From Synechococcus sp. CC9605 (GTDB lineage Bacteria > Cyanobacteriota > Cyanobacteriia > PCC-6307 > Cyanobiaceae): a stretch of 64,000 nucleotides of DNA. The position numbers and the translations under genes were made by a program. The DNA is taken from NCBI RefSeq assembly GCF_000012625.1, contig NC_007516.1:930001-994000 (forward strand), in the 5' to 3' direction. Below are positions 1-64,000 of the stretch, in pieces (the first letter of the stretch is position 1; every line of letters begins with the position of its first letter). The notes beneath the pieces are model-generated. The model saw only the letters and a list, made by a program, of their open reading frames with translations. It did not search any database and was not told the DNA's origin.

Positions 1-1040
1 GCTGGAGGCGGGCAGGGTGTGTTGCGAACCAACCGGGTGAGGGCGCAGCGCAGGGGCTGGTCAAAGGCTGCAGAACCCATGGGGTTCACGGCGCGCAGCC
101 GCTGCTGGTGACGCAGCACCCGGCTCAGGGCGATGATGGCCGGATCGGCTTGATGGTCTGCATCCCAGCAGGCTTCGTCCTCGTCAAGGCCATCACCTCT
201 GTCGATCCGTTCGGCCAGGCGCTTCGCTTCTTCACAATCGTCCGACCAGCAGCCGCCCATCTGGGGAGGCAGGTCATGGGCATGGGTGTGAAAGTCGCTT
301 TGGGTGCCGCGGTAGGTCCCCAGTTGCTCCAGGGCACGGAACCAGTGGTCAATGGCTGGATGCTCAGCCCTCAACCGGTATCCCTTGTAGTAGGCCAGCG
401 AGGCATTCATCCGTTCCACGTAGGGAACAAAGATCAGATCCACGGTCTGTGGCTCCGGTCCCCGTAGCCATGGGCCTTCCATGCGTGTGAGCTCGCTTTC
501 AAAGCGCTGGGCGATGCCATGAAACTGCTCTCGGGCCAGAACCTGTTGCCTCCGGCTCAGCCGTGGTGAACACAGCCAGATGCACCAGGCCTGAAACAGC
601 AGCCGTTCAAGACGGCGCAGTTCAAGAGCTTCCGGTGCTGTCATTGCCATGCCCATGGGGCCGAACTGCTGTTCGAGGGCCAGCAGGATGTCGTCGCTTT
701 CGGTGATCAGCCGCCCGTTGAGCTCCAAAGCCGGCAGCATTCCCGAAGGCACTTTCTCCAGGAACCACGGCTCCTTCGAGCCGTAGCAACGCATGGTGAC
801 TTTGCGGATCCTGTAGGGGATGCGCTTGAACTCCAGCCAGAGCCAGATTTTTTGACAGTAGGGGCACCAGGCATGGTGGTCGCGGTACAGCGTCACCATC
901 ACCTTGGATTCAGGCTGTCCGAACAGGCGCAACGTGGCCTGGGCACTGGTCGGCCCTTCAATCCGATTCGGTTCCGGCGTTGCCAGGCTGGCCAGTTCCG
1001 ACCAACTCAGGGGTTCAGCTGATTCCGATGAAAGGGGCAT
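1..1040 (-). CDS. Glutathione S-transferase-like protein (partial, runs off left edge)
   Basis: The reading frame starts at an ATG at 1040 and stays open to the window edge (at least 345 codons), so the C-terminus is missing. About residues 50-60 hold a CPYC thioredoxin-fold motif followed by KIWLWLEFK, then a beta-strand region with the cis-Pro context (PSGMLPALELNG) and an ESDDI motif. This is the N-terminal glutathione-binding fold of GST/glutaredoxin-like enzymes. A mostly helical C-terminal part follows, as in GST domains. It is longer than a standard GST (about 200-250 aa). The start overlaps the end of the small upstream gene by 26 nt, so the two are probably cotranscribed. Glutathione reductase lies just beyond, divergently. 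The substrate cannot be told. Confidence 0.8.
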   Translation of the reverse strand, partial: MPLSSESAEPLSWSELASLATPEPNRIEGPTSAQATLRLFGQPESKVMVTLYRDHHAWCPYCQKIWLWLEFKRIPYRIRKVTMRCYGSKEPWFLEKVPSGMLPALELNGRLITESDDILLALEQQFGPMGMAMTAPEALELRRLERLLFQAWCIWLCSPRLSRRQQVLAREQFHGIAQRFESELTRMEGPWLRGPEPQTVDLIFVPYVERMNASLAYYKGYRLRAEHPAIDHWFRALEQLGTYRGTQSDFHTHAHDLPPQMGGCWSDDCEEAKRLAERIDRGDGLDEDEACWDADHQADPAIIALSRVLRHQQRLRAVNPMGSAAFDQPLRCALTRLVRNTPCPPP

Positions 1041-1260
1041 GCAGGATTGGCGCAAGCGTTGCCCGTCCATAGGACTGCCAGTCGCCCAATTCGTGCATCA
1101 GTGCCAGACAGTCCTGCTGGCGGCCCTGATCAGCCAGCTGTTTGAGCCGCAGCTTCATGTCGTCGCTGGTGATCATCATCACGATCTCGCGGCGTTGTGA
1201 TCGTTTGAGGCGCAGCTCGGGTTCAGGCGGCTGCCTGCGGCGCTTGGAAGAACGGTTCAT
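1015..1260 (-). CDS. Small basic conserved hypothetical protein (81 aa)
   Basis: An 81-codon gene with ATG start at 1260, whose 3' end overlaps the GST-like gene in another frame. The first 25 residues are rich in Arg and Lys (motif KRRRQPPEPELRLKRSQRR), followed by a predicted helix (SDDMKLRLKQLADQGRQQDCLALMHELG cut at the boundary) and a hydrophobic tail. No catalytic motif is visible. The overlap with a GST-like gene suggests an operon. I do not recognise a family. A nucleic-acid or membrane-surface role for the basic start would be a guess. Confidence 0.65.
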   Translation of the reverse strand: MNRSSKRRRQPPEPELRLKRSQRREIVMMITSDDMKLRLKQLADQGRQQDCLALMHELGDWQSYGRATLAPILHAPFIGIS

Positions 1261-1374
1261 GGTCTAAGGACGCGGTTGAAGTACGACCGACTCGTCTTGG
1301 GCTTTACGGCCTTCTTCCCCGGACCATAACGCCATCTTTACGATGACGCCCGTCGTCTTTGGCACTCTGCCGTT

Positions 1375-2733
1375 ATGGGCGCTGATCTAGATCTGGTTGT
1401 TCTCGGGGCGGGGTCCGGTGGACTGGCCGCTGCGAAACGTGCGGCCCGTCATGGAGCTCGTGTCGCGATCGTGGAGGGAGATCGCGTCGGCGGCACCTGC
1501 GTGATCCGCGGCTGTGTTCCCAAGAAGCTTTTGGTGTATGGCGCCCAGGCCCGCCATCAATTGGCGGATGCATCGGCCTATGGCCTTGAGATCGGTGCGG
1601 TGCGTTCGGATGTGCCTGATCTCCTGCGTCGGGTTCGCGCCGAGGTGGATCGGCTCAATGCACTCCATCTCGGATTCTTGGAGAAGGCCGGCGTTCAGTT
1701 GCTCTCCGGTTGGGGACGCTTCACGGCACCAGATCGCATCGGCATTTCCGATCAACGTGGTGGGCCCGTGCGGGAGGAACTCACGGCCCCGCGGTTTCTG
1801 GTGGCGGTTGGTGGTCGTCCGGAGCGTCCGGACATTCCAGGCACTGAAAAAACCTGGGTCAGTGATGACATGTTCCTGCGCGAGGATTTTCCTCCAGCGA
1901 TGGTCGTGGTGGGGGCCGGTTTCATCGCTTGTGAGTTCGCCTGCATCCTGCGAGGCCTCGGTGTTGCGGTCACTCAGGTGGTGCGTGGTACGCGCTTGCT
2001 GCGGGGATTTGATGCCGAGTTGGCGGACACGTTGCTTGATGGCATGCGTGAACAGGGCATCGACGTGCTTCTGGGGCAAACGGTGGTGGCTGTGGAGGGT
2101 GAGCCCGGTTCGCTGACGGCTCGTCTGGGGAATGGTCAGTCCTTGGACTGCGGGGGAGTGTTGATGGCCACCGGGCGTCGCCCCTGGCTTTCGGATCTTG
2201 GGCTGGACGCTGCTGGCGTTGCGCTGGACAACGGCCGCATCACTGTCGACGCCAACTCCTGCACTTCGGTTGCCCACATCCATGCCGTCGGCGATGTCAC
2301 CGACCGGGTCAACCTCACGCCTGTGGCCATTGATGAAGGTCGTGCTTTCGCCGACAGCGTTTTTGGTTCGCGTCAGCGCCAGGTGAACCACGATCTGGTG
2401 GCCTGTGCCGTGTTCAGCGATCCAGAGCTGGCGACCGTTGGCCTATCGGAAGAACAGGCCATCGAACGCCACGGTGTGGATGGTGTTGTTGTGCATCGCG
2501 CCCGCTTCCGTTCCATGGCGAGGGCCCTGCCCGCCTCGGGTCCCCGCTGTCTGCTCAAGCTGGTGGTGGAGAAGCACACCGATCGGGTGCTGGGCTGCCA
2601 CATGGTGGGTGAGCATGCTGCGGAAATTATTCAGATGGCGGCGATTGCCGTGGGGATGGGCGCCACCAAGGCTGATTTCGATCGCACCATGGCGCTGCAT
2701 CCCTCCGTCTCCGAAGAGTTCGTGACGATGTAA
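1375..2733 (+). CDS. gor: Glutathione-disulfide reductase
   Basis: A 452-aa flavoprotein, the usual length for the family, that reduces GSSG to GSH with NADPH in the cytoplasm. An N-terminal FAD Rossmann motif (GAGSGGLAAAKRAA, residues 10-23) is followed by the redox-active disulfide motif GGTCVIRGCVPKKL near residue 40. The second dinucleotide motif GAGFIACEFACILRGLG lies near residue 180 and the FAD-binding GDVT segment near residue 305. The C-terminal dimer interface carries the catalytic His context MALHPSVSEEF. The ATG at 1375 gives the expected N-terminus directly before the first beta strand. It is divergent from the small protein and GST-like genes, which fits shared thiol metabolism. 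Confidence 0.95.
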   Translation: MGADLDLVVLGAGSGGLAAAKRAARHGARVAIVEGDRVGGTCVIRGCVPKKLLVYGAQARHQLADASAYGLEIGAVRSDVPDLLRRVRAEVDRLNALHLGFLEKAGVQLLSGWGRFTAPDRIGISDQRGGPVREELTAPRFLVAVGGRPERPDIPGTEKTWVSDDMFLREDFPPAMVVVGAGFIACEFACILRGLGVAVTQVVRGTRLLRGFDAELADTLLDGMREQGIDVLLGQTVVAVEGEPGSLTARLGNGQSLDCGGVLMATGRRPWLSDLGLDAAGVALDNGRITVDANSCTSVAHIHAVGDVTDRVNLTPVAIDEGRAFADSVFGSRQRQVNHDLVACAVFSDPELATVGLSEEQAIERHGVDGVVVHRARFRSMARALPASGPRCLLKLVVEKHTDRVLGCHMVGEHAAEIIQMAAIAVGMGATKADFDRTMALHPSVSEEFVTM

Positions 2734-2740
2734 AAGTTCT

Positions 2741-2762
2741 GGTCCTATTGATCTAGAGGACC
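2741..2762 (+). terminator. Short hairpin after gor
   Basis: Eight bases after the gor stop, GGTCCT pairs with AGGACC across a ten-base loop. There is no T-run behind it, so it is a weak terminator candidate or an mRNA 3'-end stabiliser. Confidence 0.3.
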
Positions 2763-2851
2763 CGACAGTCATTCATATACGGACGCATGCCGAAAAGGAA
2801 GCTTCTGATTTTCAAGGTTCCCTGAACTCTGACACGATCGTCTTCTCTTAA

Positions 2852-3145
2852 CTACAGGATTTTGTTGGTGTCGTCACTGTTGAATTTGCAGAAGAGTCTG
2901 CCGAACTCGCTGTAGCCCTCGATGATCAGATCGTTGCTGTCAATGCGGTCCACACGACCATCAACAATCGCGAATTGATTGTGGTATTCGCTTTTTACAG
3001 CGAGCTGATTTTCGCTGTACAGCTCGTGGATGGCGTTGACGTTGTTGACCCAGATTTGAGAGAGAGCAGCATTCCCCAGCAGGCCAAGTCCGGTGGCCAG
3101 GCCAATCCCTAACGAAGTGGACAAACAAATCGGATCACGGTGCAT
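2852..3145 (-). CDS. Small exported protein of unknown function (97 aa)
   Basis: The frame is open further upstream, but the ATG at 3145 gives a good signal peptide (short charged start, then GIGLATGLGLLGNAALS). It also avoids overlap with the preceding gene, which ends at 3178. The remaining ~70 residues form a polar, probably beta-rich domain (NQFAIVDGRVDRIDSNDLII), loosely like OB-fold tRNA_anti-like domains of small envelope proteins; that match is by eye only. It is the last gene of the minus-strand run that contains the oxidase and the GMC protein, and so may act in the periplasm or lumen with them. Function unknown. Confidence 0.55.
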   Translation of the reverse strand: MHRDPICLSTSLGIGLATGLGLLGNAALSQIWVNNVNAIHELYSENQLAVKSEYHNQFAIVDGRVDRIDSNDLIIEGYSEFGRLFCKFNSDDTNKIL

Positions 3146-3177
3146 CCTTTGATCAGAAAGGAATTCTGCAGGAGTCG

Positions 3178-4686
3178 CTAGCCGCAAAGGTGATCGGCCA
3201 GCCGCAGCGCCAACGCAATCACCGTGAGGCCAGGGCCAACGCTCGGGCAACTGGGAAACACGCTGCTGTCGGCGATGTAGAGATTCTCCAATTCATGGCA
3301 TTTGCCCTGAGGGTCCACCACGGAACTGGCGGCGTCTTCACCCATGCGGCAGGTGCCGCAGCCAAAGCCCACCACGCTGAGCGGGGCTTCTCCTCGGGCA
3401 TGGGTGGGAGCCTTCAGCACAACCTTCGTGATCGGGTCGTTTTCCACGTCTTTAAGGGTGTCGATCCAGCGATACACCAGCCGGTCGTGGGCTTCGCGGT
3501 TGTTGGGGATGTAGTTGATCCTGATCTGCTCGTTGTTGAGCCACACCTTGTTGTGGGGATCCGGTCGGACTTCGGTCATGGCCCACCAGGCCACCGAGCG
3601 GGAGGCCAGGCGCTCCAAACCGAAGTCGGGGATGAGCTTGGTCACCAGCGAGAGCACCGGTGGTGACTCGGCAAACAGTGCGTCCTGCAGCACGCCACCG
3701 GCGGCCTGAATGTGGCCCAGTGGAAAACTGACGTTCTTGTCTCCCCAGTAGTAGTCGTTGATTCCCAGTGAACGTCCGTAGCGGCCGCTGTTCCGTTCCG
3801 TGGCCAGCTGCAGGATTGAGGTGAGCTGCAGATTCATCAGGTTCCGGCCCACCTGATCAGACCCGTTGCCGATGCCCTTGGGATGGTGGGCATTGTCCGA
3901 GCGCATCAGGATGGCCGGCGTGTTGATGGCACCGGCAGCAAGGACCACCAAATCGGCACTGAACAGCCAGAAATCGCCGTTCAGTTCCGCTTCCACACCC
4001 CGAATGGCTCGGCCGTTGGGATTCACGTGCAGGCGCAACACCCGTGCGTTGTCACGCACGTTGAGCCGTTTGGGTTCACCCACCTGCAGCCCAAACAGCT
4101 GGGCATCACCGCTGGGATCGTCAGCGTCGTCCGACCAACTGATCGGGATCTCGTAGGGCTGGCAGCCCTGACGCTGAAGGGCGCCACGCAGGGGTTCGAG
4201 AAAGGGTTCGATGGGCTTGGGTGGAGCCAGGAAATCTCCCTTGCGTTTGGGTTCGGTGGGATCAACCCCCGCTTCGCCATGCACCCGATACAGCTGTTCG
4301 GCCTGGTGGTAGTAGGGCTCTAGCTCGGCGTAATCCAGGGGCCATGCCGGTGAGATGCCGTCCTGAAGCGCAACCTCCTCAAAATCTCTTTCGCGCATGC
4401 GTTCCAGCACCGCGCCCCAGATCTTGGTGTTGCCACCTCGGGCGTAGGTGGTTTGCGGGGCAAAGGGATCGCCGTCAGGGCCGAACCAGCGTTCACTCTT
4501 GGGGTGGTAGCGATCCTTGCGGAACAGATCCACGTCGGCGACGTTCTGGTCTTCAAGGGCCATCGCTCCGCCGCGCTCCAGCACCAGCACGGTCTTGCCC
4601 TTGCGGCTCAGGGCTCCCGCCAGGGTTCCCCCTCCGGCACCGCTGCCGATCACGATCACGTCGTAGTGGTTGTCGTCGATGATCAT
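3178..4686 (-). CDS. GMC-family FAD oxidoreductase
   Basis: 502 aa. Residues 8-22 hold the FAD Rossmann motif (VIVIGSGAGGGTLAGAL) followed by VLVLERGG. A GMC signature-like segment (TTYARGGNTKIWGAVLERM) lies near residue 80, and LVVLAAGAINTPAILMRS near 250 is the second GMC signature. The C-terminal domain ends with GTCRMGEDAASSVVD and YIADSSVFPSCP. In many GMC enzymes a His sits three residues before GTCRMG and an Asn or His follows further on; here those places are Phe (GFGCGTCRMG) and Gly/Pro (SVGPGLTV). The usual catalytic pair therefore seems altered. No signal peptide is seen. It starts 5 nt after ctaE and is very probably in the same operon. Substrate unknown; an alcohol, polyol or sugar donor is the family expectation. 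Confidence 0.85.
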   Translation of the reverse strand: MIIDDNHYDVIVIGSGAGGGTLAGALSRKGKTVLVLERGGAMALEDQNVADVDLFRKDRYHPKSERWFGPDGDPFAPQTTYARGGNTKIWGAVLERMRERDFEEVALQDGISPAWPLDYAELEPYYHQAEQLYRVHGEAGVDPTEPKRKGDFLAPPKPIEPFLEPLRGALQRQGCQPYEIPISWSDDADDPSGDAQLFGLQVGEPKRLNVRDNARVLRLHVNPNGRAIRGVEAELNGDFWLFSADLVVLAAGAINTPAILMRSDNAHHPKGIGNGSDQVGRNLMNLQLTSILQLATERNSGRYGRSLGINDYYWGDKNVSFPLGHIQAAGGVLQDALFAESPPVLSLVTKLIPDFGLERLASRSVAWWAMTEVRPDPHNKVWLNNEQIRINYIPNNREAHDRLVYRWIDTLKDVENDPITKVVLKAPTHARGEAPLSVVGFGCGTCRMGEDAASSVVDPQGKCHELENLYIADSSVFPSCPSVGPGLTVIALALRLADHLCG

Positions 4687-4690
4687 GGAA

Positions 4691-5287
4691 TTACTGCCAC
4701 ACGTAGATCAGAAGGAACAGAAGGATCCAGATCACATCAACGAAGTGCCAGAACAGGCTCACCGCAGCAACGCCCATCTCGCCTTTGTCGTAGTTCCCGG
4801 GAACAAACGAACGCGCCAACATCAGGCCCATCAGCAGGATGCCGGTGATCACGTGAAGGCCGTGAAAGCCGGTGAGCAGATAGAACATCCCTCCGAACAC
4901 TCCGCTGCTGAGGCTGAATGTGAGTTCCGACCATTCGATGTATTGGCCGTACACGAAATAGGAGCCCATCGCCATGGTGAGGAACCACACAGCACGGAAG
5001 CCCCAGAGGTTGCCCTTGTGCAGATAGCGCTCAGCGAAATAGGCCACAACGCTGGAGCTCACCAGGACAACGCTGTTGATCAGCGGCATGCGTACCTCCA
5101 GCCCTTCGACGCCGTCCGGTAGCCATTGGGGGGCTGTGAGCTTGAGCACGGCGTAGCCGGCAAAGAAGGCCAGAAAAATGACGCTCTCGGAGCAGAGGAA
5201 GATCACGAAACCGGTCATGTTGTGGCCGTCGTGCTTCACATGGCCGGGGGTGTGATTCAGCTGTAGATCGGGATTGACGCTGGTCAT
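4691..5287 (-). CDS. ctaE: Haem-copper oxidase subunit III (ARTO-type)
   Basis: 198 aa starting at the ATG at 5287; the longer frame would run into ctaD. It has five hydrophobic segments, as expected for the short form of subunit III, with conserved pieces such as GFVIFLCSESVIFLAFFAGY, SSSVVAYFAERYLHKGN, GFHGLHVITG and the C-terminal SLFWHFVDVIWILLF. Subunit III stabilises the catalytic subunit in the membrane. The ctaE start lies 4 nt after the ctaD stop, and the GMC gene follows 5 nt later. Confidence 0.93.
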   Translation of the reverse strand: MTSVNPDLQLNHTPGHVKHDGHNMTGFVIFLCSESVIFLAFFAGYAVLKLTAPQWLPDGVEGLEVRMPLINSVVLVSSSVVAYFAERYLHKGNLWGFRAVWFLTMAMGSYFVYGQYIEWSELTFSLSSGVFGGMFYLLTGFHGLHVITGILLMGLMLARSFVPGNYDKGEMGVAAVSLFWHFVDVIWILLFLLIYVWQ

Positions 5288-5291
5288 TGGC

Positions 5292-6980
5292 TCAGGCCTC
5301 CTGGGAACGTCGCACGTAGAACTCCTCGTCTTCGACGAGGGGGTGGCCCAGGCCATAGCCGTAGGGCTCGCTGATCACGGTGGGGATGTCGTCCTCGAAG
5401 TTTTCAGCCGGTGGCGGCGAGGGCAGCAGCCACTCCAGGCCGATGGCCCGCCAGGGGTTGGGAGGAGCCTGAGGCCCCCGGGCCCAGGAGCTCACCATGT
5501 TGAGAATGAAGGGGATCGAGGCGACGCCGAGCATGAATGCACCGATGCTGGCGATCACATTCCAGATGGCGAACTCAGGGTCATAGGAGGCGACCCGGCG
5601 CGGCATCCCCAGCAACCCAGCCCAGTGCAGGGGCAACCAGTTGAGGGTGGCGCCGATGAAGGTGAGTGCGAAGTGCACCTTGCCTAGGCCCTCGTAATAC
5701 ATGCGGCCGGTGAATTTGGGGAACCAGTGGTAGATCCCGGCGAACACACCGAAGCCGATCGTGTTGAAGATCACGTAGTGGAAGTGGGCCACCACGAAGT
5801 AGGTGTTTCCCACGTGCACGTCGATCGGCACGGTGGCCAGCATCACGCCAGTGATGCCGGCGAAGATGAAGTTGAACAGGCCACCGAGGCAGAACAGCAT
5901 CGGGGTGCTGAGGCGCAGATTGCCTTTCCAAAGGGTTCCCAGCCAGGCGAACACTTTCACGCCAGTGGGAACGGCGATCAGCATCGTGGTGGCCATGAAC
6001 AGATTGCGCATCCACATCGGTGTGCCCGAATAGAACATGTGGTGCACCCACACGATCAGGCTGAGGAAGGTGATGCCGAAGGAGGCGATCGCCACAAAGC
6101 GGTAGCCGAACAGGGGCTTGCGGGCATAAACCGGGAAGAGCTCAGAAAAAATGCCGAACACCGGCAACACCAGCACGTACACGGCGGGGTGCGAATAGAA
6201 CCAGAAGAAGTGCTGAAACAGCACGGGATCACCGCCGCCTTCAGGCCTGAAAAAGCTGGTGCCGAAGCTGAGGTCGAAGAGCAGCATCACAGCACCACCG
6301 GTCAGAGCGGGCAGGCCCACAAGCTGGATGGTCTGAGCGGCCCAGGCGGTCCACACGAAGATCGGCATCTTGAAGAAGCACATGCCAGGGGCCCGCATCC
6401 GGATGATCGTCGTCACGAAATTGACGGCGCCCATGATCGAAGAAATCCCTGAAAGAGCCACCGCCAGAATCCAGAGGAACTGACCGTTGATGAAGTGGTT
6501 CAGGGGGTTCTGCAGGCTCATCGGTGGGTAGGACCACCACCCCGATGACGCCGGACCCCCGGGGGCGAAGAAACTCCCCATCAACACCACCGCGAACAGC
6601 GGCACCAACCAGAAGGCGGCTGCATTCAGCTTGGGAAACGCCATGTCCGGCGCACCTATCATCGTGGGGATCAACAGGTTGTTGAAGCCGTTGAGAATCG
6701 GGAACAGAAACAGGAACAGCATCACTGTTCCATGCATGGTGTAGAGGCCGTTGTAAACACTCGGATCCACCAGATCCGCCGGCGGTGTGATCAGTTCTCC
6801 GCGCACGATCATCGCCAGCAATCCACCCACCAGCAGGAAGAAAAGCGAGGTGGCGATGTACTGAATCCCGATCACCTTGGCATCGGTGTTGAAGCTGAAG
6901 AAGCGCTTCCAGTTGTCCGGGGCACCGGGGACAGGGTGCGGCGCCTTGAGGATGCGTGGGTCGTAGTTGGTGGTGGTCAT
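5292..6980 (-). CDS. ctaD: Haem-copper oxidase subunit I (ARTO-type)
   Basis: 562 aa, the normal length, with about 12 membrane spans. The metal ligands are all present: His in YTMHGTVML (low-spin haem), His and the cross-linked Tyr in YSHPAVYV, the His pair in WVHHMFYSG (CuB), and HFHYVIF for the two haems. The YSHPAVY motif lacks the proton-channel Glu of mitochondrial-like oxidases (GHPEVY), which is typical of type A2 enzymes. It reduces O2 to water. Because its partner CtaC lacks CuA, electrons probably come from quinol rather than cytochrome c. It lies between ctaC (stop 3 nt upstream) and ctaE. Confidence 0.95.
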   Translation of the reverse strand: MTTTNYDPRILKAPHPVPGAPDNWKRFFSFNTDAKVIGIQYIATSLFFLLVGGLLAMIVRGELITPPADLVDPSVYNGLYTMHGTVMLFLFLFPILNGFNNLLIPTMIGAPDMAFPKLNAAAFWLVPLFAVVLMGSFFAPGGPASSGWWSYPPMSLQNPLNHFINGQFLWILAVALSGISSIMGAVNFVTTIIRMRAPGMCFFKMPIFVWTAWAAQTIQLVGLPALTGGAVMLLFDLSFGTSFFRPEGGGDPVLFQHFFWFYSHPAVYVLVLPVFGIFSELFPVYARKPLFGYRFVAIASFGITFLSLIVWVHHMFYSGTPMWMRNLFMATTMLIAVPTGVKVFAWLGTLWKGNLRLSTPMLFCLGGLFNFIFAGITGVMLATVPIDVHVGNTYFVVAHFHYVIFNTIGFGVFAGIYHWFPKFTGRMYYEGLGKVHFALTFIGATLNWLPLHWAGLLGMPRRVASYDPEFAIWNVIASIGAFMLGVASIPFILNMVSSWARGPQAPPNPWRAIGLEWLLPSPPPAENFEDDIPTVISEPYGYGLGHPLVEDEEFYVRRSQEA

Positions 6981-6983
6981 GGC

Positions 6984-7919
6984 TCAGGCGTCGTGCGGGA
7001 TGGAGGGATCTCCGGGGTCGTTCACCATCGGGGCAGGAGCCGGTGGCACCGTGGCCCAGCCTTTGTCACCACGGGCGATGCGACGGTCGTAGAGCACGCG
7101 GCCGGGGTCGAGGCCGGGTTGCAGGGCTTGCTTGGCCGAACGCTTCAGCCAATCGGAGTAGGCCTGCTCCGATTCGACGATCACGTTCGATTGATTCAAC
7201 GACATGTAGGCGCCACTGAACATGGCGTCGCGCAGGCGGAAGCGCCCCTCCCGGGTGGGCGTGAGGCTGTAGGAGATCAGGCTGCCGGGAACGATGTCCT
7301 GCTTCAGCCGAAAGGCCGGCACATAGAAGCTGTGAATCACGTCCTCGGATTGCAGCTGAAGGTTGACCCTTTGATCGATTGGGAGGTGCAGTTCTGAACT
7401 GCGAACGCCATCGGGATATCGGAATTCCCAGCTCCATTGCCGTGCAATCACCTGGATCGGTCCCACCTGCGCCAAGGGATCGGCCGAGAGCAGTGCGCTG
7501 GTGTCGGCACCGATGGCGTACTTCTGCTTCGGCCCCAAGGCGTTCAAGCTGTCATTCACCTTCATCGATGTGAAGGCAATGGCGAACACCAGCAGCAGAG
7601 GGATCACCGTCCAGATGATCTCCAATCTGGTGTTGCCCTCAATTGGTGCCCCGTCGCTTTCGTCGTATTTACCGGCCCGGTTGAACAGCAGCACCCAGCC
7701 CATCACGCCGGTGCAGCCGAAGAAGATAAAGGAGCCGATGCCGGTTTCCAGGGCGAACAGATCGTCGACGTAGGCCGCTGCGCTGGAGGCCTGCGGCGGA
7801 AACCAGCTGTATGACCACGTCGCCATCAGTTTGGCGATGGCGAGATTGATCGCGATCGCGATGCTGATGACCACAATGGAGCCGATGTTGGGGCCTTTCT
7901 TGGGGGCTGTGCTGGTCAT
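6984..7919 (-). CDS. ctaC: Haem-copper oxidase subunit II lacking the CuA site
   Basis: 311 aa from the ATG at 7919, which overlaps the stop of the preceding gene (ATGA). There is an N-terminal membrane anchor (residues 10-32), then two helices (GSFIFFGCTGVMGWVLLF and IIWTVIPLLLVFAIAF), then the cupredoxin domain (WSWEFRYPDG, VIHSFYVPAFRLKQDIVPG). The canonical CuA loop CxExCxxxHxxM should follow, but here it reads DAMFSGAYMSLN. All five ligands in that loop are replaced; only the upstream His (IHSFYVP) remains. Loss of CuA is known in cyanobacterial alternative respiratory terminal oxidases (CtaCII) and in bo-type quinol oxidases, so I read this as an ARTO subunit. Confidence 0.93.
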   Translation of the reverse strand: MTSTAPKKGPNIGSIVVISIAIAINLAIAKLMATWSYSWFPPQASSAAAYVDDLFALETGIGSFIFFGCTGVMGWVLLFNRAGKYDESDGAPIEGNTRLEIIWTVIPLLLVFAIAFTSMKVNDSLNALGPKQKYAIGADTSALLSADPLAQVGPIQVIARQWSWEFRYPDGVRSSELHLPIDQRVNLQLQSEDVIHSFYVPAFRLKQDIVPGSLISYSLTPTREGRFRLRDAMFSGAYMSLNQSNVIVESEQAYSDWLKRSAKQALQPGLDPGRVLYDRRIARGDKGWATVPPAPAPMVNDPGDPSIPHDA

Positions 7920-8536
7920 GGCAATGCCTCCTGCAGATCGGCACCAGCGGCCAGCAACTGGTCTGCGGTGATGTGCACCCCGAAGTCGCTCGCGAGCCAC
8001 GCCCCGAGGCTTCCGTGCAGCCCCATCAACAGCAGCATGCCGATGCCGCAGAGCAGATACAGCCAGCTCACTTGACGGCCCAGGTCCTTGCGCAAGACAA
8101 AGCGTTGGTAACCACGCCAGATGGTCATGGCCACGATCACCAGCAGGATCGCGACGCCACCGATGGCATGCCAGAGCATGGTGTCGATGGCGGTCTGGCC
8201 GAGGATGCTGCGGATGCCTGGCAACGGCACCGCCAGCAGCATTTCGTAGAACCCTGCGGCCACGGTGAAAAAGCTGATGCCGCTGCAGGCGACGAGGTTG
8301 TACCAGCCCACGTCGTGGAAGCCGCTGCGGGTCACCGGCAGAGCCAAGTAGCGGAACACCCGTTTTTCCAGCGGGTAGAACGCACCGGCGACGTCGAAGG
8401 CGATGGCGATCGCAAACAGGCCGATGGTGAGGTGCACCAGGTTGGGGTGCAGCGGAATCGCGTAGGGAAGGTTGTTGGCGCCGAGGGAGTCGGCGATGTC
8501 GTTGATCGGCGATGCGATCGCGGCGAAGTGGATCAC
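7916..8536 (-). CDS. DUF2231 membrane protein B of the oxidase operon
   Basis: 206 aa if started at the GTG at 8536, which overlaps the stop of the gene before it (GTGA). The stop at 7916 likewise overlaps the ctaC ATG, so all three are translationally coupled. It has four to five hydrophobic segments. Conserved-looking His residues occur as LHPNLVH at the start of the first helix, LWHAIGG in a middle helix and GLHGSLG in the last. This is the DUF2231 pattern and mirrors its neighbour. Spaced His pairs in a membrane bundle could ligate haem b, which would give the CuA-less oxidase an electron donor. That role is inferred only. Confidence 0.8.
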   Translation of the reverse strand: MIHFAAIASPINDIADSLGANNLPYAIPLHPNLVHLTIGLFAIAIAFDVAGAFYPLEKRVFRYLALPVTRSGFHDVGWYNLVACSGISFFTVAAGFYEMLLAVPLPGIRSILGQTAIDTMLWHAIGGVAILLVIVAMTIWRGYQRFVLRKDLGRQVSWLYLLCGIGMLLLMGLHGSLGAWLASDFGVHITADQLLAAGADLQEALP

Positions 8537-9033
8537 GACACCACCCCCTGACGGATGGCTTCCACCACGGGGACCGTGTGCAGCCCGTAAACCCACACCA
8601 GCTTGTCGCCGAGGTACACCTGCGTGATCACAAGCCCCGCCAGCACCACATCAAGGGCCAGAAAGCCCCTGGGCAAGTTCGCCGGATCTTTCTGCCGGGC
8701 GACGTAGCGCCAGCCCGTGAGCAGGGCCAGCACGCCGGCCAGGGACCAACCGATGGTGCTGTGAATGTTGAGGATGTCCCGCGAGGCGCCATAGGGATTG
8801 GCAAGACCGGCCTCCACCTGGCCGAAGATGATCGCCACAAAGATCGCCACGGTGGCGACGATCAGGTTCCAAAAGCTGACTTCAAACAGATTCTTCTTGC
8901 CACTGATCACACCGATGACGTCGAACACCACCGTGATCAGGGCCATGGCGATCACGAAGTGAACGACGATCGGATGGATGACGTCGAGCCAGGGCAGATT
9001 TTTGTCGTTGAGCGGTGGAAGCAGCTCAAGCAT
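8533..9033 (-). CDS. DUF2231 membrane protein A of the oxidase operon
   Basis: 166 aa from the ATG at 9033 (a GTG at 9051 is the alternative). DUF2231-type integral membrane protein with four hydrophobic segments. His residues occur as VIHPIVVHF (about residues 20 and 25), NIHSTIGWS in the third segment and GLHTVPVV near the end, in the same arrangement as the next gene. The two proteins are paralogous in layout and may form a heterodimer. First gene of the probable operon DUF2231-DUF2231-ctaC-ctaD-ctaE-GMC. Function unknown. Confidence 0.8.
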   Translation of the reverse strand: MLELLPPLNDKNLPWLDVIHPIVVHFVIAMALITVVFDVIGVISGKKNLFEVSFWNLIVATVAIFVAIIFGQVEAGLANPYGASRDILNIHSTIGWSLAGVLALLTGWRYVARQKDPANLPRGFLALDVVLAGLVITQVYLGDKLVWVYGLHTVPVVEAIRQGVVS

Positions 9034-9144
9034 CGGCAAGCCGATCGACACCCACCAAGGATGACCACGCTGGATCAGACGGTCATCACCAGATGTGCAA
9101 TTGCAACTCCATTCGTCTCATCACGGGTTGCACTAGAGATGCCG

Positions 9145-10230
9145 CTAGGTCTTGGTGCGCCAGAACACCAACGCCTGGGTCATGATCACGATCAACACCA
9201 CCGGCAGTACAAAACAGAGCATCAAAAGCCTGAACTCGTCCGACCAACTGGCGAGGGTTGTTCGGGGAAGGACGTTGTCAACGATGTAGAGGATGTACAA
9301 GCCCAGCAACAGTCCACCTTCGAGTCGGCTGATCCGTCCGCGCGTCCAGAAGATCGGCATGCAGGCCAGGCTGGTGAGCAACATCACAGGTAGGTCGTCC
9401 TGAATCAATTCGGGGCTGACCTCCAGGCCACGACCAGCGGCAGCCAAGGCTCCACCACCCAGCACCAGCAGCAGGTTCAACAGGCAGCTGCCCACCACGT
9501 TGCCAATGGCCAGATCGGTGCGCCCGCGCAGGGCTGCCACCAGGGAGGTGATCAATTCCGGCATTGAGGTTCCGGCGGAAACGATCGTCAGACCGATCAC
9601 CGCCTCACTCACCCCGAGGTAGGTGGCTGCTGCTGTGGCGCCGCTCACCAGCACCCGGGATCCGATGGTGAGGATTCCAATCCCTCCGATCAGCCGCAGG
9701 ATGGCAAGGGTCCAGCCGCCGCTCGCCGCGTCCTCTTCGATCTCGGGTTCAGCGCTGCCGCTGTCGTCTGGTTGTTCGCGGGCGGTGCGGATCTCCCAGA
9801 TGGTGTTGATCACAAGCCCCAACAGCAAGGCCAGGCCCGCCTGCCAGGTGACCCGTCCTGCGGAGGCCATGCCCCAGACCGCCGCCGAGATGGCAATCAT
9901 CAGAGGAACATCGCGCCGCACCAGACGGCTTTCGACGCGCAACGGCAGCACAAGGGCGCTGCTGCCCAGCACCACCATCACGTTGAAGATGTTGCTGCCC
10001 ACCACATTGCTCACGGCGAGGGTGTCAGCCCCCTGCAGCACTGAGTTCAGACTCACGAACAGTTCCGGGGCGCTGGTGCCCAGGGAAACCACCGTGAGGC
10101 CGATCACGAGCTGGGGGATGCCAAAGATCACCGCCATGGCGACGGACCCCTGAACAAACAATTCTCCGCCACCGAACAGCAGCCCGATGCCCAGCAGCAC
10201 TTGGATCGAGGCCTGGAGGAATTCAGGCAT
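9145..10230 (-). CDS. Sodium/calcium exchanger family membrane protein
   Basis: 361 aa with two homologous halves of about five helices each, separated by an acidic cytoplasmic loop (EQPDDSGSAEPEIEED, about residues 155-170). Each half holds the alpha-repeat signature of the CaCA superfamily: GLTVVSLGTSAPELFVSL with NVVGSNIFN in the first, and GLTIVSAGTSMPELITSL with NVVGSCLLN in the second. The acidic residues of the PEL motifs bind cations. Family members exchange Na+ (or H+, K+) for Ca2+. It is divergent from bicA, a Na+-dependent bicarbonate symporter, so maintaining the Na+ gradient is a reasonable role, inferred from position. Confidence 0.9.
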   Translation of the reverse strand: MPEFLQASIQVLLGIGLLFGGGELFVQGSVAMAVIFGIPQLVIGLTVVSLGTSAPELFVSLNSVLQGADTLAVSNVVGSNIFNVMVVLGSSALVLPLRVESRLVRRDVPLMIAISAAVWGMASAGRVTWQAGLALLLGLVINTIWEIRTAREQPDDSGSAEPEIEEDAASGGWTLAILRLIGGIGILTIGSRVLVSGATAAATYLGVSEAVIGLTIVSAGTSMPELITSLVAALRGRTDLAIGNVVGSCLLNLLLVLGGGALAAAGRGLEVSPELIQDDLPVMLLTSLACMPIFWTRGRISRLEGGLLLGLYILYIVDNVLPRTTLASWSDEFRLLMLCFVLPVVLIVIMTQALVFWRTKT

Positions 10231-10311
10231 GGAGAGAGATCAGGTGTACGGGGATTCTGCTTTGAGGGGAATCAACCTAAGGTCACTCACCTGGGTAATA
10301 GATAAGAAACC

Positions 10312-11961
10312 TTGTTGAACCGGATCAGCACCAGCAACCTGCGTGGTGACGCCTTTGGTGGCGTGACCGCCGCGGTTATTGCTCTGCCGATGGCCCTGGC
10401 CTTCGGGGTTGCCGCCACGGGTGACCCCGCCCCCGGGCTTTGGGGCGCCGTGATCATCGGCTTGGTGGCTTCTCTTTTCGGTGGAACGCCCACTTTGATC
10501 TCTGAACCCACAGGTCCGATGACCGTGGTGTTCACCTCGGTGATCCTGAGCTTCACCGCCACAGCTCCGGACAAGGAAACGGCCATGGCCATGGCCTTCA
10601 CCGTGGTCATCCTGGCGGGTCTGTTTCAGATCCTTTTCGGTGTCTTCCGTCTGGGTCGGTACGTCACCCAGATGCCCTACACAGTGATCTCTGGCTTCAT
10701 GTCGGGGATTGGAGCCATCTTGGTGATTCTCCAGCTGCCCGCCTTCTTGGGGCAGACCGCATCGGGCGGGGTGATGGGAACCCTGTCCAACCTGCCGGGC
10801 TTGATTGCTGGCATTCAGCCAATGGAGCTGGCGCTGGCGTTGATCACCGTTGCGATCCTCTGGTTCACCCCCGCCAGCGTGAAGCGTTTCTGCCCGCCGC
10901 AGCTGCTGGCGCTGATGTTGGGAACGGTGCTGTCGATGACCTTCTTCCACAACGCCGGTCTCAAGACCATTCCGCCGTTTAATGCTGAGCTCCCCAGCCT
11001 GCATGTGCCCACCTTCTCGGGCGGACAGCTGCGTTTGATGTTCGTGGATGCCGCAGTGCTGGGCATGCTCGGCTGCATCGATGCGCTGCTTACCTCCGTG
11101 GTGGCTGACAGCCTTACCCGCACGGAGCACAACTCCAACAAGGAATTGGTGGGTCAGGGTCTGGCCAACATCGCTTCGGGCGTCTTTGGCGGACTGCCTG
11201 GGGCGGGAGCCACGATGGGCACCGTGGTCAACATTCAGGCCGGCGGACGTTCGGCCTTGTCAGGCATTGTCCGAGCGCTGATTCTGATGGTGGTCGTTCT
11301 GGCCGCCGCGCCCCTTGCGTCCACGATTCCCCTTGCTGTGCTGGCGGGCATCGCCCTGAAGGTGGGCATCGACATCATCGATTGGGATTTCCTCCAACGG
11401 GCCCACCATCTCTCGGTGAAAGCTGCGGTGATCACTTACGGCGTGATTGCGCTCACGGTGCTGGTGGATCTCATCACTGCAGTGGGTATCGGAGTTTTCG
11501 TGGCCAACGTGCTCACCATTGATCGGATGAGCGCCTTGCAGTCCAGAAAAGTGAAAACGATCAGCACGGCCGATGACGATGTGGAGCTGACCGATGAAGA
11601 GCAGGTGTTGCTGGATCAGGCCTCCGGCAAGGTTCTCCTGTTCCAGCTCGCTGGTCCGATGATCTTCGGCGTGGCCAAGGCCATCTCGCGTGAGCACAAC
11701 GCCATCGGCAATTGTCAGGCGGTGGTCTTCGACCTCTCAGAGGTGTCCCACTTGGGGGTGACCGCTGCGATTGCCCTCGAGAATGCCGTGAAGGAAGCGA
11801 TTGAAGAAGGACGCCAGGTGTTCATGGTCGGTGCAACGGGCAGCACGGAGAAGCGTCTTCAGAAGCTGAAACTGTTGGAACGGCTCCCCCAAAGCCACAT
11901 CACCGGTGATCGCCTCGATGCCCTGCGCCTTGCCGTGAACGGTATGCCGCTGAATGTCTGA
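10312..11961 (+). CDS. bicA: SulP-family sodium-dependent bicarbonate transporter
   Basis: 549 aa if started at TTG 10312 (a second TTG follows at 10315); no ATG suits the conserved N-terminus [24 protein letters not shown]. There are ten or more membrane helices with SulP hallmarks ([70 protein letters not shown]). A C-terminal STAS domain (about residues 440-545) includes [23 protein letters not shown]. The pattern agrees closely with cyanobacterial BicA, a low-affinity, high-flux plasma-membrane HCO3- importer of the CO2-concentrating mechanism. The stop overlaps the pyrC start by 8 nt, so the two may share a transcript. Confidence 0.9.
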
Positions 11962-13000
11962 TCAGATCTCGATCATCGCTCCAGATGATTGGCACGTGCA
12001 TCTCCGCGATGGAGAGATGCTGAACCAGGTCGTGGCCCATACAGCCCGCCGTTTTCAGCGAGCCATCGTGATGCCCAACCTGCGTCCCCCGGTGACCACC
12101 GTGGCGGCTGCACAGGCCTACCGCGATCGCATTCAGGCGGCGTGCCCCGCTGATCTGGAGTTCACCCCTCTGATGACGGCGTACCTCACTGATTCGATCG
12201 CTCCTGCCGAGCTGGAGACGGGTTTTCGAGAGGGTGTTTTCGCTGCCGCCAAGCTTTATCCCGCCAACGCCACCACCAATTCCGCCGCAGGGGTGACGGA
12301 CTTGCTGCAGATCGATCCTGTGCTGGAAACGATGGCTCGGATCGGCATGCCCTTGCTGATCCATGGTGAAGTCACGGATCCCGAGATCGACATCTTCGAC
12401 CGTGAGGCAGCGTTCATCGAACGCCATCTGGAACCGCTGCGGGAGCGTCATCCCGAGCTGAAGGTTGTGTTAGAGCACATCACCACTGAACAGGCGGTGC
12501 AGTACGTCAGCTCAGCGGACCGTCATCTTGCCGCCACCATCACCCCCCACCATCTGCACATCAATCGCAACGCGATGTTCGCCGGTGGGTTGCGCAGTGA
12601 TTTCTATTGCCTCCCCGTGGCCAAGCGGGAATGCCACCGTCAAGCCCTGCGCCGGGCGGCCACCAGCGGTGACCCAAGCTTCTTTCTCGGCACCGACACG
12701 GCACCTCACGAACGGTCATCCAAGGAAAGTGCCTGCGGTTGCGCCGGCATCTTTAATGCGCCCTTCGCCTTGGAGAGTTATGCACAGGTTTTTGATCAGG
12801 AGGGCGCTCTGGAGCATTTCGAAGCCTTCACCAGCCTGAATGGGCCGGCTTTCTACAAGCTTCCAGCCAACACCCATCGCATCACGTTGCAACGGCGTGA
12901 TCATCTCGTGCCGGAACTTGTGAATGGACTGGTTCCTTTCCATGCTGGAGAGATCCTGTCCTGGGCCGTTGCCAATGCACCTGATCAAGTTCAGCTCTGA
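11954..13000 (+). CDS. pyrC: Dihydroorotase (class II)
   Basis: 348 aa, close to the E. coli-type enzyme. It closes carbamoyl aspartate to dihydroorotate in pyrimidine synthesis. Metal-site residues are visible: HVH in [10 protein letters not shown] (residues 13-15), the carboxylated Lys in [13 protein letters not shown] (about 98), His in LLIHGEV and LEHITT, and the catalytic Asp in [13 protein letters not shown]. The ATG at 11954 lies inside the end of bicA, and the last codons overlap the thioredoxin-like gene by 26 nt. Confidence 0.95.
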
Positions 13001-13277
13001 AGATTGCGGCACCTGTCACCGCATGAGTCACTACGACGGCAAGGTGGCCGAGGAACTCGGCTGCAGCTTTATCTCCGTGATGCTGCAGGACACGGAGATG
13101 TATCGCAAATACCGGAAGATCCTGCTCAAGCAGTACCCCAACAAGGAGGGCATGGGCTGGCCCACCTACCTGTTGGTGAACGATCCCGATGGAGATTTTT
13201 CAATCGAGGGAGAACTGAAGGGCGGCTTGCCCAAGGGAGACTTCCGCACCAAGCTCGCTGAGTTGCTGCCGTCCTGA
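12975..13277 (+). CDS. Thioredoxin-family protein
   Basis: 100 aa. The ATG at 12975 gives a typical beta-strand start ([24 protein letters not shown] split here). The motif CGTC near residue 11 is the dithiol site, and [10 protein letters not shown] near residue 60 has the cis-Pro loop of the thioredoxin fold. It overlaps the 3' end of pyrC by 26 nt. A cytoplasmic thiol-disulfide role is likely; the partner is unknown. Confidence 0.8.
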
Positions 13278-13284
13278 CGCCTGG

Positions 13285-13373
13285 TGGTGGGGGCAGGGGG
13301 ACTTGAACCCCCACAGGCCTTTCGGCCCAAGCGATTTTAAGTCGCGTGCGTCTACCGATTCCGCCATGCCCCC
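13285..13373 (-). tRNA. tRNA-Leu (anticodon UAA)
   Basis: Read on the minus strand the gene begins GGGGGCA, which pairs with TGCCCCC at the 3' end, then the discriminator A and an encoded CCA (13285-13287). The D-arm (TGGCGGAATCGGTAGACGC), the anticodon loop CTTAAAA with anticodon TAA, a long variable arm (TTGGGCCGAAAGGCC) and the T-arm GGGGGTTCAAGTCCCCC are all recognisable. The long variable arm confirms a class II tRNA. Confidence 0.96.
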
Positions 13374-13413
13374 GCCAGAACATCTTAGATTTACCTCCAG
13401 CTGTCCTCAGGCC

Positions 13414-13665
13414 TTGGACCTTTCGTCCCTGCTTTCTCAAATCCCACAGGACACGTTGTTGGTTCTATTGGCCTACACCGTTCTGGGCGGCCTGTACCTC
13501 GTTGTCGTTCCCCTCGCCCTGTACGCGTGGATGAACCAGCGCTGGCATCGCATGGGCAAACTGGAGCGTCTGGGGATTTATGGCATGGTCTTCTTCTTTT
13601 TCCCTGGGATGATCCTGTTTGCCCCCTTCCTCAACTTCCGGCTGAGCGGACAGGGAGACGTCTGA
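13414..13665 (+). CDS. ndhL: NAD(P)H-quinone oxidoreductase subunit L
   Basis: 83 aa from the TTG at 13414; an upstream ATG in the same frame would run through the tRNA on the other strand. NdhL is a small membrane subunit of the photosynthetic NDH-1 complex. Two membrane helices ([22 protein letters not shown] and [19 protein letters not shown], each cut here) flank [15 protein letters not shown], and the end reads [10 protein letters not shown], matching the family closely. The next gene starts 1 nt after the stop, and the order ndhL-DUF3007-trpA is common in cyanobacteria. Confidence 0.88.
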
Positions 13666-13666
13666 C

Positions 13667-14023
13667 TTGACGCGTGGAAAAGTTCTTCTGATCGGACTAG
13701 TAGTCCTCCTGCTTGGAGGACTTGGTCAGGTTGGCTTTCAGGCTGCGGGCTTTGAAGGCTTCACGGCAGGGATTGCTGCGGAGGCCCTGCTGGTTGTGAT
13801 TGTGGTGGTGTGGACAAGTTCCTACCTGTTTCGTGTGGTCACCGGTCAGATGACCTACATGGATCAGCGGCGTCGTTACCGCGAGGTGTACGACAAACAG
13901 GAAGCTGAAGCGCTTCAAGCCTGTTTTGATGCTCTTCCCGAGGAGGAACAGCAGGCGCTGCTGCGCAAAATTGGGGCTGATCGCTTGGGTCCCACAGACG
14001 GTGAGGCCCCCGTCGACTCATAG
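13667..14023 (+). CDS. DUF3007 membrane protein
   Basis: 118 aa from TTG 13667, directly after ndhL. Two N-terminal hydrophobic segments (about residues 5-22 and 35-55) are followed by a charged cytoplasmic tail with [16 protein letters not shown] and [13 protein letters not shown]. This is the pattern of the cyanobacterial and plastid DUF3007 family found between ndhL and trpA. Function not known; the neighbour suggests thylakoid NDH-1. Confidence 0.8.
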
Positions 14024-14057
14024 GCTTTCGAAGTTTGTTCCTGGTCGGTTGACCGAG

Positions 14058-14873
14058 ATGCCCAATCAGCAGTCCTCTTCCATCGCCCAGCGCTTTGAGC
14101 AGCTGAAGCAGGACGGTCGCCTTGCCTTGATGCCATTCCTGATGGCTGGCGATCCTGATCTCGCGGTCACCGCTGATGTGCTTCTCAGTCTGCAAATGGC
14201 AGGGGCCGACATGGTGGAACTGGGGATGCCGTACAGCGACCCGCTCGCGGATGGGCCGGTCATTCAGGCCGCTGCGTCCCGTGCCCTTGCTGCCGGAACC
14301 ACGCCAACGGGCGTGCTGGACATGCTGCAGTCGTTGAAGGGTCAGCTGCAGATCCCGGTGATCCTGTTCACGTATTCCAATCCACTGCTCAATGTGGGGA
14401 TGGAGGCGTTCTGCCAGTCTGCAGCGGAGGCTGGTGCGGCGGGTTTGGTGGTGCCTGATCTCCCCCTCGAGGAGGCCGAGCGGTTGTCAACCATCGCCGA
14501 GCGTCATGGCTTGGATTTGGTGCTCTTGGTTGCACCCACCACTCCTCAAGATCGGATGGGTCGGATTGCCAAATGCAGCCGTGGTTTCACCTATCTGGTG
14601 AGTGTCACTGGCGTCACCGGTGAGCGAGCTCAGATGGAAAGCAGGGTTGAAGGTTTGGTGCAGCAACTCAAACAAACCTCTCCGGTTCCTGTTGCGGTTG
14701 GTTTCGGTATCTCTGGGGCGGAGCAGGTGCGACAGGTTCGGGGCTGGGGTTCCGATGGAGCGATTGTGGGCAGCGCGCTCGTGAAGCGGATGGCTGCAGC
14801 ATCGCCAGGAGAAATTGCACAGGAAGCTGGTCGTTTTTGCGCTGAGCTGCGTGCCGCGGCGGATCAGCCTTAA
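14058..14873 (+). CDS. trpA: Tryptophan synthase alpha chain
   Basis: 271 aa from ATG 14058. TIM-barrel enzyme that splits indole-3-glycerol phosphate. Catalytic Glu in [18 protein letters not shown] (about residue 55) and catalytic Asp in [11 protein letters not shown] (about 135) are present. Phosphate-binding [10 protein letters not shown] and [10 protein letters not shown] lie near the C-terminus, with SVTGVTGER in between. It follows DUF3007 by 34 nt. The partner trpB is not in the window. Confidence 0.96.
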
Positions 14874-14909
14874 CGGCTGCCATTCGGTTAGGGCACGAAC
14901 CAGAGCATG

Positions 14910-14935
14910 AAAAAACCCCAGCTAAGGCCGGGGTT
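14910..14935 (-). terminator. Rho-independent terminator of cyabrB (may also serve trpA)
   Basis: On the minus strand AACCCC and GGGGTT form the base of a GC-rich hairpin followed by a run of six T. It lies 19 nt beyond the AbrB stop, between the convergent trpA and AbrB genes. Confidence 0.8.
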
Positions 14936-14953
14936 CATCGATTACGGTTTGAT

Positions 14954-15325
14954 TCACTCCTCGTCTTCGTCACTGCCACCAACAGGTGTCAGACGAATTT
15001 GTTTGCGCCCCAGTTTGATTTCAAATTCATCTCCAGGCTTCAGGTCGAGCAGAGCCGTATAAGCCTTGCCGATCAGCAGATTGCCGTTGCCTTGAACGGT
15101 GGCCACGTAGCTGAGTTTGCGGCCTCCTTTGCCCACGCCGCCAACACCACCCATGCCAAGACTCACGCCTTTGGCTTCCAGTAGTGCCTCATAAAAAGCG
15201 GTGAAATTCAAACGCTCGCCACCATCTTTTTTATCGGAGACATAGCCACAGGCACGAACAAGATCAGACTTGCTGACGTCACCTAGGTCTTTGACTTTAT
15301 TGAGAAGGTCGCTCCCAGTGAGCAT
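14954..15325 (-). CDS. Cyanobacterial AbrB-type transcriptional regulator
   Basis: 123 aa. Unlike Bacillus AbrB, the swapped-hairpin DNA-binding domain lies at the C-terminus (about residues 70-115: KLSYVATVQGNGNLLIGKAY, KPGDEFEIKLGRKQIRL). The N-terminal helical part (LLNKVKDLGDVSKSDLVRACGY) is special to cyAbrB proteins. These factors act on carbon/nitrogen balance and CO2-uptake genes in cyanobacteria. It is monocistronic, with its own terminator. The acidic tail ends GSDEDEE. Confidence 0.9.
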   Translation of the reverse strand: MLTGSDLLNKVKDLGDVSKSDLVRACGYVSDKKDGGERLNFTAFYEALLEAKGVSLGMGGVGGVGKGGRKLSYVATVQGNGNLLIGKAYTALLDLKPGDEFEIKLGRKQIRLTPVGGSDEDEE

Positions 15326-15423
15326 CGCTTTCGAGAGAAATCAACCTTCACAACATAGCGTTTGTGCAAGTCGTTATGCCATCATTTTTCTTTGAAAAGT
15401 TCTTCGGTATTTCATCCTTCGCT

Positions 15424-15693
15424 ATGGCACGTTTCGTCTTGTGGGGCACTTACTGCACGGATGCTCTTGTGAAGCGTGCTCCTTATCGTGATGAACATCT
15501 TGCTCGCCTTCAGGGCTTGAAAGATCAGGGAACGCTGGTCACGCTCGGACCCACTGAGGGAAGCACCCATGTTTTCGGGATCTTCGAGGCCGACAGCCTC
15601 TACGTCGTTCGCATGCTGGTTGAGGACGACGTTTATTGGAAGCAGGGAATCTGGACGGCGCTCGAGGTTTATCCCTGGGTCCAGGCGTTCTGA
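15424..15693 (+). CDS. YciI-family protein
   Basis: 89 aa from ATG 15424; the track-length frame begins further upstream without support. The ferredoxin-like fold of the family is suggested by RFVLWGTYCTDALVKRAPYRDEHLARL and by LVTLGPTEGSTHVFGIFEAD, with the buried His and Asp positions (YRDEHL) seen in YciI proteins. The 3' end overlaps the convergent cytochrome gene by 25 nt. Family members are small dimeric enzymes of mostly unknown reaction. Confidence 0.85.
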   Translation: MARFVLWGTYCTDALVKRAPYRDEHLARLQGLKDQGTLVTLGPTEGSTHVFGIFEADSLYVVRMLVEDDVYWKQGIWTALEVYPWVQAF

Positions 15694-16025
15694 GCCTGCA
15701 TGAGCACCCATTCCGCCACAAGCTGATCTCCCTCGCTCCCGAGAACGTCGGCGTAACCACTCATCTGGCCTCGGCCTTCCCGGGCGATGGCTGCGATGGC
15801 GTCCACCGTTGCGATCTGCTCACGCTCGAGGGTCTTCAGCTTCAGGTTTTTCCCTCGGCGAATGATGTTGCCGCCGTTGATGTGGCATCCGGCGCAGTGC
15901 TGTTCGAACAACAGAGCGCCGGTGCTGGCATCCCGCCCGGCGGCCAGCGAAGCACCGCCTGATCCAAGGCTCAGCAGCAGCACAAGAAACGCACCAATGC
16001 AGCAGCGAAGGATGGAGCTCAGCAC
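15669..16025 (-). CDS. Cytochrome c6-like exported c-type cytochrome
   Basis: 118 aa with a signal peptide (GAFLVLLLSLGSGGASLAAG, cut after about residue 29). The haem motif CAGCH is near residue 44, followed by INGGNIIRRGKNLKL. An axial Met probably lies in GQMSGYADVLG. The mature part is about 88 residues, the size of cytochrome c6. It should act in the thylakoid lumen or periplasm as a one-electron carrier. It differs clearly from the second cytochrome in the window (32406-32783) and looks like a c6 variant rather than photosynthetic petJ. Upstream lie a 77-aa unknown protein and, divergently, a Nif11-cupin gene. Confidence 0.88.
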   Translation of the reverse strand: MLSSILRCCIGAFLVLLLSLGSGGASLAAGRDASTGALLFEQHCAGCHINGGNIIRRGKNLKLKTLEREQIATVDAIAAIAREGRGQMSGYADVLGSEGDQLVAEWVLMQAQNAWTQG

Positions 16026-16044
16026 AGGGACGGTGTGGCTTGAA

Positions 16045-16278
16045 TCAGTCTGCTTGAGCAGGTGATGCCTCCTTCTGGAACCGCTGGATCAGTTCATCGG
16101 GAGAGCGGTAATCCTTCGGAAGCGAGGTGTGCAATCTGTTTAGGTAATCCCAGCAGACCGTCCGGCGAATGGCGTTGAGATCGCGTCCATCGGCCACAAG
16201 GCGACGCAGGGCTTGGCAGTAGCTCGAGAATCCAGCCTCCAGATCTCCGATGGTGAGTGCCTTGGTTGCGGACGGCAT
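16045..16278 (-). CDS. Conserved hypothetical protein (77 aa)
   Basis: 77 codons, ATG at 16278, ending 20 nt before the cytochrome gene and probably cotranscribed with it. The protein looks helical and soluble: LEAGFSSYCQALRRLVADG, then NAIRRTVCWDYLNRLH and SPDELIQRFQKEA. Two Cys residues are present but not in a CxxC motif. I do not recognise the family. Confidence 0.65.
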   Translation of the reverse strand: MPSATKALTIGDLEAGFSSYCQALRRLVADGRDLNAIRRTVCWDYLNRLHTSLPKDYRSPDELIQRFQKEASPAQAD

Positions 16279-16367
16279 GAAACAGAAGGTCAGGATCTTC
16301 TAACTTTTGCGTCGATCTCCTGATTGGTCTGTTGTCAGGATCACTGTTGGAGCTGTGCGGTGGCCCC

Positions 16368-16889
16368 ATGGCGGAACAGGATCTGATCCGTTTCCTCAAC
16401 AAGATCTCCCAACTTCAGGTCCTTGCGGAGCGTGTGCGGAACGACTCCAGCAGCCGTGAACAGCTGGCGGCCTGTGCGGACCACAATCAGGTTGTACAGC
16501 TGGCCAGGTCCTGGGGGTTCGACATCGGTCGGCGCTGGGGTGAGCGTGACCATGGGCCTGGGGGAGAAGCCAACCTGCTGGCGACTCCGTGCCCTCCCCC
16601 CGGTGAAGAATCAACGCGCGTGTTGGCGTCTGCTGAGATGTGGAGATTGCTGCTGATTGCGTCCAACGGCTACCGGTCCCCCGATGACGCATGGATGGAC
16701 CAGTCCGATCACGAATGGGTGCTTGTGCTGCGGGGCAGCGCCTGTGTTGCGCTGCAGAACCCCGATCGGATCGTCGATCTCAGCCCTGGGGATCATCTTC
16801 TGCTTCCGCCACATCAGCTCCACAGGGTGGAGCGCACCGAGCCTGCGCCTGGAACCCTCTGGTTGGCCTTGCACTGGGATGCGGCTTGA
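16368..16889 (+). CDS. Nif11 domain-cupin fusion protein
   Basis: 173 aa from ATG 16368. Residues 1-50 form a Nif11-type domain (DLIRFLNKISQLQVLAERV, AACADHNQVVQLARSWGFDI), the kind used as leader in Nif11-derived RiPP precursors. A Gly/Pro linker (GPGGEANLLATPCPPPGEE) leads into a cupin barrel (about residues 85-170). The first cupin motif is DHEWVLVLRGSACV and the second is PGDHLLLPPHQLHRVE, with His residues that could bind a metal. No precursor core is seen, so this is not a peptide precursor; the Nif11 part may be a docking module. It is divergent from the 77-aa gene and the cytochrome. Confidence 0.85.
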   Translation: MAEQDLIRFLNKISQLQVLAERVRNDSSSREQLAACADHNQVVQLARSWGFDIGRRWGERDHGPGGEANLLATPCPPPGEESTRVLASAEMWRLLLIASNGYRSPDDAWMDQSDHEWVLVLRGSACVALQNPDRIVDLSPGDHLLLPPHQLHRVERTEPAPGTLWLALHWDAA

Positions 16890-17326
16890 ACCTGCTGCAG
16901 TGGCACGCCTCTCCCACGATGGCTCGTGCAGCCCCGACAAAGCAATGAGCACGACAGCTGATTGCCGTTGGCTTCATCGCGGACGAGAGTGTGTGCATCG
17001 AGATCGGAGGAGCCGATGACGGCCGACACTCCACCTGAGCAAATCCCGGAAGCAGACTGACTTCCTGGCCCCTGCTCCAACAGTTTCCACCCATTCGTAA
17101 GCTATTCGTCCGGCGCGACAACGAAGAGCGTCGAGCCAGTCGACTTTCCTCTGCATCGTTCGTAGGTGCCCTGCAGGAGAGCCGCTTCACACCTGGACCC
17201 GATGGCCCCAGGGTGCCTTAAGCCAGGCGCTTCGACCTTCCTGTATCAGTTCCATCGCTGGAGGAGACTTTCCGAGGCATCAGACACTGAAGTTGAGGTC
17301 GATTGCCATGCGCAAACGAGCGAGTT
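16890..17326. other. Gap without a recognisable gene
   Basis: No frame here has protein-like composition, and the frames that are open are short and overlap each other. The only clear structure is the hairpin at its end (17327-17356). A small RNA ending there is possible; no known cyanobacterial RNA was recognised. Confidence 0.5.
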
Positions 17327-17364
17327 AGGCCGTCTTTCCATCGGGAAGGGCGGCCTTCCTCTTT
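17327..17364 (+). terminator. Strong hairpin with T-rich tail (plus-strand terminator)
   Basis: AGGCCGTCTTTCC pairs almost fully with GGAAGGGCGGCCT around a four-base loop (two G-T pairs), and TCCTCTTT follows. No coding gene lies directly upstream on the plus strand; the Nif11-cupin gene ends about 440 nt before. It may end a non-coding transcript. Confidence 0.6.
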
Positions 17365-17376
17365 GCTCATCAACCG

Positions 17377-17880
17377 TCAGTCCTCGAAATCAAGCTTGGT
17401 GGCCGATCCACCACGGCCCAGACGTTCGCGGGAGGGAGTGGCATTGGCTCGCTTGACCAACCAGTAAGCAGCCGACAGTGAGACGACTGCGATCCCAAGG
17501 CCCACCAGAAGCTGGGGTTTGTTTTCAGCACCGGAAGGCAACACGATCACCTTACGAGCCACTGCCGTAAGTGCTGTAACCAGAACCAGTTCGATTTGCA
17601 CCACATGGCGCCTTAGGTAACTGGTGATGTTTTGCAGCACCTCCAGAGCGATCAACACGGTGAGCAGATCGCCAAGGATCTTGATCAGATCGTCACCCAA
17701 CCACGTTGCCGCAGTTCCGGTCAGCAACTTCGAGCCCAAGGAAATGATCAGCTGGATGATGGCGGCGCTGATCACAGCAGCTGTGATCAGGGTGAGCAGC
17801 CGAGCAACCTCCCGCTCGCCAGCATCAACGAAACCGAGGAAACTTCTCTTGGATCGATTGGGTCCGCTCACGATGTTCAA
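17377..17880 (-). CDS. PsiE-family membrane protein
   Basis: 167 aa from a TTG at 17880 that overlaps the stop of the preceding gene (a GTG nine bases further in is an alternative). Four hydrophobic segments: LLTLITAAVISAAIIQLII, IKILGDLLTVLIALEVL, IELVLVTALTAVARKVIVL and LLVGLGIAVVSLSAAYWLV. The segment LEVLQNITSYLRRHVVQIE between helices 2 and 3 is typical of phosphate-starvation-inducible PsiE proteins. Inner-membrane protein; function not known. Confidence 0.8.
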   Translation of the reverse strand: MNIVSGPNRSKRSFLGFVDAGEREVARLLTLITAAVISAAIIQLIISLGSKLLTGTAATWLGDDLIKILGDLLTVLIALEVLQNITSYLRRHVVQIELVLVTALTAVARKVIVLPSGAENKPQLLVGLGIAVVSLSAAYWLVKRANATPSRERLGRGGSATKLDFED

Positions 17881-18119
17881 TCGTTGAAAGGGTTGTAGTA
17901 AGGGCGAGCTTTGGTGTCGCTGGCTGGATTCACCACCTTGGTGTCACAGGTGACCGAGCCGTCTTCTGCGGTGACGCAATCGGCCTCAATTTTGCTGTCT
18001 TTGCCCGTGGTACTTCCCGGCCCCCGCAGCCATCCCTCGGTTTGGGCGAGGGCGGGGGATGCGCCGAACACCGACATCATCAACAGGAGGGAGGCGCTGA
18101 GGAGTTGAGTGGGCGTCAT
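17877..18119 (-). CDS. Small exported protein (80 aa)
   Basis: Start chosen at ATG 18119, which gives a clear signal peptide (QLLSASLLLMMSVFGASPALAQ, cleaved after ALA). The mature ~55 residues contain two Cys (DCVTAEDGSVTCDTKVV) that could form one disulfide. It is coupled to the PsiE-like gene by a stop/start overlap. Function not recognised. Confidence 0.65.
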   Translation of the reverse strand: MTPTQLLSASLLLMMSVFGASPALAQTEGWLRGPGSTTGKDSKIEADCVTAEDGSVTCDTKVVNPASDTKARPYYNPFND

Positions 18120-18159
18120 TGCGGCATTGACTGAGCCACCACTTTGCCGGTGAAGTCCC

Positions 18160-18480
18160 CTAGTCGGTGCAGTCGTCTCGAATTTCCTGCAAAAGCAGAT
18201 CAAGTTGACCGAACGGATCATCCTCCGCTGTGGCACCACCAGCACTGTCGTTTGCAGGCTGGCCATGCCATTCGGCTTCAACGCTGCAAAGCCGATCAGC
18301 CAGTCCGGCAAGACCTCGCAGTTTGTGTTCGCGCTCCAGCACCTCCAGCAGGGCGGGCATTCGGGTCGAGACCGCACGCAGGTTGCGACGCAGGTCGGCC
18401 TGTGTGCGCCCTTGCTGCTTCAACCAATCCTTCAGTAGCAGAGTCAGATCCGCTTCAAATTGAGGGGTCCAGCCAGACAT
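18160..18480 (-). CDS. Conserved hypothetical protein (106 aa)
   Basis: Soluble, strongly helical protein. Its first half (TLLLKDWLKQQGRTQADLRRNL, RMPALLEVLEREHKLRGLAGLADRL cut here) has a helix-turn-helix look and the tail is acidic (EDDPFGQLDLLLQEIRDDCTD). No catalytic motif. Stands between the small exported protein and the DUF1232 gene on the same strand. Confidence 0.65.
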   Translation of the reverse strand: MSGWTPQFEADLTLLLKDWLKQQGRTQADLRRNLRAVSTRMPALLEVLEREHKLRGLAGLADRLCSVEAEWHGQPANDSAGGATAEDDPFGQLDLLLQEIRDDCTD

Positions 18481-18517
18481 TGATCAGCGATTCAGTTCAG
18501 CGGTTCAGTTCTGCGAT

Positions 18518-18883
18518 TCAGTGCGTCAGGGGAAACCAGCGATCCAGTTTGCGGCGAGCTCGCATCCGGATTGCCGGTGTGACGTGATTGCTCCACAAAC
18601 CCACCATGGCCGTAAGCGCCACAAGATCATCACTGAAACCGGCCACCGGCAGCAGGTCGGGAATCAGGTCGGCGGGCATCAGCAGATAGCTCAGGGCCGC
18701 CAGCATGGTTAGCCGAGCGGCTGAAGGCGTCTCGGGGTCAAGCATCAACTCCAGGGCTTCCAGGGCTGGGGCGGCGAGACCTCGGCCGGCCCGCTGCAGC
18801 AGGCGCCGCAGCAGGCTTTCATCGATCATCTCCCGTTCAAGCACGTTGGCTTCAACGGTGGTACGCGCAGCATGGTCAGTCAT
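18518..18883 (-). CDS. YkvA-type DUF1232 protein
   Basis: 121 aa from ATG 18883. The DUF1232 core is seen as AALSYLLMPADLIPDLLPV followed by GFSDDLVALTAMVGL, the LxPxDxIPD signature of the family. This short amphipathic segment is thought to lie at the membrane. An extra helical N-terminal part (about 60 aa) precedes it. Function unknown. Confidence 0.82.
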   Translation of the reverse strand: MTDHAARTTVEANVLEREMIDESLLRRLLQRAGRGLAAPALEALELMLDPETPSAARLTMLAALSYLLMPADLIPDLLPVAGFSDDLVALTAMVGLWSNHVTPAIRMRARRKLDRWFPLTH

Positions 18884-18951
18884 GCGGAGGGGGCCGATTG
18901 ATCCCACTCTCTCCAGTCCCTAAACAAGACGCCAGCGGGACAAGCCGAAGT

Positions 18952-19881
18952 TCAGAGTGTGGATTCCACGAGTCCGCTCTGAATGCCTGTCTTGCGCAGT
19001 TTGCGCAGGGCCCGCTGCACCACCTGACGGCAATACTCACGGGAACAGTTCATATGGCGAGCCACTTCGGCGAGGGTGCGCCATTCGTTGGTGCCATCCA
19101 GCCCAAAGCGCAAGGTCACAACGGTGTGCTCTTTCGGGGTGAGATTGGCTTTGGCCAGCAAGGACCAGACCGACGCGGTGCGCTCGGCGATCTCGGCCCG
19201 TTCCATCGGCGGCAGCTCATCGCTTGGCAGCACGTCCACCAGCTCTGAGGGATCGGATTTCGATTTCACAACCCCCTGCAGGCTCACGGTGACGCTGCGC
19301 AGTTCACAGGCCAGCAGATCCTCCACCTCAGCGATGGGGATCTCCATGAACTCCGCCAGCTGCTCACCGCTCGGGCTAAGGCCGTTGCGCTGCATCAGGC
19401 GTGCCTTGGCGGCCCGCAATTTTGTGAGTTTTTCGTTCACATTCACAGGAATGCGAATCGTGCGGCTTTGGGTGGAGAGTGCTCGGTTCAGGCCCTGCCG
19501 AATCCACCAATAGGCGTAAGTGGAGAAACGATGGCCGCGGGTGGGGTCGTATTTCTCGACGGCACGGGTCAGGCCAAGGGTTCCCTCCTGAATCAGATCA
19601 AGCAGATCCAGGCCCTTGCCCTGATAACGCTTTGCCAGATTGACAACCAGGCGAAGGTTGGACGTAATCATCTGATTCTTGGCCCGTTCGCCACGGCGAA
19701 TTACACCTTTTTCTTCATCGCTGTACTCACAGGCCGGACCACTCCCGCCAGCCAGATGACAGCGTTCTGTGATGGCGACCATCGCCTGAACCTTTCTCCC
19801 CATCATAAGTTCCTGCTCTGGAGTGAGCAGTTGATGGCGACCAATTTCGCCGAGAAAAGCACTCAGAGAACTCGTCATCAT
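18952..19881 (-). CDS. Group 2 RNA polymerase sigma-70 factor
   Basis: 309 aa, typical of cyanobacterial non-essential group 2 sigmas (SigB/C/D/E type). Region 1.2 (LTPEQELMMGRKVQAM), region 2 (NLRLVVNLAKRYQGKGLDLLD, LIQEGTLGLTRAVEKYDPTRG, FSTYAYWWIRQGLNRAL), region 3 (RIPVNVNEKLTKLRAAKARL) and region 4 (LRFGLDGTNEWRTLAEVARHM, REYCRQVVQRALRKLRK) are in order. Residues 35-55 contain a Cys-bearing insert (RCHLAGGSGPACEYSDEEKG) between 1.2 and 2. It would direct polymerase to stress or light-regulated promoters; which sigma cannot be assigned. Confidence 0.93.
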   Translation of the reverse strand: MMTSSLSAFLGEIGRHQLLTPEQELMMGRKVQAMVAITERCHLAGGSGPACEYSDEEKGVIRRGERAKNQMITSNLRLVVNLAKRYQGKGLDLLDLIQEGTLGLTRAVEKYDPTRGHRFSTYAYWWIRQGLNRALSTQSRTIRIPVNVNEKLTKLRAAKARLMQRNGLSPSGEQLAEFMEIPIAEVEDLLACELRSVTVSLQGVVKSKSDPSELVDVLPSDELPPMERAEIAERTASVWSLLAKANLTPKEHTVVTLRFGLDGTNEWRTLAEVARHMNCSREYCRQVVQRALRKLRKTGIQSGLVESTL

Positions 19882-20022
19882 GACGATACGGCTGAGTTGA
19901 ACCTAGAACCAAAGTGTTTTTTTCTGGCGGTCATAATAAAGACTCCCGAATTAATACTTTGTGCGCTATTTCACTCTTTCTTCCTGTTGGTGAAGTGAAT
20001 CTTTCATTGTTAATTCAATTGG

Positions 20023-20550
20023 GTGGCTAAGGTCGCCGCACCTCCTGTTGCTACGCCCATGCCCCTGGCCGTCGCTCTCACGTCCGACATCGCCAAAAAC
20101 GCAGGCGTTGCCTACGTTCACTACCTCAGTTTCATGCTCTGCTTCGGCGCTCTGGTGCTGGAGCGGAAGCTGATCAAAGCTGATCCGAATCGCCAGGAAG
20201 CCACGGCGATGGTGATCACCGACATTGTTTATGGCATTGCCGCCCTTGCTCTTCTCGTCAGTGGAATCCTGCGGGTCATCCACTTCGGCCAAGGGGCTGA
20301 GTTCTACACCCAGAATCCGCTGTTCTGGTGGAAGGTTGGTTTGTACCTCTCCGTGGGGGGGCTGTCGCTCTATCCCACGATCACCTACATCCTCTGGGCG
20401 ATTCCGCTGCGCAAGGGTGAGCTGCCGAAGGTGAGCGAAGCCCTCGCCAAGCGTCTGGCCTGGATCATCAATATTGAATTGGTGGGCTTCGCCAGCATTC
20501 CGTTGATGGCGACCCTGATGGCCCGCGGTGTTGGTCTCCCAGCCGCCTGA
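20023..20550 (+). CDS. DUF2214 integral membrane protein
   Basis: 175 aa from GTG 20023 (ATG at 20059 is an alternative). Four hydrophobic segments: AYVHYLSFMLCFGALVLER, IVYGIAALALLVSGILRVI, FWWKVGLYLSVGGLSLYPT and INIELVGFASIPLMATLM. The first-helix His (VHYLSF) and the WKVGLY segment are typical of the DUF2214 family. Function unknown. Its stop overlaps the start of the metalloprotease gene (TGATG). Confidence 0.8.
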   Translation: MAKVAAPPVATPMPLAVALTSDIAKNAGVAYVHYLSFMLCFGALVLERKLIKADPNRQEATAMVITDIVYGIAALALLVSGILRVIHFGQGAEFYTQNPLFWWKVGLYLSVGGLSLYPTITYILWAIPLRKGELPKVSEALAKRLAWIINIELVGFASIPLMATLMARGVGLPAA

Positions 20551-21215
20551 TGCAGCCCGAGCTCTGTCCTCCACAACAGCAGGTTCGAACGCTGCAGGTG
20601 GCTTTGGAGCAGCAGGCTTCTGGCCAGAGACCCGGCTATGCCTCCTCCATCGCCACCACCTCCCTGGGCCCGCCCGTGTTGAAGCACTGGTGCGTCTGGG
20701 TTCAGCCCGCCGCCGCCACGCCGGCCAACCGCTGGGACCAACGCTGGCTTGATCAGGTGTCCTCGGCGCTGACCACCTGGGGTGAACTGGTTCCGTTCAC
20801 GCTGGTGGACAGTCCGGACCAAGCCAACGTGTTGATTCACCGGCAGCGTCCGGCTCGCCGGCAGGTGGCTGGAGTGTGGCGCGCTAGCAACGGACGCACA
20901 CAGCTTCAGGCTGTGGATGTGCAGCGCCAGGGCCGCCGAAGGCTTGAACCCCTGGTGAAGGTGATGGTGTCACCAGGGCTGCGCGCTGAAGTACTGCAGG
21001 CCACAGCTCTGCATGAACTGGGTCATGCCTTTGGCCTCTGGGGCCACAGTTCTGTTCCCACTGATGTTCTGGCGATCAGCCAAGGCGAACATCCGGTCTT
21101 GGTGCCATCCCAGAGGGATCGCTTCACGCTGGCGTGGGTGATGCAGCAGCCCACCCGCTTCGGTTCGACGATTCAACAGCCCAGCGATCCGGTCAAATCT
21201 GAATCACCGGAGTGA
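20550..21215 (+). CDS. Matrixin-like zinc metalloprotease
   Basis: 221 aa. Near residue 155 lies HELGHAFGLWGHS, the HExxHxxGxxH zinc motif of metzincins with the catalytic Glu. The N-terminal part (about residues 45-100) resembles the matrixin fold, with a region binding WVQP...W and a polar segment leading to LVDSPDQANVLIH. There is no signal peptide or propeptide, so secretion is unclear. ATG at 20550 overlaps the DUF2214 stop. Substrate unknown. Confidence 0.8.
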   Translation: MQPELCPPQQQVRTLQVALEQQASGQRPGYASSIATTSLGPPVLKHWCVWVQPAAATPANRWDQRWLDQVSSALTTWGELVPFTLVDSPDQANVLIHRQRPARRQVAGVWRASNGRTQLQAVDVQRQGRRRLEPLVKVMVSPGLRAEVLQATALHELGHAFGLWGHSSVPTDVLAISQGEHPVLVPSQRDRFTLAWVMQQPTRFGSTIQQPSDPVKSESPE

Positions 21216-21261
21216 CGTCACCATTCGTGCGCGGCATGCTGCCGGCAGTCGTGATTGATCG

Positions 21262-21918
21262 ATGCAGCTGATCCGTTCCCTGGCACTGGCTGGTTTGCTG
21301 GTGAGCCTGGTGGGTTGTCGTTCCAACAACAGCCTGCCCCAGCAGGAACCTCAGGTTCGGGAACCGATTCGGATTCAGCTGGACGGCAGCAATCCAGCAG
21401 CCAGTGAAGGTGTGTTGGATCGTGCTGAGGGACCTTTGCGGTTCAGCGTTGGCCATGGTCGCCATGGCATCGGCTGTGAAGGCACCACCTTCGAAGAGGG
21501 CGTCACCCCGCTCGGAACGTTTCAGGTCAACGCCATCCTCAGCATCGACCGCTTCGAGATGGATCCAGCACTGGTGAAGCAGTCTGGAAAATCGGAAGAG
21601 GAACTGCGCGAGAGCCTCTTCACCAACATGAACTCCATCGACTTCAAGGGTGACGGGGAAACCGGGGAATACGGCAACGGTTACATCAGCCTGGCTCCTG
21701 TGCCTGCCACAGAGCAGCCCTTCCGTTTCAACACCTACGACGGCGTCTTCCGCTGGTACAGCTTCGCCATTCACGGCACCAATGACGAGAGCCGGATCGG
21801 CAAGGCGGTGACTGGCGGGTGCATCAATGCCGGAAAGCTCACCTTGGGGGTCTTGTTGGACACCTTGGAGCTTGGCGATGAGGTTGTGATCAGCAGCGAC
21901 AGCCCCTGCCTGCCTTAG
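21262..21918 (+). CDS. Putative lipoprotein with L,D-transpeptidase catalytic motif
   Basis: 218 aa with a lipoprotein signal (ALAGLLVSLVGC, lipobox LVGC, Cys at about residue 19). The C-terminal third has the YkuD/ErfK signature: SFAIHGTN followed by GKAVTGGCINAGKLTL, with catalytic His and Cys. The middle (TPLGTFQVNAI) matches the PxGxF segment of the fold. Such enzymes cross-link peptidoglycan or attach proteins to it in the periplasm. The 3' end overlaps the convergent hisIE stop by 4 nt. Confidence 0.82.
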   Translation: MQLIRSLALAGLLVSLVGCRSNNSLPQQEPQVREPIRIQLDGSNPAASEGVLDRAEGPLRFSVGHGRHGIGCEGTTFEEGVTPLGTFQVNAILSIDRFEMDPALVKQSGKSEEELRESLFTNMNSIDFKGDGETGEYGNGYISLAPVPATEQPFRFNTYDGVFRWYSFAIHGTNDESRIGKAVTGGCINAGKLTLGVLLDTLELGDEVVISSDSPCLP

Positions 21919-22583
21919 TGCCGGCGCGGGGCGCCCCGTCGTGCGGCCAGCACTTCCTGCACCTGCCGCCAGCTGACGCCGTGATGGGCCAGGGCCACCT
22001 GCATGTGGAAGACGATGTCCGCAGCCTCGCCGGCGATCTCGGCAGCGTTGTCGTCTTTGCAGGCCATCACGAATTCAGCACTCTCCTCCCCGATTTTCTT
22101 GAGGATGCTGTTGTCTCCCCCCGCCAGCAGCTTGTTGGTGTAGCTGCCCTCTTCCGGTTGCTCGCGTCTGCCTTCGATCACCCGGAACAGTTCGGTGCAG
22201 GCATCCGTTGGCGGCGCTAAAGCCTCGGCTCCACCGCCCGTTCGGGCATCGCTGTTTTCGTAGAAACAGCTGCGGGAGCCGGTGTGGCAGGCCACATCCC
22301 CAGCCTGCTCCACGGTCACCAGCAGCACGTCGGCATCACAGTCGTAGCGGATCTCCCGCATCGTCTGGATGTGACCGCTTGTGGCCCCCTTGTGCCAAAG
22401 CTCCTGGCGTGATCGGCTCCAGTAATGCACCTCACCGCTGCGCAGGGTGGCTTCAATCGCGTCCCGGTTCATCCAGGCCACCATCAGCACCGCACCGTCC
22501 AGCCAGTCCTGGGCCACAGCTGGAATCAGCCCCGCTTCGTTAAAACGGAGTTGGTCAATGAAGGCGGGGCTGAGGGGCTGCAT
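21915..22583 (-). CDS. hisIE: Phosphoribosyl-AMP cyclohydrolase / phosphoribosyl-ATP pyrophosphatase
   Basis: 222 aa, a bifunctional histidine-synthesis enzyme (steps 2 and 3). The N-terminal HisI domain (residues 1-115) shows VLMVAWMNRDAIEATL, YWSRSRQELWHKGATSGH, DCDADVLLV and CHTGSRSCFY, with the Zn/Mg Cys and His residues. The C-terminal HisE domain (about 125-215) shows EGSYTNKLLAGG, KKIGEESAEFVMA and EAADIVFHMQVAL. The ATG at 22583 removes an unsupported 56-residue extension. The queD-like gene starts divergently 43 nt away. Confidence 0.95.
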   Translation of the reverse strand: MQPLSPAFIDQLRFNEAGLIPAVAQDWLDGAVLMVAWMNRDAIEATLRSGEVHYWSRSRQELWHKGATSGHIQTMREIRYDCDADVLLVTVEQAGDVACHTGSRSCFYENSDARTGGGAEALAPPTDACTELFRVIEGRREQPEEGSYTNKLLAGGDNSILKKIGEESAEFVMACKDDNAAEIAGEAADIVFHMQVALAHHGVSWRQVQEVLAARRGAPRRH

Positions 22584-22625
22584 CAGGCCTCGGATATTCG
22601 GGCAACGCCTGAATCTTCCCGCAGC

Positions 22626-23135
22626 GTGCTCCATTCCGCGTTTCACTCCTTGCTCGTTTCTCCGACCCCCTACAGCTGCAGCAAAGCCTTCAGCGGCTAT
22701 CCCTGCTGTCACCGGCAGTGGCGCCACCAGGGCCATTGCCGCTTCGTGCATGGGTACAGCCGTTCATTCACGGTGCACTTCGCTGCAAGTTCGCTGGATA
22801 GCTGTGGCTTTGTTGTTGATTTTTCCAGCTTGCGGCCTTTGGAACAGCAACTCAGTCAGCAGTTCGATCACACCTTCCTGGTGAATGCCGATGACCCTTT
22901 GATGGAGGAATGGAAGCGTCTTGATCAACTTGGTGCACTTGATCTCCGGGTTATGGACAATGTCGGCATGGAGGCATCAGCTCTGTTGGTTTGGTCCTGG
23001 ACGAATGCGTTGCTGCTGGAGCGGGATGGAGGGAGGACCTGCTGCTGGCTTGTGGAGGCCCGCGAAAACACTCGCAATGCTGCTAGTTACCACGCGATTC
23101 CTGATTGGTTTGGCTCGTCCTTCAGGGGATCATGA
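22626..23135 (+). CDS. queD: 6-carboxytetrahydropterin synthase-like protein (QueD/PTPS family)
   Basis: About 169 aa from GTG 22626; a TTG at 22650 is equally possible, and no ATG is available. The Zn-binding His and Cys cluster is CCHRQWRHQGHCRFVHGYSRSF cut in two parts here: CCHRQWRHQGHCRF and VHGYSRSF. Then follow VVDFSSLRPLEQQLSQQFDH (substrate-site His), VNADDP and MEASALLVWSWT. These are the positions of the 6-pyruvoyl-tetrahydropterin synthase fold. In queuosine synthesis QueD makes 6-carboxytetrahydropterin; no other queuosine genes are in the window. Confidence 0.82.
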   Translation: MLHSAFHSLLVSPTPYSCSKAFSGYPCCHRQWRHQGHCRFVHGYSRSFTVHFAASSLDSCGFVVDFSSLRPLEQQLSQQFDHTFLVNADDPLMEEWKRLDQLGALDLRVMDNVGMEASALLVWSWTNALLLERDGGRTCCWLVEARENTRNAASYHAIPDWFGSSFRGS

Positions 23136-23342
23136 CGAGGGGTTCAGGTTATCCATCGCGGAAACCCACGACCTGATCTTTGCTCGTTCTGATGCTTGGT
23201 TGCTGACTGCAGCTGGTCACCGAGCCCTAATGATGGATTCAAAGTTGGCTGAGTGATCACACCCTTCAGCAACTGCACAGCATCTGAAGCGGGTCTGGTC
23301 TTTCCTTGGCCTGGTTAAAGCAGGTTCGATGAGGTTTTTGTC

Positions 23343-23987
23343 ATGACGATGTCTTTATGGCAACGCACTGCATTGGAGGCCTTCGGTACAGGCTTTCTTG
23401 CCTTCACGTTGGGTCGACTGGGCAGCAGCGAATTCAATGGTTTCGAACAGGCCATCGTGATCGGTCTATGTCTTGCGATGTTGATTCATCTCATGGGTCG
23501 TGCGACCGGCGCCCATTTCAACCCTGCCGTCACATTGCTCCTGAATGCGCAAAGGTTCGGCCGAGCAAGGCTCCTGTCACGGGGTTCTCTCCGTGAATCT
23601 GTCGCCTACATCTCAGCTCAGCTGCTGGGAGCCACCGTGGGGCTTGGGCTCAACCCCTTTGACAGGCCGATCAATGACTTTGCTCTCGATGCCTGGCTGC
23701 CGGAGTTTGTCTTCAGCTTCGTGCTGTTTGGGTTGATTCTGCGTTGGAGTAGCGAAGGTCGCATCTGTCCTGTGGCTCAGCCCTTGTCTGGCCTTGTGAT
23801 CGGTAGTGGGTTGAGCGTGCTTGTGCTGCTGGGAGGTTTGACTGGATCCGGCATCTACAACCCAGCGATGGCAATCGCATTCGCTGTTAAAGGGATGGGT
23901 GGTTCAATCATTGCCATCGTGGATCAATTCCTGGCAGCCGGATTAATGCTGATGTTGTTGCCCTCTCGACCACAGTCATCCGATTGA
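23343..23987 (+). CDS. MIP-family channel (aquaporin-like) with unusual second NPA loop
   Basis: 214 aa with six helices. Loop B is canonical ([12 protein letters not shown], about residue 60). Loop E reads [12 protein letters not shown] (about residue 175): the NPA box is kept, but the selectivity-filter Arg that normally follows is Met. Family members pass water, glycerol or other small neutral solutes. The missing Arg suggests a wider or different selectivity. Convergent with clpB, overlapping by 12 nt. Confidence 0.88.
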
Positions 23988-26564
23988 GAGCTGCTCTCCA
24001 TCGACGTCAACTGCGATGGCACTGTTCTCGCCCAGTCGCCCGGAAAGGATCAGCTTGGCAATGGGAGTCTCCAGTTCCCGTTGCACAGCCCGCTTCAGTG
24101 GTCGGGCCCCGTAGACGGGGTCATATCCGGCACTGGCAAGCCAGTCGGCAGCCCCATCGCTCAGGCTGAGCTCCAGCTTGCGCTCAGCCAGCCGCTGGCG
24201 CAGACGTTCCACCTGGAGGGTGACGATCTGGCGCAGTTCCGCCCGCCTGAGGCTGTGGAAGATGATCTGATCGTCGAGGCGATTGAGGAATTCCGGCCGG
24301 AAATGGGCCCTGAGAGCCTCATTCACCCGGCTTTCTGTTGCTCGATGCTGCTCGGGATCGCCGGCCAGCTCCAGGATCGACTGGCTGCCGATGTTGCTGG
24401 TGAGAATCAGCACGGTGTTGGTGAAGTCCACGGTGCGGCCCTGCCCATCGGTGACACGGCCGTCATCGAGGATCTGCAGCATTACGTTGAAGACATCCGG
24501 GTGGGCTTTCTCCACCTCGTCGAACAGGATCACGGCATAAGGCCGACGACGCACCGCTTCGGTGAGCTGGCCACCGGCCTCATACCCCACGTAGCCGGGA
24601 GGTGCCCCGATCAAACGGCTCACGGTGTGCTTCTCCATGTACTCCGACATGTCGATGCGCACCATGGCGTCGTCGCTGTCGAACAGCCGGTTGGCGAGCG
24701 CCTTGGAGAGTTCCGTCTTGCCCACACCGGTGGGGCCGAGGAACAGGAAGCTGGCGATCGGACGATTCGGGTCGCTCAGGCCAGCCCTGGAGCGTTGAAT
24801 TGCATCCGCGACGGCGGTGACGGCCTTGTGCTGGCCGATCACCCGCTGATGCAGGTCATCCTCCAGCTGCAGCAGCTTCTCCATTTCGCTCTGCACCAGC
24901 CGCGCCACTGGGATTCCGGTCCACTTGGCGATCACCTCGGCGATGTCGTCTTCACTCACCTCTTCCCGCAGCAAGCCTTTCTCGCCAGGCTCCTCTGAGG
25001 CAATCTGGGTTTCCTGTTCGAGCAACTGCTTCTGCAGCGAGGCCAGGGTGCCGTATTCCAGTTCCGCCGCTTTGTTGAGGTCGTAGCTGCGTTTGGCCTG
25101 TTCCACCTGCAGCTGCACCCGTTCGATCTCTTCCTTGAGCGACGACAGCTCATCGATCGCGCCTTTCTCCTGCTGCCACTGGGCATTAAGGGAACTTTGC
25201 TGTTCGCCCAGGTCTGCCAGTTCCCGCTCGATCCGTTGCAGCCGCTCCTGGCTGGCACTGTCGGATTCACGGCCCAGGGAGAGCTTCTCCATCTCCAGCT
25301 GCAGGATCTTGCGATCGATTTCATCGATCTCCTCCGGTTTGGAGGTGATCTCCATTTTCAGGCGAGCAGCTGATTCATCCACCAGATCGATCGCTTTGTC
25401 CGGCAGAAAGCGGTCGGCGATGTAGCGGCTGCTCAACACAGCCGCTGCCACCAAGGCACTGTCGGCAATGCGCACACCGTGATGCACCTCATAACGCTCT
25501 TTCAGACCCCGCAGGATCGAAATCGTGTCTTCCACCGTGGGTTGATCCACCAGCACCTGCTGGAAGCGTCGCTCCAGGGCAGGATCTTTTTCGATGTGCT
25601 GGCGGTGCTCGTCGAGGGTGGTGGCGCCAATGCAGCGCAGTTCCCCCCGGGCCAGCATCGGCTTGAGCAGATTGCTGGCATCCATGGCTCCACCGGTGGC
25701 TCCAGCGCCCACCACCGTGTGGATTTCATCGATGAACAGCACGATCTGGCCTTCCGAGGCAGTGACCTCCTTGAGTACAGCTTTGAGCCGTTCCTCGAAC
25801 TCACCGCGATATTTCGCACCGGCGATCAGGGCTCCCATGTCGAGGGCGATGAGCTGACGGTTCTGCAAGGCCTGGGGCACATCACCGTTGACGATGCGCT
25901 GCGCCAGTCCCTCAACAATGGCGGTCTTTCCCACCCCTGGTTCGCCGATCAGCACGGGGTTGTTTTTGGTGCGCCGGCTGAGGATCTGGATGGTGCGACG
26001 GATCTCCTCGTCGCGACCGATCACTGGGTCCAGCTTTCCGTCACGGGCGGCGGCCGTCAGGTCCCGTCCGTACTTCTCAAGCGATTCATAGGTCCCTTCC
26101 GGGTTTTGATCGGTCACCGTCTGGTTGCCTCGCACGGCTGTAATGGCTTCGTTGAGTTTGCTGGTGTCAACGCCCGCTTGGCTGAGCAGTTGCCTGCCGC
26201 AGCGTTGATCGTCGGCCAGGGCCAGCAACAGATGTTCGATGGCGATGTAGCTGTCACTGAATCCATCGCGGGCTGTTTCGGCGCGATCCAGGCAGCTGTT
26301 CAGGGAGCGTCCCAGAAACACCGATTCCGGTGGAGAGCCAAGACTGGGCTGCTGCCTGAGATGGCTGTCGATGGCCGCCTGGAAATTGCCAACATCGACC
26401 CCTGCTTTGCTGAGAATGCGTCCAGCCAGCCCGTTCTGCTGCAACAGCGCAAGCAGCAGATGCTCCGTTTCCAGTTGCTGATGCTTGGCGCTCTGCGCCA
26501 GTTGCTGGGCGGCGATGATGGCGGCCCAGGCTTGTTCTGTGAACTGTTCCGCCGTGGGTTGCAT
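23976..26564 (-). CDS. clpB: ATP-dependent chaperone ClpB
   Basis: 862 aa, full length. Clp N domain (residues 1-145), first AAA domain with Walker A GEPGVGKT and Walker [10 protein letters not shown], coiled-coil middle domain (about 400-530), second AAA domain with GPTGVGKT and [14 protein letters not shown], and the C-terminal D2-small domain. It lacks the IGF/IGL ClpP-binding loop of ClpA/C, as ClpB should, and disaggregates proteins with DnaK. Cyanobacteria often have two clpB genes; which one this is cannot be told. No CIRCE element was seen upstream. Confidence 0.96.
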
Positions 26565-26702
26565 CTCGGATGCGTTTCAAACTGGGTTCACCGTATGGGG
26601 CTTGTTCCGTCTTCAGGGGGGGCAAACCGAAGCCTTGGGATCGGTCCTCACGCCAGGGGGCGGCAAACCGGGGTGTCTTTTTAGAGTCTGCCGAACTCCT
26701 GG

Positions 26703-26909
26703 ATGCCCATGCCTGATCAGCCGCTGGTGGACTCCCTCGTGCAGCAGGGCTTGGCGCTGGCAGCAACGGCTGGCGGTGAGCTTGAACGCAGCTGTTGGAT
26801 TGTGGTGCATGAGCACCACCATGGGGTGAAACCCACGGAGTACGACATCCGGGAAATCGACGAGGATCTCTATCTGGCTGTGTTGCAGGCGGCTCGTCAG
26901 TCGCAATAA
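26703..26909 (+). CDS. Conserved small protein (68 aa), parent of nearby partial copies
   Basis: 68 codons from the ATG at 26703 (a second ATG lies at 26709). Soluble and acidic: QPLVDSLVQQGLALAATAGG, then a His-rich strand WIVVHEHHHGVK and a C-terminal helix REIDEDLYLAVLQAARQ. The family is not recognised, but the gene seems intact. Its last ~70 nt plus 28 nt of downstream DNA recur at 28330-28426 and, more diverged, at 31369-31443, which marks the borders of the accessory island. Confidence 0.7.
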   Translation: MPMPDQPLVDSLVQQGLALAATAGGELERSCWIVVHEHHHGVKPTEYDIREIDEDLYLAVLQAARQSQ

Positions 26910-26937
26910 GGGTTCTCAGGGAATCTGTTGTTCTCAG
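26841..26937 (+). repeat. Direct repeat copy A (3' end of the 68-aa gene)
   Basis: 97 nt that match copy B (28330-28426) with only a few mismatches and no gaps. It covers the last 23 codons plus 28 nt of 3' flank. Outside these limits the two sequences differ. Confidence 0.9.
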
Positions 26938-27197
26938 TATTTTCCTGTGCCGCAACTGGAAGACAGTGCACGAAGTTGAAACCTGCCCCGCTGTCGCAGC
27001 GTAATTACAGTCATGGGTATTCATTCCCATCGTGGAAGCTAAACCCACGGTGGTGTCAACGTTTTTATAGATTTTGGCTACGCAAATTTTGCGACTTCTC
27101 CAAACAGCTCAACTGGAGAAATCAGATCAGGTCGGTAGCACGAACTGTCTTTTTAATGCGCTTTTTAGATACCGTGGCCGCCCCATTATTGGTGGTG

Positions 27198-27420
27198 TGA
27201 GGGCTCACAGGCCCAACAGCACGTCCTTCTTTGTTACTCGCCAACCTGATCGCTCGGATCTAGACGGAGCCCCTCTTGATGCAGGCTTGGGCTCTTTTTT
27301 TGGCGAACGAAACCACCGGCCAAGCCGAATGATGGTGGTTCCGCGGCCCCAGAGGTGTCGGGCTGAAGCTCCTCTGTCAAAACCTGTCGGAGCAGGGCCT
27401 GAAGAATCAACTGCTATGCG
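27198..27420 (+). repeat. Structured intergenic repeat element, copy 1
   Basis: Begins TGAGGGCTCAC and contains a terminator-like hairpin (GAGCCC...GGGCTC, T-run at 27294-27301). A second hairpin follows in which GAAACCACC pairs with GGTGGTT, and a tail reads GAAGCTCCTCTGTCAAAACC. Copy 2 at 30160-30385 has the same order of parts and similar sequence over most of its length. It looks like a non-coding RNA gene or mobile structured element. Confidence 0.7.
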
Positions 27421-27486
27421 AAGGTCGCATACCAGTACGCATAATTACTGTGCACTCTGTTAGGCCTGAGTCACGTCATGAGAGAC

Positions 27487-27535
27487 GGCAGTCCCGGCAC
27501 CGAACACCGGAACTTTTTTGGCGAATCCACGGCAG
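27487..27535 (+). repeat. Partial copy of the structured repeat
   Basis: A short hairpin (CCGGCACCGAACACCGG) followed by AACTTTTTTGGCGAAT and CCACGG. It keeps only the junction hairpin/T-run/GGCGAA of the larger element. Confidence 0.45.
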
Positions 27536-27554
27536 ACCGTTGAAGTCTTGAGCA

Positions 27555-27665
27555 TGGGTGCGGGGCGATAGGGATACCGCCCCACCCTCTTTTTTAGGTC
27601 AAGCGAAACAACCGGCGTGTCGACCGAGCAATTGATGGTTTCGCTACACCAATGGTCTGGCCGTC
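27555..27665 (+). repeat. Second partial copy of the structured repeat
   Basis: A strong hairpin (GGGGCG...CGCCCC, loop ATAGGGATAC) is followed by CTTTTTTAGG and by AGCGAAACAACCGG, which pairs with the later ATGGTTTCGCT. The order of hairpin, T-run and GCGAAAC/GGTTTCGC stem is the same as in the two long copies, although the first stem differs in sequence. The changed but still paired bases point to selection on structure. Confidence 0.5.
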
Positions 27666-27718
27666 CATGGGGTACTTCCGGCATCACGCCTGCGAGCAAG
27701 CTCGCAACGTATCTGCAA

Positions 27719-27913
27719 CTACTGGAAAGCAGTTTGACCTACATCGCTGAACTGGTAGCTCTCTCTGCGTAGGTCTTCCTCAAGCTTTTGCAGTTTTGCG
27801 GTCAACGCGGCAACTTCAGAGCTGTGACCAATGGACGAAAAGTAGGCAAGCCGATAAGCCTCCCACCGAAGACCGAACTCCAGCCTCTCAATCGGAGTTT
27901 TGGCTGCTCGCAT
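27719..27913 (-). CDS. Small hypothetical protein (64 aa)
   Basis: ATG at 27913 has a Shine-Dalgarno-like GGGAG about 5 nt upstream, which supports it over the longer TTG frame. The protein is helical and charged: TPIERLEFGLRWEAYRLAYF, then VAALTAKLQKLEEDLRRE. No membrane segment and no known motif. One of the few intact-looking genes in the first half of the island. Confidence 0.55.
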   Translation of the reverse strand: MRAAKTPIERLEFGLRWEAYRLAYFSSIGHSSEVAALTAKLQKLEEDLRRESYQFSDVGQTAFQ

Positions 27914-27928
27914 CTCACTCCCTATCAA

Positions 27929-28329
27929 CTATTGAAAAAACTAAAAAGAAGACATCAGTCGATGTAGGGAATGTGTCTGCGAACATTTAGTGATTACCGC
28001 CCGCCATCTTTTCTCGAGAGCAAGACGAGACTTGAGAGACTTCTATGCGAGATGATGGGGGAATCCTTAAGCAGGGAGTCATTGCTATCGCTATTGCCTC
28101 GTCCTGCCCGCTTAACGTCGGTGTTCTCGATAGTTCTGGTTGGTGGACTGACGAAGCTCTCGTTTTGGCCGTTAGGCCTCTTTCGGCGCACGAGCTACAT
28201 CAGCTCACTCTTGGCTCTGAGCGAGAATGGCGTCATCACCAAGGTCATGACCTGAGGCACTGAGGCTTCGCACTCATGCACAATTTATGGTGCTATGTCG
28301 TGAAACCCAGTCAGAGATTGAGGTCTGAC
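27929..28329. other. Region without a supported gene
   Basis: Several frames of 60-95 codons overlap here on both strands and none is clearly protein-like. One plus frame (27971-28255) has a hydrophobic run (SVFSIVLVGGLTKLSF) and might be a decayed membrane protein. The end of the region leads into repeat copy B. Confidence 0.4.
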
Positions 28330-28426
28330 TACGACATCCGGGAAATCGACGAGGATCTCTATCTGGCTGTGTTGCAGTAGGCTCGTCAGTCGCAATAAGG
28401 GTTCTCAGGGAATCTGCTGTTCTCAG
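28275..28426 (+). pseudogene. Truncated copy B of the 68-aa gene
   Basis: The last 97 nt match copy A nearly exactly, but codons GCG become TAG, which creates an in-frame stop (LQ-stop-ARQSQ). The upstream half is only faintly similar (a GTGAAACCCA stretch is kept) and no start is usable. The preceding ATGCACAATTTATGG is shared with copy C, so B and C have a common history apart from A. Confidence 0.75.
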
Positions 28427-28585
28427 CTGGCTGCGGCTCTGCAGTCATGACAGGTGTCTAGACCCGGCCATCTGTTCATTTTCGACCCCCATAGGGGGGA
28501 GTTTGTGGCTTTGCGCTCTCGATGGAGGACCTGACATTGTCTGCGCAAAACTTGCAGAAAAGGTTTGAAAATCCATGCATTGTCC
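28427..28585. other. Short spacer with a hairpin
   Basis: CCCCC-ATA-GGGGG at 28486-28498 lies beyond the stop of the small-gene operon on the minus strand. It is a possible terminator of that operon, although there is no clear T-run. Confidence 0.35.
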
Positions 28586-28747
28586 TCAAGAAATTGTCTT
28601 CTTTCTTGTTAGGAATAGCCAGCCAATAAGGCTTGATATGTAGACAACACCAATGATGAACAGATTCAAAGGCAGGAACAGGCCCCAGATGAAGCACACC
28701 CCCACTGCTATTACTCCTGCCCATCCCAAGCCCTTAGGCCAATCCAT
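28586..28747 (-). CDS. Small membrane protein (53 aa)
   Basis: ATG at 28747 with an AGAGG ribosome-binding sequence before it. Two hydrophobic segments (GWAGVIAVGVCFIWGLFLPL and NLFIIGVVYISSLIGWLFL) and a basic end (TRKKTIS). It starts 2 nt after the stop of the preceding 54-aa gene. Function unknown; the size and form recall single-purpose thylakoid or stress peptides, but no HLIP motif is present. Confidence 0.6.
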   Translation of the reverse strand: MDWPKGLGWAGVIAVGVCFIWGLFLPLNLFIIGVVYISSLIGWLFLTRKKTIS

Positions 28748-28749
28748 GG

Positions 28750-28914
28750 TTACCTCTTCTTCCGGTCGAAGAGCAGCCAAAGTGCAACGCTGGCAGCGAG
28801 TAGAACGATGATGTTTTGGTTGCTCAGGTAGTCAGGGGCATAAATCCTGAATGCACCAATGATTAGGAAGTCTGTAAATAAATACCAGCCGAGAGATTTG
28901 AAGTTGATGGTCAT
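28750..28914 (-). CDS. Small membrane protein (54 aa)
   Basis: Short frame from ATG 28914 to TAA 28750. Two hydrophobic parts (LGWYLFTDFLIIGAF and NIIVLLAASVALWLLF) end in a basic tail DRKKR. The close spacing to genes on both sides (2 nt to the next, 8 nt from the previous) supports expression as an operon. No family recognised. Confidence 0.55.
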   Translation of the reverse strand: MTINFKSLGWYLFTDFLIIGAFRIYAPDYLSNQNIIVLLAASVALWLLFDRKKR

Positions 28915-28922
28915 GCCTGATT

Positions 28923-29108
28923 TCAGGAGTATTCACCATCATTAAACTCGTCAATCAGACATTCAGCCTCAAGGTCACTGGAACAACCAAGTAGATGCTC
29001 GCATCTGATTTTGAGCCATCTAGACACCTGCAGCTGCTGGGATTGCGGGGTCTCATCCATGGTGATGAGCTTGAGATTCCTTCTCCAGTTCTGTTCCCAG
29101 TAGCTCAT
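28923..29108 (-). CDS. Small hypothetical protein (61 aa)
   Basis: Probable first gene of the three-gene micro-operon, ATG at 29108 (ATG at 29060 also possible). Soluble and acidic toward the end: QVSRWLKIRCEHLLGCSSDL, then EAECLIDEFNDGE. Three Cys residues. No known motif. Confidence 0.5.
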   Translation of the reverse strand: MSYWEQNWRRNLKLITMDETPQSQQLQVSRWLKIRCEHLLGCSSDLEAECLIDEFNDGEYS

Positions 29109-29322
29109 GGCAATAAGAGAGGGTTATCGAAAATATCTCTACCGGCGTTGGGGGTCTGTTGTGTAGGCAACAATTGGCTCTCCTGCCAATCTCTAAAGGC
29201 CATTCAGGGAGTCATCAACAGGTGCATAGAGATCAAATGAAGTCCCGTGCAAAACAGTTTTTTGCCAGAGCAGGATCAAAAAATTCGGTTTATCTCACCA
29301 GGGCTTGCATCACTGCCAGTAT

Positions 29323-29691
29323 TCAAACCGTAGAATTGTGCTTCTCAAACTTTCTGCCATGCAAGGATTCCTCGTGGGATGAACTAATAGGAAATAAGCT
29401 GAAAATTTTTTCCAAGACATAAGAACGAAAGAAATCCTTCAGGTCTGAAAAGCTATTGCGATACGGAATGGGGTACAGAAGGGTGCTGATCACAGCAAAA
29501 ATCATCACGTGGAAAAAATTGCCAGCGGGGTAATGACCAAGCTGAAATCCCAGCAGGCGGGCCTCGCTATTGACGCTGAAATCAAGTCCGAAATGATCGT
29601 GGAGTTTGTCGTGAAGCTCTGTACACTCTCCAATTCCTGGAATCCAGTTTCTTAGAAATTGCACATAGGGATCAGGACTTGATTCAGGCAT
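29323..29691 (-). CDS. Hypothetical protein (122 aa)
   Basis: ATG at 29691; a longer TTG frame is not needed. N-terminal half is polar with aromatic and His residues (YVQFLRNWIPGIGECTEL, HDKLHDHFGLDF). One hydrophobic stretch (FFHVMIFAVISTLLYPIP) lies near residue 70, followed by a basic tail. It may be a monotopic membrane protein. It is AT-rich like the rest of the island and is not recognised. Confidence 0.5.
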   Translation of the reverse strand: MPESSPDPYVQFLRNWIPGIGECTELHDKLHDHFGLDFSVNSEARLLGFQLGHYPAGNFFHVMIFAVISTLLYPIPYRNSFSDLKDFFRSYVLEKIFSLFPISSSHEESLHGRKFEKHNSTV

Positions 29692-29842
29692 TACCCCATG
29701 GGAGTTCAATCCATTGAACGGAGCCTGTTAATGCCTTGATGTAGCCGATTCATCCATTTGCTCCGCCGGTGCGCTATTAATCACAAATAAGCTGGATCAT
29801 CACACCCAGCGCCACGTGTAGATGGATCTAGCTACCGGCAGA

Positions 29843-30169
29843 TCAAGGACGCGCAGTATGGAAGCAAGACCCATCCCTTAATGGCACATAACGCTTCGTT
29901 GTCACTGGATAGCAATCACTAGCTGCCATGAAGCTGAAATCCTGCTGATCTGCGGTTTTCAATGCTGTGGGGGAGAAGTCTTCTGACCTCGATCCCCCTC
30001 CAGTCGTGGCGGCCGCTTTCGCTACCCGTCCCATAATCGAATCCTGAGACTCCAACTGACCCTGCATCCAGCTGTCGATCAATTTCGTAATAAGTGGTTG
30101 TTGCTTGCGCCTGTGTTCTTTTGGAGGCATTGGCTGGCGGATGTTGATGGGGCTTTGATGAGGGCTCAC
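29843..30169 (-). CDS. Doubtful hypothetical protein (108 aa)
   Basis: Open frame whose middle looks protein-like (PLITKLIDSWMQGQLESQDS, GRVAKAAATTGG), but whose start lies inside structured repeat copy 2 on the opposite strand. The composition is ordinary and there is no motif. It is kept because nothing else explains these 300 nt; it may be spurious. Confidence 0.3.
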   Translation of the reverse strand: MSPHQSPINIRQPMPPKEHRRKQQPLITKLIDSWMQGQLESQDSIMGRVAKAAATTGGGSRSEDFSPTALKTADQQDFSFMAASDCYPVTTKRYVPLRDGSCFHTARP

Positions 30170-30385
30170 TGACCCGTCAGCACGTCATTGTTTTTCGCTT
30201 GCCAAACTGACCTCGAAAGAAAGGAGCCCTTGCTTGAGAGAAAAGGGGCTCTTTTTTTGGGCGAACGAAACCCCACCGGCAAGTGGGCCGAGCGATTGTG
30301 GTTCCGCTGCTCCGGATCAACTGCAAATCAACTGGAGCTTTTCTGTCGTAACCCTGCTTCGACAGGGCGTGACGCATCACCTGAC
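30160..30385 (+). repeat. Structured intergenic repeat element, copy 2
   Basis: Same parts as copy 1 in the same order: TGAGGGCTCAC, a terminator-like hairpin (GAGCCC...GGGGCTC then seven T), GGGCGAACGAAACC, the stem partner TGTGGTTCCGC, and GGAGCTTTTCTGTCGTAACC. Spacing is kept while many loop bases differ, as expected for a structured RNA. Confidence 0.7.
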
Positions 30386-30483
30386 ACCTATTGAGAGAGG
30401 GATGTCCTGAATCGATGAAACAGAGATGCACAGCTGCTGCACGCATTTACCTTCCGGTTTCAATCTGATACTCATCTTCGGCA

Positions 30484-30689
30484 TGTACTTCATCGAACGC
30501 CGAGGGGCCGACCGTCAATGGATCAGGGAACTGAACTTCAAAAATGAATTCAAGGCAGTGATCGGTGCTCGACGCAAGGCAATTTCAACCTTGGTTACCT
30601 ATCGGGTCGTCCATGCGCTCTGGCCTAACCAAGTGGTCTGCTACGTGGATGGACCCGAGCTGGCCAAAGAGGTGGAAACAAAGGGGTGA
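30484..30689 (+). CDS. Small hypothetical protein (67-68 aa)
   Basis: ATG at 30484 is preferred over the longer frame from 30426. The sequence looks like a real soluble protein: YFIERRGADRQWIRELNF, EFKAVIGARRKAISTLVTY, then VVCYVDGPELAKEV. It is basic and not recognised. It follows structured repeat copy 2 by about 100 nt. Confidence 0.5.
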
Positions 30690-31100
30690 CCGCTCTGCAA
30701 AGCACACCCACCTAGAACCGAACTCATCTCGATGAGCTCAGGCTGAGGTGATGGGGCAAATTGATCCGATTTGCAGGATCGGCACACCGAGCTGAGTGAG
30801 GTGAGGCCTTCATCCGAACGACTGGTGACGCTTTGCCTCTCTTCTTTCTCTCACCACCGCAGGTTTCAACGGGCAAGCCAATGCACGAAACGGTATGTGT
30901 TGTCCATCAAGAATGAGTTCGCCGAGTGATTGAGCGTGGTGAAGGTGAATCTCCATCAGATCTCCTACCAACATCCTTGGTGTAACCAGACCTCATTGCA
31001 GGTCCAGTGTCATCTGCTGCTATTTCGCCTTTGCATCGCGACTTGCCTCATCGACAGCAGAGAACTGAGTGTTTCAACCCAACCCACCAAGCAGGTCTAA
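30690..31100. other. Region without a recognisable gene
   Basis: About 400 nt with only very short frames. No clear terminator, tRNA or repeat was found in it. Confidence 0.5.
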
Positions 31101-31238
31101 ATGGATACGTCACCTCCCGGAGTTCTTGAGCCATCACAGGTGTACGACACCCCAACCTCCGTGGAATTCTTGATGGCTGCTTTGGTTCTGTCCTCGACCG
31201 CCTCAGTTATTGCAACTGTCTTTCGCGGCAGTTACTGA
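31101..31238 (+). CDS. Very small membrane protein (45 aa)
   Basis: ATG at 31101 with AGGT about 6 nt upstream, stop TGA at 31236. A polar N-terminus (TSPPGVLEPSQVYDTPTS) leads into one membrane helix (FLMAALVLSSTASVIATVF) and a short RGSY tail. The regular amphipathic layout argues for a real gene. No known family. Confidence 0.5.
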   Translation: MDTSPPGVLEPSQVYDTPTSVEFLMAALVLSSTASVIATVFRGSY

Positions 31239-31311
31239 TCACGGTGTGAAGGCCCCCTTTTTGTTGCATGTCTGGAGTCTGTGATGGATGGGCTTAACCA
31301 TGGCTTCTCTG

Positions 31312-31443
31312 TATGCACAATTTATGGCGCCATCCTTAAAAACCATGTCAGGAACTGGGATGAATCGACGACATCCGGGAAATCGACGAGGATCTTGATC
31401 TGTTGTGTTGCAGGCGGCCAAGCAGGCCCAGTCCGCAGCTTGA
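31312..31443 (+). pseudogene. Diverged copy C of the 68-aa gene's 3' end
   Basis: The stretch from 31369 (CGACATCCGGGAAATCGACG) matches copy A well. A one-base loss in the Asp-Leu region then shifts the frame; in the corrected frame it ends VLQAAKQAQSAA with TGA at 31441-31443, a variant of the AARQSQ ending of copy A. It shares ATGCACAATTTATGG with copy B. It abuts the stop of the next gene on the minus strand and could be the ancestral 3' end at the right edge of the island. Confidence 0.65.
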
Positions 31444-31737
31444 TCAGCCCTTGAGCAGCTCCCGCAGAAGTGCGCGGTGAATGTTTTCGGCTTCGATGCT
31501 CTCCCGCATTTCTTTGGGGAGGCGGGCCTCCAGGATGTCCTGTTTTTTCATCTCTGTGGCATAGCGGCTGCTGAACGCGCTGAAGCGAATGAGATAGGGC
31601 GTCGCCGTCTCTGGGTTGAAGGCAATCACCTCCAGGGCATGTTTGAAGTGGAGGTAGGACACGGTCCACTCCACCAGCTCGTCAAAACTCAGCAGGCCAA
31701 GCGGATTGTCAGGGAGTGTCATCGCTGCATCGCCCAT
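31444..31737 (-). CDS. Conserved hypothetical protein (97 aa), last gene of cytochrome-Nif11 operon
   Basis: ATG at 31737, 4 nt after the stop of the gene before it. Helical soluble protein: LLSFDELVEWTVSYLHFKHAL, YLIRFSAFSSRYATEM and EMRESIEAENIHRALLREL. Not recognised. The tight spacing of four genes from 32783 to 31444 indicates one transcript with cytochrome c6 and Nif11. Confidence 0.7.
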   Translation of the reverse strand: MGDAAMTLPDNPLGLLSFDELVEWTVSYLHFKHALEVIAFNPETATPYLIRFSAFSSRYATEMKKQDILEARLPKEMRESIEAENIHRALLRELLKG

Positions 31738-31741
31738 GGCT

Positions 31742-32137
31742 TCAACCAAAACCCTCGGCCTTGGCCTGGGCCGTCAGGTCCTTCAACCGGCCGTTGAGCA
31801 GAACATCGCGTTCACGGTCTGCCCCCACATGGGGGGCGATCTCCACCCCAGCGCTCCGCATGGCCTGCATCGCTACTGCTTCCTGGGCTGAGCCCGTTTC
31901 ACTGCCGAGGTACCGCTCCACGGCGGCAGCCCCTGGGGCGTCCGCGGCGAAGTACACCGTTCCAGGGCCTCGCCGCTCGATGGTTTGCTGCCGCTGCCGC
32001 CGGCGCTGCTGCACGCTTGCCCAGAGCCGTCCTTGATTGGCGGTCATGAAGGAGTTCAGATCGGCGGCGTCGGTGTCTTCAGCCAGGGCCATGCTGGTGC
32101 CGTCGATGAAATCACTGAGCAGGGTGACAACGGCCAT
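31742..32137 (-). CDS. Conserved hypothetical protein (131 aa) coupled to Nif11 gene
   Basis: The ATG at 32137 overlaps the stop of the Nif11 gene (TGATG), which decides the start. N-terminal acidic helix (VVTLLSDFIDGTSMALAEDT), a very basic middle (QQRRRQRQQTIERRG) and an Ala-rich second half (AAAVERYLGSETGSAQEAVA, VLLNGRLKDLTAQAKAEG). Soluble; no known motif. Confidence 0.68.
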   Translation of the reverse strand: MAVVTLLSDFIDGTSMALAEDTDAADLNSFMTANQGRLWASVQQRRRQRQQTIERRGPGTVYFAADAPGAAAVERYLGSETGSAQEAVAMQAMRSAGVEIAPHVGADRERDVLLNGRLKDLTAQAKAEGFG

Positions 32138-32409
32138 CAGGTCTTTGGTGATTGCGGGGGTGTTGATTTGGAAAGTGTTGATTGGGAGGGATTTGATTGA
32201 AACGAGCTCTGGATCCGGCTGGTCTCGAACCAGCGGGTGATGGCTGATTCCCGGGCGTCGTCGCACAGATCCTGCTGGATCACCTCGAACCCGTGGCGGC
32301 GTGCCAGGGCCAAGAGTTGATCGTCATTACGGCATTGGGCCGCATCACGCCGCAAGCCCTGGTGGTGCTCCACAGCCCGCAGAAAATCCCGAAGAGCTTC
32401 ACGACTCAT
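32137..32409 (-). CDS. Nif11-domain protein (90 aa)
   Basis: Residues 1-60 match the Nif11 leader-like domain (ALRDFLRAVEHHQGLRRDAA, NDDQLLALARRHGFEV). The C-terminal 35 residues are rich in Ser, Thr, Gln and Pro and have no Cys and no GG cleavage site, so it is not a usual lanthipeptide precursor. Both ends overlap neighbours: ATGA with the cytochrome gene upstream and TGATG with the next gene. Such coupling points to stoichiometric expression with the cytochrome. Confidence 0.82.
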   Translation of the reverse strand: MSREALRDFLRAVEHHQGLRRDAAQCRNDDQLLALARRHGFEVIQQDLCDDARESAITRWFETSRIQSSFQSNPSQSTLSKSTPPQSPKT

Positions 32410-32783
32410 CGCCTCGACCAGCCCAATTCGGCCCGTTGTTCAACGTAGGTGGCCACCGCCATGATCTCCTCATCACTCAGTGTGTCGGCATAGCTGGGCA
32501 TGGCATTCAGCCCATCCTCGATCTCGTGCTCCAAGGCCTCCAGCGGGGAACTGGAATAGGCCTCCACATGGGCGTTCAAGTCGCTGATCTTTAGCGTTCG
32601 GTTGGCGCGGATTACATTGCCGCCCCCCATGTGACAGGCCGCACAGTTGCTGTTGAAAATCTGCTCACCTCGCTCCAAGGCGGAGCTTTTGAGAGCGTCA
32701 ATTGCCATCGCTGGAGCAGACAGCAGACATGTCGCGCCAACGATCAACAGCATTGTCAGCATCAGGCCTGATACGCGTGCCAT
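32406..32783 (-). CDS. Cytochrome c6-type protein
   Basis: 125 aa from ATG 32783, with signal peptide (LMLTMLLIVGATCLLSAPAMA). The haem motif CAACH lies near residue 47 (NSNCAACHMGGGNVI), the axial Met is in NAMPSYADTLSDEE, and the C-terminal helix is EIMAVATYVEQRAELGW. This is closer to classical c6 than the cytochrome at 15669, and could carry electrons from b6f to PSI or to an oxidase. It starts the operon with the Nif11 gene and lies near petE, which does the same job with copper. petJ is possible, but a c6B-type variant cannot be excluded. Confidence 0.88.
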   Translation of the reverse strand: MARVSGLMLTMLLIVGATCLLSAPAMAIDALKSSALERGEQIFNSNCAACHMGGGNVIRANRTLKISDLNAHVEAYSSSPLEALEHEIEDGLNAMPSYADTLSDEEIMAVATYVEQRAELGWSRR

Positions 32784-32823
32784 CGCACCCACTTCAATGC
32801 CCCAAGTTATCTATCGTTCACGG

Positions 32824-32870
32824 CAAAAAAAAGAACCCCGGGCTGTGGTTGATACACAGCCCGGGGTGTT
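32824..32870 (-). terminator. Rho-independent terminator of petE
   Basis: Twelve-pair GC-rich hairpin (CCCCGGGCTGTG / CACAGCCCGGGG) followed on the minus strand by TTCTTTTTTTTGCC. It lies 46 nt after the petE stop. Confidence 0.92.
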
Positions 32871-32915
32871 CAGTTCAGTTTGAGAGTCTTGGAGATTTCC
32901 TCAGAAATCCAGGAA

Positions 32916-33275
32916 TCACTCAACGATCACTTTGCCGACCATGCCAGCACCGCGGTGGGGCTCGCAGTAGTAGTCGTAGGTGCCAGCGGTGGCGAAGGTT
33001 TCCTCCCAGGATTCGCCGGGGTTGAAGGCGAGATCAGAGTGGCTGTACTCGTCGTGGCCTTCGAAAACAGCGTTGTGAGGAGCCAGTTTGTTGTTGACGA
33101 ACTTGACGGTGTCTCCGGCCTTGATGTTCACGGTGGCGGGCTCGAAAGCCAGCATGCCGCCGTCGGTGCCGAGCTTCACTTCAACAGTGGCGGCTTGAGC
33201 GCTGCCGACGTTAAGGCCGATCAGCATCAGGAAGGCGCAGCAGGCGGCTGCAATGGTGCGGATGACGGAGCGCAT
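32916..33275 (-). CDS. petE: Plastocyanin
   Basis: 119 aa from ATG 33275 with a signal peptide ([19 protein letters not shown]). The mature protein is about 98 aa. Copper ligands are visible: His in [11 protein letters not shown], then Cys, His and Met in [11 protein letters not shown]. It carries electrons from cytochrome b6f to photosystem I in the lumen. Own terminator, so monocistronic; transcribed toward the cytochrome c6 operon. Confidence 0.97.
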
Positions 33276-33282
33276 GAAAGTG

Positions 33283-34302
33283 CTAGGTCGATGCATTGAC
33301 CTTACGCGCGGGTCTGGGGGTTCCGCGATTGGGCAGGCCGGAATCGCTAAGAACTGTTGCCAAGTCAGGGGCATGGCTGCTGCCACCGAAACGTTGCGGC
33401 TGCGTCACCGGGTCATGGATGAAGTGGCGCTGTCGAATGCTGAATCGGTCCCAGGCGTTCACTTCGATCGGCAGAACGCGGATCAGGGTCTCGATCAGCC
33501 ATGGCCAGAGCGGAATGCCGGGCGTTCGGGCCACACCACGCCAGCGGCAGAGGGTTTTCACGGTGTCGTTCACCGAGATGGCCGGTTGGCCCATCACCAC
33601 TCGGCGAAGGGCGCCTTGCCCGGGCTCACGGTTCGGTTCATGGGGGCGTGTGGCCAACAAACCGCAGAGGCGGGCGATGTCTTCCGCATGGATGAAGTGG
33701 AAGCTCGCATCCACCCGAAGCCAACGGGCCAGCCAGAGCCATTTGCTGGCTTCAGCCAAACCTTCGGTGAGATAGCTGGTGGGGAAAGGGCTGGTGCCAT
33801 CGACCCTTCCGCCGAACACCAGGGTTGGAAACACCGCGACGATTTTGCTGGCAAGGGGATGCTGCTCCAGATCCCTGAGGCAGCGAGCCTTGGTTTGGAT
33901 GTATTCCGTGCCGTAGGCCAGAGCTTCAGGCAAGGGGCGCAGGTGCCGATCGAGCACGCTTGCCGTTGAGAAATAAATGATCTGCTCCAACTTGCTGGGA
34001 TCCAGAAGCGCCAGCATCCGCTTCACCGCAACCACATTCACCTGTTCGGCCCGCTCGGGATCACCCCAGGCCGTGGCGGTGTGAATCACCCGGTTCACCG
34101 AGGCCAGCTCATGGGCAAAACGGTCGGTGTCCCGAAGGTCACCCACCAAAAGACGGATGCGGGGATGGTTTGCTGGAACAGCGGTGAGTTTGGCTTGGTC
34201 TCTCAGCCAGAGCAGCAACTCCGCATCGGAGTGGTCCAGCAACCAGCGGGAGATGTACTGACCGACGCATCCGCTTGCGCCGGTCAACAGGATGCGGGTC
34301 AA
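33283..34302 (-). CDS. Extended SDR (NAD-dependent epimerase/dehydratase-like) protein
   Basis: 339 aa. N-terminal Rossmann motif [18 protein letters not shown] (GxxGxxG), LVGDLRDTD and the catalytic region STASVLD with YIQTKARC (YxxxK, about residue 135). The second half is less conserved, with hydrophobic [11 protein letters not shown] and [16 protein letters not shown]. The ATG overlaps the hemE stop (ATGA), so it is likely cotranscribed with hemE. Substrate not known. Confidence 0.85.
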
Positions 34303-35357
34303 ACGACAGCCCCGAGACGGTCCATCACGCTCTTGCCGGCCCGGAAGAAGGCTTCGCCGTTCTCTTCCGGTGTACCCGGCAGGATTCCATGGCCGAGGTT
34401 GAGGATGTGCTTCCGGCCGCGGGCCTTGCGCACGCAGTCATCGATGCGGGCCTCAATCGCTTCCGGGGTGCCGAACAGCAGGCCGGGGTCCACATTGCCC
34501 TGAACACCAATGTGCTCCGGCAGACGTGCCAGGGCCTCGGCCATGTCCACGGTCCAATCCAGCGAGACGATGTCAACACCGGTGTTGGCCATCCGCTCGA
34601 TCACGCCGGCGCTGCCGGAGATGTAGAGGATGAAGGGAGTGTCGGGGTGCGTCTTCTTGACCAGATCCACCACCTTCTTCTGATAGGGCGCAGCGAAGGT
34701 GTCGTAGTCCGCTGGGCTCAGCTGGCCAGCCCAGGAATCAAACATCTGCACCACCTGGGCACCGGAATCAATCTGATAGCGCAGGTAGTTGGCGATCGAC
34801 TCGGCGAAGTGGTCGAGCAGCTTGTGCAGGATCTCGGGTTCGCGGAAGACCATGGCCTTGATCACAGCGTAGTTCTTGCTGCTCTTGCCCTCCACCACGT
34901 AGGCGGCCAGGGTCCAAGGGGCACCAACGAAGCCGAGAACGGCTGCTTCGTTGCCAACACTCTGGCGGAGACGACCCAGCACTTCACCCACAAAGGGCAT
35001 CGACTCGGAGGGGTTCAGCGGGCGCAAAGCATCCACCTGGGCCATGCTCCGGATTGGATCGCCGATCTGGGGGCCTTTGCTCTCGATGATGTCGAAATCG
35101 ATTCCCATCCCCGGCAGGGGCGTGAGGATGTCGGAGAACAGGATCACTCCATCGGGCTTGAAAGCGTGAAACGGCTGCATCGAGATCTCATAGGAGAGAT
35201 CGGGGTTCTCGGAACGCTCACGGAAGCTCGGGTACTTGTCCCGCAGGTCCCGGTAGATCTTCATATAGCGACCGGCCTGGCGCATCATCCACACCGGAGG
35301 ACGCTCCACCGATTCACCGCGCGCAGCACGCAGGAGCAGGGGTAAAGAGTCGCTCAT
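34299..35357 (-). CDS. hemE: Uroporphyrinogen decarboxylase
   Basis: 352 aa from ATG 35357. Catalyses uroporphyrinogen III to coproporphyrinogen III, on the path to haem and chlorophyll. Signatures [13 protein letters not shown] (residues 20-32) and [16 protein letters not shown] (about 140-155) are both present, as are [10 protein letters not shown] with the catalytic Asp and [14 protein letters not shown] near the C-terminus. Cytoplasmic dimer. Confidence 0.97.
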
Positions 35358-35438
35358 CAAGCCCGGTCAGGTCAATCGGAAACTTACCCGAACCCAAGCC
35401 TCAGCTAGAGCTTTACCCCCTCTTTGTCATCACGTTCG

Positions 35439-37736
35439 TCACACGATGTTGTCCGGCTCGCTGCTGTTCAGGCTGCGTTTCGGGTCGTGCTTAAACACCA
35501 TCAGGCTCAGCGGTGGCAGGCAGAGATCCAGGGAGTTTTCGTAACCGTGGATGCCCCACTCGTCCGTAGGTTTGCCACCCATGTTGCCGAGGTTGCTTCC
35601 CCCGTATTTGGCTGCATCGGAGTTGAAGATCTCCTCGTAGAAGCCGGAGAGCGGAACGCCCACGCGGTAGTGGGAGTGACTTTGGGGCGTGAAGTTTGCC
35701 ACCACTACCAGCCAGGTGCCGCTGGCACTCTCCCGACGCATGAAGCTGATCACGGAGTGGCGGTTGTCGTTGCAATCGATCCACTGGAAGCCGAACTGGT
35801 CGAAGTCGTCCCGCCAGAGGGCCGGTTCTGCCTTGTAGAGAACGTTGAGGTCATCCACCAACCGCTGGATGCCCTTGTGGGGCTCGTAGTTGAGCAGATC
35901 CCACTGGAGATCGCCCCACACATTCCATTCAGCCCGCTGGCCGAATTCCATCCCCATGAAGATCGTCTTCTTGCCGGGGTGGGTCCACATGTAGGAGAGC
36001 AACGCCCGGGTGTTGGCGTACTTCTGCCAATCATCTCCCGGCATCTTGTGCATGAGATGGCTCTTCCCGTGCACCACTTCATCGTGGCTCAGGGCCAGCA
36101 TGAAGTTCTCGGTGTAGGTGTACCAGATCGAGAAGGTGATGTTGTTCTGGTGGAACTGGCGGAACCACGGGTCAAGCTCGAAGTAATCGAGCATGTCGTG
36201 CATCCAACCCATGTTCCATTTGAGGTTGAAACCGAGACCGCCGCTGTCCGTGGGCTGCGTCACCATCGGCCAGGTTGTTGATTCCTCCGCGATGGAGAGG
36301 GCGCCCGGGAAGTGCTGGAACAGCACGTGGTTGGCCTGCTGGAGGAAACGCACCGCCTCGGTGTTCTCCCGGCCGCCGCTTTCATTGGGGAGCCATTCCC
36401 CATCGGGGCGCAGGTAGTCGCGATAGAGCATCGAGGCCACAGCATCCACGCGAATGCCATCGATGTGGAACTGCTCAAACCAGAAGATGAGGTTGGCAAC
36501 AAGGAAGTTGCGCACCTCGTTGCGGCTGTAATTAAAGATCAGCGTTCCCCATTCCTTGTGTTCCCCGATCCGGGGATCACTGTGTTCGTAGAGGTGTGCG
36601 CCATCAAAGAAAGCCAATCCATGGGCGTCCTTCGGGAAATGACCGGGAACCCAGTCGATGATCACGCCGATGCCTTCAGCATGGCAGCGGTCCACGAACG
36701 CTCTGAATTCATCGGGTGTTCCGTAGCGGCTGGTCGGGGCATACCAACCCGTCACCTGATATCCCCAGGAACCATCGAAGGGGTGCTCCGTGATCGGCAT
36801 CACCTCGATGTGGGTGAATCCCCTGTCCTTCACATAAGGAATCAGTCGATCAGCGAGCTCGGCGTAGGTGAGCAACCGTGCCCCGGGCTTCATGTCCGCC
36901 GCAGGGACAGGAGGGCGTGGGGTTCCATCGGGTTGGATCCAGGGCTCGTCCGCTGAGGCGTGAATCCAGCTGCCCAGGTGCATTTCATACACCGAGATGG
37001 GCTGATCGAGCGCATTGCTGCTGTCGCGCTTCTGCATCCAGGTCTGATCGGACCATTGGAATCCGTTCAGACGTGCCACGACGGAACTGTTGTCGGGGCG
37101 AACCTCGTGCTGGAAGCCGTAAGGATCAGCCTTCTGGTAGCAGTGACCGTCCTGGGTGCGAATTTCGTATTTGTAGAGATGTCCCTCCTCGAGTCCGGGG
37201 ACAAACAGTTCCCAGATGCCTCCGACACGCTGCTGCATGGGGTGGTGACGGCCATCCCATGAGTTCAGATCACCAATGACCGAGACGGAGAGAGCGTTGG
37301 GAGCCCAGAGGCAGAACATCACACCGGTGATCCCGTCACGCTCGGTGAGGTGGGCACCCATCTTTTGCCAGATGTGGTGATGATTGCCTTCGGCGAACAG
37401 GTGGCGATCCATTTCGCCCATCCACTCACCACGGAAGGCCCAAGGGTCGTGCTGTTCATGCACGATTCCGCCACGCTCAACCTTGACCCGGTAGTGACAC
37501 CCGGGGTCTTGACTGACCTGGGCCTCAAACACCCATGGGTGGTTCGGCGTGGTCATGGCGATCTCTTCGCCAGCCTGCAGCAGGGAGACCGATTGAGCTT
37601 CCGGCATCCACATCCGCACGGTCCATCCTTGATCCGAGGCTTGAGGACCAAGCACCGCAAACGGGTGGTCATGGCGACAACTCGCCAACCGTTCGCCGTC
37701 CTGCACCAACCAGTCGAGGACTGCGGCGACACCCAT
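35439..37736 (-). CDS. glgB: 1,4-alpha-glucan branching enzyme
   Basis: 765 aa, including an extra N-terminal beta domain (residues 1-110) before CBM48 (about 130-230: [21 protein letters not shown]) and the GH13 barrel. Catalytic residues: nucleophile Asp in [15 protein letters not shown], acid Glu in [11 protein letters not shown] and the transition-state Asp in [10 protein letters not shown]. It makes alpha-1,6 branches in glycogen. No other glycogen gene is adjacent; two glucokinase-type genes lie further on. Confidence 0.97.
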
Positions 37737-37796
37737 GGGAGACCTGAGAATTGGGCGAGATGTTAAGCCTGATTTACGAAACAGATCCGCTGTTGC

Positions 37797-38507
37797 TCAG
37801 ACGAAGTCTCGGGAAATGTCGACGTTGGTGATCCGACCGCGTTCGTCGAAGATCACGAACAGGTTGGTTGTGGCCTTGCCGAAGCTGACAGCCACCAGCA
37901 CGAGCTGTTGTTCGCCCCCCTGATGGGCGATCACGGCGTCTTTGACCTTGCGGAAACCCCCCGAGGTCCGGCTGAGCTTGGTCCATTTGCGTTCCAGGTC
38001 TCCGGGGGCCAGATCTTCCTGCAATTGCAGAGACATCTTGGATCGAGCTGCAACCCAGCGCCCTGCTGCCAGATCGCGGGCGAATTCGACGGCCGTTGTC
38101 TCGATCGGCTTTATCTGGTCAGTCCACTTCCAGGCCAGCAGCTTGCCGTCTTCATCCAGCACCATCAGCATGCCTTCGTCACCGGATGCCGTGGTCACGA
38201 CAGCATCAATGGTTGTCGTGTTGTATCCAGGAATCACGCTGATAACCCGTGTCGCCTCGATGGCCATGCGTTGGTCCAGGCGTTCCTGGACGGTCTTCAC
38301 ATCAACACTGGCCTGAACCGGGGTGGCAAGAGCGTCATGCATGACGTCTCCCTGGCGGTTTTTGAGGGCGTCCAGAAGCAGTTCAGCCGCCGCTGTCGCT
38401 TGGGCCGGGCTGAGTTCAGTTCTGGAGAGGTTCTCTGCTGCTGCGGGATTGACCACCCCCATGGGGGCTGACAGAGCAAGGGCCAGCAGGGCAGCGGAGA
38501 GCGTCAA
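37797..38507 (-). CDS. Exported protein with DUF3887-like region
   Basis: About 236 aa if started at TTG 38507, 11 nt after the stop of the hydrolase gene; this gives a good signal peptide (LSAALLALALSAPMGVVNPAAAE). The mature part has two repeats of a helix-plus-sheet unit: LLLDALKNRQGDVMHDALA and FARDLAAGRWVAARSKMSL, each followed by beta strands, like DUF3887 domains. Probably periplasmic or luminal. Function unknown. Confidence 0.7.
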   Translation of the reverse strand: MTLSAALLALALSAPMGVVNPAAAENLSRTELSPAQATAAAELLLDALKNRQGDVMHDALATPVQASVDVKTVQERLDQRMAIEATRVISVIPGYNTTTIDAVVTTASGDEGMLMVLDEDGKLLAWKWTDQIKPIETTAVEFARDLAAGRWVAARSKMSLQLQEDLAPGDLERKWTKLSRTSGGFRKVKDAVIAHQGGEQQLVLVAVSFGKATTNLFVIFDERGRITNVDISRDFV

Positions 38508-38517
38508 GGCACAACCA

Positions 38518-40122
38518 TCAGTCGAGCAGCAGTCTGCCGGAGTCAAAGGGGTTCAGCTGCAGCTTGGAGTCAGCAAGTTCCAGTGTCAGCGTCACCACAC
38601 GATGCTCTGGGCTTGGTGCGCCGCAGGGCACGGCTTCGTGGCCAGGGTTGACGGCGATGGCAGGCCAAGCTGCTGCGGCAATCGAGAGCCTCAGCCGATC
38701 GCCGGAAGCAAGGGTCGCCTGCAGTGGTTGGAGGGTCACGCTGCGCCTGGCTGGCTGCAAGGCCTCCTCTCCTCGAACGCGCACCACTCCCGTGCTGAGT
38801 TGTTCAACGCTGTTGGCGTCTGCAGGCAGGCGGGACAGGCTGATGCAGAGATCAAAGCCGGGTTGGTCCGCTTCGGCGTTCAGCAGGAGTGACGGCTGAC
38901 CCGACAGCAGAAGCTCCTCAACCAGGGGATCAGAGGTGAATGTCGCGACGTCGCTGCGTTGATCCACCGCCAAGCGATCCGCGGGGCCAGGGGTTGTCCC
39001 CAAGTGTCCACCGATGGCAGGGACCGGTCGCCAGGGGTCATGAACGATGACCACGCTGCCTTCCCCTTCCCCATTCGCAACGAGTCCACCGTCGCTTGGA
39101 TCGATGCAGGCCAGTCCATGGCTGTGCAGTCCCCATGACGCCGGCCCGCTGGTGCCGGGTGCGGGGATTGCCTCCCACTGATGCTGGGTGATGTTCCAGA
39201 GCTGGTGACTGGGCTTCGGCTTCTGCGGGGGGCGATCCTGCAGATGCTGTTGGAAGAACTGCAGCATCAGCTGCTGGGTTTCAGGCCACCACTGCAGATG
39301 GGAGGCCGGCCCGATGTGCAGGCAAGGCTGCCCCCCGGCGGCCTGGCTGCGATGCCAGAGGTCCAAAAGGCCCACCAGATGCGGATCCCACCATCCACCG
39401 ATTAACAGCATCGGCCGTTGAAGCCAGCTCGCCGGTGAGCGATGAACCGTCCACTGCTGATCATTGCGGGGGTCGCTTTGCAACCATCTCCAAGCCATGC
39501 CATCGGGGTCATGACTCTCCAGCAGGGTTGGTCCGTCCCGCAAATAGTGGTTGTCTTCAAGGCTTCGGCGGATCTCCAGCCAGGCCGCCGCGTCTTCGCG
39601 TCGCTGGGCCTGAAGAGCGGCGAGCTGCAGCCCCCATCCCAGCCCCAGATGCCACCAGTGGGCACCGCCTTCACAACTCCAGTGACGGCGTTCGTCCAGG
39701 CCGGTCATGGCTGGGGCGGTGCAATCCGGTGGTGGCGCGGATTCCGTTGCCGTGAGCTGGGTTAGCCCCTGATAGGAAAACCCGTAGGCCCCCAGGCGTC
39801 CATTGCATTCCGGCAACTGGCGCACCCAGGCGTGGGTGGCGCTGGTGTCGGCTGCTTCCTGACCAAACCCTCCGAAGCTGCCTCCTGACTCCCCCTGGCC
39901 TCTCACGTCCTGAATGACCACCAGGAATCCATGGGAAGCCCACCAGCGGGGATGGGCGTAGGTGACGGTTGAGGCGATGCGGTTCCCGTAGGGCTGCCGC
40001 ATCAGCAGGGCGGGCCAGGGGCCTTCACCACTTGGGTGCCACAGACGTGACCGCAGAACAACTCCATCGGCAAGCGTCAGCTCTGCAGAGCGGCTGGAAA
40101 CGACGCCTTTCTCAGCGCACAT
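38518..40122 (-). CDS. CocE/NonD-type hydrolase (X-Pro dipeptidyl-peptidase family)
   Basis: 534 aa. Alpha/beta hydrolase N-terminal half with LMRQPYGNRIAS, VVIQDVRGQGESGG and the nucleophile elbow GAYGFSYQGLTQL (Ser about residue 115). Asp in GGWWDPHLVG and His in GPASHLQWWP probably complete the triad. The C-terminal half is the jelly-roll domain of the CocE family (PLVEELLLSGQPSLLLN). Hydrolyses acyl esters or peptides; substrate unknown. Confidence 0.88.
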   Translation of the reverse strand: MCAEKGVVSSRSAELTLADGVVLRSRLWHPSGEGPWPALLMRQPYGNRIASTVTYAHPRWWASHGFLVVIQDVRGQGESGGSFGGFGQEAADTSATHAWVRQLPECNGRLGAYGFSYQGLTQLTATESAPPPDCTAPAMTGLDERRHWSCEGGAHWWHLGLGWGLQLAALQAQRREDAAAWLEIRRSLEDNHYLRDGPTLLESHDPDGMAWRWLQSDPRNDQQWTVHRSPASWLQRPMLLIGGWWDPHLVGLLDLWHRSQAAGGQPCLHIGPASHLQWWPETQQLMLQFFQQHLQDRPPQKPKPSHQLWNITQHQWEAIPAPGTSGPASWGLHSHGLACIDPSDGGLVANGEGEGSVVIVHDPWRPVPAIGGHLGTTPGPADRLAVDQRSDVATFTSDPLVEELLLSGQPSLLLNAEADQPGFDLCISLSRLPADANSVEQLSTGVVRVRGEEALQPARRSVTLQPLQATLASGDRLRLSIAAAAWPAIAVNPGHEAVPCGAPSPEHRVVTLTLELADSKLQLNPFDSGRLLLD

Positions 40123-40393
40123 TGGGGCAATGCATCCCCACGACGTAGGTCACAAGGATCTCCGCATCCTGAAAGGTCAGGTTCTGGCTCTCTGCAACCT
40201 TGCGTGTCGCTTTTTTGGAGTAAGCGGATTTGCCGTCGGCATTCATCTGCCGGAATGAACGACACATCGCCTTTGCTTTTTCAGGGTTGCGTTTGACGCT
40301 GTTGAGCAAGTCCGAATCTGCGGCACCGACGGGTGAAGTTGGTCCAGTGAGGACCAGAGCGACCAGAGCCGTGCGTAGGAGGTTCAAGCCCAT
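40112..40393 (-). CDS. Small exported protein (93 aa)
   Basis: ATG at 40393 gives a signal peptide (LLRTALVALVLTGPTSPVGAAD). The mature ~70 residues are basic and contain two Cys (KAKAMCRSFRQMN and VVGMHCPNV), which may pair. It overlaps the start of the CocE-type gene by 11 nt. Not recognised. Confidence 0.65.
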   Translation of the reverse strand: MGLNLLRTALVALVLTGPTSPVGAADSDLLNSVKRNPEKAKAMCRSFRQMNADGKSAYSKKATRKVAESQNLTFQDAEILVTYVVGMHCPNVR

Positions 40394-40439
40394 AAACCAC
40401 TCATACGCAGAATTGGACTTCAAGTCAGGGCTGCTGGGG

Positions 40440-40841
40440 TCAGTTCGACAGTTGCCTCGCCCGTCGGATCCAATCGCCAGCAACCCGTAGATCAACAACG
40501 GCAGGCCGTTTGGTTCCAAGGCTGCGTTCCAGCCTCCCGGTCTGGCGCACGAGACGATCGGGGGTGCATGCCGCCAGAGCGGTGGGCGTGGCAATGCCCG
40601 CATGCATCAGCAGCGCGGCGTCCTGGGGAGGCAGATTCAAACTGCAAACCAAGTCGGCCAACCCCCTCAGCCGTTTCAGGTTTCGGGCTGAAGCCTGGCC
40701 ACTGCGAGCAAGCTGGCTCAGCTCCAAATCCGTCAGATCGCGGATGAGGGACCAGCGGTTGATGCCGGCTCGATCAAGCTCCTGTTTTTCTCTGCGGAAC
40801 GACTGGGGGAGTTCCACAATCGCGTCGTTGAAGCCCGGCAT
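40440..40841 (-). CDS. DUF4332-like helix-hairpin-helix protein
   Basis: 133 aa from ATG 40841, which overlaps the ycf51 stop (TGATG). It has repeated helix-hairpin-helix-like segments (LDRAGINRWSLIRDLTDLEL, LLMHAGIATPTALAACTPDRL) as in DUF4332. These could bind nucleic acid. Soluble; its role beside ycf51 is unknown. Confidence 0.75.
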   Translation of the reverse strand: MPGFNDAIVELPQSFRREKQELDRAGINRWSLIRDLTDLELSQLARSGQASARNLKRLRGLADLVCSLNLPPQDAALLMHAGIATPTALAACTPDRLVRQTGRLERSLGTKRPAVVDLRVAGDWIRRARQLSN

Positions 40842-41278
40842 CAACGCAAGTTCTTGCTCACCTCGCCCAGAATGACGGGGCGGCCTAGGCCATCGCCTGC
40901 CTTCTGGATTCCGCGCAGCCGCACCAGCACAGTGTTGCTGGAACGACCGGAGCCGCGCAGGTTGCCCTCCAACTGCTCCAGGGTGGCCTGAACGGTGTCT
41001 GGAGCCAGATCGGCGGGAACCTGCGCCACCACAAGGTCATTGCCGTTGTCGAATACGATCGGTGCCCGAACAGCACCTTCCACCACCACCGGTGGGGTGT
41101 AGCTCACGCCGAATGCCCAGCAGCTCACCGCGAGCAGCAGGGTGAAGCTGCTGACACCAACCAGTCGAAAACGGATCCCCCAATTGGTTAGGAAGGCAAT
41201 GGCTGTCAGCGCTCCAAGCCCAAGCCCAGACCAACCCAGCCAGGGAGCGGCAGTAAGCAGCAGCTGATCGAAGGCCAT
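40841..41278 (-). CDS. ycf51: Ycf51 family protein (DUF2518)
   Basis: 145 aa. Two or three N-terminal hydrophobic segments (GWSGLGLGALTAIAFLTNWG and VSSFTLLLAVSCWAFGVSY) are followed by a soluble domain (DLVVAQVPADLAPDTVQATLE, NTVLVRLRGIQKAG), in the pattern of Ycf51, which is found in cyanobacteria and some red-lineage plastids. Function unknown. Divergent from tamB. Confidence 0.8.
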   Translation of the reverse strand: MAFDQLLLTAAPWLGWSGLGLGALTAIAFLTNWGIRFRLVGVSSFTLLLAVSCWAFGVSYTPPVVVEGAVRAPIVFDNGNDLVVAQVPADLAPDTVQATLEQLEGNLRGSGRSSNTVLVRLRGIQKAGDGLGRPVILGEVSKNLR

Positions 41279-41344
41279 GGGGTCTGGTGGACTGAAAACA
41301 GTCTCCTTATATTGCGCGAGATTCTGGAGTGGCCGCCGCGTCTG

Positions 41345-44300
41345 ATGGGGAAAACGCGGCGCAGGGTCTGGTTGGTATCAACCGGTTTGGTTCTGATCGG
41401 GTCTGGAACAGCGGGCTTCATCGCCCTAGACCGTGCTGCCGAACGCATCCTGAGCCGTGTGCGCCCCGGATTGGAGCGCACGCTTTCAGGCCCTCTGGGC
41501 CACGACGTGGACATTGGTCCCTATGAGGGTCTTCGCCCCCTGGGCTTGGGGATTGCCATTGGGCCGACTCGGATCTTGCCGTCGGCGGCGGATCGCTCTG
41601 AGCTGAGTCTTGCGGGGCTGGAGGTGAGCCTTGCTCCGCTGGCGAGTCTTCGGCGTCTGCAGCCGGTTCTGCAGATCACGGTGCACAAGCTGCGCGGCCA
41701 GTTGCAGGCTAATGAGACTGGTAGCTATTGGACCTTCGGACCACTAAGTGGCGACGGCCCCCTGCCGCGGCTTGGAGTGCAATACCGGTTGGCCGACCCT
41801 GCGCTGATTCGTTTCGGCCCTCAGCAGCAGACCCTTGAACTCCGCAGCCGGGGCGCAGTTCGGCTCGGGGAGGCCTTTTTCAGCACCGCATCGGAACTTC
41901 GCTGGGTTGAGCGTGAAGGGGCCCTGCGGTTGGACGGTCAAGGGCATTGGGATCGCCGCAGCTTCAGGCTTCGAACGCGGCTGGATCGGCTCAAGCTGAA
42001 ACCATTGGCGGCCGTCATCGCCCCTGCTCAGGATCTGGACGCCTCAGGGACGTTGGCGGGAGATGTTCAGATCGGCTGGGCCGATGGCGCGTTGAACTGC
42101 CGAGGTGGGCTCAGCCTCAAGCGTCTCAAGCTTGCTGCGCTGAACAGCAATCGCCTCAGCTTCGCCTGCAAGGGCGATCAACTGATACTGGAGCCCGCAA
42201 CACTGGGGTTCGGAGCTTTTAAGGCTCGGGCCTCAGGTTCTGTCGCCCTCAACAAGCGCTTTGATCTCCGTGCTGAGGTGCACAGCTCAGACCTCAGCTC
42301 TGCAAGCAAGGATCGGTTGAAGATCAGGATCCAGGGCCCCTGGGCGGAGCCCCGGTGGAGTGTTGATGGTGAGATCAAGTTGCCTGAGGCCATGGGGCTC
42401 AACACAGCCCTGACGCTGGAGGGAGCCTGGCGCACCCCCTGGTTGCAAGACCAGCAACCCTCTGTTGCCTTGGACACCCTGCGCCTCAGTGCCCCGGGAC
42501 TGCGCTTCGGGCTGGCCGGGACGATTGGATCCCAACTGGATCTGCGCAGCACGGAGCTGCAGATCGCCCCCCGCTTCTGGTCTGCGGTTCCGTCTCTGCA
42601 GGCCGGACTGGGCCAAACCGCTCCGATCCTTGGAGCCGTCAACGTCACTGGTGCGTTGGCCTCACCTGAGCTGAGCCTGAAGCTTGGCCAGGCAGCCAAT
42701 CCGCTGCTGGATCAATGGTCGTTTCTGAGCCGATGGTCCACAGAGGATTCCGCGCTGGTGCTGGATCGCTTCACCAGTCCTGTGTTGCGGGCGGAAGCGC
42801 GCCTGCCTTTGCAGCTGGCGCAGGGGCGGCTGCAAGTTGGTGAACTTCAGAGCGGCTTTGAACTCAAACCCCTCAACCTGAGCCGTTTCACCCCCTTGAT
42901 CGGGATGCCGTTGGGGGGGCAAGTCTCGGCGCGGGGGCGCGTGAACGGTCCGCTGTCGGCGCTGCAGCCCGACATCAGCCTGATGCTGGATCAACCCCGC
43001 TTCGGAGCGTTGCAGGTTCCCGAGCGCTGGACGGGACGTCTCAACGGTGAACTGGACCGTGGTGCTCGCCTGGCGATGGCGGCCCAGCAGCCCGCCGTGC
43101 CCGGCATGCTCGAGGCCGTTCTCAATGCAGATGCCTGGCCCCAGACCGTTCGCTTGGACCGTGGTGAGGGGCAGTTGCGCTTGGACGGACTGGCGCCCGG
43201 TGGGGATCAACGTCGCTACCGGTGGCGTGCGGCAGATCTCAACATCGATGGCCTTCGTATGATCACTCAGCCGGCTAACCAGCCCAAAGCGGTGGCGGGC
43301 CAGCTGACGGGTGCAGGTCGCCTGGCCATGGGCCCCCTTGCGATCCGTGGGTCTGCCTCCATTGCTGAACCCTCGCTGGCGGGTGTTGCCATGCAGAGCG
43401 TTGAATTGGAGGGCGTCCTGACGGATGGACGTTTTCAGGCCGATGCAGTGCTCACTCCTCTGCAGGGCAGCATTCAGCTAAAAGCCCGTGGCGACCTGGG
43501 TGGGCGGATGCACAGCGCGATCGAGGCCGAAGGCCTGGACGTGACATGGCTGACACGTCTTGCTCGTCTGCTGAGAGGGAGCGACCCCCGTCCAGGTCTT
43601 GCTCCCGGGCGTGCTGAGGATCTCGGAACCCTGTTCATCAATACCTTCGGCGGTTCCCTTGATGGCCAGTTGCGAGCTCTGGCGGAATCGCGCCGGGCTC
43701 TCGAGGCCTATACGCTGACCCATCCGTCCAAGGGCCCAGAGCTGGAGCGCCTGGAAGGGCGGGTCAATCTGTCCGGAACGATCAAGGGTCCCGATCCCAA
43801 GCGCCTGAAGGCCGAGCTGATCGCCAAGGCACACCTGTGGATTGAGGGGGACGACCAGGCCAAGGCACTCCAGCTTGAACCGGTGGTCGCAACGCTTCGC
43901 GGCTCACTGTTCGGTGGATCCGGAGACCTCTCCCTGCTGCAGGTTCCGATCTCCCTTTTGGCGTTGTTGGCCCCTGTGCCGCAGCAGCTTCGCGGCAGCA
44001 TCGGCATCCGCGGCCGCTACGACCTCAGCGCAGCGGCTCCTCTGCTGGTTTCTGATCTGGTGCTGGATGCCGCCAGCCTGGCGGGACAGCCTCTGACGTT
44101 GGAGCAGCGATCAGTCATTGTTGACAGCGAGCTGATCCGTCTGGATCTGGCTCTCAAGGGAGGAGAGAGCAAGGAAGCTGTCACCGTGACCGGGACGGTT
44201 CCTTTCGATCCCGATGCCGACCTGAATCTGAGGTTGGAAAGCCATGGGGATGCCCTGGGCGTGTTGATGGTCCTCGCTGGGGAGTCCTTCACCGTCAAGC

Positions 44301-45793
44301 AGGGGAGCACGGATCTGCGGCTGCTGCTGCGCGGGCCTTTGAACCAACCCCAGGCCAATGGCTTTGTGGTGGTGAGCAATGGAGACCTCAGCATCGGTGA
44401 ACAGGAACTAAGCCGGATCAACGCTTCGATCCTGTTCGACTTCGATCAGGTCGAGGTGCAACGACTTGAGGCCGAGGTGGGTCGCGGTGGCGTGCTGCGC
44501 GGTTCAGGAACCCTGGGGTTGTTCAGTCCCCAAAGCGATGTTTCACCGCTCACAATGCAACTCAGCCAAGGTCAGATTCGTCAGCCGATTGTGCAGTTCC
44601 AGGCCGATGGCGAACTGCAGGTCTCCGGCGCCCTGGTGCAGCCGGTGCTCTCGGGAAATCTGGCCCTGTCACGAGGCACGCTGCGGCCGCAGTCAGGATT
44701 CTTCGGACGGCTGCGACGGGGTGGACTTCGATCCATGGTTTCCAACGGTGTCGAGGGCCCCTCAGAGGAGGTGCGGCCCGGTGCCGAATCGGTGATGCAA
44801 ATGCTTGCGGAGCAGTGGGACTTCCAGGAACCTCTGGTCCTGATGGGCCCCAACCGAACCATCCAGGGTCCGGATCAGCTGCAGCGGTTCATGCCGATAC
44901 TGCCGGCCATCCGCTTTGAGAATCTTCGGCTTGCCCTCGGCCCTGACATCGAGGTGCAGATGCCCCCCTGGATCCGCTTCAAGGGTGAAGGTGCTGTCAC
45001 CTTGAACGGCCCCTTGGATCCTTCTCTGGAGGCGCGGGGCTTGATCCGACTCAATTCCGGCAGGATCTGGGTCCCCCCCCTTGCGCCGCTGCGTTTGGAT
45101 CCGCAGGCAGCGAATGCAGCGGTGTTCACACCCTCGCTGGGGCTCGTCCCCTACGTGGATATCGCCATGCAAGCCAAGGTTTCTGACACCATCAGCGCGG
45201 GCACCAGCGATCAGATCACCAGCGCCAATCTGTTTGCTTCGAATGGCACGGGCAGCGCGTATGCCGAGGGTGGTCAGCTCCGTCTGGTGAAGGTCATGGT
45301 CCAGGCCACAGGGCCGGCTAACCGTCTGGTGAACAGGGAAAACCTTGTTCTCCGCAGCTCCCCACCGATGAGCGAGCAGCAGTTGCTGGGCCTGATCGGT
45401 GGAAATTCCCTGGCTTCCCTGGGCGGAACCGGTGGCGCTGCGTTGGCCACGATGCTGAGCCAATCGCTGCTCTCCCCTGTGCTCGGCACGTTGACCGATG
45501 CCATGGGGCAGCGGCTCCAGGTGGCGATTTTCCCCACTTACGTCAATCCCGATGTGAAATCGGAGAAGGAGCGTACCTCCGGCCGGGTTTCGCCAACACT
45601 CACAGTGGTGACGGAGTTCGGTGTGGCGTTGACCGACAAGTTCGATCTCTCCGTGCTGATGGCACCGAACACAACCGACGTGCCTCCGCAGGCCACCGTT
45701 TCCTATCGCTTAACGCCAACGACGTCAGTCTCGGCAGCCATGGATGCCAATGGCACCTGGCAGAGCCAGTTGCAGGTGTTCTTCCGGTTCTGA
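41345..45793 (+). CDS. tamB: TamB/TIC236-type translocation and assembly protein (DUF490)
   Basis: 1482 aa from ATG 41345 (TTG 41312 in frame adds 11 residues). One N-terminal membrane anchor (VWLVSTGLVLIGSGTAGFIAL) is followed by over a thousand residues of repetitive beta structure with AsmA-like repeats. The C-terminal DUF490/TamB domain (about 1130-1480) includes GGNSLASLGGTGGAALATML and the final LQVFFRF, an outer-membrane-like ending. Family members span the periplasm, assist Omp85 proteins and may move lipids; the plastid relative is TIC236. No Omp85 gene is adjacent. Confidence 0.92.
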   Translation: MGKTRRRVWLVSTGLVLIGSGTAGFIALDRAAERILSRVRPGLERTLSGPLGHDVDIGPYEGLRPLGLGIAIGPTRILPSAADRSELSLAGLEVSLAPLASLRRLQPVLQITVHKLRGQLQANETGSYWTFGPLSGDGPLPRLGVQYRLADPALIRFGPQQQTLELRSRGAVRLGEAFFSTASELRWVEREGALRLDGQGHWDRRSFRLRTRLDRLKLKPLAAVIAPAQDLDASGTLAGDVQIGWADGALNCRGGLSLKRLKLAALNSNRLSFACKGDQLILEPATLGFGAFKARASGSVALNKRFDLRAEVHSSDLSSASKDRLKIRIQGPWAEPRWSVDGEIKLPEAMGLNTALTLEGAWRTPWLQDQQPSVALDTLRLSAPGLRFGLAGTIGSQLDLRSTELQIAPRFWSAVPSLQAGLGQTAPILGAVNVTGALASPELSLKLGQAANPLLDQWSFLSRWSTEDSALVLDRFTSPVLRAEARLPLQLAQGRLQVGELQSGFELKPLNLSRFTPLIGMPLGGQVSARGRVNGPLSALQPDISLMLDQPRFGALQVPERWTGRLNGELDRGARLAMAAQQPAVPGMLEAVLNADAWPQTVRLDRGEGQLRLDGLAPGGDQRRYRWRAADLNIDGLRMITQPANQPKAVAGQLTGAGRLAMGPLAIRGSASIAEPSLAGVAMQSVELEGVLTDGRFQADAVLTPLQGSIQLKARGDLGGRMHSAIEAEGLDVTWLTRLARLLRGSDPRPGLAPGRAEDLGTLFINTFGGSLDGQLRALAESRRALEAYTLTHPSKGPELERLEGRVNLSGTIKGPDPKRLKAELIAKAHLWIEGDDQAKALQLEPVVATLRGSLFGGSGDLSLLQVPISLLALLAPVPQQLRGSIGIRGRYDLSAAAPLLVSDLVLDAASLAGQPLTLEQRSVIVDSELIRLDLALKGGESKEAVTVTGTVPFDPDADLNLRLESHGDALGVLMVLAGESFTVKQGSTDLRLLLRGPLNQPQANGFVVVSNGDLSIGEQELSRINASILFDFDQVEVQRLEAEVGRGGVLRGSGTLGLFSPQSDVSPLTMQLSQGQIRQPIVQFQADGELQVSGALVQPVLSGNLALSRGTLRPQSGFFGRLRRGGLRSMVSNGVEGPSEEVRPGAESVMQMLAEQWDFQEPLVLMGPNRTIQGPDQLQRFMPILPAIRFENLRLALGPDIEVQMPPWIRFKGEGAVTLNGPLDPSLEARGLIRLNSGRIWVPPLAPLRLDPQAANAAVFTPSLGLVPYVDIAMQAKVSDTISAGTSDQITSANLFASNGTGSAYAEGGQLRLVKVMVQATGPANRLVNRENLVLRSSPPMSEQQLLGLIGGNSLASLGGTGGAALATMLSQSLLSPVLGTLTDAMGQRLQVAIFPTYVNPDVKSEKERTSGRVSPTLTVVTEFGVALTDKFDLSVLMAPNTTDVPPQATVSYRLTPTTSVSAAMDANGTWQSQLQVFFRF

Positions 45794-45796
45794 GGA

Positions 45797-46705
45797 ATGC
45801 CTGACGTGCAGGTGATTGGGGTGGATCTCGGGGGAACGGCGATCAAGCTGGCTCGGATTCGTGCTGATGGCACGGTGATGGCCGAGGCTCAGTGCCCCAC
45901 ACCCCAGCCCGCGGTGCCTGGTGCGGTGACGATGGCCCTGTGTGAGGCGATCGAACAGATCGATCCCGGGCATGCTGCTCAGGCGGTCGGTATCGGACTT
46001 CCCGGTCCGATGGATGCGTCAGCCAGGGTGGCCCGGGTCTGCATCAACCTGCCCGGATGGGAGGACGTGCCACTGGCGGATTGGCTGGAGTCGAGGATCA
46101 ATCGCCAGGTCACCCTGGCCAATGACGGCAACTGTGCGGTTGTGGGCGAAGCCTGGCTTGGGGCTGCCCGGGGTGTGGAGGATGTGGTGCTGCTCACCCT
46201 CGGCACCGGTGTGGGAGGTGGAGTGATCTTGAGGGGAGAGCTGCTTACCGGCCACAACGGCGCTGCAGCGGAACCAGGGCTGATCGGGGTGCAGCCCGAT
46301 GGTCCCGCCTGCAACAGCGGCAACCGTGGCTCTCTGGAGCAGTTCGCCAGCATCACGGGCCTGCGGCGGTTGTGTGATCGCGACCCCCGCGAGCTCAGTG
46401 CGGAGGCCGATGCCGGTGATCCTGCGGCACTGGAGGTTTGGACTCTTTACGGCGAGCGCCTGGGCTGTGGTGTCGCTTCTTTGGTGTATGTGTTCACGCC
46501 GCAGTTGGTGTTGCTGGGTGGTGGCCTGGCTGGTGCCGCCCGCCACTTTCTGCCAGCGGTGCGCCGCGAGGTGGAGTCGCGGGTTCAGGCCGTCTCGCGG
46601 GAGGGCTTACGCATCGAAGCCGCCTGCCTGGGCAATGGTGCTGGACGCCTGGGGGCAGCGCGGCTCGCTCTGCAGCGGCTGAACGGGATGATGGCTCCAG
46701 ATTGA
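45797..46705 (+). CDS. ROK-family sugar kinase
   Basis: 302 aa. ATP-binding motif [14 protein letters not shown] (residue 8 on), sugar-site [14 protein letters not shown] with catalytic Asp (about 107), [12 protein letters not shown], and the ROK signature region [18 protein letters not shown]. The usual ROK zinc motif CxCGxxGCxE reads [10 protein letters not shown] here, so two of three Cys are Ser. It phosphorylates glucose or a similar sugar. It starts 3 nt after tamB and ends just before proA. Confidence 0.88.
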
Positions 46706-46713
46706 TTGCCTTG

Positions 46714-48021
46714 ATGTCCAGCGTTCCAGAGCCTTCCGCCGCGCTGTTGCAGCGTGCCGTGGCTGTCCGCCGTGCTGCTGTTGATCTGGGGCAGACCGAT
46801 GACGGCCAGCGGGCCCTGGCGCTCCAGGCCATGGCGGATGCGCTGACCGAGCGCGCAGCAACCATCCTCGCGGCCAACCGTGAAGACCTCGAACGCTCTG
46901 CTGGCGAGGGGCTGGCACCGGCCCTGATGGCTCGGCTGAAGCTGGACGACACCAAACTGGCTGCGGCCATTGATGGCGTGCGCAAGGTGGCAAGCCTCAG
47001 CGATCCGTTGGGTTGCCGTCAGTTGCACCGGGAGCTGGACCAGGGCTTGGTGTTGGAACGGGTTTCCGTGCCGCTCGGGGTGGTGGGTGTGATCTTCGAA
47101 GCCAGGCCGGATGCGGTGATGCAGATCGCCTCCCTGGCGATCCGCTCGGGCAACGGCGCTCTGTTGAAAGGGGGTAGTGAGGCCCGCTGCACCAATGAGG
47201 CTGTGATGGATGCCCTGCAGGCAGGCCTGGCGGCCAGTCCGGTGTCTGCCGATGCCCTGGCGCTGCTCACCACCCGTCAGGAAAGCCTGGCCCTGTTGCG
47301 TCTTGATGGCCTTGTGGATCTGATCATCCCTAGGGGAAGCAACGAGCTGGTGCGCTTCATCCAGGACAACACCCGCATTCCTGTGCTGGGCCATGCCGAT
47401 GGGGTGTGTCATCTCTATGTGGATGCGGCGGCCGACATCGCGAAAGCCGTTCGCGTGGCGGTGGACAGCAAGAGCCAGTACCCCGCCGCCTGCAACGCCA
47501 TTGAAACCTTGCTGGTGCACCGCTCCATTGCCCAGCCTTTTCTTGCCGCTGCGCTGCCAGCCTTCGCTGCTGCCGGAGTGAAGCTGCGGGGCGATGCCGA
47601 GAGCGTGGCCCTTGGCGTGGCGGAAGCGGCCACGGAGGAGGACTGGAGTACGGAGTATCTGGATCTGATCCTGGCGGTGAAGCTGGTGGATGATCTCGAG
47701 GCAGCCACCGATCACATCCGCTCCTACGGGTCCCGTCACACCGAGGTGATCCTGACGGAGGATGCCCAGACGGCGGATCGTTTTCTTGCGGCGGTGGATA
47801 GCGCAGGGGTGTATCACAACTGCTCCAGCCGCTTCGCTGATGGGTTCCGTTATGGATTCGGCGCTGAAGTGGGCATCAGCACCCAAACCCTTCCCCCCCG
47901 GGGACCTGTTGGCCTGGAAGGGTTGGTGACCTACCGCTATCGGTTGCGCGGCGAGGGCCACATCACTGCCGACTATGCCAACGGCAGCTGCGTCTTCACC
48001 CACATCGATCGGCCGCTCTGA
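46714..48021 (+). CDS. proA: Glutamate-5-semialdehyde dehydrogenase (gamma-glutamyl phosphate reductase)
   Basis: 435 aa from ATG 46714; second step of proline synthesis. Family signatures: [41 protein letters not shown] and the catalytic Cys in [14 protein letters not shown] (about residue 265). The C-terminal [20 protein letters not shown] and [18 protein letters not shown] are the ProA signature. Its stop overlaps the folB start. Confidence 0.97.
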
Positions 48022-48392
48022 TGGATTGCATCGGTGTGCGGGAGCTGCGGTTGTGGGCCCACGTTGGGGTGTTGGAACACGAACGCCGGGATGGCCAGTG
48101 GTTCAGCCTTGATTTCAGTGTTCAGCTCGATCTGAAGGCTGCTGCCGTGGCCGACGATCTGACCCGGAGCCTGGACTACAGCGTGGCCATTCAGGCCCTG
48201 CAGGATCTGTCCCGGCAGATGCGTTGCCTCACGATCGAGCACTTCAGCGAGCAGATGCTGGATCGCTTGGAATCCCTGTATGGGGCCATGCCGATGTGGC
48301 TGCGGTTGACCAAATGCGCTGCACCGGTTCCAGGATTTAACGGTCGGGTGTTCGTGGAACGCTCGCGCCATGGCGGCAGATCAGCCCTGTGA
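48021..48392 (+). CDS. folB: Dihydroneopterin aldolase
   Basis: 123 aa, ATG overlapping the proA stop (TGATG). Short T-fold enzyme of folate synthesis with VRELRLWAHVGVLEHERRDGQ, DLTRSLDYSVAIQAL, TIEHFSEQMLDRL and the Lys in LRLTKCAAPVPGF. The GVLEHERR and TIEHFSE parts hold the substrate Glu/Lys sites. It ends overlapping the next gene (GTGA). Confidence 0.93.
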   Translation: MDCIGVRELRLWAHVGVLEHERRDGQWFSLDFSVQLDLKAAAVADDLTRSLDYSVAIQALQDLSRQMRCLTIEHFSEQMLDRLESLYGAMPMWLRLTKCAAPVPGFNGRVFVERSRHGGRSAL

Positions 48393-48976
48393 GCATCCCG
48401 TTGGTGTTGGTGCATGGTCTCTGGGACACGCCCCGCCTGTTTCACCGATTGATTCAGGGGTTGGACCAGCCGGATCGCCCGTTGCTGGCGCCGCATCTGC
48501 CCCATGGTTTGGGGTGGGTTCCCCTGCGGGAGTTGGCCTCGCGCCTCGACCTGCACATTCAGCAACGCTTCGGGGCAGACACCAGAGTCGATCTTCTGGG
48601 GTTTTCGATGGGGGGCGTGATCGGCAGGATCTGGTTGCAGGAGCTGGGGGGAGCACAGCGCACCCGGCGCTTCTTCAGCGTCGGCAGCCCGCAGCAGGGC
48701 ACCCTTGCCGCTCAAATGATTCCTCGCCCGCTGCTGGCCGGTGCGGCAGACATGAAAGTGGGCAGTTGCCTGCTGCGGGATCTGAATCGCCAACCCGATG
48801 CCCTGGCTGGGATCGAGTGCTCAAGTTTCTTTTGCCGCTGGGATCTGATGGTCTGCCCCGGCTGGAGAGCTGTTCTTCCGCTTGGTCGCTGTGAGGAAAT
48901 CCCCGTCTTGACCCACCAGCAGTTGATCAGCCACCCCGATGCGATCAGAAGGCTCTGCAGCAGCCTGCGCGCTTGA
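48389..48976 (+). CDS. Lipase-like alpha/beta hydrolase
   Basis: 195 aa from GTG 48389. VLVHGLWDTPRLF (oxyanion HG) near the start, nucleophile elbow LLGFSMGGVIGR (Ser about residue 75) and FFSVGSPQQGTLAAQM as in triacylglycerol lipases. Catalytic Asp likely in CRWDLMVCP and His in LISHPDAIRRL. No signal peptide. Substrate unknown. Confidence 0.85.
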   Translation: MSIPLVLVHGLWDTPRLFHRLIQGLDQPDRPLLAPHLPHGLGWVPLRELASRLDLHIQQRFGADTRVDLLGFSMGGVIGRIWLQELGGAQRTRRFFSVGSPQQGTLAAQMIPRPLLAGAADMKVGSCLLRDLNRQPDALAGIECSSFFCRWDLMVCPGWRAVLPLGRCEEIPVLTHQQLISHPDAIRRLCSSLRA

Positions 48977-48978
48977 AC

Positions 48979-51081
48979 TCAGGCCGCGGCCACCAGGCCG
49001 GAATGGCGAATCAATGCTTCGGTGCTGGCTGGGCGCCCTCGGAAGGCTTCAAACACTTCTGCTGGGGAGCGGCTGCCCCCGAGGCTGAGCACGGTGTCGC
49101 GGAAGCGGGCTCCCGTTTCGCGAATCTGCTCCTCTTGATCCAGACCAATCTCCTCAAAAGCGGAGAAGGCATCGGCACTGAGAACTTCAGCCCATTTGTA
49201 GGAGTAGTACCCAGCGGAGTAGCCCCCCGCGAAGATGTGGCCGAAGGCGCAGAGGAACTGATCCTCCGGGATGGGAGCCATCACCGTGGTGGTGGCGGCA
49301 ATCTCACGGCGCAGTTCGTCTGGGGTGATGCCAAGTTCGGGGGTCCACCGGCTGTGGAGGCGGAGGTCACTCAGGGCGAAGTGAACCTGCCGCAGGGTGG
49401 CAAGACCTGCATTGAAGGTGCGGCTGCTGCGCAGCTTGTTGAATTCCGTCTCGGGCAGGGGTTCACCGGTCTGCCAGTGGCACGCCATTCCCATCAACGT
49501 GGCGTGATCAAGGCACCAGTTCTCCATGAACTGGCTGGGGAGTTCCACGGCATCCCATTCCACGTTGCTGATGCCGGCTGCTTCCGGTTCCTCAACGGTG
49601 GTGAGCATGTGCTGGAGACCATGGCCGAATTCATGGAAGAGGGTCTCCACCTCCTCGAAGCTCATCAGGCTTGGCGTGTCGCCCACAGGTGGGGTCTGGT
49701 TGCAGACCAGATAGGCCACAGGCAGCACCACCGATCCATCGGGTTTCTTGCTGAGGCCCAGGCATTCATCCATCCAGGCTCCACCGCGTTTGCTGGCAGG
49801 CCGGCTGTAGGGGTCGAGGTAGAAGCCTGCGATCGGTGTGCCATCCGTGCGCTTCACACGGAAGAAGCGCACGTCATCGTTCCAGGTCGGTGCTTCGCCG
49901 TCGGCGGCAACGATCTCGACGTCGAATAGACGAGTACAAAGGCTGAACAGGCCTTCGAGCACCTGCGGCAGCGGGAACCAGGGACGCAGCGCTTCCTGGT
50001 CCAGATCGAACCGTGATTGGCGCAACTTCTCCGACCAGTAGGCGATGTCCCAGGGAGCCAGCTCGTCGGCTTCGGGGGCCTTGTGCTCTCTGGCGATGGC
50101 TTGGAGATCCCGCAGCTCTTGCTCAGCTGCGGGATAGGCCGCAGCGCGAAGTTCTTCCAGCAGTGCTTCAACCGCCGGAACATCGTCGGCCATCTTGGCG
50201 CTGAGGCTCAGATCAGCCCAGTGGGCGTAGCCCAGACGGGACGATTGTTCGCGCCTCAGGGTCAGGATCTCCTCGATCAGTGCTCGGTTGTCGTGTTCGC
50301 CTTCACTGGCCCGCCCCACATGGGCGCGATAGGCCTTTTCCCGCAGGGATCGGTTGTTGGCGTGGGTGAGGAAGGGCAGATAGCGGGGCATGTCCAGTCC
50401 CAGCAGCCACGGGCCGGACTCCGCAGACGCTTCAGCATCCCCCGCTGCGCGCGCTGCTGCGGCCAGCGCCTCCAAGGCCCGTTGCGGCAGGCCTTCCACC
50501 TCGTGGGGCTGGCTGAGCTTCAAAGTCCACTGCTGCGTGGCATCGAGCACGTGGTTGCCGAACTGGGTGGAGAGGGCGGCAAGGCGTTCACTGGTGCTGT
50601 TGAAGGCTGCCTTCTCATCGCCACTGAGGCCAACACCGCGTTGCTGCATCGAGAGCAGTTCTGATTTCAGGATCCGCTTCTGGGTAAAGTTGAGCGGTTC
50701 GGCTGGATCGCTTTGAAGGGCCATCAGGGCCCGATGAAGAATCTGGCTTTGGCCAAGCCGGTTGCTGAGGCGCACAACATCGGGCTGCTGGGCGGCGTGG
50801 GCATCGCGCAGCTCAGCGGAATTGCAGACGCCATTGAGGTGCGACACCACACCCCAGCTCCAACGCAGCCGTTCGCCGATGGCCTGCAGCGGTTGCATCA
50901 CCCGATTCCAGGACAGCTTCGAGGGACCGGCTAGGGCTGAATCAAGAGCCTGCTCTAGGGCAGTGAAGTCCTGATCCAGCTGTGCGAGCAGAACCGGGAT
51001 GTCTGTGCTGACGAGCTCAGGGGAAATGGCTCGGAACTCGGGAAGCCCTTGGCCGCGCAGGAGGGGGGAAACAGTCGACAT
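48979..51081 (-). CDS. prlC: M3-family metallopeptidase (oligopeptidase A-like)
   Basis: 700 aa from ATG 51081; the longer frame is dropped because the ATG fits the family start. Zinc motif HEFGHGLQHML (about residue 480) with a third ligand Glu in ISNVEWDAVELPSQFMENW. Preceding segments RPASKRGGAWMD, AYLVCNQTPP and the C-terminal GGYSAGYYSYKWAEVLSADAF cut here are typical of PrlC/OpdA. It degrades short peptides in the cytosol. ndhD follows 1 nt upstream, convergent with the lipase-like gene. Confidence 0.95.
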   Translation of the reverse strand: MSTVSPLLRGQGLPEFRAISPELVSTDIPVLLAQLDQDFTALEQALDSALAGPSKLSWNRVMQPLQAIGERLRWSWGVVSHLNGVCNSAELRDAHAAQQPDVVRLSNRLGQSQILHRALMALQSDPAEPLNFTQKRILKSELLSMQQRGVGLSGDEKAAFNSTSERLAALSTQFGNHVLDATQQWTLKLSQPHEVEGLPQRALEALAAAARAAGDAEASAESGPWLLGLDMPRYLPFLTHANNRSLREKAYRAHVGRASEGEHDNRALIEEILTLRREQSSRLGYAHWADLSLSAKMADDVPAVEALLEELRAAAYPAAEQELRDLQAIAREHKAPEADELAPWDIAYWSEKLRQSRFDLDQEALRPWFPLPQVLEGLFSLCTRLFDVEIVAADGEAPTWNDDVRFFRVKRTDGTPIAGFYLDPYSRPASKRGGAWMDECLGLSKKPDGSVVLPVAYLVCNQTPPVGDTPSLMSFEEVETLFHEFGHGLQHMLTTVEEPEAAGISNVEWDAVELPSQFMENWCLDHATLMGMACHWQTGEPLPETEFNKLRSSRTFNAGLATLRQVHFALSDLRLHSRWTPELGITPDELRREIAATTTVMAPIPEDQFLCAFGHIFAGGYSAGYYSYKWAEVLSADAFSAFEEIGLDQEEQIRETGARFRDTVLSLGGSRSPAEVFEAFRGRPASTEALIRHSGLVAAA

Positions 51082-51082
51082 T

Positions 51083-52618
51083 TCAGCTGGCAATGAACTG
51101 CAAGGCAAGAGCGTTGGTGGAAGCTTCGTAGAGATCCATGGCAATGCGGGGCCAGATGCCGATCACCAGGGTCGGCACCAGCAGGCTCAGGCCAATCACC
51201 AGCTCTCTGGGGCGCATGTCAGCCACGCTGGCAAGGGCGGGAATCCTGGGGCCGAAGAACACCCTGCGGCACATGGAAAGAAGATAGATCGGTGTGAGCA
51301 CCAGACCGATGGCGGCCAGCAGCACGGTGATCGAGCGGAACACTGAGGTGAAGGCCTCCTGGCTGGTGATGCCGAGGAACACGGTGATTTCACTGATGAA
51401 GCCACTCATTCCCGGCAGGGCAAGGGATGCCAGGGAGCTGGCCAGGAAGAAGGCAAACGTGATCGGCAGAGCCTTGGCCAGTCCGCCCATGTTCGGGATC
51501 GAGAGGGTCTTGGTTCGCTCGTAGAACACGCCCGTCACGAAGAACATTGCTGCGGCGATCAGGCCATGGCTCACCATCTGAAGCATGGCTCCGCTGATTC
51601 CCAACGCGTCAACGGCACCGATCCCCACCAGCACAAAGCCCATGTGGCTCACGGAACTGCAAGCGATCCTGCGTTTGACGTTGTCTTGGGCGAAGGCATT
51701 GAGGGCGCCGTAAACGATGTTCACGATTCCAAGAATCACCAAGGCCGGCGCCAGGGTGGCGTGCGCTTCGGGGAGCATCTGCACGTTGAAGCGCAGCAAT
51801 GCGTAGCCGCCCATCTTCAGGAGCACTCCGGCCAGCAGCATCGACACCGGCGCATTCGCCTCGCCGTGGGCATCAGGCAGCCAGGTGTGGAGCGGGAACA
51901 TCGGCAGTTTCACGCCGAAGCCGATCAGGAAGCCCACGTAACACAACAGGCCGAAGCTGCCGCCCGGCGAACGAGCCGCCAGTTCCGTGAGGTTGAAGGT
52001 GAAGGTGTCTCCGGAGAGAGCCAGCGCCAGGCCACTGATCAGGATCAGTAGAGAGGCCAGAGCTGTGTAAAGGATGAACTTGGTCGCGGCGTACTGGCGG
52101 TTTTGTCCTCCCCAGATGGCGATCAGCAAGTAAACGGGAACCAGTTCCAGTTCCCAGGCCAGGAAGAACAGCAGGAAATCCTGCGACAGAAACACCAGGC
52201 CCTGGGCCGAGGCCTGCACCAGCATCAGTGCGAAGTAAAGCCTTGATTTGCGCTGAACCGACCAGCTGGCCGCCACAGACAGAAACGTGACCAGGCCGCT
52301 GAGCACCACCAGAGGTGCTGAAAGACCATCAACACCGAGGGACCATTCAAGTCCTAGTGCTGGGAGCCAGTTCACCCGCTCCACCAGTTGCAGCCCTTCA
52401 TTGCTGGGGTCGAAACGGGTGGCAAACACCCCCATCATCAACAGAAGGTCGACCAGCAGGACGACCAGGGTGATGATCTTGGGCGCGGGGGATGGCTTCT
52501 CTTCGCTGCTCGGAACCAGTGGCAGCACCAAAGCTGCAGCCGCCGGCAACAGCACAATCAGTGACAACCAAGGAAAGGAACTGCCCGAGACAGCAAGCTC
52601 TGCTAACCCAGCATCCAT
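51083..52618 (-). CDS. ndhD: NAD(P)H-quinone oxidoreductase chain 4 (NdhD)
   Basis: 511 aa with about 14 membrane helices. Proton-pump motifs are visible: [20 protein letters not shown] (Glu), [38 protein letters not shown] (cut), Lys in [12 protein letters not shown] and [21 protein letters not shown] (cut). It is an antiporter-like subunit of the NDH-1 complex in thylakoids. The presence of another ndhD elsewhere is expected; this copy cannot be placed among D1-D6 with certainty. Confidence 0.95.
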
Positions 52619-52675
52619 TCCGCGTCCGCAATCTTTAACAAAGCTAACAGGGCTGAACGCCCGGTTTAGGTGGAT

Positions 52676-53623
52676 CTACTCATCCTCGGCCGGTTGCCAG
52701 TGGCTGCCTGAGGTCTGCAAATTCAGCACCGGCGCGCGGCTGGCAACCCCTGCCGCTTCCCAGGCTTTGACCATGGCGCGACTCACGGCAGGGCCTTTGT
52801 CTTCCTCGCACAGGGCCAGGACGCTTGGTCCGGCTCCGCTGATGGCGCAGCCCCAGGCGCCCGCCTCCATGGCCGCCTGTTTGACCTGGTCACCGCCTTT
52901 GATCAGCCGCCAGCGGTAAGGCTCATGCAAACGATCATGCATGCCGTCGGAGATCAGATCACCATTGCCGGTGCGCAGCCCCTGCAGCAGCAGCGTCAGG
53001 GCGCCCAGATTGACCACGGCATCGCTAACGGGAATGGCCTTCGGCATGGCCCGGCGGGCTTCGCTGGTGCTCAGGCGAATCGATGGGATCGCCACGACGG
53101 CCTTCACGCTCGGCGTCCATTCGCATCGCACCACGCGCCAGCGCTGGGAGGCGGCTTTGGCGGTCATGCAGAGGCCCCCCAGCAGGGAGGGCACAACGTT
53201 GTCGGGATGCCCTTCGATGTCGATGGCCAGCTCGAGCAGCTTCTCCTTGGAGAGGGGCTCGCCAACGAGGGCATTGGCTCCCATCAACCCCGCCACGATG
53301 GCCGTAGCACTGCTGCCCAGACCTCGTGCCGGCGGCACGGCAAGACGCACCCGTGCCTCAAGGGCGACCGGCTCAAGCCCGGCCGCCTTCCACACCCGTT
53401 GGGCTGCTCGGTACACGAGGTTTTCAGGCCCACCCCGGAGGTGACTTCCCTCCGATCCTTCAATAATCAGCTCAAAACGTTCACCACCCCCTTCGATCCG
53501 CCGCATCGCGAATCGGTTGTTCAGGTCGAGGGCTGCACCGAGGCAGTCAAATCCGGGGCCGAGATTGGCGGTGGTTGCCGGGACGTCCACGACCACTTTC
53601 TGACCGATGCGCGGCTGCGCCAT
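52676..53623 (-). CDS. thrB: Homoserine kinase
   Basis: 315 aa GHMP kinase of threonine synthesis. VDVPATTANLGPGFDCLG at the start, phosphate loop LAVPPARGLGSSATAIVAGL (about residue 90), and WGCAISGAGPSVLALCEED at the end are the three family motifs. 14 nt after the glk stop codon and in the same direction. Confidence 0.96.
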   Translation of the reverse strand: MAQPRIGQKVVVDVPATTANLGPGFDCLGAALDLNNRFAMRRIEGGGERFELIIEGSEGSHLRGGPENLVYRAAQRVWKAAGLEPVALEARVRLAVPPARGLGSSATAIVAGLMGANALVGEPLSKEKLLELAIDIEGHPDNVVPSLLGGLCMTAKAASQRWRVVRCEWTPSVKAVVAIPSIRLSTSEARRAMPKAIPVSDAVVNLGALTLLLQGLRTGNGDLISDGMHDRLHEPYRWRLIKGGDQVKQAAMEAGAWGCAISGAGPSVLALCEEDKGPAVSRAMVKAWEAAGVASRAPVLNLQTSGSHWQPAEDE

Positions 53624-53637
53624 CGCTGATCCTCTGC

Positions 53638-54672
53638 TCAGGCCAGTGTCCCACCTGACTCCGCCAGCATCCGGGCGCGACAGGCTGCACTGAACAGTCC
53701 GGCATCGGGATCGATCACCGCCGTGACCTGCATCCCTTCGATCAGCTCGCGGAAGCGACCCTTATCGCGCATCGCATTGAGAAAGCTGGCGGATTGCAGG
53801 CCCTTCAGTTGTTTTGATGCGGTGCCCCCACCAACCCAGAGACCTCCTGTGCAGAGTTCCTGGAGGGCAAGATCGCCTGCCGCTGCCCCATAGGCCTCCA
53901 GCCAGAGCTGTAGAGCGCGTTGCATCAAGGGATCACCCCCTTCAGCAGCGACGCTCACCTCAGCGGGAAGATCGTTGGAGCTGTTGCGCCGCCAAGCCTC
54001 CGCCACGCTGCGCAGGGGGTGCACGGCGGCGTCGGGTTTCTGAAGCAGCCAGTGGGCCACATGCCCCAGCCCGGTGCCACTAACGATGCGTTCGATCGAC
54101 AGCCGGCTGATGCCGAGGTCTTGTTTGAGCCAGCAGGCCAGCTCCCATTCCGATTCATTGCGCGGGGCAAATTCGCGGTGCCCTCCTTCGCTCGCCAGGG
54201 CCACCAGGCCCCGTTCACTCTGCAGTCCCCGTGCCATGCCGAGACCAGTGCCGGCACCAAGAATTGCCACGGGGCCCTTGTCCTTGTGGCCCTTCTGAAG
54301 GATCACCTGCTGATTGCCGTCGAAGTGGGGCAGCCCGTAAATCAGCACGCCGAAATCATTCACCAGTTCGAGCCGTTCCGTGCCCGCAGCCTTCGCCAGG
54401 TCGGCCTCCCGCAGTCGCCAGGGAAGGTTGGTGATCCGGGCCTCGCTCTGACGCACCGGACCGGCAACGGCGATGCAGGCTTGCGTTGGGGCGGGGAGAT
54501 CAGCGGGACGGTTGTTGAGGAAGGCCTCGAGCATCGGCTCAAGGGATGACCATTCCCCTGAGCGGAAGCGTTCTTGATGCAGCAGGCGCAGCTGACCGGC
54601 CTCACTCCCGTAGAGAGCGAGCAGAGTCTTGGTGCCTCCCATGTCCCCAGCCAGGAGTGTGGTGGTGGCCAT
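53638..54672 (-). CDS. glk: Glucokinase (Glk family)
   Basis: 344 aa, ATG at 54672. ATP-binding phosphate 1 motif GDMGGTKTLLALYG (residue 9 on), glucose-site LVNDFGVLIYGL (Asp about 106), phosphate 2 GAGTGLGMARG and EGGHREFAP with the sugar-binding Glu and His. This is the bacterial Glk type, distinct from the ROK kinase at 45797. It feeds glucose into glycolysis or the pentose phosphate path. Confidence 0.95.
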   Translation of the reverse strand: MATTTLLAGDMGGTKTLLALYGSEAGQLRLLHQERFRSGEWSSLEPMLEAFLNNRPADLPAPTQACIAVAGPVRQSEARITNLPWRLREADLAKAAGTERLELVNDFGVLIYGLPHFDGNQQVILQKGHKDKGPVAILGAGTGLGMARGLQSERGLVALASEGGHREFAPRNESEWELACWLKQDLGISRLSIERIVSGTGLGHVAHWLLQKPDAAVHPLRSVAEAWRRNSSNDLPAEVSVAAEGGDPLMQRALQLWLEAYGAAAGDLALQELCTGGLWVGGGTASKQLKGLQSASFLNAMRDKGRFRELIEGMQVTAVIDPDAGLFSAACRARMLAESGGTLA

Positions 54673-54707
54673 CCAGGGCTGTGGCGTCTCCTACCAGCGT
54701 GGTTCGC

Positions 54708-55103
54708 TCAAGAGAAGAAGTCCAGTGGAAGTGGTCCCCAGGTGGTGCTTGGCGTGGTGTCGTCGTCGCCGTGGCCACTGATCAGAATTCCTTCGCCGAG
54801 GCCGTGCTCGATCCGAATGCGGATCGTGCCCCCCTTCTGATTGGCTTTCAGGAAAACAGGACCCGCTTCCTCAGGGCTGTCGATGAGCTCCAGCGGCTCC
54901 CACTGTCGGCTTTGCTCCAGGCTGCGCAGCGCTGTGAGGGCCTGCTCGCTGGACGGAGCCATAACGCCGATGGTGAACCAGCTGGCCTTGGCCATGGCCT
55001 GATCAAGTTCTGCTCGCAGCTCACTTTTGATCTGGGGCAGCAGCTCCGGTGCTCCGCGCAGACGCGCGAGATCGGCAAGGTTCTGCACGGGAGAATCCGT
55101 CAT
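54708..55103 (-). CDS. DUF1824 protein
   Basis: 131 aa. Its start overlaps the thrS stop (ATGA). Typical DUF1824 features: ELRAELDQAMAKASWFTIGV, WEPLELIDSPEEAGPVFLKAN, RIRIEHGLGEGILISGHG and the end PSTTWGPLPLDFF. Soluble beta-rich protein seen in cyanobacteria next to thrS or glk. Function unknown. Confidence 0.85.
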   Translation of the reverse strand: MTDSPVQNLADLARLRGAPELLPQIKSELRAELDQAMAKASWFTIGVMAPSSEQALTALRSLEQSRQWEPLELIDSPEEAGPVFLKANQKGGTIRIRIEHGLGEGILISGHGDDDTTPSTTWGPLPLDFFS

Positions 55104-56935
55104 CGGTTCAGCTCTAGGCCTGCGGCGCGCTCGCTGTTGGCCATCTGGGCAGCACTGAGAAGGTCGGACACTGCTGTAACTCCGAGATCACCGTCCCGTC
55201 GGCTGCGCAGGCTCACGGCGTTCTGCTCCGCTTCCTTGGCACCGATGACCGCCAACACAGGGATCTTCATCTGTTCGCCGGTGCGGATCAATTTGCCGAG
55301 CCGGTCGCCGCTGCGGTCGACGGTGGCGCGAACACCAGCCTTGGTGAGCTGATCGAGCAGCTGTTCCGCGTAGGGCTGCACCTCGTCGGTGACCGGCAGC
55401 AGACGCACCTGCTCGGGGGCCAGCCAGAAGGGGTAATCGCCGGCGTAGTTCTCGGTCATGATCCCGAAGAATCGCTCCAGCGAACCGAAGATGGCGCGGT
55501 GGATCATGATCGGCCGCTGCTTGCTGCCGTCGGCGGCGATGTAGTCGAGCTCGAACCGTTCCGGCAAGTTGAAATCCAACTGGATGGTGGAGCACTGCCA
55601 CATCCGGCCGATGGCGTCTTCGATCTTGAGGTCGATTTTCGGGCCGTAGAAGGCTCCGCCGCCCTCATCAATTTTGTAGGCCCAACCCTTGCGCTCCAGG
55701 GCCTCAATCAGTCCCTTGGTAGCCAGGTCCCAGACGGCGTCTTCGCCGATGGACTTCTCCGGGCGGGTGGAGAGGTTGATCTCGTAGTTGCTGAAATCGA
55801 AGGCGGAGAGGATCCGTTCGGTGAGATCGAGGATCTTCAGGATCTCGTCGCTGATCTGCTCCGGCAGGCAGAACACGTGGGCATCGTCTTGGGTGAAACC
55901 CCGCACCCGCATCAGACCGTGCATCACACCGGGCCGCTCGTAGCGATAGACCGTTCCCAGCTCGGCCCAGCGGATGGGCAGTTCCCGGTAGCTGCGCAGT
56001 TTGCTGGCGTAGGTGAGCACGTGGAACGGGCAGTTCATCGGCTTGAGCTGGTACTCCCGCTCATCCACCTCCATCGGGCCGAACATGCTCTCGGCGTAGA
56101 AGTCGAGGTGGCCTGAGGTCTTCCAGAGGCTGATGTCCGCCACGTGGGGGGTGTAAAGGAGCTCGTATCCGCCCTCGAAGTGGGCCTGGCGCCAGAACTC
56201 CTCGATCAACAGGCGTATGCGGGCACCGCGGGGGTGCCAGAACACCAGGCCAGCCCCGGCCTCATCCTCGATGGAGAAGAGGTCGAGGTCTTTGCCGATG
56301 CGGCGATGGTCGCGGCGAAGCGCTTCTTCCTTGCGGCGTTTGTGCTCCGCCAGCTGTTCCGGGCTCTCCCAGGCCGTGCCGTAGATGCGTTGCAGCTGCG
56401 CTTTGGTTTCATCGCCTCGCCAGTAAGCACCTGCGAGGCTTTCCAGCTCGAAGGCCTTGGCATTGAGTTGGCCGGTGTGATCCACGTGGGGGCCGGCACA
56501 AAGGTCCCACCAGTCCTCCCCAAGGGTGTAGAGGGTGATCGGTTCATGCAGCCCCTGAAGAATCTCGAGCTTGTAGGGCTCGTTCTGGGCTTTGATTTTT
56601 TCCTCGGCCTCGTTGCGGCTTACTTCAACCCGCTGAAGGGGCAGCTTCTTATTGATGATTTTGATCATCCCCTTCTTGATGGCCTTCAGGTCGGCCTCCG
56701 TGAAGGGATCGGGATTGTCGAAGTCGTAATAGAAACCTGTTTCGGTCCAGGGGCCGATGGTGACGCGTGCCTTGGGAAACAACTGCTGCACAGCCATGGC
56801 CATCACATGGCTCATGGAGTGCCGAATCTTCAGCAGTTGATCGCTTTCGCTGGTCTTGGGCAGAACCACCGGTGCTGAAGGGGCTGGGGTGGTTGCTGCA
56901 GCGCTGCTCACCGGTTCAGGTTCAGGGCCCGCCAT
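55100..56935 (-). CDS. thrS: Threonyl-tRNA synthetase
   Basis: 611 aa from ATG 56935. The N-terminus is a short Ala/Pro-rich stretch in place of the TGS domain found in many bacterial ThrRS. The editing domain follows (HSMSHVMAMAVQQLFP, about residue 40; CAGPHVDHTGQLN, about 165). The class II core has zinc ligands Cys in MNCPFHVL, His in DDAHVFC and His in MIHRAIFGSLER, and motif 2 YRYERPGVMHGLMRVRGFTQ. The C-terminal anticodon domain ends near QNAVSLRSRRDGD. Confidence 0.96.
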   Translation of the reverse strand: MAGPEPEPVSSAAATTPAPSAPVVLPKTSESDQLLKIRHSMSHVMAMAVQQLFPKARVTIGPWTETGFYYDFDNPDPFTEADLKAIKKGMIKIINKKLPLQRVEVSRNEAEEKIKAQNEPYKLEILQGLHEPITLYTLGEDWWDLCAGPHVDHTGQLNAKAFELESLAGAYWRGDETKAQLQRIYGTAWESPEQLAEHKRRKEEALRRDHRRIGKDLDLFSIEDEAGAGLVFWHPRGARIRLLIEEFWRQAHFEGGYELLYTPHVADISLWKTSGHLDFYAESMFGPMEVDEREYQLKPMNCPFHVLTYASKLRSYRELPIRWAELGTVYRYERPGVMHGLMRVRGFTQDDAHVFCLPEQISDEILKILDLTERILSAFDFSNYEINLSTRPEKSIGEDAVWDLATKGLIEALERKGWAYKIDEGGGAFYGPKIDLKIEDAIGRMWQCSTIQLDFNLPERFELDYIAADGSKQRPIMIHRAIFGSLERFFGIMTENYAGDYPFWLAPEQVRLLPVTDEVQPYAEQLLDQLTKAGVRATVDRSGDRLGKLIRTGEQMKIPVLAVIGAKEAEQNAVSLRSRRDGDLGVTAVSDLLSAAQMANSERAAGLELNR

Positions 56936-56938
56936 CCT

Positions 56939-57295
56939 ATGGGCGAGACCCGAGGGCAACACGTGGGTGAGTCAACCAATCGGGAAGCTGGAGCACTCTT
57001 GGATGAGTTGCTGTCTTCCCTTCTCGATGACTTCGAGCACTGGTTTCAGCGGGGTGAGGAGCTTCTGCAGGCCTGTCCGGAGGAGGTGATGCCGCAGGAG
57101 GAGCGTCAGCGCATGGTGGAGCGGTTGCAGGACGGCAAGAAGGCCATTGCTGCAACGCGGTCACTTGTGGCTGCATCAACGCAGCCCATGGCGGTCTCCA
57201 TGGAGGTGATGAGCCCGTGGCATGGCCTGGTTACGGAGGTGTGGGCTCTGGCCGCGAGGTTGGGGTCGTCCCGTTCGACTCAGGCCCCCAGTTGA
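56939..57295 (+). CDS. DUF2605 protein
   Basis: 118 aa from ATG 56939, only 3 nt from the divergent thrS start; a GTG at 56963 is an alternative. Helical: ALLDELLSSLLDDFEHWFQRG, EERQRMVERLQDGKKAIAAT and PWHGLVTEVWALAARL, as in the cyanobacterial DUF2605 family. Soluble; function unknown. The 3' end overlaps the convergent lysozyme gene by 16 nt. Confidence 0.8.
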   Translation: MGETRGQHVGESTNREAGALLDELLSSLLDDFEHWFQRGEELLQACPEEVMPQEERQRMVERLQDGKKAIAATRSLVAASTQPMAVSMEVMSPWHGLVTEVWALAARLGSSRSTQAPS

Positions 57296-57963
57296 TTGCG
57301 CAACTCGCGCAAGTTGGTGCTGTAGAAGCTCGCCAGTTCCTGATGGCTCTTCACAGGTTGTCCGTAGGCGGAGCGGCCAGTCCAGGTGGGGAAGGATGCC
57401 CATTCCGGAGCCAGCTTCGCCATGGCGTTCTTGGTCAGGCCCTGTCGGTCAATCTCGTTGAGAGCACCCCGGCGCTCAACGAGGTGCAGAGCGGCCTGAT
57501 CTTGGTGCCTGGGCTCGAAGCTGCTCAGCCTGAGTTCCTTCGCCACTCCTTTCCAGGTCTTGGGCAGAAATTGATAAGCCCCGGCAGCGGCGCTGGTGTA
57601 GCGCTTCACGATCACCCGCTCGGGATGACGTGAGAGGTCCTGGAACTGCCCTCCGCCATACATGATCCGATAGCCCTTGTCTTCGCCGTCCTTCCAGGTT
57701 CCCTCGGCATAGCGAATGGTGTTGAGCAGGGCGCGTCGCTCAGGCGTCAGCTCATAACGCCCGCCCTCCTTGCCGGAGGACAGGGTGGCGCGGCTGCTGG
57801 TGGCGCTTTGCTCAGCCTGTTCTGCAGGCGCCTCTGCGTTCTGGATCGGCTGTTTGGCTCCTGCGGACATCACCAATCCTGCGGTCAGGGCTGCACCGAC
57901 CACAGGCCGGCTCCAACGTGTGGCTGGGTTGAACACAGAAAAAAGACGATGCACGCAGAACAA
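57280..57963 (-). CDS. GH104-type (phage lambda lysozyme-like) muramidase
   Basis: 227 aa from a TTG at 57963 (later GTG codons are possible), with a hydrophobic N-terminus (RPVVGAALTAGLVMSAGA) that may be an export signal or anchor. The rest is a lambda-endolysin fold: NTIRYAEGTWKDGEDKGYR with the catalytic Glu, YGGGQFQDLSRHPERVIV and SAAAGAYQFLPKTWKGVAKE. No phage genes surround it, so it is a cell-wall enzyme. It cleaves glycan strands of peptidoglycan, probably in the periplasm. Confidence 0.82.
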   Translation of the reverse strand: MFCVHRLFSVFNPATRWSRPVVGAALTAGLVMSAGAKQPIQNAEAPAEQAEQSATSSRATLSSGKEGGRYELTPERRALLNTIRYAEGTWKDGEDKGYRIMYGGGQFQDLSRHPERVIVKRYTSAAAGAYQFLPKTWKGVAKELRLSSFEPRHQDQAALHLVERRGALNEIDRQGLTKNAMAKLAPEWASFPTWTGRSAYGQPVKSHQELASFYSTNLRELRNQLGA

Positions 57964-58144
57964 TCAGGTGGACGGCCACAGTGCTGGCCCATGAGACCTG
58001 GACGCGAGATCGGCACCTGAGGGGTTGACGCATCGTCTCCGCTGTGTATGTGAAGCTGGGAGAAGGGTGAGAGTCTTGCAAGGCTCGCGGTCGCGACTGA
58101 GGTTGTCTCGGTCAGGTCTTGGTGGCCAACGCCCAAGCTCGTGT

Positions 58145-58168
58145 CAGCCGCATTGATAAGTGCGGCTG
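58145..58168. repeat. Perfect inverted repeat between lysozyme and trpS genes
   Basis: CAGCCGCA and TGCGGCTG flank an eight-base loop (TTGATAAG). No T-run on either side. It lies upstream of the lysozyme gene and beyond the trpS stop, so it could be a weak terminator or an operator. Confidence 0.4.
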
Positions 58169-58188
58169 ATGCTTGCCTTGGGTGGCGA

Positions 58189-59202
58189 TCAGGCTGGTCG
58201 GGCGAAGCCCAAGGCGTCCCGAACCCGTTCAAGCGTGGCGTTGGCCACGGTTTCGGCTTTCTCGCGGCCTGTGCTCAGCACCTGGTCAAGCTCGGTGGGG
58301 TCTTGCATCAGCTCCCGGTAGCGGGCCTGGATCGGCTCCAGGGCGTTCACGGTGGCTTCGGCTAGCAACGGCTTGAACTGTCCCCAACCCATCTCGCCAC
58401 ATTCAGCGGCGGCCTGCTCCCGCCCTTTGCCGCTCAGGATTGCGTAAAGCCCAAGCAGGTTGTCGGTTTCCGGTCGATCAGGGTTGCCGAATTCGAGGCC
58501 ACGTTCTGGATCGGTTTTGGCGCGTTTGATCTTTTTGGTGATCAGCTCCGGAGGGTCCAGAAGCGTGATTCGACTCCCCTCGTTTGGATCGCTCTTGCTC
58601 ATCTTGCTGCGACCATCCGTCAGGCTCATCACCCGTGCCCCTTCCTTGAGGATCATCGGTTTGGGCACTTTGAGCACCGGCGTCTCCTTGTCGCCGAAGC
58701 GGGCATTGATCCGCTGCTGGGCGATGTCGCGCGCCAGCTCCAGGTGCTGCTTCTGATCCTCACCGACGGGCACCAGGTCAGCGTCGTAGAGAAGGATGTC
58801 GGCGGCCATCAACACGGGGTAGTCCAGGAGGCCCACAGAGACGTTGTCTCCTTGCTTCACCGCTTTCTCCTTGAACTGAATCATCCGCTCCAGCCAGTTG
58901 AGCGGCGTGACGCAATTCAGCAACCAGCACAGTTCGCTGTGGGCTGCCACCTGGCTCTGGACAAACACCGAGCAGCGTTTGGGGTCCATGCCACAGGCCA
59001 GGTAAAGCGCTGCTGTGGAACGGGTGTCCTCAGCCAGGCGGCTGGGGTCATGGGGAACGGTGATGGCGTGGAGATCCACGACACAGACAAAGGTGTCGTG
59101 GGTCTCCTGCAGATCAACCCAATTGCGGATGGCACCCAGCCAATTGCCGAGGTGCAGTGCTCCGGTCGGTTGCACCCCGGAAAGAACCCTTGGCTGGCTC
59201 AT
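58189..59202 (-). CDS. trpS: Tryptophanyl-tRNA synthetase
   Basis: 337 aa from ATG 59202. Class I synthetase with the HIGH-like motif TGALHLGNWLG (residue 13 on), Trp-site DLHAITVPHDP, VPVGEDQKQHLELARDIA and the KMSKS motif GRSKMSKSDPNEG (about 195). Starts 3 nt after the stop of the RGG-rich gene. Confidence 0.97.
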   Translation of the reverse strand: MSQPRVLSGVQPTGALHLGNWLGAIRNWVDLQETHDTFVCVVDLHAITVPHDPSRLAEDTRSTAALYLACGMDPKRCSVFVQSQVAAHSELCWLLNCVTPLNWLERMIQFKEKAVKQGDNVSVGLLDYPVLMAADILLYDADLVPVGEDQKQHLELARDIAQQRINARFGDKETPVLKVPKPMILKEGARVMSLTDGRSKMSKSDPNEGSRITLLDPPELITKKIKRAKTDPERGLEFGNPDRPETDNLLGLYAILSGKGREQAAAECGEMGWGQFKPLLAEATVNALEPIQARYRELMQDPTELDQVLSTGREKAETVANATLERVRDALGFARPA

Positions 59203-59205
59203 CAA

Positions 59206-59721
59206 TCAGGCCTCGGTTGCTTCGGTTTTGGTGTCGTCGCTGGGGGCGGCTTCTGACTCCACCACCGGCTCCACAACTGGTTCCACCTCCGGCTCGGCAA
59301 CCGGTTCAGCCGGGACTTCCGGCTGGGGTTTGGCCGGTCGGGCAAAGGGATTCGGACGGGACCCACGGCCACCACGCTCATCGTCAGAGCGGCGGCCACG
59401 ACCACCACCATCGCGGCCACCACCATCACGCCGTCCCCCCCGGGCTGGCTGGTTGCGTTGCTGCTCGATCAGGGCATCGAGTTGGCCATCCTCCAGCATT
59501 TGGCCGAGGCTGCGAACTGCGAAACCCAGAACGGCGACGGTTGAGCGGAGGTTGAAGGCCTCCTGCAGTGCCCTTGCCGAGCGCATTTCGTTGTCACTCA
59601 GGCGAATCCGGAAGCCTCCGCCTTCACGGCCGCCACCACGGTTGCCACGACTGCGCTGACCGTCTCGGCCGCCGTCTCCCTGTCCCCCCTGTTGTTGGGG
59701 ATCGCTGTAGGAATCACTCAT
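59206..59721 (-). CDS. RGG-rich protein with acidic PEPVxE tail
   Basis: 171 aa in three parts. Residues 1-36 are low-complexity Gly/Arg/Gln (QRSRGNRGGGREGGG). Residues 37-90 are a compact conserved core (RIRLSDNEMRSARALQEAFN, VLGFAVRSLGQMLEDGQL). Residues 92-171 have an RGG-box (RRDGGGRDGGGRGRR) and a Pro/Glu/Val tail with repeated EPVVEP-like units. RGG boxes commonly bind RNA. Directly upstream of trpS in the same direction. Not recognised as a named family. Confidence 0.75.
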   Translation of the reverse strand: MSDSYSDPQQQGGQGDGGRDGQRSRGNRGGGREGGGFRIRLSDNEMRSARALQEAFNLRSTVAVLGFAVRSLGQMLEDGQLDALIEQQRNQPARGGRRDGGGRDGGGRGRRSDDERGGRGSRPNPFARPAKPQPEVPAEPVAEPEVEPVVEPVVESEAAPSDDTKTEATEA

Positions 59722-59737
59722 GGCCCATGGCCTGGAA

Positions 59738-60265
59738 TCAGGCGCAAGTGTGACGCATCACCGGGGTGGTTTCGGTGATCCAGAGCAGCTGGTGGCATTC
59801 AACACTATTCTCGCGAGCCAGCACGAGCATCGGAACCGCCGTGACCCCCCGCTCAATCCGTTCGCGATAGCTGCTCACCAGTTGTCGGTACCGCTCGGCT
59901 GTCCAACCGTGGAGGGCCGTGTCACGACTGTTCCAGTAGTCCTGCAGCGCCCTCTGGCAGTCCTCGATGCCGAAGTCATGCCAGCAGTTCTGTTGGGCCA
60001 ACAGTGGATCCATCCCCTGCTTCAGCAGGCGCCGGTAATGCACCAGTTCCGGGGCTTCATCGCGTCCATCCGGAGGGAGCAAACGGTGCAGCTCCGTGAG
60101 GGGGGTTCGAGACAGCCGCAACCAGCAGCGTTCCCGCAGCAAGACAGGAAGTTGCCACGACCAGCCGTCGGCACGGCGAACTTCATCGAGCACCTCAATC
60201 AGTCCTCGCTTCTGACGCTCGGTCAGCCCAGCGAGCGCATGGGTTGTGGTCTCGACCTCAGCCAT
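59738..60265 (-). CDS. Conserved hypothetical protein (175 aa)
   Basis: ATG at 60265, overlapping the cation transporter stop by 8 nt. Soluble helical protein rich in Trp, Arg and Leu: GLTERQKRGLIEVLDEVRR, SWQLPVLLRERCWLRLSR, LLKQGMDPLLAQQNCWHDFG and QLVSSYRERIERG. No metal or catalytic motif. Cotranscribed with the CDF transporter; not recognised. Confidence 0.7.
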   Translation of the reverse strand: MAEVETTTHALAGLTERQKRGLIEVLDEVRRADGWSWQLPVLLRERCWLRLSRTPLTELHRLLPPDGRDEAPELVHYRRLLKQGMDPLLAQQNCWHDFGIEDCQRALQDYWNSRDTALHGWTAERYRQLVSSYRERIERGVTAVPMLVLARENSVECHQLLWITETTPVMRHTCA

Positions 60266-61184
60266 GGGCGCCGGTATATGTGATCCCGTCCTCCACGTAG
60301 TCCTTGGGTTCCAGATGAATGGTGCACCGCACCGGCCCGAAGCTTTCGTCCAAGCGCTCTTCCACCTGTTCGGTGATCCGGTGCGCCTTGGTGAGGTCGT
60401 CAGCGTCGACAACCATATGCATTTCGATGAACACCTGCTGGCCAAGAACGCCCCGGCTGGCGATGTCGTGGCAGTTCATCACCCCTGCGGTGGCCATGGC
60501 TTCGGCATAAATGGCTTCAGGCGCAACCGCCATGTGGTCCACCAGCCAGGGCAAGGTGCCGCTCAGCACCTGCCAGCAAACACGAATCAGAAGCAGTGCC
60601 ATGGGGATGGCCAGTGCAACGTCGAGCCAGCTCACCTGCAACCAGACCGCCCCCGCCATGCCCACCAGCACCAACACGGTGGTCCAAACGTCGCTCACCG
60701 CATGTTGGGCATCTGCCTTGAGCAGGTTGCTGTTCAGTCGCCGACCTTTCCGCAGCTCATATCCCGCGAGCAGGAGGTTGAATCCCAGCACCAGCGTGAG
60801 CAGCACCAGTTCCTGGCTGGTCACACGGATGGGAGGCAGGCCCTCCAGGAGCCTCTCCCCTGAACGAAGCAGGATCTCGATGGCTGTGAACAGGATGAAA
60901 CCAGCGATACCCAGTGCTCCCACCGCCTCGTATTTGCGGTGGCCGTAGGGGTGATCCCTGTCGGGACGTGGATCGGACAGCTTGTTGGTGACCAGTCCCG
61001 TGAGGCTGGACAACGCGTCGGTGGCGCTGTGCATGCCATCAGCGATCACCGCAAGGGAACCACTCATGGCCCCCACCAGAAGCTTCAGCAGCGACATGCT
61101 GATGTTCAGGGCCAGGGCCACCATGAGGACTCTTCGCACCCCCTGGCGGTTGTCGACCATCGCGATGGGATGACTGTGCGTCAC
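60258..61184 (-). CDS. Cation diffusion facilitator transporter
   Basis: 308 aa with six membrane helices and a C-terminal cytoplasmic domain (about 215-308). Metal sites: HSATD in ADGMHSATDALSSL (helix 2) and HAVSD in ADAQHAVSDVWTT (helix 5); HxxxD in both helices is usual for Zn2+ carriers. The signature DHPYGHRKYEAVGALG follows helix 2. The C-terminal domain has metal-binding HDIASRGVLGQQVFIEMHMVVD (cut) and CTIHLEP. Exports Zn2+ or a similar divalent metal; specificity inferred. Confidence 0.92.
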   Translation of the reverse strand: MTHSHPIAMVDNRQGVRRVLMVALALNISMSLLKLLVGAMSGSLAVIADGMHSATDALSSLTGLVTNKLSDPRPDRDHPYGHRKYEAVGALGIAGFILFTAIEILLRSGERLLEGLPPIRVTSQELVLLTLVLGFNLLLAGYELRKGRRLNSNLLKADAQHAVSDVWTTVLVLVGMAGAVWLQVSWLDVALAIPMALLLIRVCWQVLSGTLPWLVDHMAVAPEAIYAEAMATAGVMNCHDIASRGVLGQQVFIEMHMVVDADDLTKAHRITEQVEERLDESFGPVRCTIHLEPKDYVEDGITYTGAHG

Positions 61185-61296
61185 GGCTAACTAGGGCCTC
61201 ATCCCAACTTATGGAGAAGTCGTGCTTCTGGCCTGATGTTCTGGTCTCGGGTGGTGGGTTGAGCTAAGAAGGGCCACTGCTGCAGCAGCCGTTCTG

Positions 61297-62613
61297 TTGA
61301 AACTCCCGGCTTCATGGCCAGACCTGGTGATGCCACCGTCGTCGCTGCTGCGGCCGTTGGCTCTGGCTGGAGCTGGCCTGCTTGCTGGACAGTGGCTGAT
61401 CAGTGATGTGATGCACGTTCCCGGCGGGGGGCTGGGGCTGCTGGCAGCCGGTGGCGTGGTGATCTGGCTTGGCCGCAAGCCCAGCCAACCTCGGTTCACT
61501 GCACCGGTCTCACTGGATGGCTGGCTGACTCGATGTCAGCAGGTGCTGGATCAGTTCGCACATTTCGAGCAGCAACCCTCTGCGGATCTGGCCCGTCGCG
61601 CTGAGCTGAAGTCGGTGCTGGAGCGCAGCGGTCCTGTGCGAATGGCAATGGTTGCCTTGGGAGGCTCCCAGGGTCCGAAGGAAGCAGACCTCAGCAGCTC
61701 TCTTGCTGGACCGACGCCATTGACGCTGTCGCTCTGCCATCCCCTGACCACCGACGACGGCAGCCGTTGCTGGCCCAGCGGCTTGCTGGATCAGGATCTG
61801 ATCTTGTTCAGCCTGCAGGCGCCACTGCTGGCCTCAGATCTGCTCTGGCTTCAGCAGGTGCCGGAGGATCAGCCGGCCTGGTTGCTTTTGGCGACTGAAG
61901 CTGAGAACGCATCCACCGACGCTGTTGCTGCTGTTCGGGATGACCTTCCCCCGCGCTGGCGCGAGCGAATCCTGGTTCAGGAGCCGTCGATGCAGCTGCG
62001 CACCGCCCTTGCGCCGCTGCGCCGTTCGCTCAAACAGGCTGCAGTTGAGACGCGGCCGCGGCTGTTGGCGGAACTGCACCGGCGTTGGCAGCGGGACCTC
62101 GAATCGCTGCGGCGGGAACGCTTTCTGCAGATCCAGCAGCGCACCCAGTGGGTGGTGGCTGGGTCTGTGATGGCCTCCCCCATTGCCAGCCTGGATCTCC
62201 TCGCCGTCGCCGTCGCGAACGGTTTGATGATCAAGGAGATGGGAGAGATCTGGGGGACGTCACTGCAGCCCGATGTGCTGAGGGAGGCGGCGGCACAGCT
62301 GGCTCGGGTGGCCCTCGCCCAGGGCGTGGTGGAGTGGACCGGTCAGACCTTGCTTGGACTGGCCAAGCTCGACGGGGGCAGCTGGCTGATCGCTGGCTCG
62401 ATGCAGGCGCTCAGCGCTGCTTACCTCACCCGGGTGGTGGGCCGATCCATGGCGGATTGGCTGGCGATCAATGCCGGTGTGGATGAGCTCGATCTTGTGG
62501 CCCTGAAGCAGCAGGCACCGTTGCTGGTGGCTCGGGCTGCAGAGCAGGAACGGGTGAACTGGAACGGCTTCGTTCAGCAATCCCGCGACTGGTTGCTTCA
62601 TGCAACTTCATGA
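61297..62613 (+). CDS. DUF697-domain membrane protein
   Basis: 438 aa from TTG 61297 (ATG at 61330 is an alternative). Two N-terminal hydrophobic segments (LLRPLALAGAGLLAGQWLI, GLGLLAAGGVVIWLG), a central soluble part of about 200 residues and a C-terminal DUF697 region with hydrophobic VVAGSVMASPIASLDLLAVA (about 285) and LARVALAQGVVEWTGQTLLG. DUF697 is found with YcjF/GTPase-like proteins. The middle may be a degenerate GTPase, but no P-loop is seen. Function unknown. Confidence 0.75.
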   Translation: MKLPASWPDLVMPPSSLLRPLALAGAGLLAGQWLISDVMHVPGGGLGLLAAGGVVIWLGRKPSQPRFTAPVSLDGWLTRCQQVLDQFAHFEQQPSADLARRAELKSVLERSGPVRMAMVALGGSQGPKEADLSSSLAGPTPLTLSLCHPLTTDDGSRCWPSGLLDQDLILFSLQAPLLASDLLWLQQVPEDQPAWLLLATEAENASTDAVAAVRDDLPPRWRERILVQEPSMQLRTALAPLRRSLKQAAVETRPRLLAELHRRWQRDLESLRRERFLQIQQRTQWVVAGSVMASPIASLDLLAVAVANGLMIKEMGEIWGTSLQPDVLREAAAQLARVALAQGVVEWTGQTLLGLAKLDGGSWLIAGSMQALSAAYLTRVVGRSMADWLAINAGVDELDLVALKQQAPLLVARAAEQERVNWNGFVQQSRDWLLHATS

Positions 62614-62615
62614 AC

Positions 62616-62645
62616 GCTTCATAAAGTGCTTAATGAAGTTTTTTT
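62616..62645 (+). terminator. Terminator of the DUF697 gene
   Basis: CTTCAT and ATGAAG form a hairpin around a ten-base loop and seven T follow at once. It begins 3 nt after the stop codon and separates the gene from psbA. Confidence 0.75.
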
Positions 62646-62668
62646 GAGAGCTGATTCCGATTGTTGAG

Positions 62669-62699
62669 TTGTCATGTAACGGAACGTTCCATCCATAAA
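62669..62699 (+). promoter_or_regulatory. Possible psbA promoter with palindrome
   Basis: TTGTCA at 62669 and CATAAA at 62694 are 19 nt apart and could be -35 and -10 boxes. The perfect palindrome GGAACGTTCC (62681-62690) lies between them. The leader to the ATG at 62755 would be about 50 nt. Deduced by eye only. Confidence 0.35.
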
Positions 62700-62754
62700 C
62701 TTGATCCACCTGTCCCTTTTTTGAGGGAGAGGTTCATCCGTCTTCTTTTCTTCT

Positions 62755-63831
62755 ATGTCCACCGCAATTCGCAGCGGACGCCAGAGCAATTGGGAAGCCT
62801 TTTGTCAGTGGGTGACCGACACCAACAACCGCATCTATGTGGGTTGGTTCGGCGTGCTGATGATTCCCTGCCTCCTGGCGGCCACCATCTGCTTCACCAT
62901 TGCTTTTATCGCCGCTCCCCCGGTTGATATCGATGGCATCCGTGAGCCCGTCGCTGGCTCCCTGATCTACGGCAACAACATCATCTCTGGTGCTGTTATT
63001 CCGTCTTCCAACGCCATCGGCCTGCACTTCTACCCCATCTGGGAAGCTGCTTCCCTCGATGAGTGGCTGTACAACGGCGGCCCTTATCAGTTGGTTTGCT
63101 TCCACTTCCTGATCGGCATTTCCGCCTACATGGGTCGTCAGTGGGAACTCTCCTACCGCCTGGGCATGCGCCCCTGGATCTGCGTCGCTTACAGCGCTCC
63201 GCTGTCTGCAGCGATGGCTGTTTTCCTGGTGTACCCCTTCGGTCAGGGTTCTTTCTCTGATGGCATGCCCCTGGGCATCTCTGGCACCTTCAACTTCATG
63301 TTGGTGTTCCAGGCCGAGCACAACATCCTGATGCACCCCTTCCACATGCTGGGCGTCGCAGGTGTTTTCGGCGGCAGCTTGTTCTCCGCCATGCACGGCT
63401 CCCTGGTGACTTCCTCCCTGGTGCGTGAAACCACCGAGGCCGAGTCCCAGAACTACGGCTACAAGTTCGGCCAAGAGGAAGAGACCTACAACATCGTGGC
63501 TGCCCACGGTTACTTCGGTCGCCTGATCTTCCAATACGCCTCCTTCAACAACAGCCGTAGCCTTCACTTCTTCCTGGGTGCCTGGCCTGTTGTCGGCATC
63601 TGGTTCACGTCCATGGGCATCAGCACCATGGCCTTCAACCTGAACGGCTTCAACTTCAACCAGTCGATCCTGGATAGTCAGGGCCGCGTCCTGAACACCT
63701 GGGCTGATGTGCTGAACCGCGCCAACCTCGGCATGGAAGTGCAGCACGAGCGCAACGCTCACAACTTCCCCCTCGACCTGGCTGCTGCTGAGTCCACTCC
63801 TGTGGCTCTGCAGGCTCCTGCCATCGGTTGA
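62755..63831 (+). CDS. psbA: Photosystem II D1 protein (D1:1-like form)
   Basis: 358 aa. All helices and cofactor sites are present: [33 protein letters not shown] (in parts), Tyr161 and His190 regions ([28 protein letters not shown]), herbicide/QB site (SNNSR-like [11 protein letters not shown]) and the Mn-cluster C-terminus ending NFPLDLA, after which a 15-residue tail ([15 protein letters not shown]) is removed. The residue at the canonical position 130 is Gln (MGRQWELSY), as in the low-light D1:1 isoform; D1:2 has Glu. Cyanobacteria carry several psbA genes. Confidence 0.98.
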
Positions 63832-63868
63832 TCTGGAATCAATCTGTTGAATACGGAACAGCAAAAAC

Positions 63869-63917
63869 GATTCAGATCAACTGAATCGGAAAGCCCCCTC
63901 CTCGGAGGGGGTTTTTG
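63869..63917 (+). terminator. psbA terminator region with two hairpins
   Basis: The first hairpin is GATTCAG/CTGAATC (63869-63887). Directly after it CCCCCTC pairs with GAGGGGG (63894-63911) and a run of T follows, a classical rho-independent terminator. Confidence 0.9.
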
Positions 63918-63950
63918 TTGCTGCGTTGGCTTTGAAGGTTGGGCGGCGAA

Positions 63951-64000
63951 TCAGGCTCCTTCAGGGCACCAGCCGATCTCCTTCTCCAGCCGTTGCATCC
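63951..64000 (-). CDS. C-terminal end of a gene cut by the right edge
   Basis: On the minus strand an open frame enters from the right edge and stops at TGA 63951-63953, ending MQRLEKEIGWCPEGA. The psbA terminator before it is consistent with a convergent gene. Only about 16 codons are visible, so the product cannot be told. Confidence 0.45.
   Translation of the reverse strand, partial: MQRLEKEIGWCPEGA

Follow-up and report, generated by a model that had tools for sequence, protein, structure and literature searches.

The source of the electrons that reach ARTO, the alternative respiratory terminal oxidase, is an open question of cyanobacterial respiration. It is addressed here with an oxidase locus in the window, the 64,000-nucleotide stretch of DNA analyzed here, which belongs to the 2.51-Mb genome of a relative of marine Synechococcus. 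A first-pass annotation had placed six near-abutting or overlapping minus-strand genes at 3178-9033 and had read them as most likely one operon, in which an ARTO-like oxidase is joined by two DUF2231 membrane proteins and a flavoprotein that might open a path from an organic donor to O2. The coordinates and the gene order are confirmed. From the upstream to the downstream end, the genes are as follows:

8533-9033, minus strand: D1, a DUF2231 membrane protein of 166 amino acids with four transmembrane segments (PF09990, E 7e-37)
7916-8536, minus strand: D2, a second DUF2231 membrane protein of 206 amino acids, counted from the GTG at 8536 (PF09990, E 2e-37)
6984-7919, minus strand: ctaC2, subunit II without CuA ligands except a conserved His 196 (Pfam COX2_TM/COX2)
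5292-6980, minus strand: ctaD2, subunit I of the A2 type, with YSHPAVY (Pfam COX1)
4691-5287, minus strand: ctaE2, subunit III, CtaE/CyoC-like (PF00510, COX3, E 1e-33)
3178-4686, minus strand: a GMC-fold FAD protein of 502 amino acids (Pfam GMC_oxred_N/C)

D1, which has an alternative GTG start at 9051, overlaps D2 through GTGA, and D2 overlaps ctaC2 through ATGA. Downstream of ctaC2 the gaps are 3, 4 and 4 nt (ctaC2/ctaD2, ctaD2/ctaE2 and ctaE2/GMC). A Na/Ca exchanger gene lying upstream was considered as a further part of the operon and rejected, because it is 111 nt away and is common only within genera g1 and g5. A second CtaC and a second CtaD, of the canonical CuA type, are encoded near 588 kb in the same genome.

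CtaC, GMC and D1 were searched for in 390 genomes of the class, and 80 ARTO regions were fetched from diverse cyanobacterial families. D1, D2 and CtaC are arranged identically, in order and orientation, in each of the 80 loci, with D and E next wherever the contig allows. A GMC orthologue adjoins in 68 loci, at a median distance of 29 nt from ctaE (100 nt or less in 51 of the 68). The remaining 12 comprise one locus (L059) where a more distant GMC protein occupies this place, five whose GMC orthologue lies elsewhere in the genome (L034, L035, L042, L049 and L053), three heterocystous-like loci without GMC nearby, and three that are cut or broken. A scan of named genomes yielded 80 further loci, 70 of which contain all six genes, while most of the others lie on cut contigs or have broken frames. 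These counts (80/80, 68/80 and 70/80), obtained by comparing the neighborhoods of CuA-less ctaC genes, clearly rule out a linkage restricted to this strain. The cluster is also found in Synechococcus WH7803 (L107), a tractable marine strain. The full sets include those of Prochlorococcus MIT 9107 and MIT 9201 (L147). The ctaC2D2E2 region of MIT 9201 has been shown previously (PMC10119275), and the presence of all six genes means that the low-iron cluster of that strain holds the DUF2231 and GMC genes too.

In the family of the window (f1, 64 genomes), CtaC2, D1 and the GMC orthologue occur together in 28 genomes and are all missing in the other 36, save for one weak D1 match (G325, E 2.5e-13). 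Genera g1, g2, g5 and g10 of this family each include genomes with and without the genes, which indicates that the three genes have been gained or lost together several times. No probability is attached to the congruence of 28 versus 36, because the genomes of the family are related. Tight packing, an order conserved across families and congruent presence and absence all support one operon-like unit, and the linkage across cyanobacterial families identifies the DUF2231 and GMC proteins as real partners of the oxidase. Judged from gene order and occurrence, the six-gene association is far beyond chance, and it is best explained if the six genes represent the full form of the cyanobacterial ARTO locus. 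This locus is almost certainly a conserved functional unit. It is very improbable that the locus encodes an ordinary ARTO quinol oxidase accompanied by bystander genes that are kept by operon inertia. The five genomes in which the GMC gene lies away from the oxidase would fit such inertia, but they retain the orthologue all the same. Moreover, the order is conserved over the class with congruent presence and absence, and all six genes survive in the streamlined genomes of Prochlorococcus.

The DUF2231 pair can be traced to a known operon. In Anabaena PCC 7120, ARTO (CtaCII-DII-EII) is the Cox3/Qox oxidase, which is encoded by alr2729-alr2730-coxB3-A3-C3, in which two membrane proteins are unnamed (PMC6616624), and alr2729, alr2730 and cox3 are co-regulated (PMC7065334; in part PMC4390870). 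From the gene order in Nostocales loci, and not from their own sequences, it follows that alr2729 and alr2730 are the DUF2231 pair. The two systems share a CuA-less haem-copper oxidase with two small membrane proteins upstream, which matches the Nostocales order D1-D2-C-D-E. In contrast to Anabaena Cox3, a GMC-fold flavoprotein gene is joined here as the sixth gene.

Subunit II has lost the entry port for cytochrome c. The CuA region reads VCAELCGPYHGGM in CtaC1 of the same genome and RDAMFSGAYMSLN in CtaC2, so that the ligands of CuA in CtaC1 (Cys, Cys, His and Met) are replaced by Asp, Ser, Met and Asn. A CxxxC motif was looked for in 80 CtaC2 orthologues and found in none of them. CtaC2 thus lacks the CuA center in subunit II by which a CuA-type cytochrome c oxidase is recognized. 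In subunit I, the YSHPAVY motif is present in 76 of 78 CtaD2 matches, the other two being without the motif region, and Ala occupies the position of Glu 286 in all 76, as in A2-type haem-copper oxidases. When aligned with E. coli CyoB, the 76 CtaD2 sequences retain all His residues of the haem and CuB sites, the Tyr, the N-D-N residues of the D-channel and the Lys of the K-channel. By these residues, CtaC2-D2-E2 is a haem-copper oxidase with its O2-reducing site and proton channels intact. A CtaC without CuA ligands and an intact haem-copper subunit I, encoded in the order C-D-E, bear out the view that the oxidase is ARTO-like.

The second known port is also missing. The roles of R71, D75, H98 and Q101 in the quinol site are established for E. 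coli bo3. Not one of these four residues is kept in any of the 76 CtaD2 sequences: R71 is replaced by Val, Ile or Phe, D75 by Leu, Phe or Glu, H98 by Val, Leu, Ile or Phe, and Q101 by Gly, Ala, Ser or Val. E. coli bo3 (CyoABCD) and CtaC2-D2-E2 have in common a subunit II without CuA as well as the haem and CuB ligands. However, CtaD2 is devoid of the four quinol-site residues and has YSHPAVY instead of E286. ARTO has been called bo3-like, yet the label of a bo3-type quinol oxidase (PMC6616624) fails at its defining site in these 76 sequences. As far as residues can tell, ARTO is without both known electron ports, CuA for cytochrome c and the bo3 quinol site. Because both are missing, the partner proteins may be how ARTO receives electrons. 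Quinol may be the donor by way of another site, possibly one elsewhere in CtaC2 or CtaD2, and the unit is likely to be driven by quinol rather than by cytochrome c.

There is a precedent for electron entry through a partner protein such as DUF2231. Sulfolobus SoxABCD is a CuA-less oxidase in which quinol is oxidized by a separate cytochrome b subunit encoded in the same operon. However, SoxC is homologous to cytochrome b, whereas DUF2231 proteins form another family, with four helices and without a known cofactor. D1 and D2 score 127 and 129 bits against PF09990, far over the cut-off of 26.4. His 20, 25, 91 and 152 are invariant in D1 (54/54), and His 30, 35, 123 and 188 are invariant in D2, in which His 174 is mostly kept. 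In the AlphaFold model (pLDDT 82.5), D1 folds into four long helices packed as a bundle. Positive charges predict an N-out/C-out topology for both proteins, with K/R averages of 2.0 and 3.5 in the D1 loops on one side versus 0.3, 0.5 and 1.3 on the other. The four invariant His residues of each protein are therefore predicted to lie towards the periplasmic side. In D1, His 25 lies nine residues into helix 1 and His 91 equally far into helix 3, and such equal depth is what a haem held between diagonal helices would need. The four invariant His residues in each protein and the modeled helix bundle are compatible with D1 and D2 being haem-binding cytochromes b. In structural comparisons of the D1 model (Foldseek, VIA-align), the matches to four-helix bundles and to COX3 lay in the range expected by chance for helical models. 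Sequence comparison with solved structures gave no matches for D1 and weak matches only for D2, and a plasmid search for DUF2231 outside cyanobacteria returned cyanobacterial records only.

In gene order and in presence, the DUF2231 pair is tied to the oxidase, although Gloeothece PCC 7822 has a D1-D2 pair without an adjoining oxidase. The pair is also linked to genes of cbb3-type oxidases, and the eight invariant His residues of D1 and D2 are invariant in these cbb3-linked copies as well. Because cbb3 and ARTO share CuB, it is a real alternative that D1 and D2 serve in assembly, for instance as metal or haem chaperones of the CuB/haem site, and that the GMC protein is a maturation or regulatory flavoprotein. 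The His clusters could hold copper. However, the genome encodes two haem-copper oxidases and only one DUF2231 pair, which sits at ARTO, and no further DUF2231 proteins were found in this genome. This indicates that the CuB site of CtaD1 is built without DUF2231. Furthermore, that the pair is found time and again with NDH-2-like or GMC flavoproteins is easier to reconcile with electron transfer than with assembly, so that an assembly role is unlikely.

The predicted periplasmic face of the His cluster would also suit a unit whose main task is periplasmic Fe(III) reduction for iron uptake, the reduction of O2 being secondary. Synechocystis ctaD2/E2 mutants are impaired in iron reduction and uptake, and ARTO is enriched in low-iron Prochlorococcus (PMC10119275, PMC7676907). 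Nevertheless, the residues of the O2-reducing site and proton channels are fully conserved, and the heterocyst homologue has been reviewed as respiratory (PMC6616624). Such a primary role in iron reduction is quite improbable.

The sixth gene was annotated as a flavoprotein that normally oxidizes alcohols or sugars. The GMC fold is supported over the cut-off (PF05199, 69 bits; PF00732, 28 bits), and the FAD motif is intact, with a conserved GxGxxG and Glu 37. The nearest solved relatives are the large subunits of fructose dehydrogenase (FDH) and FAD-glucose dehydrogenase, which share the fold and give the best sequence and structure matches, FDH being the best fold match. However, the window protein has neither their His/Asn pair nor their Cys cluster, and it is without an export signal and without an adjoining small subunit gene. 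The catalytic residues H1147 and N1190 of FDH map to positions 441 and 484, which are 43 residues apart in both proteins, and the window protein has F441 and G484 in place of the His and the Asn. In an alignment of 69 sequences, position 484 carries Gly in 33, Ser in 33 and Pro in 3 and never Asn, position 441 is Tyr in 24, Asn in 18, His in 15, Phe in 6 and other residues in the rest, and position 443 is Cys in 63. The Cys motif of the relatives is missing in all 68 ARTO-linked orthologues, whereas HQAGT, NPxLT and a Cys motif with CDGFPC at its end are found in the canonical GMC paralogues of these loci. Among the ARTO-adjacent GMC proteins, those of L059, T. variabilis and N. edaphicum still carry the Cys motif, although the His and the Asn have already been lost. 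In the tree, the ARTO-linked group forms one side of a single branch. Association with ARTO thus goes along with a lost classical active site and with retained FAD motifs.

The fold and the FAD motif assigned to this protein therefore stand, but the catalytic pair (His and Asn/His) of GMC alcohol and sugar dehydrogenases does not, the Asn position being lost in all sequences tested and the His in most. On these residues, the ARTO-linked GMC protein is not most simply read as a classical dehydrogenase of alcohols or sugars, and the proposed path from an organic donor through it is weakened. Because the catalytic residues are lost, it is improbable that a simple alcohol or sugar, oxidized by the usual mechanism, is the donor. 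It is distinctly unlikely that the GMC protein oxidizes an organic alcohol or sugar and that the electrons pass through the DUF2231 proteins to O2. Its fold is closest to the two sugar dehydrogenases, and in several lineages ARTO or related GMC genes have glycosidase genes (MGH1-like/GH63, GH15) and canonical GMC paralogues in their vicinity, which is a hint of a connection with sugars. However, Gly, Ser or Pro takes the place of Asn in 69/69 sequences, His is kept in 15/69, the Cys cluster is gone, and no glycosidase gene was seen beside the operon in the window. The N-terminus is MIIDD in nearly all ARTO-linked GMC proteins, and no export signal was seen. This suggests that the GMC protein is probably cytoplasmic.

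The flavoprotein is not a fixed part of the unit. An NDH-2-like flavoprotein is found instead of GMC in seven loci (L194, L195, L196, L088, L198, L200 and L201) and together with GMC in L063. ARTO and the DUF2231 pair occur with the NDH-2-like protein in L194, L195, L196, L063 and a plasmid of Fischerella NIES-4106, in which the gene is annotated as ndbC. In L198, L200 and L201, the DUF2231 pair and the NDH-2-like protein are combined with the cbb3-type subunits CcoN and CcoO. A cbb3-type pair of unclear function has been reported in S. elongatus PCC 7942 (PMC13208690). NDH-2 (NdbC) belongs to another flavoprotein family than GMC, but in other cyanobacteria it takes the same genomic slot, beside DUF2231 and the oxidase genes. 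The heterocystous loci L082, L085 and L203 have no flavoprotein nearby, so that a dedicated neighboring donor is not obligatory. The link between a flavoprotein and the unit is therefore real, but the partner is exchangeable in several lineages and missing in several heterocystous loci. A BlaI/M56 pair was considered as a regulator and rejected as not general, because it lies beside two plasmid copies only and further off in L196.

With no CuA or bo3 port, constant His-rich membrane partners and a variable flavoprotein, the simplest model is that the DUF2231 pair is the port. D1 and D2 would form an electron-entry module that takes electrons from plastoquinol or directly from the flavoprotein. 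A haem or another metal in the periplasmic-side His cluster would probably carry these electrons and pass them on to CtaD2 at haem a. Reducing equivalents would be supplied at the cytoplasmic face by the GMC-fold FAD protein, as by its NDH-2-like substitute elsewhere. Electrons would thereby flow from the flavoprotein, GMC-derived or NDH-2-like, to quinone or directly to the DUF2231 pair and then to haem a. That GMC is an electron donor to the unit has nearly an even chance. The assignment of DUF2231 as the electron-entry site is tentative and somewhat short of an even chance. The whole model, in which the pair serves as the entry module and is fed by quinol or an exchangeable flavoprotein, is plausible at slightly less than even probability. 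A wider reading is that the pair is a previously unrecognized His-rich entry module for both A2-type ARTO and cbb3, which plugs into exchangeable flavoproteins and bypasses CuA, the bo3 quinol site and the usual cytochrome c route. This is possible but doubtful.

ARTO itself, its missing CuA, its link to iron reduction (PMC10119275, PMC7676907) and the Anabaena operon (PMC6616624) are already known. No report of DUF2231 or GMC linked to ARTO was found in the literature searched, which covered few subscription journals and in which DUF2231 is named by a single paper. ARTO is tied to iron reduction, to the survival of Prochlorococcus in low-iron oceans and to heterocyst nitrogen fixation. Because both known entry ports are missing and three conserved, deletable partner genes are now named, the donor question becomes directly testable. 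The association also provides a first functional context for DUF2231.

The six-gene ARTO unit (the DUF2231 pair D1 and D2, ctaC2, ctaD2, ctaE2 and the flavoprotein gene GMC) is flanked in the window by two features on its own strand:
9145-10230, minus strand: gene for a Na/Ca exchanger, which lies upstream of D1 at a distance of 111 nt
2852-3142, minus strand: small open frame of 96 aa, a putative gene, shortly after GMC, with no Pfam match
Among the first 80 loci, the exchanger upstream of D1 is retained only in genera g1 and g5.

Glycosidase genes adjoin the unit elsewhere. In nine relatives of the same family (L020, L022, L024-L026, L029, L031-L033), an MGH1-like/GH63 gene is followed by a canonical GMC paralogue; the unit adjoins a divergent MGH1-like gene in L194 and two GH15 genes in L193. 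Related GMC genes have GH15 close by in Paraburkholderia (L090) and in Streptomyces (L091), the latter beside cydAB.

The unit is plasmid-borne in T. variabilis ATCC 29413 (plasmid A, L087) and Nostoc edaphicum (L205), where it is followed by cydA-cydB. Upstream of it lie genes for a BlaI-type regulator and an M56 protease, a pair that resembles the copper-responsive PetR/PetP.

The DUF2231 pair also lies within cbb3-type operons (CcoN, CcoO) of families f11 and f40 (L198, L200, L201), where D2 carries an additional C-terminal stretch of ~100 aa and an NDH-2-like flavoprotein comes after the operon. An orphan pair with no oxidase genes alongside occurs on a Gloeothece PCC 7822 plasmid (L089):
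7986-9097: D1-D2, near genes for a cupin-like protein, a four-helix copper-binding protein, GH15 and a Rieske protein

Two cytochrome c6-like frames in the window, with 36-37% identity to a Nostoc PetJ, are possible electron carriers:
15681-15932: cytochrome c6-like frame
32418-32732: cytochrome c6-like frame

Follow-up and report, generated by a model that had tools for sequence, protein, structure and literature searches.

The 3' end of a small conserved gene, g68, most probably serves as the attachment site (attB) of an integrase-bearing phage lineage of the Cyanobiaceae and of related elements. We put this at roughly nine in ten, together with the reading that the island behind g68 in Synechococcus sp. 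CC9605 consists of two successive integrase-less insertions. The interpretation is drawn from sequence comparisons: the gene end is repeated around the island, the site is empty in relatives, the same core is paired with an integrase gene on viral contigs, the island borders resemble the viral arm, and integrases are found at g68 in other genomes. The analysed stretch of 64,000 nucleotides, called the window, is part of a complete genome of 2,510,659 bp, and all plain coordinates refer to it.

Copies of the gene end and the elements between them

The g68 gene (26703-26909) is located downstream of a divergent clpB gene. It is present in 348 of 400 Cyanobiaceae genomes (242 of the 251 high-quality ones) and absent from all 23 genomes of other families of the class. 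The features of the region are as follows.

26703-26909 (+): g68, conserved 68-aa gene, whose 3' end is the putative attachment site (sequence comparison across genomes)
26842-26893 (+): core of copy A (attL side), CGACATCCGGG...GCAGGCGGC (repeat alignment)
26894-28330 (+): element 1, about 1.4 kb, without integrase (alignment, profile search)
26894-26937 (+): left end of element 1, which gives g68 a new C-terminus and stop; common to element 2 and the island L041
27198-27430 (+): 230-nt module of element 1 with a terminator-like hairpin, also in other islands
28276-28330 (+): right end of element 1, like the left arm of a phage attP (ATGCAC...AGTCAGAGATTG; arm matrix)
28331-28382 (+): core of copy B, junction of the two elements, with TAG stop (repeat alignment)
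28383-31367 (+): element 2, about 3.0 kb, without integrase (alignment, profile search)
28586-28780, 28750-28914, 28923-29108: small ORFs of element 2
29323-29709 (-), 30426-30689 (+): further small ORFs of element 2
30156-30388 (+): 230-nt module of element 2
31313-31367 (+): right end of element 2, like the left arm of a phage attP (ATGCACAATTTATGGCGC...TGTCAGGAACTGGGATG; arm matrix)
31368-31443 (+): core of copy C (attR side) and displaced native 3' end of g68, with a 1-nt frameshift
31444-31749 (-): conserved neighbour of 101 aa, directly abutting g68 in relatives with an empty site

The last 17 codons of g68 (copy A) are repeated in the same direction at 28331 (copy B) and 31368 (copy C), the repeats being 52-100 bp long. 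Copy B (28327-28426) reproduces 100 bp of copy A (26838-26937) with 96% identity (E 5e-42), including 44 bp past the core, and copies A (26842-26893) and C (31368-31418) are 92% identical over 52 bp (E 7e-15). Copy B is interrupted by an in-frame TAG (CAG TAG). Copy C has lost one nucleotide in CTGGCTGTG and retains the native tail ...AAKQAQSAA*, whereas the present reading frame of g68 ends with ...LQAARQSQ*, a tail contributed by the inserted element. Copies B and C are also alike on their left sides for about 50 bp (ATGCACAATTTATGG..., starting at 28276 and 31313; 76% over 90 nt). Thus, the segments A-B (1.4 kb) and B-C (3.0 kb) each have a similar left and a similar right end, and because A and B match beyond the core and B and C match on the left, the region most likely represents two units placed head to tail.

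Repeats of this quality are not expected by chance, because scanning up to 10 kb downstream of g68 at 80 other loci gave at most 29 of 48 matching bases, RCC307 being the lone outlier (44 of 48). In RCC307 (L175) a near-complete second g68 is located 5.1 kb downstream of the first (10001-10198 and 15257-15418), and the two are separated by RTX/peptidase-like repeat genes. This second copy is longer and probably the result of a segmental duplication, and RCC307 was therefore excluded from the att insertions.

Between copies A and C the GC content drops to 0.44-0.56 compared to about 0.60 outside, and all ORFs are short. Searches of these ORFs against Pfam, PHROGs, and NCBIfam all stayed below the cut-offs (best PHROG E 0.045), a sensitive profile search did not find any integrase remnant, and Rfam has no family for the region or for the 230-nt module. 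The island is thus bounded by attL and attR and contains neither an integrase nor phage structural genes, as an intact prophage would. Its end sequences in exact form have no match in IMG/VR, and a loose search of the 400 genomes with the right-end 19-mer gave mostly chance matches. A reading made from the sequence alone had already described the three copies, the stop in B, the frameshift in C, the AT-rich and gene-poor DNA without visible integrase, and the return of core genes after copy C (the next one ends at 31444), and all of this holds in the alignments and profile searches. Its proposal of an old or decayed element is still the likeliest reading, with the refinement that there are two tandem elements, A-B and B-C, whose common left and right ends are related to phage attP arms.

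The module of about 230 nt consists of GATGAGGGCTCACTGACCC, a terminator-like hairpin with a T run, and a GAACGAAACCACCGGC..GGTGGTTCC hairpin. At least six copies are distributed over several islands of the CC9605 genome, and further copies were found in five other genomes of the genus (copies outside the window: L098-L103, L310, L311, L315, and L316). Covariation is weak (covariation term -0.11) and we therefore do not claim an RNA family; the module could represent a small RNA or else a mobile repeat. Part of element 2 (30156-31037) is 95% identical over 890 bp to an island at C1:1,286,860 (L118 5860-6746). This island adjoins a dapF-like gene and has a tyrosine-recombinase-like ORF (L118 12376-12993) 6 kb beyond the similar segment. 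Another locus (L119, genome C1 ~1,577,650-1,585,950) contains three direct copies of a sequence resembling a tRNA 3' end, TTCGAATCCTGTCTCCCCGATGC (649-695, 2335-2381, and 8901-8947), which delimit island segments with two copies of the same module.

Empty sites, occupied sites and integrases in other genomes

In 11 genomes of the same genus g68 is followed without insert by the gene ending at 31444, with a gap of -12 to 61 bp that is exactly 0 bp in six of them. Gaps containing the repeats measure 4,534 bp in CC9605, 2,794 bp in its sister strain G003, 3,158 bp in G009, and 1,285 bp in G014. A 944-bp insert in G022 (L047) does not have repeats and was not counted among the att insertions. At the empty sites g68 ends with ...AAKQAQSAA* or near variants, which is the sequence found after copy C, while the tail of copy A reads ...AARQSQ*. 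The relatives therefore look as the sequence-only reading had anticipated, with g68 abutting the gene ending at 31444 and an ending like copy C. The locus thus has the marks of site-specific integration at a gene 3' end: the insert lies between direct repeats that correspond to the gene end, relatives have the site empty and without a scar, and the native end is found beyond the insert.

The site turns over faster than the surrounding genome, as judged from the divergence of the G003 island and from the filled site of G009 next to the empty site of its sister G005. In G003 and CC9605 hemE and glgB together are 97.6% identical, but the islands can be aligned only in patches of about 78% identity, and the island contents have therefore been exchanged recently.

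Integrases are present directly at g68 in other hosts. In G281 only 168 bp separate g68 from an intact integrase, and the core occurs a second time 31 kb away. Within the cargo of this element are proteins weakly similar to replication initiators, a Sak-type annealing protein, and a MerR/excisionase-like protein. Phage structural genes were not recognised among the proteins scanned, and the phrog_212 head protein is absent from the G281 genome. A 381-aa cargo protein (L301 626-1768) resembles the thiol-activated cytolysin family (PF01289, E 6e-9), and elsewhere in the genome, not within the g68 element, there is a second DNA polymerase A gene, which is short (C1:750634-751686). In G336 a broken integrase lies directly 3' of g68. 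The island of G009 (L052 754-1074) has kept the N-terminal part of an integrase directly after attL, and it directly illustrates how an integrase-bearing insert decays toward an integrase-less island. Further integrases, from the loci L203, L209, and L213, cluster with the G281 integrase (95/86 support).

The gene end on viral contigs

The 68-aa protein matches 13 viral contigs in IMG/VR, in each case with its C-terminal 16-30 residues only. Wherever these contigs continue, the match is followed after 154-247 bp by the start of an ORF of about 333-359 aa. This ORF matches a PHROG integrase (E 2e-10) and weakly PF00589 and Arm-DNA-bind_2, and R198, K220, LRH (R279), GH (H305), and Y314 are invariant across 12 integrase sequences. 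The viral integrase A1 has the complete catalytic R-K-(H/Y)xxR-H-Y set with a tyrosine instead of a histidine as first box-II residue. By these matches and motifs the ORF is a tyrosine recombinase. To avoid circularity, IMG/VR was searched a second time with a tyrosine-integrase alignment and not with the gene end, and 55 of the 56 loci returned were scanned. On every one of the 55 contigs the g68 core precedes the integrase gene by 194-218 bp, with 30-45 of 45 bases matching, compared to a maximum of 26 of 45 in 955 control windows on the same contigs. Free elements thus exist in which an attP with this core and an integrase gene are neighbours. Several of these contigs are about 60-64 kb long and encode a major head protein, with endolysin and tail fibre on examples. 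The related integrases found are located on phage contigs and on island-type elements. Among the cultured phages of INPHARED the integrase does not have a close relative, the nearest and sole match being PSS2 with 28% identity, and the 68-aa protein does not match any phage there. The hosts of the uncultured contigs would be Cyanobiaceae, judged only from the attachment site and the related integrases in Cyanobiaceae genomes, and the phages with the g68 core would have a temperate life style.

To the left of the core, the viral sequences contain two ATGCAC repeats with a spacing of 11 bp and, near the core, a GTGACTGGG block. A weight matrix was built from 40 non-redundant viral left flanks only. 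With this matrix five island right ends, namely the two in the window and those of L041, L059, and L052, score 6.7, 3.9, -5.2, -11.2, and -16.5, while native g68 flanks score -39 to -47. The background has a mean of -52.8 (sd 13.3, n=75,271 positions) and a 99.9th percentile of -11.2. Because the island ends score at the extreme of this background, the right borders of the islands and the arm of the viral attP have a common origin. None of these five islands holds a complete integrase. Taken with the attP beside the viral integrases and the integrases beside g68 in other hosts, the earlier suggestion that the gene's 3' end acts as an attachment site is well supported.

In the proposed mechanism, a tyrosine integrase would recombine a core of about 45-50 bp, comprising the last 15-17 conserved codons, that is common to attP and attB. 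On insertion the host's gene end would be replaced by the phage copy and moved to the far side, and the reading frame of the host protein would therefore stay open. In CC9605 two such insertions would have arrived one after the other, both of which lost or never had an integrase. Their small AT-rich cargo would now be bordered by attL (A) and attR (C), with an internal att (B) in between. Concerning the integrase, loss from the window elements is our preferred assumption over satellites that never encoded one.

It could nevertheless be possible, although we consider it unlikely, that the window elements are small satellites without integrase that are still moved in trans by the integrases of co-infecting phages. 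Four elements (the two in the window, L041, and L059) have the left end, the right end, and the 230-nt module in common but differ in cargo. Arm and core sequences are preserved although an integrase is missing, the insertion in tandem involves left ends that are 96% identical, and the site turns over quickly between sister strains. The stop in copy B and the frameshift in copy C, however, suggest age, a free or circular form was not seen (the exact ends do not occur in IMG/VR), and integrase decay does happen at this site, as L052 illustrates. Extended to marine Synechococcus in general, the idea would imply a group of 1.3-3 kb integrase-less satellites with phage-matched arms and the conserved 230-nt module, mobilised by an uncultured temperate cyanophage lineage whose integrases are dedicated to the g68 end. 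In this extended form it is slightly more doubtful.

A tandem segmental duplication or homologous recombination that produced the two extra gene ends without any site-specific recombinase might be suspected from RCC307, whose longer second g68 with RTX-like genes indeed looks duplicated. It is highly improbable for the other genomes, given that the repeat ends on the same core in four of them, that the empty sites are scarless, that the island right ends resemble viral arms, and that all 55 viral contigs have the same core beside an integrase, which contradicts duplication. Equally hard to reconcile with the data is that the viral gene end was captured from a host, by transduction or by mis-binning of host DNA, and is not an attP. 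The core does encode the C-terminus of the host protein in frame, but only the last 16-30 codons are present, at a constant distance from the integrase gene and with conserved non-coding arm repeats on their left, and the contigs carry head and lysis genes.

Lysogeny in picocyanobacteria and known integration systems

For marine Synechococcus and Prochlorococcus, stable lysogeny has long been a puzzle (PMC8776855, PMC6157547). Integrase-bearing cyanophages are known, but intact prophages are reported to be missing from isolates and the isolation of lysogens has failed (PMC8776855, PMC6157547). The g68 site offers a putative but well-defined attB, dozens of uncultured phage contigs that encode a dedicated integrase family, an intact integrated element of 31 kb with that integrase, and decayed remnants, which makes the question of lysogeny testable by PCR and read mapping. 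In addition, the g68 core could provide a host assignment for uncultured phages and would explain the origin of one class of small genomic islands.

Elements integrating at a protein gene's 3' end are already known in kind, and so are tandem integrase-less elements bounded by att sites. Phage 21 and e14 integrate at icd and SGI1 at mnmE/trmE, in each case at the 3' end of a protein gene whose reading frame is restored. Like the g68 elements they use a tyrosine integrase, have the core within the last codons, and provide a substitute C-terminus while the host end is displaced to attR. The g68 elements differ in their target gene and in their picocyanobacterial hosts, and their integrase family has a single distant cultured-phage match in INPHARED. 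Cis-mobilizable elements (CIMEs) are also flanked by att sites and lack an integrase, and tandem accretion of integrative elements is known. The window elements resemble them as an att-bounded pair that shares the middle att, but the putative helper is a phage-type integrase and not a conjugative element. Tycheposons and the tRNA-linked islands of Prochlorococcus and Synechococcus are tyrosine-recombinase islands with small cargo. The g68 islands have in common with tycheposons the tyrosine recombinases, the streamlined marine cyanobacterial hosts, and the small cargo, but target a protein gene and not a tRNA gene; the window contains a single tRNA, at 13285.

Flores-Uribe 2019 reportedly described a lineage of uncultured cyanophages that encodes an integrase, NblA, and a split DNA polymerase and has the potential for lysogeny. 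One of the viral contigs (L299) has the same kind of attP, an integrase, a DNA_pol_A domain, and an NblA-like ORF whose score of 22.1 bits is below the cut-off, and because of this combination it may belong to that lineage. In the open papers that we searched, we did not find any description of the g68 site, its integrase family, or a link between uncultured cyanophages and island remnants in marine Synechococcus. The siphoviruses PSS2 (PMC2784084) and S-LBS1 (PMC6157547) encode an integrase as the viral contigs do. Their proposed att sites, a 53-bp sequence related to tRNA-Met in PSS2 (PMC2784084) and a 14-bp motif inside phage genes in S-LBS1 (PMC6157547), are different from the 3' end of g68.
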